Positions 1-34,629 of a stretch of 34,629 nt of DNA are shown here, piece after piece; within the stretch, counting starts at the first letter, position 1, and each line of letters starts with the position of its first letter. Below the pieces are notes generated by a model. That model had not been told where the DNA came from, did no database searches, and saw nothing but the letters and a program-made list of their open reading frames with translations. Both the position numbers and the translations under genes were made by a program. The stretch is from Elusimicrobiota bacterium (lineage in GTDB: Bacteria; Elusimicrobiota; Elusimicrobia; Elusimicrobiales; UBA9959). Location of the stretch: positions 1-34,629 of the forward strand of contig JAAYVI010000136.1 of NCBI GenBank assembly GCA_012517235.1, given 5' to 3'.

Positions 1-435
1 AATACCCTGAAAAATAAAAGAAGGTATCAATACGTTTCCGATTATTGTTAAAAAAGAAATAAAATAAAATAAACGTTCTTTGGCAAAATTTTTCAAAAAA
101 ATAGTCAATGACATCATAAAAATCCCGCAAAGAAAGAAAAAAAACAGTTTAACAATAATCGTTTCCGAAAAAATACGGCTTATCGATTCTATATTGCTTC
201 TATTAAGAGAAATATCTTTGGTGGCGGAATAATTAAAACCGTAATCCACTATGATAGAAAAATAAAAAATTATGGCGTAAGAGAAAGCCATTAAGCCGTA
301 TTTTTCCGGCCCTAAAACCCTAACGGTATAAGGAACGGTAAAAAGAGGTATTATATAGTTTAAATAGTGGACTATGGAAAGAGAAACAAAATTTTCAAAA
401 ATCCTGCTATTTAACGCTTTTTTTAGAATGTTCAT
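1..435 (-). CDS. wzx: Polysaccharide flippase, Wzx/RfbX family (3' end beyond window)
   Basis: Partial gene: the first 145 codons are visible and the frame stays open to the window edge. Seen: hydrophobic segments near residues 14-35, 46-66, 96-112 and 120-145, and the N-terminal signature NY..PL.TVPY (26-36) followed by RVLGPEKYG (39-47). These are typical of MATE-like O-antigen/teichoic-acid flippases, which move undecaprenyl-linked repeat units across the inner membrane. The ATG at 435 overlaps the 3' end of the upstream O-antigen ligase gene by 29 bases, implying translational coupling. It follows wza, wzc and a ligase/polymerase gene, which supports Wzx rather than a multidrug MATE pump. 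Family call is strong; the substrate cannot be told. Confidence 0.85.
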   Translation of the reverse strand, partial: MNILKKALNSRIFENFVSLSIVHYLNYIIPLFTVPYTVRVLGPEKYGLMAFSYAIIFYFSIIVDYGFNYSATKDISLNRSNIESISRIFSETIIVKLFFFFLCGIFMMSLTIFLKNFAKERLFYFISFLTIIGNVLIPSFIFQGI

Positions 436-1801
436 CAATAATTCCGTTAATTTGATTATATTTTATACTAATTAAGGCCGTTAAAAACCAAAAAGGTTCC
501 ATTATTCTCACTATTATGAACGTATTTACTCCTACGCCTTGTATCAATAGACCTATCAAAGCGCATAAAAGCCCCAATCCCAGAGATCTCGAAACAATAT
601 CGTCTCCTTTGGAATAAACGAAATAGAAAACCTTAAATAAAGAAAAAAGAAGCCAAATAAAAGCTATCATGCCTAAAATGCCGGTTTCCCCCAATATCAA
701 AGCGTATTGATTGTCCCCCAAACCTATCCCGGTTACGCCTCTGCCCAAAATCGGATATACGGGCAATACGTTATTAATAACTCTTGTCAAAGATTCGTAT
801 CTCAAATAGGCCGATTCTTCCAACTTTATTTCGCCGAAAGGCGTATTTATGGGATGTATCGCGTCTTGTCCGGAATATGTATTTTTTATTCTATTTTCTA
901 CTTTATCGCTTAATCCCGGCAATGTCAAAGTGAAAATAATTCCCAATATGGAAGCCGATATAAAAAGTACTTTTCTTTTTTTGGAAAAAAACAAAAAAGC
1001 CATAAAAGAAAAAATGAAACCCAAATAAGAAGCTCTGGAAAAAGTATAAAGCAGAGACTGATACATAAAAACAGCCGTAACAGCCGCTCCAAAAAATATT
1101 TTCCCGGAAGACTCAGACATCAAAGCCAATATTAAGGAAAAAGCTATTATATAATATCCTCCCAAAGACGCCGGCTCCGATTCTTTGGGAGAATTTAAAG
1201 GCGCTTCGAAAGGAGCGCTGGCCCTTATATCCGTACCCGAAGCATTAAAGTAATAATAATAAGAATAGGCTATGACTATTACCAATACCGCCCAAGCATA
1301 TTTTAAATATTTTGAAATATCTTTTTCGTCTTTTAAAATATTTAAAGTCATAAAATAAAGCATATAATACTCGATATATTTCAAAACATAAAAAAAAGCT
1401 TTTTTATAATCTATATCGCCTCTAAGAACTCCGAAAGATGTGGACAATATATAAACCGCCGTATATAAAATCAGAGGTTTTGTTATCGGACTTTTTGCAA
1501 ACCCGCCTTCTTGTTTAAAGATAGCGCTCTTGCCAAGCCAGGCAAAAAAAATCGTCACTAAAAATATATCGTCATATCTTAAAACTATTCCTCTTCCCGC
1601 TACTCCGCCGACCTGTAATTCCGGAGATAAAAGCATGGAAAATACCAGAAGTATCATACTGGATTTTGTGGAAAAAAAAGCAAATATGACGGTAAATGCG
1701 GCGATTATAAATATTAATATTTGATTTAAGCCGAAATTGACTACGAATCTGCCGGCAAATAAGAGCGCGGCCGCAAAAAACAGTAAAACTAATATTTGCA
1801 T
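407..1801 (-). CDS. O-antigen ligase/polymerase family membrane protein (Wzy/WaaL-like)
   Basis: A 464-residue integral membrane protein with about ten to twelve predicted hydrophobic helices. A large periplasmic loop of roughly residues 295-345 lies before the last helices, the architecture of the Wzy_C/RfaL family. Such proteins polymerise repeat units or attach glycan to a lipid or protein acceptor at the periplasmic face. Its ATG directly follows the stop of the wzc-like gene and its tail overlaps the flippase start. Primary sequence does not separate polymerase from ligase reliably; the position between wzc and wzx is compatible with a Wzy polymerase. The C-terminal tail is polar (DEHSKKS). 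Confidence 0.8.
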   Translation of the reverse strand: MQILVLLFFAAALLFAGRFVVNFGLNQILIFIIAAFTVIFAFFSTKSSMILLVFSMLLSPELQVGGVAGRGIVLRYDDIFLVTIFFAWLGKSAIFKQEGGFAKSPITKPLILYTAVYILSTSFGVLRGDIDYKKAFFYVLKYIEYYMLYFMTLNILKDEKDISKYLKYAWAVLVIVIAYSYYYYFNASGTDIRASAPFEAPLNSPKESEPASLGGYYIIAFSLILALMSESSGKIFFGAAVTAVFMYQSLLYTFSRASYLGFIFSFMAFLFFSKKRKVLFISASILGIIFTLTLPGLSDKVENRIKNTYSGQDAIHPINTPFGEIKLEESAYLRYESLTRVINNVLPVYPILGRGVTGIGLGDNQYALILGETGILGMIAFIWLLFSLFKVFYFVYSKGDDIVSRSLGLGLLCALIGLLIQGVGVNTFIIVRIMEPFWFLTALISIKYNQINGIIDEHSKKSVK

Positions 1802-3673
1802 TTATCTTTCCGCGTACTTGGAATAATCGTAATAATAATATCCGTACTTCGGCCCCATTTCCGAAGCTCTTACTCCGTTTAAAACGACTCCGATCATTTT
1901 GGCGTCGACTCCGGTAATTTGTTCTTTTGCTCTTTTAAGCGCGCCCCTTGCTATCTTGCCGGCTTTATATACCAACACGGCGCCGTCATTTTTCTTTGCC
2001 AAGATAACCGAATCGATGAAAAGCAATACCGGCGGAGCGTCAAAAACTATTATGTCAAATTCCGCTTTAAGCGAACCTATAAGATGTTCCCAATCGGCAT
2101 TATCCAAAAGATCTACCACATTTGCCGGAGCAGTACCGCATGTCATTATCTTCAAATTCTCTATACCGGAAAATCTTATTACATGCTCGGCTTTTATTTC
2201 GCCGGTCAAAAAATCCGAGCTTTCTCTTAAAACATCCCTATAATCGTACTTTTTGGCCAATACGTCGCTAAGGCCCGGCTGTTTCGGAATTCCGAATATT
2301 TGGTATATGACCGGTCTTCTCATATCCGCATCTATCAAAAGAGTTCTAAGGCCGGAATTGGCCGCGGCAAGGGAAAAATTTATTGCGGTTAAGCTTTTAC
2401 CTTCGGCCGCTCCGGAAGAGCTGAAAACTACCGATATAGGACCTTTTTTGTTCATATTCGATATAATATTGGCTCTTAAGGTATGATAAGATTCTATCAC
2501 GCTTGCGGAATACTTTCTGTTGAAAAGAAGAACGCTTCTGAAAGCCTCCATGCCGAAACGTTCTTTTTTGAATATGTCTGTTAAAATATTGTCCAATCTC
2601 TTCTCGCTGGCTATATTGGGAATAAGTCCCAAAACAGGCAGTTTTATAAAATTTTCTATGTCTTCTATCGTACTTATGGAAACGTCCAAATTTTCCATAA
2701 GAAAAACAAAAACTATGGATAAAAACAAACCTAAAAGAATTCCGACAGACATATTTAATTTTGCGTTGGGCGATACCGGAATATTACTTACAAAAGAAGG
2801 ATTTACAACTTTCACGAAAGACACTATTGAAGAGAGACCTAATTTGGCTTCCTCGTATTGTTTGCTTATGGTAGTATAAAGCTCTTCCTGCAATCTTAAA
2901 TCTCTTGTTATTCTTGCCAAATCTAACTCTTGCGCCGGAATTTGAGAAAGCTTATTTTGAATATTTTCTATTCTTTTTTCCAAAGAAAGAACTTCCGGGT
3001 GATTTGGCGTATATTTTTCTAACATTTCCTTTCTTTTTATTTCAAGTTCGGCCAATTGATCGGCATAATAACTTCCTATGCCTGTTTTTGGGTTTTTTTC
3101 TATAAAATTTTTTCTTTGTTTTTCCAAAGACCTAAGTTTTTCTTCTATGTCGTTTTTTCTCGCAACTATATCGTCCAAAGTTTTTTTGGCTTGAAGACTT
3201 CTTTGCTCCAAATCATAATCGGAATAAGCCGATATTACGGCATTGACTATGTCGTTAGCCTTATAAGGATTATCGGATCTTGCGGATATGCTTATAAGAT
3301 TTGAATCTTGAACTCTATCCGCCCTATAGGATCCCAAAACCTCGGAAGGAGAAATCCTTAAAGAAGAATTATTTTTTTGTAAGCTGTAATTTAATTTACC
3401 CGCCGCTCTCGAAGCTATTTCCATCGAACCTATGACTTTTATTTCCGTAGATACGGTTCCCCACGGATCCGATTCGGCGACGTCGGCTCCGGGCAGTTTC
3501 GAATAGATATTGGGCGGCTGAGTGTTTATTATCGCCGAAGAGCTGTAAACCGTAGGCTGAAATTTGGTGTATACCGCGGTAGAAATCAAAGTGGCGGAAA
3601 AAATTAAAAGGGCCGGCCACTTCCTCCTGTTTATTATTCTCCAATAGTCGTATAAAGTAAGTTCGGGGTTCAT
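1802..3673 (-). CDS. wzc: Polysaccharide co-polymerase / tyrosine autokinase (Wzc-like)
   Basis: 623 residues. Residues 1-340 form a Wzz chain-length domain: a first membrane helix near 18-37, a coiled-coil periplasmic section with PNHPEV, then the proline-rich NPSFVSNIPVSPN stretch and a second helix near 310-330. The rest is a BY-kinase domain: Walker A GAAEGKS around residue 420, Walker A' LLIDADMRRP and Walker B IIVFDAPP. The C-terminus is a tyrosine cluster (YGYYYYDYSKY), the usual autophosphorylation site. The protein controls polymer length and export together with the outer-membrane Wza. Only about one base separates it from the upstream wza-like gene. Fusion of the Wzz and kinase parts is the proteobacterial arrangement, not the split Firmicutes one. 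Confidence 0.93.
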   Translation of the reverse strand: MNPELTLYDYWRIINRRKWPALLIFSATLISTAVYTKFQPTVYSSSAIINTQPPNIYSKLPGADVAESDPWGTVSTEIKVIGSMEIASRAAGKLNYSLQKNNSSLRISPSEVLGSYRADRVQDSNLISISARSDNPYKANDIVNAVISAYSDYDLEQRSLQAKKTLDDIVARKNDIEEKLRSLEKQRKNFIEKNPKTGIGSYYADQLAELEIKRKEMLEKYTPNHPEVLSLEKRIENIQNKLSQIPAQELDLARITRDLRLQEELYTTISKQYEEAKLGLSSIVSFVKVVNPSFVSNIPVSPNAKLNMSVGILLGLFLSIVFVFLMENLDVSISTIEDIENFIKLPVLGLIPNIASEKRLDNILTDIFKKERFGMEAFRSVLLFNRKYSASVIESYHTLRANIISNMNKKGPISVVFSSSGAAEGKSLTAINFSLAAANSGLRTLLIDADMRRPVIYQIFGIPKQPGLSDVLAKKYDYRDVLRESSDFLTGEIKAEHVIRFSGIENLKIMTCGTAPANVVDLLDNADWEHLIGSLKAEFDIIVFDAPPVLLFIDSVILAKKNDGAVLVYKAGKIARGALKRAKEQITGVDAKMIGVVLNGVRASEMGPKYGYYYYDYSKYAER

Positions 3674-3674
3674 A

Positions 3675-4364
3675 TTATCTTTTCGACGATATTATTCCTA
3701 TCGTCAGTCCGAAAGTGGCAAGCATCGTCCACGGAAGCAAATTATCGGTTATCCATTTACCGGCCGAAGTAAATTTCTTTCTCGGCACGTATACCACATC
3801 GCCCTGAGATAAAACTATATTTTTATCCAATTTTCCGGAAAAAAGCTCCGAAAGATTTACCTCAAAACTGGATTCTTTTAAGTCTCCTTTTTCGTCTTTT
3901 ACTTTTCTAAAAACTCTTATCTTTTCCGTTCTGGCATAATCGGCCAGGCCGCCGGCGGAAGCAATAAGATCCAATATTTTCATTCCTTCGTAATAGTCGT
4001 AATAGCCCGCCCTTTGAACCTGACCTATGGCCGCTACTTTATAAGATGAAAACTTTCTTACGCTTACCGTAACCGTAGGATTGGCGACATATTTTGAAAA
4101 TTTTGCCGTTAAAATTTTTTCAAGTTCGGATACGCTTAAAGAAGACACTTTAACGGAACCTAAAAGAGGAATATCTACGCTGCCGTCGGGCTGCACCGTA
4201 ACTTCTTTTGAGAATTCTTCCGCGGGAGATACGTTTATGCTGACTACGTCTCCGGCGGAAATAAAATAACCTTTGTCGGAAAAAGAAGGCATTTCAAAAG
4301 CAAAAAGCGCGTTAAAAAAACCGGACATTAAAAAAGCTATAAAAACGGAAATTATCTTTTTCAT
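3675..4364 (-). CDS. wza: Polysaccharide export protein with SLBB domain (Wza-like)
   Basis: 229 residues. A signal peptide (residues 1-22) is followed by the polysaccharide export domain: YFISAGDVVSINV near 33-45 and QPDGSVDIPLLG near 58-69. One SLBB/soluble-ligand domain starts with VAAIGQVQRAGYY near 109-121, and QGDVVYVPRKKF follows near 187-198. A hydrophobic helix lies near the C-terminus (about 208-226). It probably forms or contacts the outer-membrane channel for the polymer. No lipobox cysteine is visible and there is only one SLBB domain, so it is shorter than E. coli Wza (about 380 residues) and resembles the short exporters of other phyla. It lies directly upstream of the wzc-like gene. 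Confidence 0.88.
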   Translation of the reverse strand: MKKIISVFIAFLMSGFFNALFAFEMPSFSDKGYFISAGDVVSINVSPAEEFSKEVTVQPDGSVDIPLLGSVKVSSLSVSELEKILTAKFSKYVANPTVTVSVRKFSSYKVAAIGQVQRAGYYDYYEGMKILDLIASAGGLADYARTEKIRVFRKVKDEKGDLKESSFEVNLSELFSGKLDKNIVLSQGDVVYVPRKKFTSAGKWITDNLLPWTMLATFGLTIGIISSKR

Positions 4365-4387
4365 AAGTTTCTCCGCATAAATATAAA

Positions 4388-4948
4388 TTATATGTTTTTA
4401 CCTTGCTGTCTTGAAAGCGCTTTTACTATGCTTCTTAGTTCTTCTATTTTCCCTTCCAATTCTCTTTCTTTTTCCGAAGACATCGGCAAAGATTGATTAT
4501 AAAATTTTTCCCTGATTTCAGCTCTTTGAGAAATATCTTTAATCGGTTCTTTATAAGAAGACGCCATAACATATCTAAAAAAAGCCGCGAAAGAAACTAT
4601 TGAAAAAAGCATAAAAGAAACGGTCCCGGCCAAAATAATATATTCTTTATCGGAAAAAATTCCTATAAGAATAACGCAAACAGAAGCCAAAAGGCCGAAA
4701 AGGAGAGATTCTTTATTTTCGCTCCAAACCGCATTAAATCTAGCCGAAGGGACAATTTCTTTAACTTGATTTCTCAATATGGGTGGTTGATAAGTTTTTT
4801 GCATTTGAGGAGGAGAAATTAAAGTGTTTTTTACCGGCAAAACGTTTTCTTGAGGTTTTTGCGAGTTTTCTTCCTCTTCGGATTCGAGATAAGAAGTCTC
4901 GGCCTTTAATTGTTCCAAAAGAGATTTTAAATCTTCATTTTTCTTCAT
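4388..4948 (-). CDS. Hypothetical membrane protein in polysaccharide operon
   Basis: 186 residues, not assigned to a family. Seen: an acidic, helix-prone N-terminus (residues 1-30), a Pro/Gln-rich linker (35-65), two closely spaced hydrophobic helices near 82-98 and 104-125, and a C-terminal basic/acidic amphipathic helix (about 135-183) that could form a coiled coil. Both tails would face the same side, most likely the cytoplasm. Its start overlaps the end of the upstream coiled-coil gene by 14 bases, and the wza-like gene follows 23 bases later. Inference: it may be a membrane anchor or adaptor between the cytoplasmic coiled-coil proteins and the export machinery. No homology is claimed. 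Confidence 0.75.
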   Translation of the reverse strand: MKKNEDLKSLLEQLKAETSYLESEEEENSQKPQENVLPVKNTLISPPQMQKTYQPPILRNQVKEIVPSARFNAVWSENKESLLFGLLASVCVILIGIFSDKEYIILAGTVSFMLFSIVSFAAFFRYVMASSYKEPIKDISQRAEIREKFYNQSLPMSSEKERELEGKIEELRSIVKALSRQQGKNI

Positions 4949-5666
4949 TTTTTTTCTCCGTCAAAGAAATAGAATATTTCTTTTCCCATTCGGATATCTT
5001 TTCCTGCTTCTTGATAATTTCCTTTTCCCTATGTTCCAAATTAGCTCTGACTTTTTCAAAACTTCTTATAAGATCCTTTTTTTTATTTATAAAATCTTCG
5101 TTCATATTTCTTTCTCTGGATTTGAGTTCCGCTATTTTTCTGGCATAATCCTTTTCTAAAGCGTACATTTTATTCTCAAGTTCTTTGTTTTTTTCTTCCC
5201 ATTTTTTAAGCATGGATTCTTCTTTTATTCTTACCTCTTCGTATAAAGCCTGTGTTTTGGATGAATATTCCATGGTAAGCCTTGTTTTTTCCAAAGCGAC
5301 TTCGGCCTTAATTTCGGCGGATTTGCTTTTTTCTAAAGAAACGGCCTCTTTGAGAGTTTTTATTTCTTCGGATAGCTTAAAAATTTCTTCTTCCAAAGCT
5401 TTCTTTTTTAAATAAAAATCTTGAGATTTTTTCTCAAACTCTTTTTTTAAGTCTTCTTTATCGGATTTAATTTCTTCCAATTTTTTCTTAAAATCTTCGG
5501 AAGTTTTTCCGGCAAGCTCTTCGTATGACACGAACTCGTCTTCATATTCTTCCATTATGGCGGACAGTTCGACGGAAGAAGGATTTTTTTCTTTCCAAAG
5601 TTTTTCGCAGAAAGATTTCAACCTGCCTATAAAGGCTTCCGGAACGCATTTTAATTCTTTTTTCAT
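4935..5666 (-). CDS. Coiled-coil protein, 243 aa, function unknown
   Basis: A soluble protein. Residues 1-55 are mixed and probably globular (LKSFCEKLWKEKN, then EEYEDEFVSYEEL). Residues 55-235 are almost continuous Glu/Lys-rich heptad-like coiled coil. There is no signal peptide, no membrane helix and no nucleotide-binding motif. It starts two bases after the stop of the 1562-residue coiled-coil gene and overlaps the next gene by 14 bases, so the three are surely co-transcribed and probably coupled. Its composition matches the giant neighbour, suggesting that the two assemble together; that is inference. Confidence 0.75.
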   Translation of the reverse strand: MKKELKCVPEAFIGRLKSFCEKLWKEKNPSSVELSAIMEEYEDEFVSYEELAGKTSEDFKKKLEEIKSDKEDLKKEFEKKSQDFYLKKKALEEEIFKLSEEIKTLKEAVSLEKSKSAEIKAEVALEKTRLTMEYSSKTQALYEEVRIKEESMLKKWEEKNKELENKMYALEKDYARKIAELKSRERNMNEDFINKKKDLIRSFEKVRANLEHREKEIIKKQEKISEWEKKYSISLTEKKNEEK

Positions 5667-5668
5667 AT

Positions 5669-8600
5669 TTACCTTGCCTTATTTTTATATTCCGATATGG
5701 CCCTGGTAAGTTCGAGCCTTAACTTTTCCAGCTCGGAATATTTTTTTGAATATTCTTTTTCCATCTCCAACTTTTTTCTTTCAAGATCCGCTTCCTTTTC
5801 TTCGTAGTTTTTCTTAATTTCCAATCTTTCGTTGTTCAAAGCGAAAGATTTTTCTTCGATTTTTCTTTCGAGTTCGGAGAAGTAAGATTGTTTTGCGGCC
5901 AAGGCCGAATCTTTTGCGGCCAAAGCTTTTTCCGCTTCCTCCAAAGCGCTTCTTAACTCTTCTATTCTCTTATTGTATAATTCTTTTAAAGTTTTTGTTT
6001 CCGATGCGAATTTATTTTCGGCTTCGAAATATTCCGATCTGTATTTGGAAAGCATTTCGGAAAATTTTTTCTCTTGCGCGGCCAGCTGCTCCGATAAGAG
6101 TCTGGAATAATTATCCCTATAAAGGGTTATTTCTTCTTTAAGTTTTTCCATTTTAGATTCGGCTTCTTTTAAAGCCGATTCTTTGGCTTCTACTTCTTTT
6201 GCCATTTTGTCTTTTTCTTCCAAGATACGGTTTTCAAGCCTTTCTATTTCCATAACGCTTCTTTCGTTTATATCCATTATTTCTTTTTGGGCTATATCGA
6301 GTTTTTCCTGAAGTATTTTCGTGGCGGAGGAGACAGCTTCTTCCATTTTTAAATTAAACTCTCTGGCAAAAGAAGCTGTAAGATCCGCTTTTTCTTTTAC
6401 AAACTCTTTTTCTTTTTCGGCTAGTTGAGCTATAAGTTCCGCTTGAGCCTTTGAAGACTGAGAAGCTTGCGCGTAGGCCTGCGAAAATTTTTCTTTTAAC
6501 ATGGCGTTTTCTTCTTTAATAGACGAAATAATTTTTTCATATTCTTCTTTAAGCGCTTTTATTGCCAAGTTCTTTTCTTCATCGGCTTGATTTTTTATTT
6601 TTGCTGCTTTTTCCGAGTAGATTTTAGCCTGTTGAGAAGAGAAAGAGGCTTTAAAACTTTCAATTTTTTCTTCTTCGTCTCTTTTTATTTGAGAAATTTC
6701 TTGAGAAAGAGATTTTATTTGTTCGTCTTTGGAATCTAAAACCCTTATAAGCTGGCTTATTTCTTGTTCGTATGCGGATATCTTAGCTTCCAAAGACTGA
6801 GTTTCGGCTTTAACCTGTTTTTCTATTCTTTCCAAAGATTCCGCTTCCATTTGGGCTTTTTGCTGAGCAAGTTTTCTTCTTGTTTCCACTTCCAAATCGG
6901 CCAATTTGCCGGCAAGAGCTTTGTTTTCTTCCAATGCGGCGGCCAATTTTTCTTGAGATTGAGCGTATTCGGCTTCGGCGGCGTCGGCTATTCTTTCCAA
7001 GTGATTCTTTTCGGAAATCCAATTGGATCTTTCTTTTTCGTATACCTCTTTATGTCTTTCGAGAGTTCTCTGAGATTCTTGATCGTATTGCATCTTAATC
7101 TCGGAAATTCTTTCTTGATTTTCTACTTTCATCGATTCTATCTTATTTTCATATTCCGCTTTTTGTTTTTCCAAAGATTTTTTTAAGATATCGTCAAATT
7201 TTTTCTCTTTTTCTAACATTTCTTCTCTTATTTTTTCAATCTCTTTTTCGTAAGATTCTATCTGAACGCAATAAGCGGACTTTTGGTTTTCTTTTTCCTT
7301 CTTTATCTGCTCAAGATCTCTAATAAAGCTTTCCGAAATCAATGTTTTTTCTTTTTCAAATTCTTTTTTCCTGTTTTCAAATTCCGAAGAAACGGCTTGA
7401 AGTTTTTGCGAATAGCTTTCGGAAAGTTCGCTTCTCAAAGAAGCTTCTCTTTGCGCGGATTGCTTTTGAACTTCGTTTAGAACTTGCGAAAAAGACTCCT
7501 CCTTGTAAGCCATCTCTCTTCTTAAAGAGTCTATTTTCTTTTCAAAATCTGCGATAAGTTGGGCTTTTTCTTTCTCAAAATTTGAAGTCTTATCGGCTAT
7601 GGCTTTGTTCAAAGACGCCAATTCTTTCTCGTAATAAGAAGACATCTCTTCTTTTTGCGCTGAAAAAGAAGATTTAATCGAAGATATCTTTTCTTCGTAT
7701 TCCGATGCTATTTTCTCTTTATCTAAATTACGCTTTTCGGATAAAGATTTCATCTCTTCTTGAGCGGCCGAAAGCTTCGCCTCGTAATCTTGTTTTAAAC
7801 TGTTAATAGACTTTTCCCATTCACCGGTCAACTCTTTTCTTAAATTCTCTTTCTCCCTTAAAGCTTTTTCCAAAGAAGAAGAATAAGACGATATTTTTTC
7901 TTCGTAAGACTTTATTATCTCTTCGCTTCTTTTTCTATAAGCTTCCGTTACCGCGCAAACGGCATTTTCCCCTCTTATCTTTTCTTCGTTTATTTTAACT
8001 TTAAGATCTTCGATCTCTTTTTCCAAAGATATTTTTTCTTTTTCCGCTTTCGACAATGCTTCCTTAACGGCAAAATCTTTTTTTGCTTTTTCGGCTTCTA
8101 TTCTGTCTTTTAAAGATTGCGCCGCGTTTTCCCAAGCTTTTCTTTCTTCTTCAAACCGAGCCTCTCTGGCGGCAAGATCCGAAGCGTTTTTATTTTTCAT
8201 CTCTTCGGCTAAGTTTATTAGTTCGGATTCCTTTTGAATAAGCATGTTTTCCAAAGCTTTAATTTTCTCCGCGCTTTCTCTAAGTTTTTCGCCGTAAAAC
8301 TCTTCGCTTTGAGATATCTGCAGACTCAATCTTTCTTCGTAATTTTTCCTAAGATCTTGGGTTTCTTTTTCAAATTTTCCTATTATCGCCGAAATCTCTT
8401 TTGATTTTTCGGATTCTTTTTCGGATATTATTTTTTTAAGTTCGGCTATTTCTTCGTCTCTTTTTTTGGCTATCATAGCCGATTCCGTGGAGAATTGGGC
8501 TCTCGCTTCCTGTAAATTCTTGGCATATTGCGCTTCTTTTGAAATTATTTCGTCGGATAATTTTTTTATTTCCTCGTCTTTTCCGGATAAAACCGATAAA

Positions 8601-10357
8601 AGAAAATCTTTCTCTTTTCGGGAGGAATTTCTTAATTCTTCTATTTGCAAATACAATTCTTTTTCCCTTGCCTCAAACTCCGCGGCTAAAGCTTCTCTGG
8701 CTTTTTGTCTTTCCGCCAAAAATTCTTTCTCGCTTTTCTCCACCAAGGAACGCAATTCTTCTATTCTCGCCGAATCGGCTTCTATTCTTGCCAGATAAGC
8801 GCAAGCCAAAGATGCTTTTTCTTCTTCGCTTTCCGCCGCAGCCGCCGCGAGATTTTCTCTTAAGCTATTTTTCCATTCTTGGGCGTCTTTTTCGGCTTGA
8901 GCCAAATATTTGGCCGAAATTTCGTTTTTCTCTCTTAAAAAATTTTCCGACATCTCGTTTATTTTTGTTTCATACTCTTTTTTTAAATCCGAAATTTTAG
9001 AAATTAAAGAATCTTTTTCGCTTTCCAAATACGAAATTTTCTCTCCTAAAGATTTTTTTACCGAAGATATCAAAGAATCTTTTTGAGAAATTATTTTTTC
9101 CGCTTTTATTTCAAATTCTTTTTCTTTATTAATAATTTCCTCTTTGAGATTTTTTATTTCCGAATATGCTTGGGACAGTTTTTCTTCAAAATCTTTTTTT
9201 AAAGATACTTCTCTTTCTTCCGCCTGTCTTTCGCTTTCTTTTCTCATTTCTTCTAACTGTCTGTCTTTTTCCGCGGAAAGTTCCATATATTTTACTTTAA
9301 GATTTTCCCTTTCTTTGGAAAATGAGATTTCCAAATCTATAAGAGCTTTTCTCAAATTATCGTTTTCGACCGCAAATTTTTTCCTTTCTTCCTCAAACGC
9401 CGATCTGTCTTTGGCATATTTTTCTTCGGTTTCTTTTATTTTTGAAAACATTTCATCGTCGAATCTCTTTTTAATTTCCAAAACCTTATCTTCCAAAACC
9501 TTTATTTGTTCTTGAGCTTGCCAGTATTTTTCGGCCATTTCTTTGGCGCCGCTTTCAAGCCTGCTTCTTTCTTTATCCCATGCTATATGCAAGGTCTTTA
9601 TTTCCTGTTTTCTCTCTTCCTGCAAAGCGTTCATCTTGGCGTCGAAAAAAGCCCTCAATTGTTCTTTATACTTTTCAAAAGATTGAGCGGCTTCTTCTTT
9701 TTTGGCCAAATACTCGCTTTCCAAAGCCGATTCTTTGGATTTAAGCCAATCTTCTTTTTCCCTCAAACCGTTTTCCGCCAGAGACGCTCTTTCCAAAAGC
9801 TCTTTTTCTCTTTTCGAATAGGATTCCTGCAAAGAAGACATTCTTTCGTCAAAAGATTTTTGAAGTTCGAAATTTAAAGAATCGTACTTTTTTTGGGCTT
9901 CGGCAAGCTTTGCGGAATATTGGCTTTCGGTTTCCAAAAGTCTTTTATTCCAATTTTCTATCATGTTCTTTTGAGATTTATCCAATTCTTCAAATTTTCT
10001 CTGATAATCGTTTTCAAGTTCTCTTCTTAAAATATCTATTCTGGCTTCTTTTTCGACAAGCTGACTTATATTTAGTTTCCCTTCAGAAAGAAGCTGCATG
10101 GTAGCTTCCAGTTTTTTGTAAAATTCTTCCTTATCTTCTACGGTTTTTATTCTGGCGGAGAAAGAGTCCCTTATGCTTTCGAGCTTTGCGGACAGTTCTT
10201 TATTTGCGTTTTCGGCGATATCCAAATTTTTCTTAAGATCCAAGCTTTCTTTTTCCATTCCGGCTATTTTTTCCAAAGCCCAGCGCAAAGTCATCTTAGC
10301 CGTATCCAAACTCGAAACTTCGCTTATGAGGTTTTCTATTTCGTTTTTATCGTTCAT
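5669..10357 (-). CDS. Giant coiled-coil protein, 1562 aa, function unknown
   Basis: One uninterrupted frame of 1562 codons. After a short distinctive N-terminus (SSLDTAKMTLRWALEKI near residues 14-30) the chain is nearly all Glu/Lys/Ser/Ala-rich with heptad-like hydrophobic spacing to the end. There is no signal peptide, membrane helix, Walker motif or proline-rich break, so it is not SMC or Rad50. If fully helical at 1.5 angstroms per residue the rod would be roughly 0.2 micrometres long. The start at 10357 is supported by a GGAG ribosome binding site about 8 bases upstream and a TATAAT box at 10401-10406. It heads the operon that continues into the wza/wzc/wzx genes. A cytoskeletal or scaffolding role is possible but unproven. 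Confidence 0.85.
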   Translation of the reverse strand: MNDKNEIENLISEVSSLDTAKMTLRWALEKIAGMEKESLDLKKNLDIAENANKELSAKLESIRDSFSARIKTVEDKEEFYKKLEATMQLLSEGKLNISQLVEKEARIDILRRELENDYQRKFEELDKSQKNMIENWNKRLLETESQYSAKLAEAQKKYDSLNFELQKSFDERMSSLQESYSKREKELLERASLAENGLREKEDWLKSKESALESEYLAKKEEAAQSFEKYKEQLRAFFDAKMNALQEERKQEIKTLHIAWDKERSRLESGAKEMAEKYWQAQEQIKVLEDKVLEIKKRFDDEMFSKIKETEEKYAKDRSAFEEERKKFAVENDNLRKALIDLEISFSKERENLKVKYMELSAEKDRQLEEMRKESERQAEEREVSLKKDFEEKLSQAYSEIKNLKEEIINKEKEFEIKAEKIISQKDSLISSVKKSLGEKISYLESEKDSLISKISDLKKEYETKINEMSENFLREKNEISAKYLAQAEKDAQEWKNSLRENLAAAAAESEEEKASLACAYLARIEADSARIEELRSLVEKSEKEFLAERQKAREALAAEFEAREKELYLQIEELRNSSRKEKDFLLSVLSGKDEEIKKLSDEIISKEAQYAKNLQEARAQFSTESAMIAKKRDEEIAELKKIISEKESEKSKEISAIIGKFEKETQDLRKNYEERLSLQISQSEEFYGEKLRESAEKIKALENMLIQKESELINLAEEMKNKNASDLAAREARFEEERKAWENAAQSLKDRIEAEKAKKDFAVKEALSKAEKEKISLEKEIEDLKVKINEEKIRGENAVCAVTEAYRKRSEEIIKSYEEKISSYSSSLEKALREKENLRKELTGEWEKSINSLKQDYEAKLSAAQEEMKSLSEKRNLDKEKIASEYEEKISSIKSSFSAQKEEMSSYYEKELASLNKAIADKTSNFEKEKAQLIADFEKKIDSLRREMAYKEESFSQVLNEVQKQSAQREASLRSELSESYSQKLQAVSSEFENRKKEFEKEKTLISESFIRDLEQIKKEKENQKSAYCVQIESYEKEIEKIREEMLEKEKKFDDILKKSLEKQKAEYENKIESMKVENQERISEIKMQYDQESQRTLERHKEVYEKERSNWISEKNHLERIADAAEAEYAQSQEKLAAALEENKALAGKLADLEVETRRKLAQQKAQMEAESLERIEKQVKAETQSLEAKISAYEQEISQLIRVLDSKDEQIKSLSQEISQIKRDEEEKIESFKASFSSQQAKIYSEKAAKIKNQADEEKNLAIKALKEEYEKIISSIKEENAMLKEKFSQAYAQASQSSKAQAELIAQLAEKEKEFVKEKADLTASFAREFNLKMEEAVSSATKILQEKLDIAQKEIMDINERSVMEIERLENRILEEKDKMAKEVEAKESALKEAESKMEKLKEEITLYRDNYSRLLSEQLAAQEKKFSEMLSKYRSEYFEAENKFASETKTLKELYNKRIEELRSALEEAEKALAAKDSALAAKQSYFSELERKIEEKSFALNNERLEIKKNYEEKEADLERKKLEMEKEYSKKYSELEKLRLELTRAISEYKNKAR

Positions 10358-10400
10358 AATTTTCTCCGCTTAACAAAACTCTTTCGCCTTTTATATTTTT

Positions 10401-10406
10401 ATTATA
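10401..10406 (-). promoter_or_regulatory. -10 box (TATAAT) for the coiled-coil/polysaccharide operon
   Basis: Read on the minus strand this is a perfect TATAAT, 44 bases before the ATG at 10357. No convincing -35 hexamer is seen at 16-18 bases. It is the only obvious promoter element for the operon that runs out of the window at position 1. Confidence 0.45.
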
Positions 10407-10467
10407 CAAGAGAGCGGGTTTTATTTATGTTACATTTTTGTAAAATTTATATTTAGAAGGAAAGACT

Positions 10468-10881
10468 ATGAGAAAAAAGATATTAGTCTCAATACTGCTT
10501 TTTTCCTTTTTATTTTTCTTTAAAAAAAGCGAAATATTATCTTTGCTAATTTCAATACCTTTGGAAGTATCGGTATCCTTCCCCTCCGGAGAATATTTTT
10601 CACCCAACAATGTTTTGTTAATAGCGGTTAAAAACGATAAAGGAGTTCCGATAGGGCTAAAAAGAATCATAAATCCGGTATATCCTCTTGAAACAAAAAT
10701 CTCGCGACAAGACATATTTATGCCCGGATTGGTTTCTTCCAAACTCGAAATATACGCCGAGATGAATAAAAGCGGAGAAATAGGTTCCAAAGAAAAAGGC
10801 GGCTTTTATTCTTCTAAAACTTTTAAAACTTTTATAATTTCTTCTTCGATAGGTATAAATCTTGATTCAAAAAAACAATAA
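10468..10881 (+). CDS. Membrane-anchored protein resembling the CcmI/CycH C-terminal domain
   Basis: 137 residues. An N-terminal hydrophobic helix (about 5-30) acts as signal or anchor, followed by a small domain. The order LLIAVKNDKG.PIGLKRI (50-67), YPLETKIS (72-79), MPGL (85-88) and AEMNKSG (97-103) matches my recollection of the Ig-like C-terminal domain of the cytochrome c maturation factor CcmI/CycH (there: ...PLAVKRI...PLTVTL.D...MMPG..LS...V.ARISKSG). In CcmI this domain works in the periplasm in apocytochrome handling. Here it stands alone, without TPRs and without other ccm genes nearby. The start is supported by AGAAGGA seven bases before the ATG. It is divergent from the coiled-coil operon. 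Family call is moderate; a role in haem delivery is not shown. Confidence 0.6.
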   Translation: MRKKILVSILLFSFLFFFKKSEILSLLISIPLEVSVSFPSGEYFSPNNVLLIAVKNDKGVPIGLKRIINPVYPLETKISRQDIFMPGLVSSKLEIYAEMNKSGEIGSKEKGGFYSSKTFKTFIISSSIGINLDSKKQ

Positions 10882-10894
10882 GGACTTAAGTCCT
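10881..10894. repeat. Perfect 14-bp palindrome AGGACTTAAGTCCT
   Basis: A self-complementary 14-mer that begins on the last base of the preceding stop codon and lies about 47 bases before a TATAAT box. It could be a dimeric regulator site or part of a dispersed intergenic repeat; a related AGGTCTTAGGA follows at 10905-10915. It is not a terminator: there is no loop and no U-tract. Confidence 0.35.
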
Positions 10895-10940
10895 ATGAAA
10901 AAAAAGGTCTTAGGAAACTTAAAATTTAGCCGCAATCTGC

Positions 10941-10946
10941 TATAAT
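10941..10946 (+). promoter_or_regulatory. -10 box (TATAAT) for the small gene at 10958
   Basis: A perfect TATAAT on the plus strand, 11 bases before ATG 10958 and 23 bases before ATG 10970. The -35 region is weak (CTTAAA at 17 bases). Confidence 0.45.
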
Positions 10947-10957
10947 TTAATCGTAGG

Positions 10958-11170
10958 ATGGGGGGCGGTATGACATGGAAAGAAATAAACAAAAAATACG
11001 AAAAAGAAGGCGGATTGTCTTCTTTCAAAAAGGAAGAAGATTCTAAGCTCGGAAAAAATTGGAAAAGTCTTATGGATTCAACCGATAAGCTTCTTTGGCT
11101 TTTTATGATTTCAAACGAAGCTCACAAAAGAATACCGGTCAATTCGGGCACGGAAAACGAAGATAATTAA
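10958..11170 (+). CDS. Small hypothetical protein, 70 (or 66) aa
   Basis: Not recognised. The product is hydrophilic and mostly helical: TWKEINKKYEKEGG near the start, KLGKNWKSLMDSTDKLLWLF in the middle and an acidic tail. There is no signal peptide. Two starts compete. ATG 10958 lies 11 bases after a TATAAT box and would give a nearly leaderless message. ATG 10970 follows a purine-rich GGGGGGCGGT stretch that could act as ribosome binding site and would give MTWKEINKKYEK. The second is slightly more natural at protein level. It converges on the small membrane protein gene at 11190. Coding status is plausible but rests on frame, promoter and composition only. Confidence 0.5.
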   Translation: MGGGMTWKEINKKYEKEGGLSSFKKEEDSKLGKNWKSLMDSTDKLLWLFMISNEAHKRIPVNSGTENEDN

Positions 11171-11189
11171 AAGAGAATATCGCGGGTCG

Positions 11190-11405
11190 TCAAATAATTC
11201 GGATCAAGCCCATATATATCAAAAGCAATCCGAAAAGCCAAAAAAATAAGGCGGCTTTTTCTCTTATAAGAGCGGTATAGGAATCGTTTAGAAAGTTTTC
11301 CTTAATAATTTTGTTGATTCTATAAATTACGGATATTTTATAGAGATAGCAATACCCCAAAAAGCAGAAAAAAAAGCCCAAAACAAGTTTGAAATAAGGA
11401 TTCAT
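11190..11405 (-). CDS. Small two-helix membrane protein, 71 aa
   Basis: Hydrophobic helices lie near residues 5-26 and 50-70, with a basic/polar connecting section (YRINKIIKENFLNDSY). No family recognised. The ATG at 11405 overlaps the pth stop in a 4-base ATGA-type junction, which argues that it is translated and co-transcribed with pth. Both termini would face the same side of the membrane. Nothing indicates a role. Confidence 0.55.
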   Translation of the reverse strand: MNPYFKLVLGFFFCFLGYCYLYKISVIYRINKIIKENFLNDSYTALIREKAALFFWLFGLLLIYMGLIRII

Positions 11406-11971
11406 CGATTATATCCGTTCATCGCTCTTTCTATCCCTAATTCGGCTATCGCTTGACAGGCAGAAGCGGCTTTATTTAAAATTTCGCCCAATTTTTTTTC
11501 TTCGTTAAAAGAAAATCCGGATAAAACAAAGTCTTTTAGATTTATTTTTTCCGGAAGAGGACCTATTCCTATTTTGATTCTCTTAATTTTATCGGTAGAA
11601 AAATTTTCAATTACCGATTTCATTCCGTTATGACCGCCGGCGGACCCCGAGCTTCTAATTCTTATTTTTCCAAAATCCATGGAAACGTCGTCGAAAATAA
11701 CCGTAATATCTTGCGCGCTTAAAGAATGAAAAGAAGCAAATTTTTTTAAAGGTTCTCCGGAATTATTCATATATGTCAAAGGCTTAAGAATAAATATTTT
11801 TTTATCTTTATATTCTCCGCAAGAAAAAGCTATTTCTTTTTTCCAAATCGAAAAAGCGGGAAAAGACATTTTTTCGGCCAGCATATCGGCCGCCAAAAAA
11901 CCGGCATTATGCCTGGTATTTCGATATTCCTTTCCCGGATTTCCAAGACCCGCAAAAGCCAATGCGCTCAT
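11402..11971 (-). CDS. pth: Peptidyl-tRNA hydrolase
   Basis: 189 residues from ATG 11971; a 60-base longer frame exists but the family begins with the AFAGLGNPG strand, so this start is preferred. Seen: GLGNPGKEYRNTRHNAGF (residues 8-25) with Asn11 and catalytic His21, the VIFDD stretch with the catalytic-dyad Asp, and SAGGHNGMKSV. It releases peptides from prematurely dissociated peptidyl-tRNA, recycling tRNA. Its partner rplY lies upstream, the common bacterial pairing. Between them sits a strong terminator, and pth appears to have its own promoter overlapping that terminator. No ribosome binding site precedes this ATG. Confidence 0.93.
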   Translation of the reverse strand: MSALAFAGLGNPGKEYRNTRHNAGFLAADMLAEKMSFPAFSIWKKEIAFSCGEYKDKKIFILKPLTYMNNSGEPLKKFASFHSLSAQDITVIFDDVSMDFGKIRIRSSGSAGGHNGMKSVIENFSTDKIKRIKIGIGPLPEKINLKDFVLSGFSFNEEKKLGEILNKAASACQAIAELGIERAMNGYNR

Positions 11972-11980
11972 ATAATAGAT

Positions 11981-12009
11981 AAGATACAAAAAAATACGGG
12001 GCCGAACAA
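11981..12009 (-). promoter_or_regulatory. Putative pth promoter overlapping the rplY terminator
   Basis: On the minus strand TTGTTC (12009-12004), a 17-base spacer, then TATCTT (11986-11981). The -35 lies in the loop and second arm of the rplY terminator. The -10 ends nine bases before the pth ATG, so the transcript would be almost leaderless. Confidence 0.4.
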
Positions 12010-12026
12010 ATAAATTCGGCCCCGTA
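11988..12026 (-). terminator. Rho-independent terminator after rplY
   Basis: A perfect 12-bp stem, TACGGGGCCGAA (11995-12006) with TTCGGCCCCGTA (12015-12026), and an 8-base loop. On the minus strand it is followed by seven T residues (11994-11988). It lies 12 bases beyond the rplY stop codon. Confidence 0.9.
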
Positions 12027-12038
12027 AGCAATAAGTAT

Positions 12039-12737
12039 TTATTTTTTGGGTTCGGGTTTCTTTTCCGCGGGCTTAGCGGCTTCTTTACCCGCTTCGGCAG
12101 CGCCTTCTTCTTCTTTCTTGCCTTTGGCTATAACCTCGGGCTCTTGAGCGCCTTCGGCTACGGCCGCGGCTTTTTCTACGACTTCTTCTTTGGCCGTTAT
12201 GACGCTGGCGACTATTCTTTCGGCGTCTTCTTTTATTTCTATTTTATCTTGTTTAAGATCTTTCACCCTGACAGAATCGCCTATTTTTAAGGCCGATACG
12301 TCCACGGTTATTTCATGAGGAATATCTGCGGGCAAGCATTTAACGGTAAGTTCTCTCATATCGTGTTCGATTATTCCGCCCTGCGTCTTAACTCCGTAAG
12401 CTTCGCCTACGAATTTAAGAGGAACCTTAACTTCGATCTTTTCCTTCATTGATATTCTGTAGAAATCGACATGTATTATTTTTCCGCTAACCACATGTCT
12501 TTGTATTTCTTTGACTATTACGCTGTCTTCCGCCTTGTCGTATTTTAGCTTTATTATTGCGTTATGGCCTTTTTTCATTATGGCGATAAATTCTTTTTCG
12601 TTTACCGTTAAAGATTGCGAGTTTTTTTCCGAGCCGTAAACTACGGCCGGAATTTGTCCTTGATTTCTAATCGCGCTTAACTTGCCTTTGACTCCGGCGT
12701 TTTCTCTTGTTAAAGCGTTTAACGAAAGTTGTTCCAT
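12039..12737 (-). CDS. rplY: 50S ribosomal protein L25/general stress protein Ctc
   Basis: 232 residues of the long L25 (TL5/CTC) type. The N-terminal 5S rRNA-binding domain (about 1-95) shows GKLSAIRNQGQIPAVVYG and HVDFYRI. A second beta domain (about 95-185) shows VPLKFVGEAYGVKTQGG and DIPHEITVDVSAL. The tail from about residue 190 is Ala/Glu/Lys/Pro-rich and low complexity. It binds 5S rRNA in the large subunit. A GGAGGA site precedes the ATG. It lies 44 bases after prs, the classic prs-rplY-pth order. Confidence 0.93.
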   Translation of the reverse strand: MEQLSLNALTRENAGVKGKLSAIRNQGQIPAVVYGSEKNSQSLTVNEKEFIAIMKKGHNAIIKLKYDKAEDSVIVKEIQRHVVSGKIIHVDFYRISMKEKIEVKVPLKFVGEAYGVKTQGGIIEHDMRELTVKCLPADIPHEITVDVSALKIGDSVRVKDLKQDKIEIKEDAERIVASVITAKEEVVEKAAAVAEGAQEPEVIAKGKKEEEGAAEAGKEAAKPAEKKPEPKK

Positions 12738-12781
12738 ACTTCCTCCGAAATTAAATTAAAGAAAACCTAATAGAAGCCGCT

Positions 12782-13732
12782 CTAATTAAAAAGCTCGCTT
12801 ATCGATTCTCTCAAATGGTTTCTTCTTATGGCCTCGGCCAAAATGCCAGAAACCGATACAACTCTTATTTTAGCACTTTTTGAGGCGTCAATTCCAATGG
12901 TATCGGTAAGAATAAGTTCTTCTATGGGAGATTTTTCTATTTTTTCCAAAGCGTCCGCCGATAAAACTCCGTGAGTGCAGCAAGCTATTATTTTTGCCGC
13001 TCCTCTCTCTTTTATCGTCTTTGCCACTTCCGTAAGAGTTCCGGCGGTGTCCACCAGATCGTCGAAAATAAGACAATTCATTTTGTCCACGGATCCTATT
13101 ACGTTAAAAACCTCGGCATGATTTGGCTTAGGCCTTCTTTTGTCTATTATAACCAATCCCAAATCGAGACGCTTTGCAAAAGATCTCGATCTCTCCACGC
13201 TGCCTACGTCGGGAGAAACTACCACCGCATTTTCTAAGTTCATTTCTTTTATATGGTCGAGTATGACAGGCCTTGCGTAAAGATGGTCCAAAGGTATGTC
13301 GAAAAAACCCTGAATTTGAGGGGCATGAAGATCTATGGTTATTACTCTATCGGCTCCCGCTTCGGTTATTAAGTTGGCCACAAGTTTGGCGGTTATGGCC
13401 ACTCTGGGAGCCGGTTTTCTATCGGCTCTGGCATAACCGTAATATGGAATTACGGCCGTAATTCTTCCCGCCGAAGCCCGCCTGAGAGCGTCCATCATTA
13501 TCAAAAGTTCCATTAAATTTTCGTTTACCGGCTTGCATGTCGACTGAATTATATAACAATCCTCTCCCCTTACGTTTTCAAGAATATGTGCGTCTATTTC
13601 TCCGTCGGCAAATCTCGAAACTCTCGAACTGCTCAAAGGTATGCCCAAATGCCGGCATATTCTGGCGGCCAATTCCGGATTGGAATTTCCGCAAAAAACT
13701 TTCATAGAACCGCTTTTCCAATATTCTTTCAT
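12782..13732 (-). CDS. prs: Ribose-phosphate pyrophosphokinase (PRPP synthetase)
   Basis: 316 residues, full family length. Seen: FCGNSNPELAARICRHLG near the start, RFADGE, TVITIDLHAPQIQGFFD-type metal/ATP site (here ITIDLHAPQIQGFF), the flexible-loop KRRPKPN and the PRPP-binding DDLVDTAGTLTE motif. It makes PRPP from ribose-5-phosphate and ATP for nucleotide, His/Trp and NAD synthesis. Its ATG overlaps the glmU stop by four bases, with an AGAGGTC site inside glmU. The frame begins MKEYWKSGSMKVFCGN; an internal ATG at MKVFCGN is an alternative start nearer the usual N-terminus. Confidence 0.96.
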   Translation of the reverse strand: MKEYWKSGSMKVFCGNSNPELAARICRHLGIPLSSSRVSRFADGEIDAHILENVRGEDCYIIQSTCKPVNENLMELLIMMDALRRASAGRITAVIPYYGYARADRKPAPRVAITAKLVANLITEAGADRVITIDLHAPQIQGFFDIPLDHLYARPVILDHIKEMNLENAVVVSPDVGSVERSRSFAKRLDLGLVIIDKRRPKPNHAEVFNVIGSVDKMNCLIFDDLVDTAGTLTEVAKTIKERGAAKIIACCTHGVLSADALEKIEKSPIEELILTDTIGIDASKSAKIRVVSVSGILAEAIRRNHLRESISELFN

Positions 13733-15117
13733 TTTGACCTCTTGTTTTTTATTATCTGTCTGGAGCGCGCTATGGCCAAAGTCTCTGGCGGGACGTCTTC
13801 GGTTATGGTTGATCCGGCGGCTATCAAAGCGCCTTTTCCCACTTTAACCGGCGCTACTAAATTGGTATTGGAACCTATAAAAGCCAAATCTTCTATTACG
13901 GTTTTATTTTTATTGATTCCGTCATAATTACAAGTTATGGTTCCGGCTCCCACATTGACTTTTTCTCCCATAACAGTATCTCCGACATAGCTTAAATGCG
14001 GCACTTTTGAACCGCGGCCGATTTTGGATTTTTTAACTTCGGAAAAATTTCCGACCTTTGCTTTTTCGCAAAGATATGTTTGCGGTCTTAAATGAGAAAA
14101 AGGCCCTATGGAAACCGAGTTTTCCGCGCGGCTTGAATAAAGGCATGAAAATGGCTTTATATCGCAGCCGTCCGATATTACGCAATCTTCAATTACGCAA
14201 TAAGGCCCAATCGAACAATTTTTTCCTATTTTCACTTCCCCTCTTATAAAAACTCCCGGATATATAACCGTATCCGATCCTATGACCGACATAGGAGAAA
14301 TATAAACTGAATCCGGATCTATTATATTGACCCCTTTTTCGTATAACTCTTCTATTTTTCTGCGGCATGAATCCACATAAAGATCCGAAAGCTCTTTTTT
14401 TGAATTAACTCCCGTTATTTCCAATTCGTCCTTTATCTTATAAAGAGATATCCTGCCTCCGTTATTCTTTATTATTTCGGCGCAATCGGTAAGATAATAT
14501 TCCTTTTTAGGTCCTTGAGGCTTTAAAGCCGAAAGAGCTTTTTTTAAAGCCGAAGAGGAAAAAATATAAACGCCGGAATTTATCTCATTTATCTTTAATT
14601 CCTCGTCGGAAGCGTCGGAAGCTTCCTTTATGGCTTGAAAACTTCCGTCTTCGTTTCTTATTATTCTTCCGTAGCTTTTGACTTCTTTGACTTCGCAGCT
14701 CAAAACGCAGCAATCGCTTTTTTCTTTATTAAACTTATCCGCAAGTTTTTTTAAAGTGGAAGTTTTTAGAAGAGGAACGTCGCCCGACATTATTAAGACG
14801 GGACCGTCGTATTTTTGAGATTGGAAAGCTTCGTATACGGCTCTTCCGCTTCCCTTGAGAAGCTTCTGAAATACAAATGACGGACGAAATTTAATATTAT
14901 TTTTTTCCAGCCAGGAAATTATTTCCGATTTAACCGTTTCGCCTTTATGTCCTACCACCACGGTTATATCGCGCGGGGAAAGAGCCAAAGCCGACTTCAA
15001 AGATAGAATTATCATCGGCAAATTATCGAATTTATGAAGGACTTTGGGGAGTTCGGACTTCATTCTGGTGCCGAGTCCGGCGGCCAAAATTATAACTGAC
15101 ATTTTTTGCTTCGGCAT
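13729..15117 (-). CDS. glmU: Bifunctional UDP-GlcNAc pyrophosphorylase / GlcN-1-P acetyltransferase
   Basis: 462 residues. The N-terminal nucleotidyltransferase (about 1-230) has IILAAGLGTRMKS and PKVLHKF, and GDVPLL near residue 110. The C-terminal left-handed beta-helix acyltransferase (about 255-455) shows hexapeptide repeats, with SHLRPQTYL, VGNFSEVKKS and GAGTITCNYDGINK. It makes UDP-GlcNAc, the product of the GlmS-GlmM-GlmU route; glmS and glmM lie about 7-11 kb upstream on the same strand. ATG 15117 has no ribosome binding site but a TAGAAT box six bases before it; ATG 15102 (MSVIILAAG) is the alternative and matches the usual N-terminus. Confidence 0.95.
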   Translation of the reverse strand: MPKQKMSVIILAAGLGTRMKSELPKVLHKFDNLPMIILSLKSALALSPRDITVVVGHKGETVKSEIISWLEKNNIKFRPSFVFQKLLKGSGRAVYEAFQSQKYDGPVLIMSGDVPLLKTSTLKKLADKFNKEKSDCCVLSCEVKEVKSYGRIIRNEDGSFQAIKEASDASDEELKINEINSGVYIFSSSALKKALSALKPQGPKKEYYLTDCAEIIKNNGGRISLYKIKDELEITGVNSKKELSDLYVDSCRRKIEELYEKGVNIIDPDSVYISPMSVIGSDTVIYPGVFIRGEVKIGKNCSIGPYCVIEDCVISDGCDIKPFSCLYSSRAENSVSIGPFSHLRPQTYLCEKAKVGNFSEVKKSKIGRGSKVPHLSYVGDTVMGEKVNVGAGTITCNYDGINKNKTVIEDLAFIGSNTNLVAPVKVGKGALIAAGSTITEDVPPETLAIARSRQIIKNKRSK

Positions 15118-15123
15118 ATTTAA

Positions 15124-15129
15124 ATTCTA
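15124..15129 (-). promoter_or_regulatory. -10-like box (TAGAAT) just before glmU
   Basis: On the minus strand TAGAAT ends six bases before ATG 15117, with only a weak TTTTTA at a 17-base spacing. If used, transcription would begin at or next to the A of that ATG (leaderless), or give about a 15-base leader for ATG 15102. Confidence 0.35.
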
Positions 15130-15175
15130 CAAAATTTGGCCGAGCATAAAAAACCGGAAAACTTCCCCCCCCTTT

Positions 15176-15246
15176 CTCCCGGGCATGGATTCGAACCATG
15201 AACAACGCCTCCAAAGGGCGCTGTGTTACCGTTACACCACCCGGGA
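15176..15246 (-). tRNA. tRNA-Gln (anticodon UUG)
   Basis: A 71-base cloverleaf. The acceptor stem is TCCCGGG/CCCGGGA with discriminator G. The D arm is GTGT..ACAC. The anticodon arm GCGCC-CTTTGGA-GGCGT places TTG at positions 34-36 and reads CAA codons. The T arm is CATGG-TTCGAAT-CCATG. No CCA is encoded (AAA follows). The gene begins seven bases after the spoVG stop and lies before glmU, so it is probably processed from a spoVG transcript. An eight-G run follows on the same strand. Confidence 0.95.
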
Positions 15247-15253
15247 ATAAATT

Positions 15254-15541
15254 TTATTTCTTTTGGGCCGCGGCTGAACTGCCTTGTTCTTTTAAAGCTT
15301 TCTCGTATTCCTTTATTACCGCGTTTTCCAATTTGCTTCTAAACTCGTTAGTGATCGGATGCGCTATGTCCTTATATGTGCCGTCTTTTATTTTTCTCGA
15401 CGGCATACATACTATCAAACCTTTGTTTCCGTTTACTATTTTCATATTATGCACCACAAAGGTATTGTCAAAGGTCACGGTCGCAAAAGCCTTGAGCCTT
15501 TCCTCGTTGCGCAAATGTATCCTTATTTCCGTTATCTCCAT
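15254..15541 (-). CDS. spoVG: SpoVG family RNA/DNA-binding regulator
   Basis: 95 residues from ATG 15541, chosen because AGGAGAGGA precedes it and the family starts with MEITEIRI. The open frame upstream to 15661 is not family sequence. Seen: FDNTFVVHNMKIVNG, GLIVCMPSRKIKDGTYKD and HPITNEFRSKLENAV, the conserved core. In Firmicutes SpoVG affects septation and gene expression and binds nucleic acid; in this non-sporulating context a post-transcriptional role is more likely (inference). The order spoVG, tRNA-Gln, glmU, prs resembles arrangements in other phyla. The short tail is KEQGSSAAAQKK. Confidence 0.95.
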   Translation of the reverse strand: MEITEIRIHLRNEERLKAFATVTFDNTFVVHNMKIVNGNKGLIVCMPSRKIKDGTYKDIAHPITNEFRSKLENAVIKEYEKALKEQGSSAAAQKK

Positions 15542-15657
15542 ATTCCTCTCCTTGCGCGGTAATACTCGGTCCGCGCACCCCCTGCACGACGCCCCAGACG
15601 GAAAACGGCCGCGGCGATTGCGCCTAAACCCATACGACGAGGCAGCCAGCAAGTAAT
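15542..15657 (-). other. GC-rich non-coding leader/possible structured RNA upstream of spoVG
   Basis: About 116 bases between the ispE terminator and spoVG, roughly 62% GC by hand count against AT-rich neighbours. All three minus-strand frames are open over most of it, so openness is uninformative. A 7-bp GC hairpin lies at its 3' end. I do not recognise SRP, 6S, RNase P or tmRNA signatures, or a clear promoter. It is probably the 5' untranslated region of spoVG or an independent small RNA. Confidence 0.45.
15553..15577 (-). promoter_or_regulatory. Hairpin abutting the spoVG ribosome binding site
   Basis: TGCGCGG (15553-15559) pairs perfectly with CCGCGCA (15571-15577) around an 11-base loop. 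On the mRNA it ends at the A-rich edge of AGGAGAGGA, the spoVG ribosome binding site. It could influence translation initiation or protect a processed end. Confidence 0.5.
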
Positions 15658-15659
15658 CC

Positions 15660-15680
15660 AAAAAAACCGCAAAACGGTTC
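15660..15680 (-). terminator. Rho-independent terminator after ispE
   Basis: On the minus strand AACCG-TTTTG-CGGTT (15679-15665) is followed by T residues down to 15660. It lies just after the ispE stop and ends the long glmM/glmS-to-ispE transcription unit. The stem is short (5 bp), so it may be leaky. Confidence 0.7.
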
Positions 15681-15682
15681 TT

Positions 15683-16567
15683 TCAGATAAATTTTGCCAA
15701 AAAAATAAATTTATGTAAAGAGGAAAAACGATTTTTTAGACGCTTTAGTTCTTCTATGTCGTAGGAAATAGCGAAAACCGCTCCGCCGGAACCGGTCATA
15801 AGGGCGTTCCCTTTGGTATCGGATTTAAGAATTCCGGCCGTTTTTTCGACATTTTTAGAAATTTTGAAAGCGCCGTTTTCAAGTCTGTTAAACAAATAAG
15901 GCGAAAAATCGAAAGCTTTTTTAAAAGACAGTTTTTTCTCAAATTCTTTTAACAGTTTTTTCTTTTTATTTATATCTTCTTGGGAACCCATTTTAAAACT
16001 TTTGTACACCGCCGGGGTAGAAACAAAAGCGTCCGGCCAAATTATAAGTATTTTTGGCATAGGAGAAGCAATCTTAAGCGGTCTTATTTTTTCTCCTTTT
16101 AAAGAACAAACGGCCGCTTTTTCTCCCGAAAGAAAAAAAGGTACGTCGGCGCCTAACTTTAAAGCCAGAGAAAAAAGTTTTTTTCTCGCGGACTTTTCTT
16201 TAATATCTATCTTTTCCAAAAAACACAAAGCTTTCAAAACAGCCGCGCAATCGGAAGACCCGCCGCCCAGCCCCGCTCCCGCGGGAATATATTTCTTTAT
16301 TTTTATGTTATGAGACGGTTTTACGCAAAAAGTTTCGCAGAAAGCCGAAGCCGCTTTATAAGCGAGATTTTTTTCTTTTGGCAAAGATTCCAGATTGGCA
16401 AAATTTTTCGTCTCAAGAGATATTCCTAATTTTTTTGTCTTTTTTACTTCGATAATATCGGCAAGATCGGTCAAAGCAAACAAACTTAAGATATTGTGGT
16501 ATCCGTCTTTCCTTTTGCCGGTTATTTCCAAAAATAAATTAAGTTTGGCATAAGCTTTAATTATCAT
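15683..16567 (-). CDS. ispE: 4-diphosphocytidyl-2-C-methyl-D-erythritol kinase
   Basis: 294 residues, a GHMP kinase. Seen: AYAKLNLFLEITGKRKDGYH (residues 5-24, with catalytic Lys8), ATP-binding PAGAGLGGGSSDCAAV (95-110), GADVPFF (139-145, catalytic Asp141) and the C-terminal MTGSGGAVFAI. It phosphorylates CDP-ME in the MEP isoprenoid pathway, here presumably feeding undecaprenyl phosphate for peptidoglycan and exported polysaccharide. It overlaps the TPR gene upstream by four bases and is closed by a terminator directly downstream. Confidence 0.95.
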   Translation of the reverse strand: MIIKAYAKLNLFLEITGKRKDGYHNILSLFALTDLADIIEVKKTKKLGISLETKNFANLESLPKEKNLAYKAASAFCETFCVKPSHNIKIKKYIPAGAGLGGGSSDCAAVLKALCFLEKIDIKEKSARKKLFSLALKLGADVPFFLSGEKAAVCSLKGEKIRPLKIASPMPKILIIWPDAFVSTPAVYKSFKMGSQEDINKKKKLLKEFEKKLSFKKAFDFSPYLFNRLENGAFKISKNVEKTAGILKSDTKGNALMTGSGGAVFAISYDIEELKRLKNRFSSLHKFIFLAKFI

Positions 16568-18594
16568 CTATCTCTCCCGAAGTAAATATCGGCCTCGCCT
16601 CGGGGAAATTTTAATTTAAGGTTTTCTACCCATATTTTTCCGCCGTAATAATTTCTCTTGAGATAAGCCTTTAATCCCAAAGAAGTTTTTATTTTTTTAA
16701 AAAAATCTTTTTCTTTTGTCAAATAAATTTTCTTTCCTTCTTTTTCTTTTGAGTCGCCCGCTTTTGACGAAAAAATAAAGCGCATCAATTTTGCCGCTTG
16801 AGCGAAATACTCGTAAATTTTCGGATTATCCCGTACTTGAGGCGGCAGTTTCATTTTTAATTCTTCTTTCTCAAAAGAAAAATAAAAGGAAGGAGACATC
16901 AACGGGTCGTAAAATATGATATGGAAATCTCCGTTGTCCTTAAAAGAAATATGACAATCGGCGGAAATTTTTTTACCGGCGAATACGAAAACCGCGGAAC
17001 ATTCTGTTTCATGAGGAGAATAGAATTCGTATTTTTTTGCCAAAAAATCGTAAAAAATATTCGGATTTTCCGCTTTTTTGAAGGTTTTTTGGGCCTTTGA
17101 AGATATTTTTTTGTCGGGCTTAATTAAGTTGGAAATAGCGTAATACTTCCAAGCCGAGGAATAATCTTTCAATGAAAAATATATGTCTCCCGCGTGAGAA
17201 AGCACGGTAGGATCTTCTTCGCCGCCCGAAAGCGCTTTTTCTATATAAGTCAAAGCCGAATTATAATCTCCTTTTTTATATAAAACCCAGGACATAGAAT
17301 CCAAATAAGCCGAATTTTCCGGCTGATAAGACAAAGCTTTTTCAATTAATTTTTGAGAGTATTCCAGATCTATTCCTCTGTCGGCCAAAGAATATCCCAA
17401 ATAGTTCAAAGCCATATGATTATCCGGTTCTTTCTCTATGACTTTCTCAAAATTTTCTTTAAAACACGCGGTATCTTTCATCCTTTCGCAAAGTACGGCC
17501 AACTGCATTCTTGCGTCGGTATAATCCGTTTTAAGCTTAACGGCTTTTTCCAAATAAAATCTCGATTTTTTATCTTCCTTCAAATCGTCGTATCCCAAAC
17601 CCAAAAAATAAGCCAATTCGTAATTATCGGGCCATTTTTCGTACGCTTTAGACAAAATCTCAACGGCGCCTTTGATATCGTTTAAAACGCTTTTATAATA
17701 TCCTATTTTTACGCAATTGGCCGGTCCCGGAGATACTTCGTTTAGGCGCTGCGCGTAAAAAAGAGCTTTTTCATAATCTTTTTTTATTTCGCTTAAAGCC
17801 GAAAGCCAGTATAAAGATTGAGGATTTTTCGGAGATATATTATAAGCCTTAAGAAAATACTTCTCCGCATTTTCCTTATCGTCGAGTTTTGACAAATATA
17901 TCTCACCCATTTTTATCAGAACTTCCGAGTTTGAAGAATCGGCCGAATAAATCTGTTCGTACATAGACAATGCGGATTTCCAGTTTCCGGTATCTTCGTA
18001 ATAAAGAGCCAGCATATATCTGGGGCGGGCATAAAAAGGATCTTCCGCCGCGGATTTTTTCAAGTATTCCACGGCTTTTGCGGCGTCTTTATTATTGTAA
18101 TATATCTCGGCGGCGCGCATATAAGCGTCGGCTTTGAGATCCGGTCTAAGCTCGATAAGTTTATTTAAATAATACATCGCTTTTTTTATTTCATAAGGAT
18201 TCAAGGATGCAAGCTGATAATAAGCTTCCGCATATTCCGGATCGTTTTTCACGGCGTTTAGAAAAGCTTTTTCCGCTTCTTCTTTTTTATTGGCCGCCCA
18301 TAACACATTTCCGTAATCGTACCAATTCTCCGCGCTTGAAGAATCTTTTTCCACTATTTTAAACGAGTATTCCAGTGCCTTGGGCACATCGCCCAAAGCC
18401 ATGGCAAGCTTCATGGCGGATCTGTAAATATAAGGGTCCTGATCTTTGGAAATAACCTTGGAGTAATATTCCAAAGCCTTCTCATATTTACCTTCTTTTT
18501 CCGATATCAAAGCTTCAAAATAGTCTCTATAAGACTCAATATTACCGCAATAAACCGAAGCGGAAAATAAAAACAAAGCAATAATTATTTTCAT
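16564..18594 (-). CDS. Exported TPR-repeat protein, 676 aa
   Basis: A signal peptide (about 1-16, ending SASVYC) is followed by some ten to twelve tetratricopeptide repeats over residues 20-510 (for example YEKALEYYSKVISKDQ, AEAYYQLASLNP, YNSALTYIEKALSGG). A C-terminal domain (about 530-676) of alternating beta segments has no helical repeats and looks like the LolA/LolB/DUF4292-type lipoprotein-associated fold; that comparison is tentative. Cys16 is a possible lipidation site, though its preceding residues fit the lipobox poorly. The protein is probably periplasmic or outer-membrane attached and may act in envelope assembly. It overlaps rimI and ispE by four bases each. Confidence 0.8.
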   Translation of the reverse strand: MKIIIALFLFSASVYCGNIESYRDYFEALISEKEGKYEKALEYYSKVISKDQDPYIYRSAMKLAMALGDVPKALEYSFKIVEKDSSSAENWYDYGNVLWAANKKEEAEKAFLNAVKNDPEYAEAYYQLASLNPYEIKKAMYYLNKLIELRPDLKADAYMRAAEIYYNNKDAAKAVEYLKKSAAEDPFYARPRYMLALYYEDTGNWKSALSMYEQIYSADSSNSEVLIKMGEIYLSKLDDKENAEKYFLKAYNISPKNPQSLYWLSALSEIKKDYEKALFYAQRLNEVSPGPANCVKIGYYKSVLNDIKGAVEILSKAYEKWPDNYELAYFLGLGYDDLKEDKKSRFYLEKAVKLKTDYTDARMQLAVLCERMKDTACFKENFEKVIEKEPDNHMALNYLGYSLADRGIDLEYSQKLIEKALSYQPENSAYLDSMSWVLYKKGDYNSALTYIEKALSGGEEDPTVLSHAGDIYFSLKDYSSAWKYYAISNLIKPDKKISSKAQKTFKKAENPNIFYDFLAKKYEFYSPHETECSAVFVFAGKKISADCHISFKDNGDFHIIFYDPLMSPSFYFSFEKEELKMKLPPQVRDNPKIYEYFAQAAKLMRFIFSSKAGDSKEKEGKKIYLTKEKDFFKKIKTSLGLKAYLKRNYYGGKIWVENLKLKFPRGEADIYFGRDR

Positions 18595-19031
18595 ATTTCT
18601 ATCCTTTTGGCCATAACCAAAGCGTCATAGGTATTATTATAGTATTTGGGACGAACTGAAATCTTTTCAAATCCCATACTTAAATACAGACTAACGGCGG
18701 CCGCATTGACGCAAGACACTTCCAATAAAGCTTGATTACATTCGTTTTTCTTGGCATATTCCAAAGCTTTATTTAGCAAAGCTTTTCCTATTCCTCTTCG
18801 CAAAAAAGACTTTGAAACTACCAAAGTATTTATTTCCGTTTTTGGCCTTAGAATCCAAAAATTTATAAAACCGGCGGTCAAATTTCCTTCTTGAGCTTTA
18901 AGAGTAACCGAAAAAGGTTTTGAGAATTCCGCTTCGAAACCCGCTTTACCCCAAAAGGCATAGCCTTCGTGTTCTTTTTCTATGCGGCAAAGAGATTCTA
19001 TGTCTTCCTCGAAAGCTCTCGATATTTTCAT
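18591..19031 (-). CDS. rimI: GNAT acetyltransferase, RimI-like
   Basis: 146 residues, one GNAT domain. Seen: the acetyl-CoA-binding RRGIGKALL (78-86), LEVSCVNAAAVSLYLSMGFE (about 103-122) and a C-terminal YYNNTYDALVMAK typical of RimI (usual pattern Y....DA..M). RimI acetylates the N-terminal alanine of ribosomal protein S18. The arrangement next to tsaB and tsaE is the standard bacterial one, which supports RimI over a generic GNAT. Start and stop overlap both neighbours by four bases. Confidence 0.88.
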   Translation of the reverse strand: MKISRAFEEDIESLCRIEKEHEGYAFWGKAGFEAEFSKPFSVTLKAQEGNLTAGFINFWILRPKTEINTLVVSKSFLRRGIGKALLNKALEYAKKNECNQALLEVSCVNAAAVSLYLSMGFEKISVRPKYYNNTYDALVMAKRIEI

Positions 19032-19693
19032 TTTAAATTTTCATACTTCGCCGGTTTGGCATAAATGGGAGAAATATTTTTTTCATTAAAATAAAAACCG
19101 GCTTTTATTATATTTTCCGGCAAAACGGCGGATATTTCGTCGGGCGCGAGATCGGAATTTTCTTGAGCCAAAGAATAAATTTGAGGATAATCTTTCTTTT
19201 CTCCTATGATTATTCCCTTATAGTTTCTAAGTTTGTCTTTTAATATATTTTCTTTAAGCCAAAATATTTGAGTTTTTCTTTTAAGTTTGCCTTGCGAAAC
19301 AAGATAATAGCTTAAGTAAAATTCGTCCTTGAAAGCTCTCGATAAACACGCTATTTCAAATTTTTCTTTTTCTTTAAAATATTCGAATGCGTTAAAAGCC
19401 AAACAATCGTGAACGCTTAAACCGTAAACCCGGGCGCTCGACAAAACGGAATATACTCCGGCCAGAGTATACGAAATTCTCATACCGGTAAATCTGCCCG
19501 GCCCTCTAACCGAAACTATTTTAGAAAAATCTTTAAAACTTCCTCCGGCTTTTGCGGCCGCTTTTTTAATTTCTTCGAATATTATTTCTTCTTGATTTAA
19601 AAATTCCTTAGACAGCGCTACGCATCCCTTGGGACCGGAAACAAAAATTCCCATATCCTTAAGACAAGTACAAAGTCCCAGATTAAGACTCAT
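19028..19693 (-). CDS. tsaB: tRNA threonylcarbamoyladenosine biosynthesis protein TsaB
   Basis: 221 residues, an inactive ASKHA-fold partner of TsaD. The diagnostic RGPGRFTGMR motif is at residues 63-72. The N-terminus (MSLNLGLCTCLKDMGIFVSG) is divergent from the usual ILAIDTS strand but occupies the same place. It works with TsaD, TsaC and TsaE in making t6A37 in ANN-decoding tRNAs. It overlaps tsaE by 11 bases and rimI by four. tsaD itself is not in this window. Confidence 0.9.
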   Translation of the reverse strand: MSLNLGLCTCLKDMGIFVSGPKGCVALSKEFLNQEEIIFEEIKKAAAKAGGSFKDFSKIVSVRGPGRFTGMRISYTLAGVYSVLSSARVYGLSVHDCLAFNAFEYFKEKEKFEIACLSRAFKDEFYLSYYLVSQGKLKRKTQIFWLKENILKDKLRNYKGIIIGEKKDYPQIYSLAQENSDLAPDEISAVLPENIIKAGFYFNEKNISPIYAKPAKYENLK

Positions 19694-20123
19694 ATATCTT
19701 TATCTCCCTTTTGTCTTTGCCCTTTAAATTTATTACGACCTTATGATGAGAAAAACGAGAATAAACGCTTTCGGCCGGCAAGGGCCACTCTATCGCAACG
19801 ACATAATCTTTGCTCAAATAATCTTCCAAACCAAAATCGACTTCTTTGGGATTTTTAAGTCTGAAAAGATCGAAATGAGCCAAAGATATCTTTTCGCCTT
19901 TATAAATCCTGGCCAGATTAAAACTTGAACTTATGGGTTTTTTAGAACACTTAAGACCTTTTGCTATTCCGGAAACAAATACCGTTTTACCCGCGCCTAT
20001 GTCGCCGAAAAGAACGACAATCTCTCCCCCGGAAAAGTTCGAAGAAAAGTTTTGCGCCGCGCAAAAAGTTTCTTTTTCGTTTTTAGTTTTAAAAGTGCTC
20101 AAAAGCTCGTATTTCGGCTTCAT
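19683..20123 (-). CDS. tsaE: tRNA threonylcarbamoyladenosine biosynthesis ATPase TsaE
   Basis: 146 residues. Walker A GDIGAGKT at 40-47, SSSFNLARIY, HFDLFRL with the conserved Asp, FGLEDYL and IEWP near 113-116 are all family marks. It is the ATPase that resets the TsaB-TsaD complex. The start overlaps the thiL 3' end by 35 bases; the first residues (KYELLSTFKTKNE) look like the usual N-terminal strand, so the long overlap seems real. Confidence 0.94.
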   Translation of the reverse strand: MKPKYELLSTFKTKNEKETFCAAQNFSSNFSGGEIVVLFGDIGAGKTVFVSGIAKGLKCSKKPISSSFNLARIYKGEKISLAHFDLFRLKNPKEVDFGLEDYLSKDYVVAIEWPLPAESVYSRFSHHKVVINLKGKDKREIKIYES

Positions 20124-21039
20124 AATTTTTTATCAAAACGCCTTTCCCTTTTTTCATTTTTCCCAAAACATAACATTGCGGAATTTCTTTTTTTATCTTT
20201 TTTAAAAACTTCGCAGCCGCGCAAAATATCAGTCCGTAATCTTCGCCGCCTTCCAAAGCGTATTTTTTCCAGTTTTTATTTTCTATTTCGCACCATTTTA
20301 TAAGATTGTTTGAAACCGAAAAAATCGGTATTTCGCATTCGGCCTTCAATGAGTTTTCAAGCGAAAGTATTTCCAGGCTTTTAAAAAGCCCGTCGGAATT
20401 ATCGAGCATGCAGGAAGCGTATTTTGAAATCTTATCGGATTCTTTTACGCATATCTTGGGTTTCCAAAAAGAATCCACAAGTTTTCTTTCTATTTTATTT
20501 TTCGGACCGCCGGAAATAAGTATTTCAAGCCCCGCTTTCGCTTCGCCCAAAGAACCGGCTCCCATTATCAAATCGCCTTCTTTTGCCCCTTTTCTAAGCA
20601 TTAATCTTTTCTTTTCCGCCGTACCTAAAACCGTCATAGAAAAATGAGTTTTATCGGCCTTGCATAAATTCCCGCCGGCTATTTTCATGCCGAATAAAGC
20701 GGCTTCTTTTCTTAGCGAAACAGAGAATCTTTTTATCCATTTTTCGCTTATATTTTTCCCGATACCGCCGGCCACCACGCAAAAAAGAGGTTTTGCTTTC
20801 CCCATAGAATATATGTCGCTTACGTTCATTCGGACAAGTTTGGAAGCCAATAATTCCGGTTTTGTAAAATTTGTCAAAAAATGCGTGCCTTCCTGAACTT
20901 CGTCGGTTGTCAAAAGAACATATTTTCCGTTTTTTATATCCGCCACGGCGCAATCGTCGCCGGGGCCTATCAATAAACCGTCTTTTTTCGGATATGAAAA
21001 AACCTTTTTAAAAAAATCTAACAAATTCTTTTCTTTCAT
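20089..21039 (-). CDS. thiL: Thiamine-monophosphate kinase
   Basis: 316 residues. Seen: LIGPGDDCAVAD (23-34), TTDEVQEGTHF (44-54, Mg-binding Asp), RMNVSDIYSMGKAP-like (here RMNVSDIYSMGKAKP), AGGNLCKAD, LDNSDGLFKSLEILS and LEGGEDYGLIF. It makes thiamine diphosphate from the monophosphate. No other thiamine gene is nearby, so the cell may salvage or have thi genes elsewhere. It overlaps nnrD by four bases upstream and tsaE by 35 downstream. Confidence 0.94.
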   Translation of the reverse strand: MKEKNLLDFFKKVFSYPKKDGLLIGPGDDCAVADIKNGKYVLLTTDEVQEGTHFLTNFTKPELLASKLVRMNVSDIYSMGKAKPLFCVVAGGIGKNISEKWIKRFSVSLRKEAALFGMKIAGGNLCKADKTHFSMTVLGTAEKKRLMLRKGAKEGDLIMGAGSLGEAKAGLEILISGGPKNKIERKLVDSFWKPKICVKESDKISKYASCMLDNSDGLFKSLEILSLENSLKAECEIPIFSVSNNLIKWCEIENKNWKKYALEGGEDYGLIFCAAAKFLKKIKKEIPQCYVLGKMKKGKGVLIKNYEAEIRAFEHF

Positions 21040-21899
21040 TTTATTCTTTTAAAAGCTTCTCCTATAAAATCGGCTATATCCGAGGCCAAAAGGCTTCTTT
21101 CTCCTATTTTTTCCGCCGCTATTTTTCCGGCCAAAGCGTGTATTTCTACGGACAAAGCGGCGGACTGGAAAGCGGTTTTTCTAAAATCTTTTTTTTGCTT
21201 TCCTATTTGAGCCCAAATAGCCGCGGTTATTCCGGTCAACACGTCTCCGCTGCCGCCTTTGGACAAAGCCGAAGAAGCGAAAGAAGAAACATAAACCTTT
21301 TTCCCTTCGCAAACTACGCTGTTAGCTCCTTTTAACAGCGCCGCTCCCGAAGTAATATTAGACAGCTTATACGCGGCTTTTATCCTTTCGGAAAAATCGC
21401 CTATCAATCTCTTCATTTCGCCTTCGTGAGGCGTAAGTATGCAAGGTCTATTTTTAAGTTTGGGCAGATATTCCTTATTTTGCGCCAAAGCGTTTAGAGC
21501 GTCCGCGTCTATGACACAGGGAATTTTAACGGAATTTAAAAGATTAACCGCAAATTCTCTCCCGCCCTCTCCCAAACCGGGGCCCAAGGCCAAAACGTCT
21601 ATTTTAAACTTCTTTATCTTTTCCGATACTATTTTGTAAGCCCGAGGTTTTATAAATCCGCGCGAAGAAGGCAAGGCTATTATTACGGCCTCCGGTATAA
21701 GGCAAGAAACAATAAAGGCTTCGCTTTCCGGCAAAGCGCAATAAACTATTCCGGCTCCGCTTCTATAGGCCGCCTTACACGCCAAATATGCGGCTCCGGT
21801 CATACCTCTTGATCCGGCCGCTATAAGAACTCTGCCGAAAAAATTTTTATCGGCTTTATCCGGCCTTAGAGGCATTATCTTTTTAAAATTTATTTTCAT
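21036..21899 (-). CDS. nnrD: ADP/ATP-dependent NAD(P)H-hydrate dehydratase (stand-alone YjeF C-domain)
   Basis: 287 residues from ATG 21899, whose start MKINFKKIMPLRP is family-like. A 12-codon longer frame to 21935 overlaps acpS and adds a non-family sequence. Seen: GRVLIAAGSRGMTGAAYL, LALGPGLG, VIDADALNAL, CILTPHEGEMKRL, LKGANSVV and GGSGDVLTGITAA. It dehydrates damaged NAD(P)HX. The epimerase half found fused in most bacteria is missing and no separate epimerase gene is present here. It lies seven bases after acpS, a common gene pairing. Confidence 0.92.
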   Translation of the reverse strand: MKINFKKIMPLRPDKADKNFFGRVLIAAGSRGMTGAAYLACKAAYRSGAGIVYCALPESEAFIVSCLIPEAVIIALPSSRGFIKPRAYKIVSEKIKKFKIDVLALGPGLGEGGREFAVNLLNSVKIPCVIDADALNALAQNKEYLPKLKNRPCILTPHEGEMKRLIGDFSERIKAAYKLSNITSGAALLKGANSVVCEGKKVYVSSFASSALSKGGSGDVLTGITAAIWAQIGKQKKDFRKTAFQSAALSVEIHALAGKIAAEKIGERSLLASDIADFIGEAFKRIK

Positions 21900-21906
21900 C
21901 GGCAAA

Positions 21907-22239
21907 TCAAAAAGCAAGACAAACGGCGCAGGCATAATCTTTGCAGTGAGAAATGCTTATCAAAAGCTTTTTTTTCTCTCCGCGGATTTTAACCGTAGGC
22001 TTGCCGGATAATTCGTTTAGAATCTCAATTTTGTTTAAAGGAATATTTTTCTTGTTCAAAGCTTTTATGACGGCTTCCTTCGCGGCAAATCTCGCGGCGA
22101 GACGTTCGTATTTATTGGCGCTTTTAAGACAAGAATCAAGTTCTTTTTTAGAATAAACCTTAATTAAAAACTTTTTCGACGACGCTTTCTTAATCCTGCG
22201 CGTTTCGACTATGTCTATTCCGAGTCCCGAAGTTTTCAT
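21907..22239 (-). CDS. acpS: Holo-[acyl-carrier-protein] synthase
   Basis: 110 residues. Seen: GLGIDIVETRRI (5-16, Mg-binding Asp8), ERLAARFAAKEAVIKAL with its catalytic Glu, and the C-terminal ISISHCKDYACAVCLA. It transfers phosphopantetheine from CoA to the acyl carrier protein. The ATG overlaps the glmS stop in an ATGA junction. Confidence 0.94.
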   Translation of the reverse strand: MKTSGLGIDIVETRRIKKASSKKFLIKVYSKKELDSCLKSANKYERLAARFAAKEAVIKALNKKNIPLNKIEILNELSGKPTVKIRGEKKKLLISISHCKDYACAVCLAF

Positions 22240-24107
22240 CTTACAGTAACGCTCTTAGCCAAATTTCTCGGCTTGTCTATGTCGCATTTTCTCTGCAAAG
22301 CTATGTAATATGCGAAAAGCTGAAGAGGAATCGACGCCAAAGCTCCGGAAAACAATTCGTTTATCTTAGGCACTTCCAAGTAATGTTTGGCTTTAACCGT
22401 TTTTTTACTTTCCTCGTCGACCACCGCTATAATTTCCGCGCCTCTGGCTTTAGCTTCTTCCATATTTCCTTTTATGAGGTCCAAATACTGAGAACTTAAA
22501 GCCAAAGCCAAAACCGGCATTCCGTTTTCTATTATCGCGATAGGCCCGTGTTTCATTTCTCCGGCCGCATATCCTTCGGCGTGAACATAAGATATCTCTT
22601 TTATTTTTAAAGCTCCTTCCAAAGCTATCGGATAGTTTACGTCTCTTCCTATGAAAAGGTAATGTTCTTTTTGAGAAAAAGCTTCGGTAAGCTTTTCTAT
22701 CTTATTTTCCAAAGACAAAGCTTTTTCTATAAGATCCGGCAAGGATAAAAGTTCTTTGCAAAATTCTTGAGCCTTTTCAAAATTTATCAAATTTTTTACA
22801 TAAGCGAAATTTACGGCAAGCATATAAAAAGCTGTCAGCTGGCCTAAAAAAGCTTTTGTCGAAGCGACTCCTATCTCCGGACCGCAATGAGTATAAAAAG
22901 TATGATCGGCTTCTCTTGTCAAAGAAGACCCCAGAGTATTTGTCACGGCCAAAACTTTATTTCCGTTTTTCTTTGCGGCCTTTACCGCATGAAGAGTATC
23001 CGCCGTTTCTCCGGACTGACTGACCGCTATCACCAATGTTTTTTTATCCAAAAGAGCGGCCCTATTTTCAAATTCGCTCGCCAAATCGGCGGATGTCTTA
23101 ATGCCGAGTTTTTCAAAAACATATTTTGCCGAAAGACCCGCATGAAAAGCCGTACCGCAGGCTATTATTTGAATCTCTTTCATTTCCAAAAGAAATTTTT
23201 TGTCTAACTCTATTTCTTCCAATATTCTATTTTCTTCAAAAGGCAAAAGACGGCCCGCCAGAGTATTTTGAGCGCTCAAAGGCTGTTCGTGTATTTCCTT
23301 TAGCATAAAATGCCTATATCCGCCTTTTTCGGCCATACTCAAATCCCAGTTAATAACGGAAATTTCTTTATTTTTTTTCTTGCCCTTAAAATCGTAAAAA
23401 TCTACCGAATTTTTTTTCAAGGCGACTATTTCCCCGTCGTCTACGAAATAAACTTTCTTGGTATATTTTAAAAAGGCGGAAACGTCGGAAGCCAAAAAAT
23501 TTTCATTATCGGCGCATCCTACCACCAAAGGGCTGTGCATTCTTGCCGAAATAACAAGACCGGGAGCCTTAATCCATAAAGCCGATACCGCAAAAGAGCC
23601 CGTCAAAAGATTTACGGCTCTTCTGAAAGCTTCGAAAAAAAGAGGTTCCGGCAAGGCATGCTTAACCGCAAAACCGCGCGATATTTCTTTTATTTTTTCT
23701 TCTATTAGATGCGCTATTACCTCGGTATCGGTTTGAGAGGAAAACTTATGACCTTTTTTTTCCAACTCTTCTTTAAGAACCGAATAATTTTCTATTATTC
23801 CGTTATGAACCACCACCAATTCGCAGGAACAATCGCAATGAGGATGAGAATTATCTTCGCTGGGTTCTCCGTGAGTGGCCCATCTGGTATGAGCTATGCC
23901 GGACTGAGCGGAAAAAAGTTTTTCTTTAGACAAATTGGACGCAAGATTATCTATTCTTCCCAATGCCCTTTTTCTGTATATTCCGTTATTCCCGCCGTTT
24001 AAAGCCAAGCCGCAGGAATCGTATCCTCTATATTCGAGCCTCCTGAGTCCCTCTAACAAAACTTCGTCTATTTTCCTATCGCCTATATATCCGACTATTC
24101 CGCACAT
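22236..24107 (-). CDS. glmS: Glutamine-fructose-6-phosphate aminotransferase (isomerizing)
   Basis: 623 residues. The nucleophile follows the initiator Met (MCGIVGYIG). The glutaminase domain (1-235) has RRLEYRGYDS, HTRWATHGEPSEDNSHPH and HNGIIENY. Two SIS domains follow (about 300-460 and 475-615), with CGTAFHAGLSAKY, SQSGETADTLHA, ASTKAFLGQL and EGALKIKEISYVHAEGY. The C-terminus is DKPRNLAKSVTVR, whereas the family normally ends in VTVE. It makes glucosamine-6-phosphate, the entry to UDP-GlcNAc; glmM is two genes upstream. GGAGGA precedes the ATG. No glmS ribozyme signature is seen in the 63-base leader. Confidence 0.97.
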   Translation of the reverse strand: MCGIVGYIGDRKIDEVLLEGLRRLEYRGYDSCGLALNGGNNGIYRKRALGRIDNLASNLSKEKLFSAQSGIAHTRWATHGEPSEDNSHPHCDCSCELVVVHNGIIENYSVLKEELEKKGHKFSSQTDTEVIAHLIEEKIKEISRGFAVKHALPEPLFFEAFRRAVNLLTGSFAVSALWIKAPGLVISARMHSPLVVGCADNENFLASDVSAFLKYTKKVYFVDDGEIVALKKNSVDFYDFKGKKKNKEISVINWDLSMAEKGGYRHFMLKEIHEQPLSAQNTLAGRLLPFEENRILEEIELDKKFLLEMKEIQIIACGTAFHAGLSAKYVFEKLGIKTSADLASEFENRAALLDKKTLVIAVSQSGETADTLHAVKAAKKNGNKVLAVTNTLGSSLTREADHTFYTHCGPEIGVASTKAFLGQLTAFYMLAVNFAYVKNLINFEKAQEFCKELLSLPDLIEKALSLENKIEKLTEAFSQKEHYLFIGRDVNYPIALEGALKIKEISYVHAEGYAAGEMKHGPIAIIENGMPVLALALSSQYLDLIKGNMEEAKARGAEIIAVVDEESKKTVKAKHYLEVPKINELFSGALASIPLQLFAYYIALQRKCDIDKPRNLAKSVTVR

Positions 24108-24170
24108 CAGTCCTCCGAAAAACCGGCGGCTAAAGCAAGTAAATTTTTTTACCGCAATAGCGCAATTTTT

Positions 24171-24887
24171 TTAACTTATAAGGCTTTTCATCCCCGCTAC
24201 GGCATTTTTAAGGCCGACAAAAACCGATCTCGATATTATTGAAAAGCCTATATTCAAACATTCCATACCTTCTATTTGAGCCACCGGCCTTACGTTATAA
24301 TAATCCAATCCGTGACCGGCATGCAGAGACATATTGAGCTCTTTTACCAGATAAGAAGCCAACTGAAGCTTTTCCAATTCTTTTTCCTGATTTTTTTTGC
24401 CCCAGCTTTCGGCATAAGCTTTTGTACAAAGTTCTACGGTATCGGCGCCTAATTTATAAGCGTTTCTTATGTCCTGAGGTTCGGGATCTAAAAAAAGGCT
24501 GACGCCTATCCCTTTGGAAGAAAGATTTTTTATTATTTTGGAAAGGGTCTCGCTTTTGTCTTTTATTTTAAGACCTCCCTGGGTGGTAACTTCGTCTTTT
24601 TCTTCGGGAACCAGGCAAACGCTGTCGGGCCTTAATTTAACGGCAAGTTTTTCCATCTCTTCGGTAGCCGCCATTTCCATATGGAGATAACATTTGACTT
24701 CTCTCCTTACTCTTTCCATATCGCTATCCTGAACGTGTCTTCTGTCTTTTCTCAAATGCATCACTATCATTTCCGCTCCGGCCGAAAGCGCCACTCTTGC
24801 CGCTTCTACCGTATCGGGATTGGAATCCCTTCTGGCTTGCCTTAAGGTAGCCACATGATCTATGTTTACTCCCAATTTAACGCTCAT
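24171..24887 (-). CDS. pdxJ: Pyridoxine 5'-phosphate synthase
   Basis: 238 residues, full length. Seen: KLGVNIDHVATLRQARR (4-20), PDTVEAARVALSAGAEMIVMHLRKDRRHV-type start (here DSNPDTVEAA and MHLRKDRRHVQD), VCLVPE, VSLFLDPEP and HAGHGLDYYNV. It condenses DXP with 3-amino-1-hydroxyacetone phosphate to form pyridoxine phosphate. PLP biosynthesis by this route and IspE both draw on DXP. GGAGGT precedes the ATG, and one base separates it from glmM upstream. Confidence 0.96.
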   Translation of the reverse strand: MSVKLGVNIDHVATLRQARRDSNPDTVEAARVALSAGAEMIVMHLRKDRRHVQDSDMERVRREVKCYLHMEMAATEEMEKLAVKLRPDSVCLVPEEKDEVTTQGGLKIKDKSETLSKIIKNLSSKGIGVSLFLDPEPQDIRNAYKLGADTVELCTKAYAESWGKKNQEKELEKLQLASYLVKELNMSLHAGHGLDYYNVRPVAQIEGMECLNIGFSIISRSVFVGLKNAVAGMKSLIS

Positions 24888-24888
24888 T

Positions 24889-26214
24889 TTACCTCCGAAG
24901 CGCCGAAGCGCTTTTATAAATTTCCGCTATTTCCAAAGCCGCTTTTTCCACCAAATTTTTATCTTCGCCTTCCGCCAATATTCTAAGCAAAGGTTCGGTG
25001 CCGGAATATCTCACGAAAATACGCCCTTTTATCTTCTTTTCTTTTTCTTTTACGGCGTTTATGAATCCCGGTATTTTTTCCAATTGTTTTTTCTCTTCCA
25101 CTTTCAAAGCCAAAAGTTTTTGAGGATATCTTTTCCAATTATTTTTTGTTTGAGACAAGGTAAGTCCCGAAGATGCGGCCGCATAAATCGTCCAAAGAGA
25201 AGAAAGTATCCCGTCGCCGGTAGGCAGAAAGTCCAAAAGAATTATATGTCCGCTGTTTTCCCCCCCCACGGATACTTTATATTTTTTCATCGCTTCGGTA
25301 ACATTTCTGTCGCCGACCGAAACTTCGTAGGTTTTTATTCTTTTTGTTTTTAAGTATTTAAAAAGGCCGTAATTGGACATAACGGTAAGAACCGCGGACT
25401 TTTTCTTTTTTCCGTAAATGAAGGAAGATAAGCAAGCGACTATGTCGTCGCCGTCCATCAGTTCCCCTTTTTCGTCGGCAAGTATGCATCTGTCCGCGTC
25501 TCCGTCCAAAGAAACTCCGCCGAAAAATTTACCTTTGGAAACGGCGCTTCTCATCTTAAGAGTATCCAGAGCTCCGCAGCCTTTGTTTATATTATTTCCG
25601 TTAGGGTTTACGCCTATTAACTTGGTTTCTATCCCTAATCTTGAGAAAACTTTCGGCGCTATTTTATAAGCCCCGCCGTTCGAACAATCCAAAACTATTT
25701 TAAGCCCTTTAAAAACCGAAGGATCGGGAAAAGTCGAAACTATAAAATCGCAGTATTTATCCGAAAAGTCCGTTTTATCGGCCGAAGCTTTCGGAAAAGA
25801 TTTGTTTTTAAGATTAAAATCTATTTCTTTTTCTATTTCTTCTTCCTGTTTTTCCGAAATCTTTTCGCCTAAAGAATTAAAGAATTTAACGCCGTTGAAT
25901 TCCGGCGGATTGTGACTTGCCGAAACCATAATACCGAAAGCGGCTTTTTCCTTTATGCAGGAATAAGCCACCAAAGGAGTATTCACCGTTCCCAAATCGA
26001 TCGGGAAAGCGCCGGAAGCTCTTAATCCGGAAAATAAATATTTTTTTATCGTATCTGAAGATTTTCTCGAATCGCTTCCCACAAAAACCTTTTTGGACTT
26101 ATTTAAACCCAAAATGGAAGAAGAAGCATAACCCAATTTTTTTAAAAAATCTTCGGTAAAAGGGAATTTCCAAGGAATCCCTCTTATACCGTCGGTTCCG
26201 AAATACTTTGGCAT
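24889..26214 (-). CDS. glmM: Phosphoglucosamine mutase
   Basis: 441 residues, an alpha-D-phosphohexomutase. Seen: FGTDGIRG (5-12), active serine loop SASHNPPEFNGVKFF (98-112, phospho-Ser100), metal loop DGDADR (237-242), sugar loop GGENSGHI (about 317-324) and phosphate loop RYSGTEPLLR near the C-terminus. The N-terminal FGTDGIRG and length fit GlmM rather than ManB. It converts GlcN-6-P to GlcN-1-P, between GlmS and GlmU. It opens the long minus-strand operon. No ribosome binding site is present; a TATAAT box lies 11 bases before the ATG. Confidence 0.94.
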   Translation of the reverse strand: MPKYFGTDGIRGIPWKFPFTEDFLKKLGYASSSILGLNKSKKVFVGSDSRKSSDTIKKYLFSGLRASGAFPIDLGTVNTPLVAYSCIKEKAAFGIMVSASHNPPEFNGVKFFNSLGEKISEKQEEEIEKEIDFNLKNKSFPKASADKTDFSDKYCDFIVSTFPDPSVFKGLKIVLDCSNGGAYKIAPKVFSRLGIETKLIGVNPNGNNINKGCGALDTLKMRSAVSKGKFFGGVSLDGDADRCILADEKGELMDGDDIVACLSSFIYGKKKKSAVLTVMSNYGLFKYLKTKRIKTYEVSVGDRNVTEAMKKYKVSVGGENSGHIILLDFLPTGDGILSSLWTIYAAASSGLTLSQTKNNWKRYPQKLLALKVEEKKQLEKIPGFINAVKEKEKKIKGRIFVRYSGTEPLLRILAEGEDKNLVEKAALEIAEIYKSASALRR

Positions 26215-26225
26215 AATTATAAATA

Positions 26226-26231
26226 ATTATA
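26226..26231 (-). promoter_or_regulatory. -10 box (TATAAT) before glmM
   Basis: A perfect TATAAT on the minus strand ends 11 bases before ATG 26214, with no good -35 at 16-18 bases. It would yield a leader of only a few bases for the glmM-pdxJ-glmS... operon. Confidence 0.5.
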
Positions 26232-26269
26232 TCATTTTAATAACTCTAAGAGATTTTGCGCGGTAAAAA

Positions 26270-26662
26270 TCAGAAATATCTGAGTATGGAAAAAGAACCG
26301 CCTTCCACTCCCTTAACGGCTCTTATCTTGTCGGACAAATTCTGTAAATCGCTTATTTCGCCTTCGGCAAAAAAGTATACGCAGAGAGTTTCGCGGCTTA
26401 AGAATTCTCCTATTTGGCAGTTGTTTTTGAAATAGTTTTTTATTATGCCTCTTACGCTTGAAAGAGTTTTCTCCGCGCATAAAGGCATAACGGCGCTTAT
26501 CAAAGCCAATCCTTTTTTATTTTTGTTAAGCTCTTTGTTCATGGAAGCTCGCCTTATAAATTCGGACAAAGCGCCAGAACGGCTCGGATAATGCCTTTTG
26601 TCTATTATTCTGTCCAAATTTTCCAAAAGCTCTTTTTCAAGACATATGGTTATTCTTTCCAT
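26270..26662 (-). CDS. NikR-like ribbon-helix-helix/ACT regulator lacking the histidine nickel ligands
   Basis: 130 residues. Residues 1-45 form a CopG/NikR ribbon-helix-helix DNA-binding domain (RITICLEKELLENLDRI, then SRSGALSEFIRRA). Residues 50-130 fit the NikR ACT-like domain (LALISAVM, SDLQNLSDKIRAVKGVEGG). Aligned by eye with E. coli NikR, Cys95 is kept (Cys94) but His76, His87 and His89 are replaced (aromatic, Glu86, Leu88); the whole protein has one His (24). It may sense another metal or a different signal. It follows a TonB-dependent receptor, like the NikR-controlled receptors of Helicobacter. No ribosome binding site; a promoter ends eight bases before the ATG. Confidence 0.8.
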   Translation of the reverse strand: MERITICLEKELLENLDRIIDKRHYPSRSGALSEFIRRASMNKELNKNKKGLALISAVMPLCAEKTLSSVRGIIKNYFKNNCQIGEFLSRETLCVYFFAEGEISDLQNLSDKIRAVKGVEGGSFSILRYF

Positions 26663-26670
26663 AATGTTTT

Positions 26671-26699
26671 ATGATATAAAAATATCGCCCGAATCTAAA
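26671..26699 (-). promoter_or_regulatory. Putative promoter of the NikR-like gene
   Basis: TTTAGA (26699-26694), 17-base spacer, TATCAT (26676-26671), then eight bases to the ATG. The -35 overlaps the stop codon of the TonB receptor gene. The transcript would be nearly leaderless, allowing the regulator to be made independently of the receptor. Confidence 0.4.
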
Positions 26700-28698
26700 A
26701 TTCTTTTTTTAAAGTAGTCCAAAAAGTTCTTCCCGGAGCCAATTGAGAGTCGGATTGCTGAAAACGCTCGTTAAAAATATTGTTTATTTTAAACGAACCG
26801 AAAAATCCTCTTCCCAATTTTTTTTCAAAACCCGCCGCCGCTACGGAATATCCGCTTAACTTATAAGAATTGGCGTCGTCGGCATATTGACCGCTTTTAT
26901 GTTTCCAATCGGCAAATAAAGAAAAATCTCTTTTTTTCCAAATTAAAGCCGCGGAATATATATGTTTGGGAGCATAGGTAAGAGTTTTTCCGTTTATGCC
27001 CAGCCCGCCCGAATTCATTATTTTAGAATCCGAACGAGCATAAGAAGCAGAAAGAGAATAATTCCCAAAAATTAACCTTAACGGAAATTCCGCTCCGTAT
27101 ATTCTGACTTTAGCCATATTTTCGTATATTTTTTCTTTTCCGTAAGACGGATCTATGACGCCGGTATATATTTGGTATATGAAATCTTCGGCTTGAGTAT
27201 AATAAAAAGAAGGTTCGAAAAAAACCTTGGATTCTTTATTTATTCTAAAACCGGTTTCTACGGTTTGACTTTTTTCCGGCCCCAAATCCGGATTAGGTTT
27301 TTGATACCATTTATTAGAACCGCCGCCTTTAATCAAAATCAAAACCATATTTTCCAATTCTCCGGCCCTAAATCCTTGAGAATAAGAAGCATATTGGTAA
27401 AAAGATTCTGAATAATCAAATCCGGCGGAAAAACTCGGAGATATTCTGTTCCAATTGCGCGATTTCATATCGCCCGAAAAAAAACCGGGAGCATATGTGT
27501 TTAAAGCGTATCCGTCGTAAAATCTTACGCTATCGTATCTTGCTCCGGAAGCCAACGTCAATTTTTCCGATAAAATTTTTTTCTCAAGGCGAACATAAGG
27601 AGAATATGATTCTATTTTTCCTTTGTCTTTGGAATATTTGCCGTTTAAATAATCGTCGTATCCGTCCACATACCCTCTCTTAAAATCCAAGCCGAAAGAA
27701 GAATCAAAACCAAAAAGATTTTTCGAAGCCGACAGCATCAATCCTTTATCCCCTCTTTCCACTTCTATATCCGTAAGTTTAGCGGGCGACGTTCCTTCTT
27801 TTCTGTCCTGATCCGATTTTTGATAATAAGAGGAAATTTTATATTTCGTATCGTCAAACTCCGATTCCCAGGAAATTCTGGCGTAATCGCCGACGGCGGC
27901 CCTATATTCGCCTTTTGCGTTTTGTCCGTAGTTTGTTCCCAGTCCCGCTATGCCGTAGTTTTTAAGAAAATCCGCTTTTATTAATCCGTAAGATTTTAGA
28001 TTAAATTCCGTTTTTGCCGAAATATTTTTTTCCCTCAGCCACGACTTTTCGCTATACTGATTTCTGTCTTGCGGCAAAGCCTTCATATAACCGCCGCTTT
28101 CCAGATAAGAGCCCGAAATCTCCGCGGACATATTTTTAATTTTTATCCCCGCTTTAATTTTTCCCTCCAAAGAATCGTAAGAGCCGTAAGACACGGAGAC
28201 TTCTTTGGCGGAAGAAGTTTTTTTCGTAATAATATTTATCACTCCCGCCAATGCGTTAGAGCCGTATAGAGAAGAAGCCGGACCTTTTACAATTTCCACC
28301 CTTTCTATGTTTTCAAAACTTATATCGTTCCAATTAACGGAGCCCAAAGCCGAATTATTAAGAGGGACTCCGTCCAAAAGCACCAAAACTCTTCCCTGAC
28401 CTCTGCCGCCTTGAGTTCCTATTCCGAATCCTCTCATCGTAATAGACGGAGTCCTGTCGTAAATATCTCCCAAATTTCTCGAACTGTCCAATCCGGGCGC
28501 GAAAAAAGAAATATATTCGTCGGGAAAAGAAGAAACATAAGAAGCGGTTTTGGCGTCTATTACCTGCGCGCTTACCGGCAAATCCGATATTTTTTTGGGC
28601 GAACGGGAAGCGCTTTCCACTATCATTCTTATATCGGCCGCGAAAGAAAAAGAAAAATTACATAAGAAAAAAAGAAATAATATTTTTTTTGTTTTCAT
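26695..28698 (-). CDS. TonB-dependent outer-membrane receptor
   Basis: 667 residues. Signal peptide 1-20 (ending SFSFAA), plug domain about 35-150 with PSITMRGFGIG, RVLVLLDGVPLN and IERVEIVKGPASSLYGSNAL, then a 22-strand-type beta barrel rich in aromatic alternation and ending in Phe (LKKEF). FNERFQQ and PGRTFW near the end are typical of the last strands. It imports a scarce chelate such as a siderophore, cobalamin or metal complex with TonB energy. Substrate is not readable. The neighbouring NikR-like gene and an inverted repeat over the promoter suggest metal-responsive control. The start is supported by AAGGAG eight bases before the ATG. Confidence 0.93.
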   Translation of the reverse strand: MKTKKILFLFFLCNFSFSFAADIRMIVESASRSPKKISDLPVSAQVIDAKTASYVSSFPDEYISFFAPGLDSSRNLGDIYDRTPSITMRGFGIGTQGGRGQGRVLVLLDGVPLNNSALGSVNWNDISFENIERVEIVKGPASSLYGSNALAGVINIITKKTSSAKEVSVSYGSYDSLEGKIKAGIKIKNMSAEISGSYLESGGYMKALPQDRNQYSEKSWLREKNISAKTEFNLKSYGLIKADFLKNYGIAGLGTNYGQNAKGEYRAAVGDYARISWESEFDDTKYKISSYYQKSDQDRKEGTSPAKLTDIEVERGDKGLMLSASKNLFGFDSSFGLDFKRGYVDGYDDYLNGKYSKDKGKIESYSPYVRLEKKILSEKLTLASGARYDSVRFYDGYALNTYAPGFFSGDMKSRNWNRISPSFSAGFDYSESFYQYASYSQGFRAGELENMVLILIKGGGSNKWYQKPNPDLGPEKSQTVETGFRINKESKVFFEPSFYYTQAEDFIYQIYTGVIDPSYGKEKIYENMAKVRIYGAEFPLRLIFGNYSLSASYARSDSKIMNSGGLGINGKTLTYAPKHIYSAALIWKKRDFSLFADWKHKSGQYADDANSYKLSGYSVAAAGFEKKLGRGFFGSFKINNIFNERFQQSDSQLAPGRTFWTTLKKEF

Positions 28699-28712
28699 TA
28701 TTTGCTCCTTAA

Positions 28713-28742
28713 ATTCATACTATTTTATAAAAAAGTATGAAT
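28713..28742. promoter_or_regulatory. Inverted repeat, candidate operator
   Basis: ATTCATACT-N12-AGTATGAAT, nine perfect bases per arm. It brackets the -10 of the receptor promoter, so bound protein would block RNA polymerase. The inner TCATAC-N14-GTATGA uses the same hexamers as the enterobacterial NikR site (GTATGA-N16-TCATAC) but in swapped order, and its AC-N14-GT layout is closer to the sites recalled for delta-proteobacterial NikR. Confidence 0.6.
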
Positions 28743-28751
28743 AATATTCAA
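28724..28751 (-). promoter_or_regulatory. Promoter of the TonB-dependent receptor gene
   Basis: TTGAAT (28751-28746), 16-base spacer, TATAAA (28729-28724) on the minus strand, followed by an AAGGAG site and the ATG at 28698. The -10 lies between the arms of the inverted repeat. Confidence 0.65.
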
Positions 28752-28783
28752 TAAATTTTGAAAATAGGATTTATGAAAATTTC

Positions 28784-28789
28784 TATAAT
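28784..28789 (+). promoter_or_regulatory. -10 box (TATAAT) before the antiporter gene
   Basis: A perfect TATAAT on the plus strand, seven bases before ATG 28797. No good -35 at 16-18 bases (TTGAAA occurs 20 bases upstream). It supports ATG 28797 as the start of a leaderless message. Confidence 0.45.
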
Positions 28790-28796
28790 ATTTTTT

Positions 28797-30440
28797 ATGC
28801 ACGACGTAAGTTTGCTAAAAGACATAGCATTGGCCATAATAACCGCCGCCTTTGCCGCCCATATTCTTAGGCTTATAAAACAGCCTTTGATATTGGCTTA
28901 TATAATAGGCGGAATAATTTTAGGCCCCAATTTGGGCCTCTCTCTGGTTCACGATCAAATCAATATAGAACTAATATCCGAGATAGGACTTATATTTCTT
29001 CTTTTCATAATAGGACTCGAAATTAATCTGTCGCATCTGCTCGGCATAGGGAAAAGCGTTTTTATACTTTCTTTAACGCAGTTTTTCGCCGGCGCTTTGA
29101 TAACCGCGGCCGCTTTCTCTTTTATAAAAATAGGCGCATTTGAAGGCGAATACGGACTAATCTACGCTGCGGTATCTTTAAATTTAAGTTCGACTTTGAT
29201 AGCCGTAAAAATATTGAAAGACAAATTTGAAACCGAAACAGCCGCCGGAAAGATAACTATAGGAATACTTGTCATACAAGATATATGGGCCATAATATTT
29301 ATGGCTTTACAGCCTAATTTTTCCAATCCTAATATTTCGCAGCTATCGCGTTCTCTTTTTTACGGCTTGCTTTTATTGAGTTTCTGTTTTATTTTTTCCA
29401 AATACCTTCTGTCTTCATTTTTTAAAAAATCTTCCAAGAATCCGGAACTGATAGTATTAAGCGCCGCCGCATGGTGTTTCTTATGTTCTTCTCTGGCCGA
29501 AAAATTCGGTCTATCCAAGGAAATGGGCGCATTGATAGCGGGGATATCGATAGCTTCTTTTCCTTACGGAGAAGACGTAATATCTAAAATTTCCGGCATA
29601 AGAGATTTTTTTGTTACTTTATTTTTTGTTTCCCTGGGACTTAAATTTCCGAAACCTTCGGCGGAACTTTTCATTTTTTCGGCTTATGCTCTTATCATAG
29701 TAATGGCTACGAGATTTTTAACCGTCGCTTTGCCCGGGAAATTTTTAAAAATAGGAATAAGGCCCTCTTTTTTAACGGCTTTAAATCTCTCGCAAATAAG
29801 CGAATTTTCTTTGGTGATATCGGCCGTAGGATTGTCTTACGGTCATATAAGCGCAAAGGCGCAGAGCGAATTGCTTGCCGCTACCATGTTTTGCGCTTTG
29901 ATATCCACTTATTTAATCTCATATAACGACAAAATATTCTCTTTTTTCTCGGGCATACTTCCCAGAGATTCTTTCGAAAAAAATCAAAATAAGCCGGAAA
30001 AAATAAGAGACATACTTTTATTGGGATATTTCGCGGAGGCCGAAGAATTTATAAGACTATGCGCCGGCAAAAATAAAGAATTATGCGAAAGGATATTCGT
30101 AGCCGATTTTAACCAGCAAAACGCCAAAGAAATAAATTCTTTCGGGGCAAAATGGCATTACGCCGATTTGGCAAATCCCGATTCTTTAAGTCATATAAGC
30201 GAAATAAAACCCGTCTTAATAATATGCCCGATATCGGATATTTTTCTTAAAGGAACGGACAATTTGAAACTTTTGCGCTCGGTTAAAAGAATTTTCCCCG
30301 ATGCCAAAACCGTTTTTACCGCAGATAACGAATCGAAAGAAAAGGAATTAATAGCCGCGGGGGCGGATTATTGTCTTTTCCCGCGCAAAAAAACGGCTCA
30401 AGAAATACTTTTAAAAACCGAAGAATTTATTTTAGAATAA
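28797..30440 (+). CDS. CPA2-family cation/proton antiporter with degenerate RCK domain (KefB/YbaL-like)
   Basis: 547 residues from ATG 28797, where the product begins MHDVSLLKDIALA as expected for the family. ATG 28773 (weak AGGA site) and TTG 28758 are in-frame alternatives. Residues 1-375 contain about twelve membrane helices, with QPLILAYIIGGIILGPNLG near 30-50 and GLSKEMGALIAGISIA near 240-255. The rest is a cytoplasmic Rossmann-like domain (DILLLGYFAEAEEF, VADFN, ADLANPDSL) in which the NAD-binding GxGxxG is not conserved. It likely exchanges K+ or Na+ for H+ across the inner membrane. Divergent from the TonB receptor across a shared control region. Confidence 0.9.
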   Translation: MHDVSLLKDIALAIITAAFAAHILRLIKQPLILAYIIGGIILGPNLGLSLVHDQINIELISEIGLIFLLFIIGLEINLSHLLGIGKSVFILSLTQFFAGALITAAAFSFIKIGAFEGEYGLIYAAVSLNLSSTLIAVKILKDKFETETAAGKITIGILVIQDIWAIIFMALQPNFSNPNISQLSRSLFYGLLLLSFCFIFSKYLLSSFFKKSSKNPELIVLSAAAWCFLCSSLAEKFGLSKEMGALIAGISIASFPYGEDVISKISGIRDFFVTLFFVSLGLKFPKPSAELFIFSAYALIIVMATRFLTVALPGKFLKIGIRPSFLTALNLSQISEFSLVISAVGLSYGHISAKAQSELLAATMFCALISTYLISYNDKIFSFFSGILPRDSFEKNQNKPEKIRDILLLGYFAEAEEFIRLCAGKNKELCERIFVADFNQQNAKEINSFGAKWHYADLANPDSLSHISEIKPVLIICPISDIFLKGTDNLKLLRSVKRIFPDAKTVFTADNESKEKELIAAGADYCLFPRKKTAQEILLKTEEFILE

Positions 30441-30458
30441 AAATACAAAATTATTCTT
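30434..30458. terminator. Weak convergent AT-rich hairpin
   Basis: AGAATAA (30434-30440) pairs with TTATTCT (30452-30458) across an 11-base loop. It spans the stop codons of both convergent genes and is followed by T-rich sequence on the plus strand. Too AT-rich to be confident. Confidence 0.25.
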
Positions 30459-31707
30459 TTAAAGAAAGCGAATCGGTTACGAATTTTATGATATCGTCCA
30501 AATCTTTTATTTCGGATTCGTTTTTCAATTTTTCTCTTTCTTTTAAGAGTTTTTTCATATTTTTCTTATAGATTTTTTCTTTCTCTTTAATAAGGTCTTG
30601 AGGAAATTGTCTTCCGGTATCGAAAGATGCTCTGTCCAAATTGTAAAAAAGATAAAAAAGATTATCCCGGGAAAGTTTTTTTAGATTATCTCTCAAATAA
30701 TCGGCGGATTGAAGAAATACCAATGCGCAGGATCTTTTGACTCTTTCTTTTTCCTCTTGAGAAATATCGTAATTTTCCATGTTTTTTTCCGCTTCAGAGG
30801 CCAAACTTAAAGCCAAAGAAAAGTTTTTTGCTTGAGTTGAAACTTCCAAAGTATAAAAAAAAGATTGAGCCGCAAATTTAGGCCATTTTTTTTCGTAAAA
30901 ATCTTTTACGAATTCCTCGTATTCTTTTTTTTGTTTCTCTATCTCTTCCAAATCTTTTTTTTCTTTTTCAAAACCTTTCGCCCCGGCAAAAGAAAGTATT
31001 CTGCTTTCTTCGGCTTTTGCTTTTTTCCTTGTTTCTTCCATGCTTAAAGCGACATACCCGCTCATCTCGTCGGTATACCTTAAAGATATTTCGTCTTTAT
31101 ATTTTTTAGGGTCCATGCTTATTTTAAGAAAACCGGCCAGATCCGAACCGGTATAAACATCCCAATACTTACCGGATAAAAGATCGTAAAACAATTTTCT
31201 ATTTTGTTTCACTTTCTCGTAAAAATATAAATCGCTTAAAAAGAAGGCCTCGTATTCGAATTCCAGAGGTATTTTTCCTTCTTGCATATAATAAGTTTTG
31301 CCGTATTTTCTATTTTGAAAAGCATGAACCAATTCGTGCAGGTATACTCCGTCGCTATATGAGACAAATTCTTTTCTTATCTTTTCGTCCGTATTAAAAG
31401 CCTTTATTATTTTTTCGTCGCCGTAGCCTTTTATGCCGAAAAAAATTCTTATATATTTGCTATTCAAATAAATCGAATCTTTTTGAGGAACATAATACGC
31501 CAAACCGCCGCCTTTCGAGTATCTTATCAATATTTTCGGAAATTTTTTACCTTCTTCTTCAAACCTTAAATAAAATTCTTTTCCTATTTCGGTTTTAGTT
31601 ATTATTTCTTTGTAGTGCAAATTAAGTTTATCGCTTAAAAAAGAATCCTGAGGATAAGAAAAACAATAACCCGAGAATAAGGTTAACAATAAAATCGAAG
31701 AAGACAT
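30451..31707 (-). CDS. Secreted protein with HExxH zinc-protease motif
   Basis: 418 residues from ATG 31707. The open frame runs 11 codons further to a TTG, but a TATAAT box seven bases before this ATG and a clean signal peptide (MSSSILLLTLFSGYCFS) favour it. The motif LHELVHAFQNRKYG is near residues 123-136; downstream acidic residues (IPLEFEYEAFF, about 147-157) could supply the third zinc ligand, as in gluzincin-like enzymes. From about residue 235 the protein is Lys/Glu-rich and helical (KKDLEEIEKQKKEYEEF). I cannot place it in a named family. It is probably periplasmic; it may be an active protease or an inactive scaffold. It converges on the antiporter gene. Confidence 0.7.
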   Translation of the reverse strand: MSSSILLLTLFSGYCFSYPQDSFLSDKLNLHYKEIITKTEIGKEFYLRFEEEGKKFPKILIRYSKGGGLAYYVPQKDSIYLNSKYIRIFFGIKGYGDEKIIKAFNTDEKIRKEFVSYSDGVYLHELVHAFQNRKYGKTYYMQEGKIPLEFEYEAFFLSDLYFYEKVKQNRKLFYDLLSGKYWDVYTGSDLAGFLKISMDPKKYKDEISLRYTDEMSGYVALSMEETRKKAKAEESRILSFAGAKGFEKEKKDLEEIEKQKKEYEEFVKDFYEKKWPKFAAQSFFYTLEVSTQAKNFSLALSLASEAEKNMENYDISQEEKERVKRSCALVFLQSADYLRDNLKKLSRDNLFYLFYNLDRASFDTGRQFPQDLIKEKEKIYKKNMKKLLKEREKLKNESEIKDLDDIIKFVTDSLSLKE

Positions 31708-31714
31708 AATTAAG

Positions 31715-31720
31715 ATTATA
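31715..31720 (-). promoter_or_regulatory. -10 box (TATAAT) before the HExxH protein gene
   Basis: A perfect TATAAT on the minus strand ends seven bases before ATG 31707. The -35 is poor. No ribosome binding site is seen, so a leaderless start is likely if this box is used. Confidence 0.45.
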
Positions 31721-31766
31721 TAAAAACATTTCAAAAGCAAAACATAAACCGGACGCCTTTTATAGT

Positions 31767-31795
31767 TTGACCTTTGCTTTTTATTAAGTTAGAAT
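31767..31795 (+). promoter_or_regulatory. Sigma-70 promoter of the YtxH-domain gene
   Basis: TTGACC (31767-31772), 17-base spacer, TAGAAT (31790-31795): the best -35/-10 pair in the window. A leader of about 33 bases with a GGAGG site leads to ATG 31835. Confidence 0.75.
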
Positions 31796-31834
31796 TATTT
31801 CTAAGAATTTAATTCGATATTACACGGAGGTTTT

Positions 31835-32050
31835 ATGTCCGAACATAGAAACGGAGAAGTTCTTACCGCCTTTTTATTGGGCGGAGTGATAGGCGCGGCT
31901 CTGGGAATACTTTTCGCCCCCGCCAGCGGAAAAGTCACCAGAGAGAGATTAAACGATTGGCTTGAAGAAAAAGGCGAAAACGCAAAAGAAGCTTTGGAAA
32001 AACTCGAAAGCGAAATTAAAAAGAAAAAAGAACAATTGATGAAAAACTAA
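31835..32050 (+). CDS. YtxH domain-containing protein
   Basis: 71 residues. A glycine-rich hydrophobic helix (LTAFLLGGVIGAALGILFAP, about 10-29) is followed by SGKVTRERL and a Lys/Glu-rich amphipathic helix to the end. This matches small YtxH/GvpP-type membrane proteins, which are linked with general stress in Firmicutes and whose molecular role is unclear. It is a single-gene unit: strong promoter, GGAGG ribosome binding site and a terminator 20 bases after the stop, suggesting substantial independent expression. Confidence 0.85.
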   Translation: MSEHRNGEVLTAFLLGGVIGAALGILFAPASGKVTRERLNDWLEEKGENAKEALEKLESEIKKKKEQLMKN

Positions 32051-32069
32051 GTTAAAAGCTTATCGTTAA

Positions 32070-32097
32070 AACCTCCCTTTCACAAGGGAGGTTTTTT
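32070..32097 (+). terminator. Rho-independent terminator after the YtxH gene
   Basis: AACCTCCCTT (32070-32079) pairs with AAGGGAGGTT (32084-32093) around TCAC, then further T residues. A 10-bp perfect stem. It borders the convergent symporter gene (stop at 32096) and may serve both strands, although the minus-strand T-tract is shorter. Confidence 0.88.
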
Positions 32098-33544
32098 ATT
32101 TTGCCGCTTCGTTATTTTTCTCGGATAAAAAAAAGGAAAGTCCGAAAGCGCAAACCGTACCTATGACTATAAACCAGCTCCAGCCCACATTTATTATTTT
32201 CTTTTCCGACAATATCATCGTCGTAAGACAAATTAAAAAAGCGGTTATCATGGAAAAAGCGTTAGTTTTATCCGATTGTCTCGAAGTAAAAATACCGAGC
32301 AAAAAAATTCCCAAAAGACTGCCAGCCGTCAATCCGTTTATTTTGAAAGCCAGCCAGAGCATACCTTCTATGTTTTGACACATAAAAGCCGTCAGCCCCA
32401 ATATTATCCCGAAAAACAATATTGAGACTCTCGACAATCTTAAAAGCTTCGCTTCGTCTTTTTCGCCGCTTAAAGGTTTGTATATGTCGGTTATAAAAGA
32501 GGATGTCAAAGAACTTAAAGGCGAGTCTATGCTCGCCAGAACTACCGCGGCGAGAAAAATTCCCTTAAATCCGGCCGGAAAAAAATTAAGAGCGAAATGA
32601 GATAATATTTTATCGCTATTATCCGGCAACGAAGCCGAAGGATTGGCTTTATAATAAACAAATATGGCGGTGCCTACGGCCAAATATAAAGTCACCAAAG
32701 GCAAAGTCGCAAATATGGTCAAAATTATGCTTTTTTGACTTTCCTTCCTCGTATTTAAAGTAAGAAGCCTCTGCATAAGCTCTTGATCCGTGCCGAAAGC
32801 CGCCATGGAACCAAAAATTCCGTTTAGAACCGCTATGACAAATATGTTAGGATCGGAAAAATTAAATCCCCAATTTATTACGGAAAGTTTATTATTTTCC
32901 GAAGCGGCCGCAAGAAATTGAGAAAAAGAGAAACCGGAAGCGTTAAATATCGCATAAAGCATCATGGCTCCGGCCGCATAAAAAGCAAAAGCCTCCCACA
33001 TACCGGTCCAGACCACCGCTCTTATGCCGCCGAATCCTATGAAAATTACGGAAATAACGGAAAAAAATATTATGGCGTAATGAAGCGGCCAGCCCATAAG
33101 CACCGAAACCGCCAGAGAAGCCGCATACAGCCTTACTCCGGAAGCGAAAAGTCTTGTTACAAAAAAGAAAGCGCTCGAACAGTACTGAGTCGCCGAGCCG
33201 AATCTTTTTCCCAGAAATTCGTATATGGTAACGGTACCGTATTTATAAAAAGAAGGTATAAAAAAATATCCTATCAATATCCTTGCGGCGGCCGAGCCTA
33301 TGAAAAACTGCAGATATTGCCAATTTTCTTTAAATCCTACGGCGGGAACGCCGACTATGGTCATTGCGCTTATTTCCGTAGCGACAAAAGAAAGAGTGGC
33401 GGCCCAAACCGGAATTTTTCTCTTCGCCAAAAAGAAATCTTCGGTATCCTTCTGTCCTCTGCCGGATAAATAAGCCACCGCCAAAAGAACTATCAAAGCG
33501 AAAGCCAAAATAAACCAGTCGGCGAAATAAAGTCCGACGGTCAT
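32096..33544 (-). CDS. Sodium:solute symporter (SSS/SLC5 family)
   Basis: 482 residues with about thirteen membrane helices. Seen: GRGQKDTEDFFLAKRKIPVWAA-type N-terminus (here GRGQKDTEDFFLA near 29-41), LSFVATEISAMTIVGVPA near 51-68 in the Na+-site helix, FGTDQELMQRLLT near 248-260 and VVLASIDSPLSSLTSSFITD near 335-354. These are hallmark SSS positions. It imports a solute with Na+; sugars, sialic acid and other solutes are all used in the family, so the substrate is open. Its ATG overlaps the stop of the NagZ-like gene by four bases, which links uptake with amino-sugar cleavage. It ends against a terminator shared with the YtxH gene. Confidence 0.9.
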   Translation of the reverse strand: MTVGLYFADWFILAFALIVLLAVAYLSGRGQKDTEDFFLAKRKIPVWAATLSFVATEISAMTIVGVPAVGFKENWQYLQFFIGSAAARILIGYFFIPSFYKYGTVTIYEFLGKRFGSATQYCSSAFFFVTRLFASGVRLYAASLAVSVLMGWPLHYAIIFFSVISVIFIGFGGIRAVVWTGMWEAFAFYAAGAMMLYAIFNASGFSFSQFLAAASENNKLSVINWGFNFSDPNIFVIAVLNGIFGSMAAFGTDQELMQRLLTLNTRKESQKSIILTIFATLPLVTLYLAVGTAIFVYYKANPSASLPDNSDKILSHFALNFFPAGFKGIFLAAVVLASIDSPLSSLTSSFITDIYKPLSGEKDEAKLLRLSRVSILFFGIILGLTAFMCQNIEGMLWLAFKINGLTAGSLLGIFLLGIFTSRQSDKTNAFSMITAFLICLTTMILSEKKIINVGWSWFIVIGTVCAFGLSFFLSEKNNEAAK

Positions 33545-34629
33545 TTGCCCAGCCTAACCGGCATCTCTCCGGTGAGATCCGCTTTATGCATAAAACCTTG
33601 AGCCGCTTTTTCTTGAAACTCGGGCAGATCGCAGAAAGAACATATTAATCCTTTCAAACCGTTTAAATAATCGTCGGCGGCGAAAGGACTGCCGAAACAA
33701 ATCATCGAAACCGGTTTGCCGCAGGAAAGCAGTTTATTTATTTCTTCCTTGTCCTTTTGAGCCAAATTTATTTTTCCGCTATAAGCTCTCGGCCTTGAAA
33801 AAGAAGCCAAAACGACGCAATCGCAGTCCGAAACCGAATCTGAAAAAGAAACGCCCGATTTTCTTAATTCTTCGGCAAAAATCTTTCCTTTAAGGTCCTG
33901 CGTTTTTTCTCCGTCTTCCCAGTAGTATATTTTCTTTCTCGGGAAATATTCGTCTTTAACTACTACCTGGCATTTTTCGGCTATTTCGGATACGAATTTT
34001 TTATGTTCCGGGCATCCTATGATATCCTTGCCGTATTTTGAAAAAAAATCTTTAGGCGGCTTAGCCGCCATTACTTCCTGTCTGGCCAAAGCGGAATTTA
34101 CTATTTCTTCTCTTATTATGCCGCTCAAATAAGCTTTATTCAAAGCTTCGAAAAGTTTATAAGGGTCTTCCGGAACAAGAAGTATGTCGGCTCCGGCAAG
34201 CAAAGCTTTGACCCCGGCCTTGCCTTCGTCGGAAATAGCCTTCATCGATAAAGCGTCGGTGATAACGACTTTATCGAAAGACAGTCTTTTTCTAATTAAA
34301 CCGCTTATAACTTTGTCCGAGAAAGAAGTTATATTATCCGCGTCCAGAGACTGAATATTCAAATGTCCCACCATAACGGAATCGGATTGTCTGCACAAGG
34401 CTCTAAAAGGAACGAGTTCGTTTTCCCAAATCTGATCGGCATTTTTGGAAACTTCCGGCAATGTCAAATGAGAATCGGCTTTGGTAGAACCGTGTCCCGG
34501 AAAATGTTTTACGGAAGAAATCGCGCCTACCGCGTCGAGTCCTTTCATATAAGATGCGGCAAAAGCCGTAACTTTTGCGGCATTATCGGAAAAAGCTCTT
34601 AGATTTACTATGGGATTTTCATGTTCTTC
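33541..34629 (-). CDS. nagZ: Glycoside hydrolase family 3 beta-N-acetylhexosaminidase, NagZ-like (5' end beyond window)
   Basis: The frame is open to the window edge, so the start is missing; the ATG at 34548 is internal. The 27 extra codons read on into ENPIVNLRAFSD, a NagZ family stretch. Seen: the diagnostic KHFPGHGSTKADSHLTLP, with the Asp/His acid-base pair, and VITDALSMKAI with the nucleophile Asp. A C-terminal domain of about 170 residues (DCVVLASFSRP, VSMICFGSPF) resembles the second domain of two-domain GH3 enzymes, absent from short E. coli NagZ. It releases terminal beta-GlcNAc, classically in peptidoglycan recycling; the longer form is often exported. It is coupled to the symporter gene. 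Confidence 0.9.
   Translation of the reverse strand, partial: EEHENPIVNLRAFSDNAAKVTAFAASYMKGLDAVGAISSVKHFPGHGSTKADSHLTLPEVSKNADQIWENELVPFRALCRQSDSVMVGHLNIQSLDADNITSFSDKVISGLIRKRLSFDKVVITDALSMKAISDEGKAGVKALLAGADILLVPEDPYKLFEALNKAYLSGIIREEIVNSALARQEVMAAKPPKDFFSKYGKDIIGCPEHKKFVSEIAEKCQVVVKDEYFPRKKIYYWEDGEKTQDLKGKIFAEELRKSGVSFSDSVSDCDCVVLASFSRPRAYSGKINLAQKDKEEINKLLSCGKPVSMICFGSPFAADDYLNGLKGLICSFCDLPEFQEKAAQGFMHKADLTGEMPVRLGK

Follow-up and report, generated by a model that had tools for sequence, protein, structure and literature searches.

Gene content of the locus

The window analysed here is one entire contig of 34.6 kb (34,629 nucleotides) from an Elusimicrobiota genome (order Elusimicrobiales) of 1.94 Mb that is 97% complete. 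Its minus strand encodes, in this order, a giant helical rod protein (A), a second, mid-sized rod protein (B), a small membrane protein (C), and then Wza, Wzc, Wzy and the beginning of Wzx (Table 1). An earlier, sequence-only reading had seen in these genes a polysaccharide export operon headed by two coiled-coil proteins and a membrane partner; all of these frames are indeed present, and their order is the same across the family. That reading passed over a conserved divergent gene on the other side of the giant. There are 68 homologous ORFs of this gene in the fetched loci, some of which overlap, and the listed ones are divergent to the giant; PF23892 is matched above its cut-off by the homologues at loci L280 and L202. 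The upstream side of the giant also carries pth, rplY, prs and glmU, a neighbourhood that is common to the family. The operon promoter is likely to lie in the intergenic region between the two divergent genes, where a promoter scan gave a score no better than chance.

Table 1. Genes and protein segments of the rod-exporter locus, in window coordinates
Feature	Position	Strand	Remarks
Component A: giant helical rod protein, 1562 aa	5669-10357	-	No TM, no proline
A, conserved N-terminal head, residues 1-125	9983-10357	-	Motif DTA[RK]MTLRWALE; heptad coil; break near residues 92-96
A, rod, residues 113-1452	6002-10021	-	Hydrophobic period ~3.63; length differs between species
A, conserved C-terminal tail, residues 1453-1562	5672-6001	-	Ends ELExxRxELxRAIxEYKxR
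Component B: second (mid) rod protein, 243 aa	4935-5666	-	Starts 2 bases past the giant
B, conserved head	5442-5666	-	Motif CVPxxLxxRLxxxxxxLWxEKNPxxVxLxxIxEEF
Component C: two-helix membrane hairpin protein, 186 aa	4388-4948	-	14-base overlap with B
C, membrane hairpin, residues 69-133	4550-4744	-	Hydropathy and AlphaFold2 model
wza-type outer-membrane polysaccharide export protein	3675-4364	-	Poly_export and SLBB; 23-base gap after C
wzc-type co-polymerase / tyrosine autokinase	1802-3673	-	1 base after wza
wzy: Wzy_C / O-antigen ligase-like polymerase	407-1801	-	0 bases after wzc; PF04932
wzx-like flippase start, truncated by window edge	~435-1	-	Orthologous position in L030 is PF01943/PF13440
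Intergenic region between divergent genes	10358-10467		From gene layout; likely operon promoter site
Divergent gene, 137 aa, one N-terminal TM	10468-10881	+	Homologues match Ig-like CycH domain (PF23892)

The exporter itself can be assigned by its domain content to the Wzx/Wzy-Wza/Wzc type, with all four constituents recognisable. Wza matches PF02563 (E=1e-20) and SLBB_2 (4e-10) in Pfam. Wzc has Wzz, GNVR and AAA_31 matches, intact Walker motifs (Walker A is GAAEGKS) and a tyrosine-rich tail, YGYYYYDYSKYAER, and scores 155.7 bits against TIGR01007, above the cut-off; Wzy likewise exceeds the cut-off for PF04932 (E=7e-9). Only the truncated start of Wzx lies inside the window, and the gene is complete at locus L030. 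The best NCBIfam match of Wza belongs to the XrtA group of XrtA/PEP-CTERM loci, and Wzc also has a match in that group, both below their cut-offs (for Wza, 126.2 bits against the 180 demanded by TIGR03027). The exosortase PF09721 is absent from the genome, at its 97% completeness, and occurs in one of the 37 genomes searched, so that an XrtA/PEP-CTERM system proper was rejected.

The giant rod protein

The giant has no prolines, 11 glycines and 48 tyrosines in its 1562 residues, and hydropathy analysis reveals no transmembrane stretch in it or in B. Its hydrophobic residues recur with a period of 3.6-3.67, a signal that stands 21-22 standard deviations above shuffled sequences. The periodicity is of two kinds. 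Residues 1 to about 112 are heptad-like, with a period of 3.46-3.5, while past the head the period is 3.62-3.64 in all 17 giants examined in 200-residue windows, and 3.625-3.635 in the seven of seven tested with windows of 400 residues. The identical method, applied as a control, gave 3.50-3.51 for the two arms of SMC from the same genome, and MukB of E. coli came out at 3.43-3.53. A helix free of strain has a pitch of 3.63 residues, lower values being associated with left-handed and higher values with right-handed supercoils (PMC4786415). As the giant's period of about 3.63 equals the pitch of an undistorted helix, its middle part is predicted to form a straight, non-supercoiled rod. The earlier description of the giant as nearly pure coiled coil needs correcting in that the rod is not of the canonical heptad kind beyond the first 112 or so residues.

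What is conserved among the giants is the mean pitch and not the pattern of units. Repeats of 7 and 11 residues are mixed, with no shared order. A regular 7+11+11 tiling was tried and rejected in favour of such an unordered mixture of heptads and hendecads, and so was a strict 29-residue repeat as the shared rule: lag 11 dominates the pool of giants, and lag 29 leads only in the giant of the window. A search of the giant gene for tandem repeats in the DNA found only short chance runs.

Full-length giants range from 729 to 2957 residues across the family, with both ends conserved and the middle variable, so much so that insertions of 153 and 444 residues separate close relatives. The aligned heads share 52-92% identity and 39 invariant columns. 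The N-terminal part, which had been singled out as non-repetitive, is not a separate globular domain; in the AlphaFold2 model (mean pLDDT 84.6) it is a long helix spanning residues 2-91, followed by a short break and a further helix at residues 97-123.

The partner proteins B and C

B has a conserved head of 75 residues and a period of 3.60. In C, transmembrane stretches are predicted at residues 81-99 and 104-122, and the AlphaFold2 model has a short N-terminal helix, a disordered linker, the two-helix hairpin and a C-terminal helix. This build agrees with the suggestion that the small membrane protein may serve as an anchor. The N-terminal helix carries the motif DLKxLLxxLK; segments resembling it were noticed by eye at the N-termini of third-gene products elsewhere.

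Searches of Pfam, NCBIfam and PDB with A, B and C produced no convincing match. When the heads and C were used in profile searches, as the sequence-only reading had proposed, Pfam, NCBIfam, PHROGs and PDB yielded only weak matches, matches of the coiled-coil type, or chance ones.

Linkage of the rod genes and the exporter

We ran profiles for these proteins over 295 genomes of the phylum. The wza subtype found here was delimited by a score of at least 339 bits, the next group scoring no higher than 244 bits. In all 29 family genomes that have this subtype, the gene for C lies upstream of wza on the same strand, at a distance of 30-419 bases in 28 of them; in the remaining one the gap is 2.5 kb and accommodates a second mid-rod gene of 821 aa. 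The search with the membrane protein found matches in 26 of 61 near genomes, nearly all of them between the mid-rod gene and wza, and the complete block of giant, mid rod, membrane protein, wza, wzc and wzy is present in many contigs of the family.

Another wza-wzc type, with weaker scores, occurs both in this family and in its sister family f2, whose genomes are small and which we take to be the gut Elusimicrobiaceae; in the loci that were read this type never accompanies the trio. Conversely, three genomes of genus g12 (loci L202-L204) have the giant without this exporter and keep its pth and divergent-gene neighbours, and genome G014 (L052) keeps the giant while the exporter of this type is absent and the B/C gene has shrunk. 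Within the family, therefore, the exporter subtype implies the trio, but the giant does not imply the exporter.

It had been argued that wza/wzc without the trio, and the trio elsewhere, would make the association accidental. Both situations occur in part, in the form of the other wza/wzc types and of the four giants that lack the exporter; the subtype itself, however, is never trio-less in the family, which argues that the link is not accidental. The same exceptions suggest that the rods form a separate module which serves the exporter, not a mere part of it.

Occurrence in the rest of the phylum

The expected tie between trio and exporter in relatives, borne out in every family genome with the wza subtype, recurs in other families with different gene orders. 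At L275 the gene order is giant-C-wza-wzc. At L163, C-wza-wzc adjoins two genes of giant type and one for an XrtA-type ATPase (TIGR03015, below cut-off), and the arrangement at L167 is similar. Loci L104-L107 have wza-wzc-giant and then a protein with one transmembrane stretch, the distal part of which matches CBM48 near the cut-off. The closest outgroup wza-wzc-wzy loci, L270-L274, are without the trio; the join of trio and exporter must therefore either be old and often lost, or have been made more than once. The tree of heads does not separate a single old join from repeated ones; in it, the placement of some distant rows (L275, L118 and L167) is unsure on account of long branches.

The head motif opens long helical proteins across the phylum, in 93 of the 295 genomes at E <= 0.001, where the weakest matches may be ordinary coiled coils. 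Named relatives with this head are Elusimicrobiota, several of them Elusimicrobiales, and a few records are titled only 'bacterium'. The head of B was found in 50 of the 295 genomes. Beyond the family, a B head occurs in 20 genomes, 18 of which have a giant-type head within 2 kb on the same strand, and the A and B genes are thus a recurrent pair; at L111, L112, L115 and L116 such pairs are joined by a third gene, of membrane type. Paralogues with the same head motif also occur far from export genes, beside tmk/holB, or divergent to mreB or to RND efflux genes. Since there are both giants without the exporter and paralogues remote from export genes, the wider rod family is not dedicated to export.

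Comparison with known systems

Exporters of the Wzx/Wzy-dependent type (group-1 capsule / EPS type) have the same Wza, Wzc, Wzy_C and Wzx parts. The difference lies in the two long rods and the membrane hairpin that head the operon here; we know of no such parts in described Wza/Wzc exporters, and a text search of the literature for them found none.

Several groups of long helical proteins invite comparison with the rods. SMC and MukB have long coiled-coil arms, and B and A have weak NCBIfam matches to SMC-like families. The giant is nevertheless not one of them, having no SMC_N or AAA match in Pfam and a period of 3.63 as opposed to 3.50 in SMC of the same genome. Crescentin and intermediate-filament-like rods were sought through Rod_CreS and Filament in Pfam, with no match for A, B or C. 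Striated fibre assemblin (SFA), a constituent of algal flagellar roots, has a 29-residue repeat (29/8 = 3.625) and forms 2-nm protofilaments (PMC6070942). The strongest lag of the window's giant is also 29, and the mean periods agree; SFA, however, is a eukaryotic protein of ~30 kDa, most giants keep only the mean period and no strict 29-residue unit, and the Pfam family of SFA gave no match to the giant.

Two further likenesses are of a more general nature. HmpF, a coiled-coil protein found exclusively in cyanobacteria, belongs to their pilus/polysaccharide motility system, where its action is on type IV pili (PMC12288463); comparing the two by description only, it resembles the giant in its length, its coiled-coil nature and its link to a surface system. 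Mad20, Mad23, Mad25 and Mad26 of deep-branching magnetotactic bacteria order magnetosomes, and magnetotactic Elusimicrobiota are reported without the chain-forming ones (PMC12748827). The likeness to the present locus is that several coiled-coil proteins are encoded in one cluster, those of the Mad group serving to order a cell structure.

A candidate scaffold and its alternatives

Little has been learnt about the way in which polysaccharide export machines are placed and clustered within bacterial cells, and to our knowledge no internal scaffold has been described for an exporter of the Wza/Wzc type. We propose, with about equal chances of being right or wrong, that the trio forms a scaffold of membrane-anchored rods, by which the Wzx/Wzy-Wza/Wzc-type exporter encoded with it is organised. 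The proposal starts from the operon layout, the conserved linkage, the A-B pairing by gene order, the conserved ends, the periodicity and the predicted membrane hairpin.

In such a scaffold, C would sit in the inner membrane as a hairpin, presenting cytoplasmic helices at both ends. A and B would be long cytoplasmic helical rods that bind one another and C, probably via their conserved heads and the conserved tail of A; gene order is what suggests contacts among A, B, C and Wzc, and the rods would further be straight in the cell, assemble with themselves and affect export. The length and sequence of the giant may drift provided that straightness is kept. Lying under the membrane, the rods would gather export complexes or set their position, or else line several of them up. 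The geometry suits the filament or scaffold foreseen in the sequence-only reading: at 0.15 nm per residue, a continuous helix of 1562 aa would extend over ~230 nm, and the giants of the family over 110-440 nm.

If true, this would be an internal scaffold encoded together with its exporter. The structural claim is testable, namely that of coiled coils of great length that hardly supercoil and in which mean pitch is conserved and length and sequence are not. In addition, three unnamed protein families with sequence profiles are gained in a phylum of which very few members have been cultured. A bolder version, which we hold to be doubtful, is that A, B and C make up a new cytoskeletal module, specific to the phylum, which arranges exporters in fixed sub-membrane arrays. 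Selection would hold the giant straight, at the pitch of an undistorted helix, and let its length and sequence drift; this would be the first internal scaffold dedicated to a Wza/Wzc-type exporter and a structural class of its own among bacterial filaments.

The main rival is a general cytoskeletal role. A, B and C may be a scaffold for shape or polarity in Elusimicrobiota, with the exporter merely sharing their operon or being one client among others. The giants kept without the exporter, the paralogues beside tmk/holB, mreB and RND efflux genes, the association of A-B-C with other partners in some families, and the clear MreB encoded in this genome all speak for it. Set against these are the exporter subtype, never trio-less in the family, and the adjacency of rod genes to wza/wzc in more than one gene order, and we consider the general role rather unlikely. 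The coupling to cell shape or motility that the sequence-only reading suggested finds no support here. Apart from MreB, the genome encodes several PilB/PilT-type ATPases; nothing ties either to the trio.

Alternatively, the Wzc tyrosine kinase might have the rods as its substrates or be organised by them, and the rods would then tune chain length or assembly without positioning the machine. Wzc has kept its Walker motifs and tyrosine-rich tail, its gene is two genes away from that of C, and the giant contains 48 tyrosines. Aromatic residues (F, Y and W, counted together) are found at the centre of the hydrophobic stripe, however, so that many of these tyrosines are probably buried; moreover, the giant's partner in family f8 is a different wza/wzc type, and lengths of 729-2957 residues are ill-suited to a ruler or a fixed stoichiometry, which makes such a signalling adaptor improbable.

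Finally, it is hard to believe that the giant lies flat on the inner membrane as a single long amphipathic helix, in the manner of perilipins or apolipoproteins, and is not part of a helix bundle: the 3.63 period does give the straight hydrophobic stripe that suits lying on a surface or membrane, and 11-residue spacing is the commonest, but the stripe is narrow, with only 26% large hydrophobics, the rod has a net charge of -46, a separate membrane protein is encoded alongside, and E/K pairing at i, i+3 and i+4 resembles that of coiled coils.

Possible rod growth and additional gene sets

One giant rod protein (L040) carries a strong internal repeat of 98 residues (98/27 = 3.63), which suggests that the rod has grown by in-phase duplication. 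At L112, downstream of the run of giant (A), second rod protein (B) and membrane hairpin protein (C), come another B-like gene, one of 513 aa and a wzc; the whole represents a duplicated scaffold set ahead of the kinase gene. The second B gene at L279, inserted between C and wza, encodes a B head bearing an 821-aa rod.

Coordinates of the loci (locus-internal)
Locus	Coordinates	Feature
L040	6605-10393	giant with internal repeat
L112	3108-10884	duplicated set
L279	3135-5600	second B gene
L105	7902-13211	~1770-aa protein
L106	13753-19110	~1770-aa protein
L202	9888-13750	giant, exporter absent
L159	7091-12306	mreB-like gene, 1098-aa giant-type gene
L152	8842-11583	913-aa paralogue
L153	6116-12001	~1040-aa paralogue, ~900-aa rod protein

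Neighboring genes and paralogues

In family f8, the ~1770-aa proteins have signal-like starts, follow the wza-wzc-giant block, and are possible surface partners. Proteins of 390-450 aa that begin like M[KRD]FS(D/K) adjoin wza or the giant at L101, L163, L270 and L273; they are spread over several families, and one has a weak HD_5 match. At L202, which lacks the exporter, the giant is succeeded by genes for a transmembrane rod protein, for a protein with a sigma-54 DNA-binding domain and for a histidine kinase. The giant-type gene at L159 is close to the mreB-like gene and divergent to it. Two genomes of f7 (L161, L164) have giant-type genes oriented divergently to operons for RND efflux.

The genome studied here encodes, on contig C138, a 913-aa paralogue (L152) with head motif SDIETAKKSLRWTLDKI, close to tmk/holB-like genes and distant from export genes. 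Other family members (L153) have a second paralogue, with a further pure rod protein downstream; the two make up another kind of rod pair, one that has no export genes with it.
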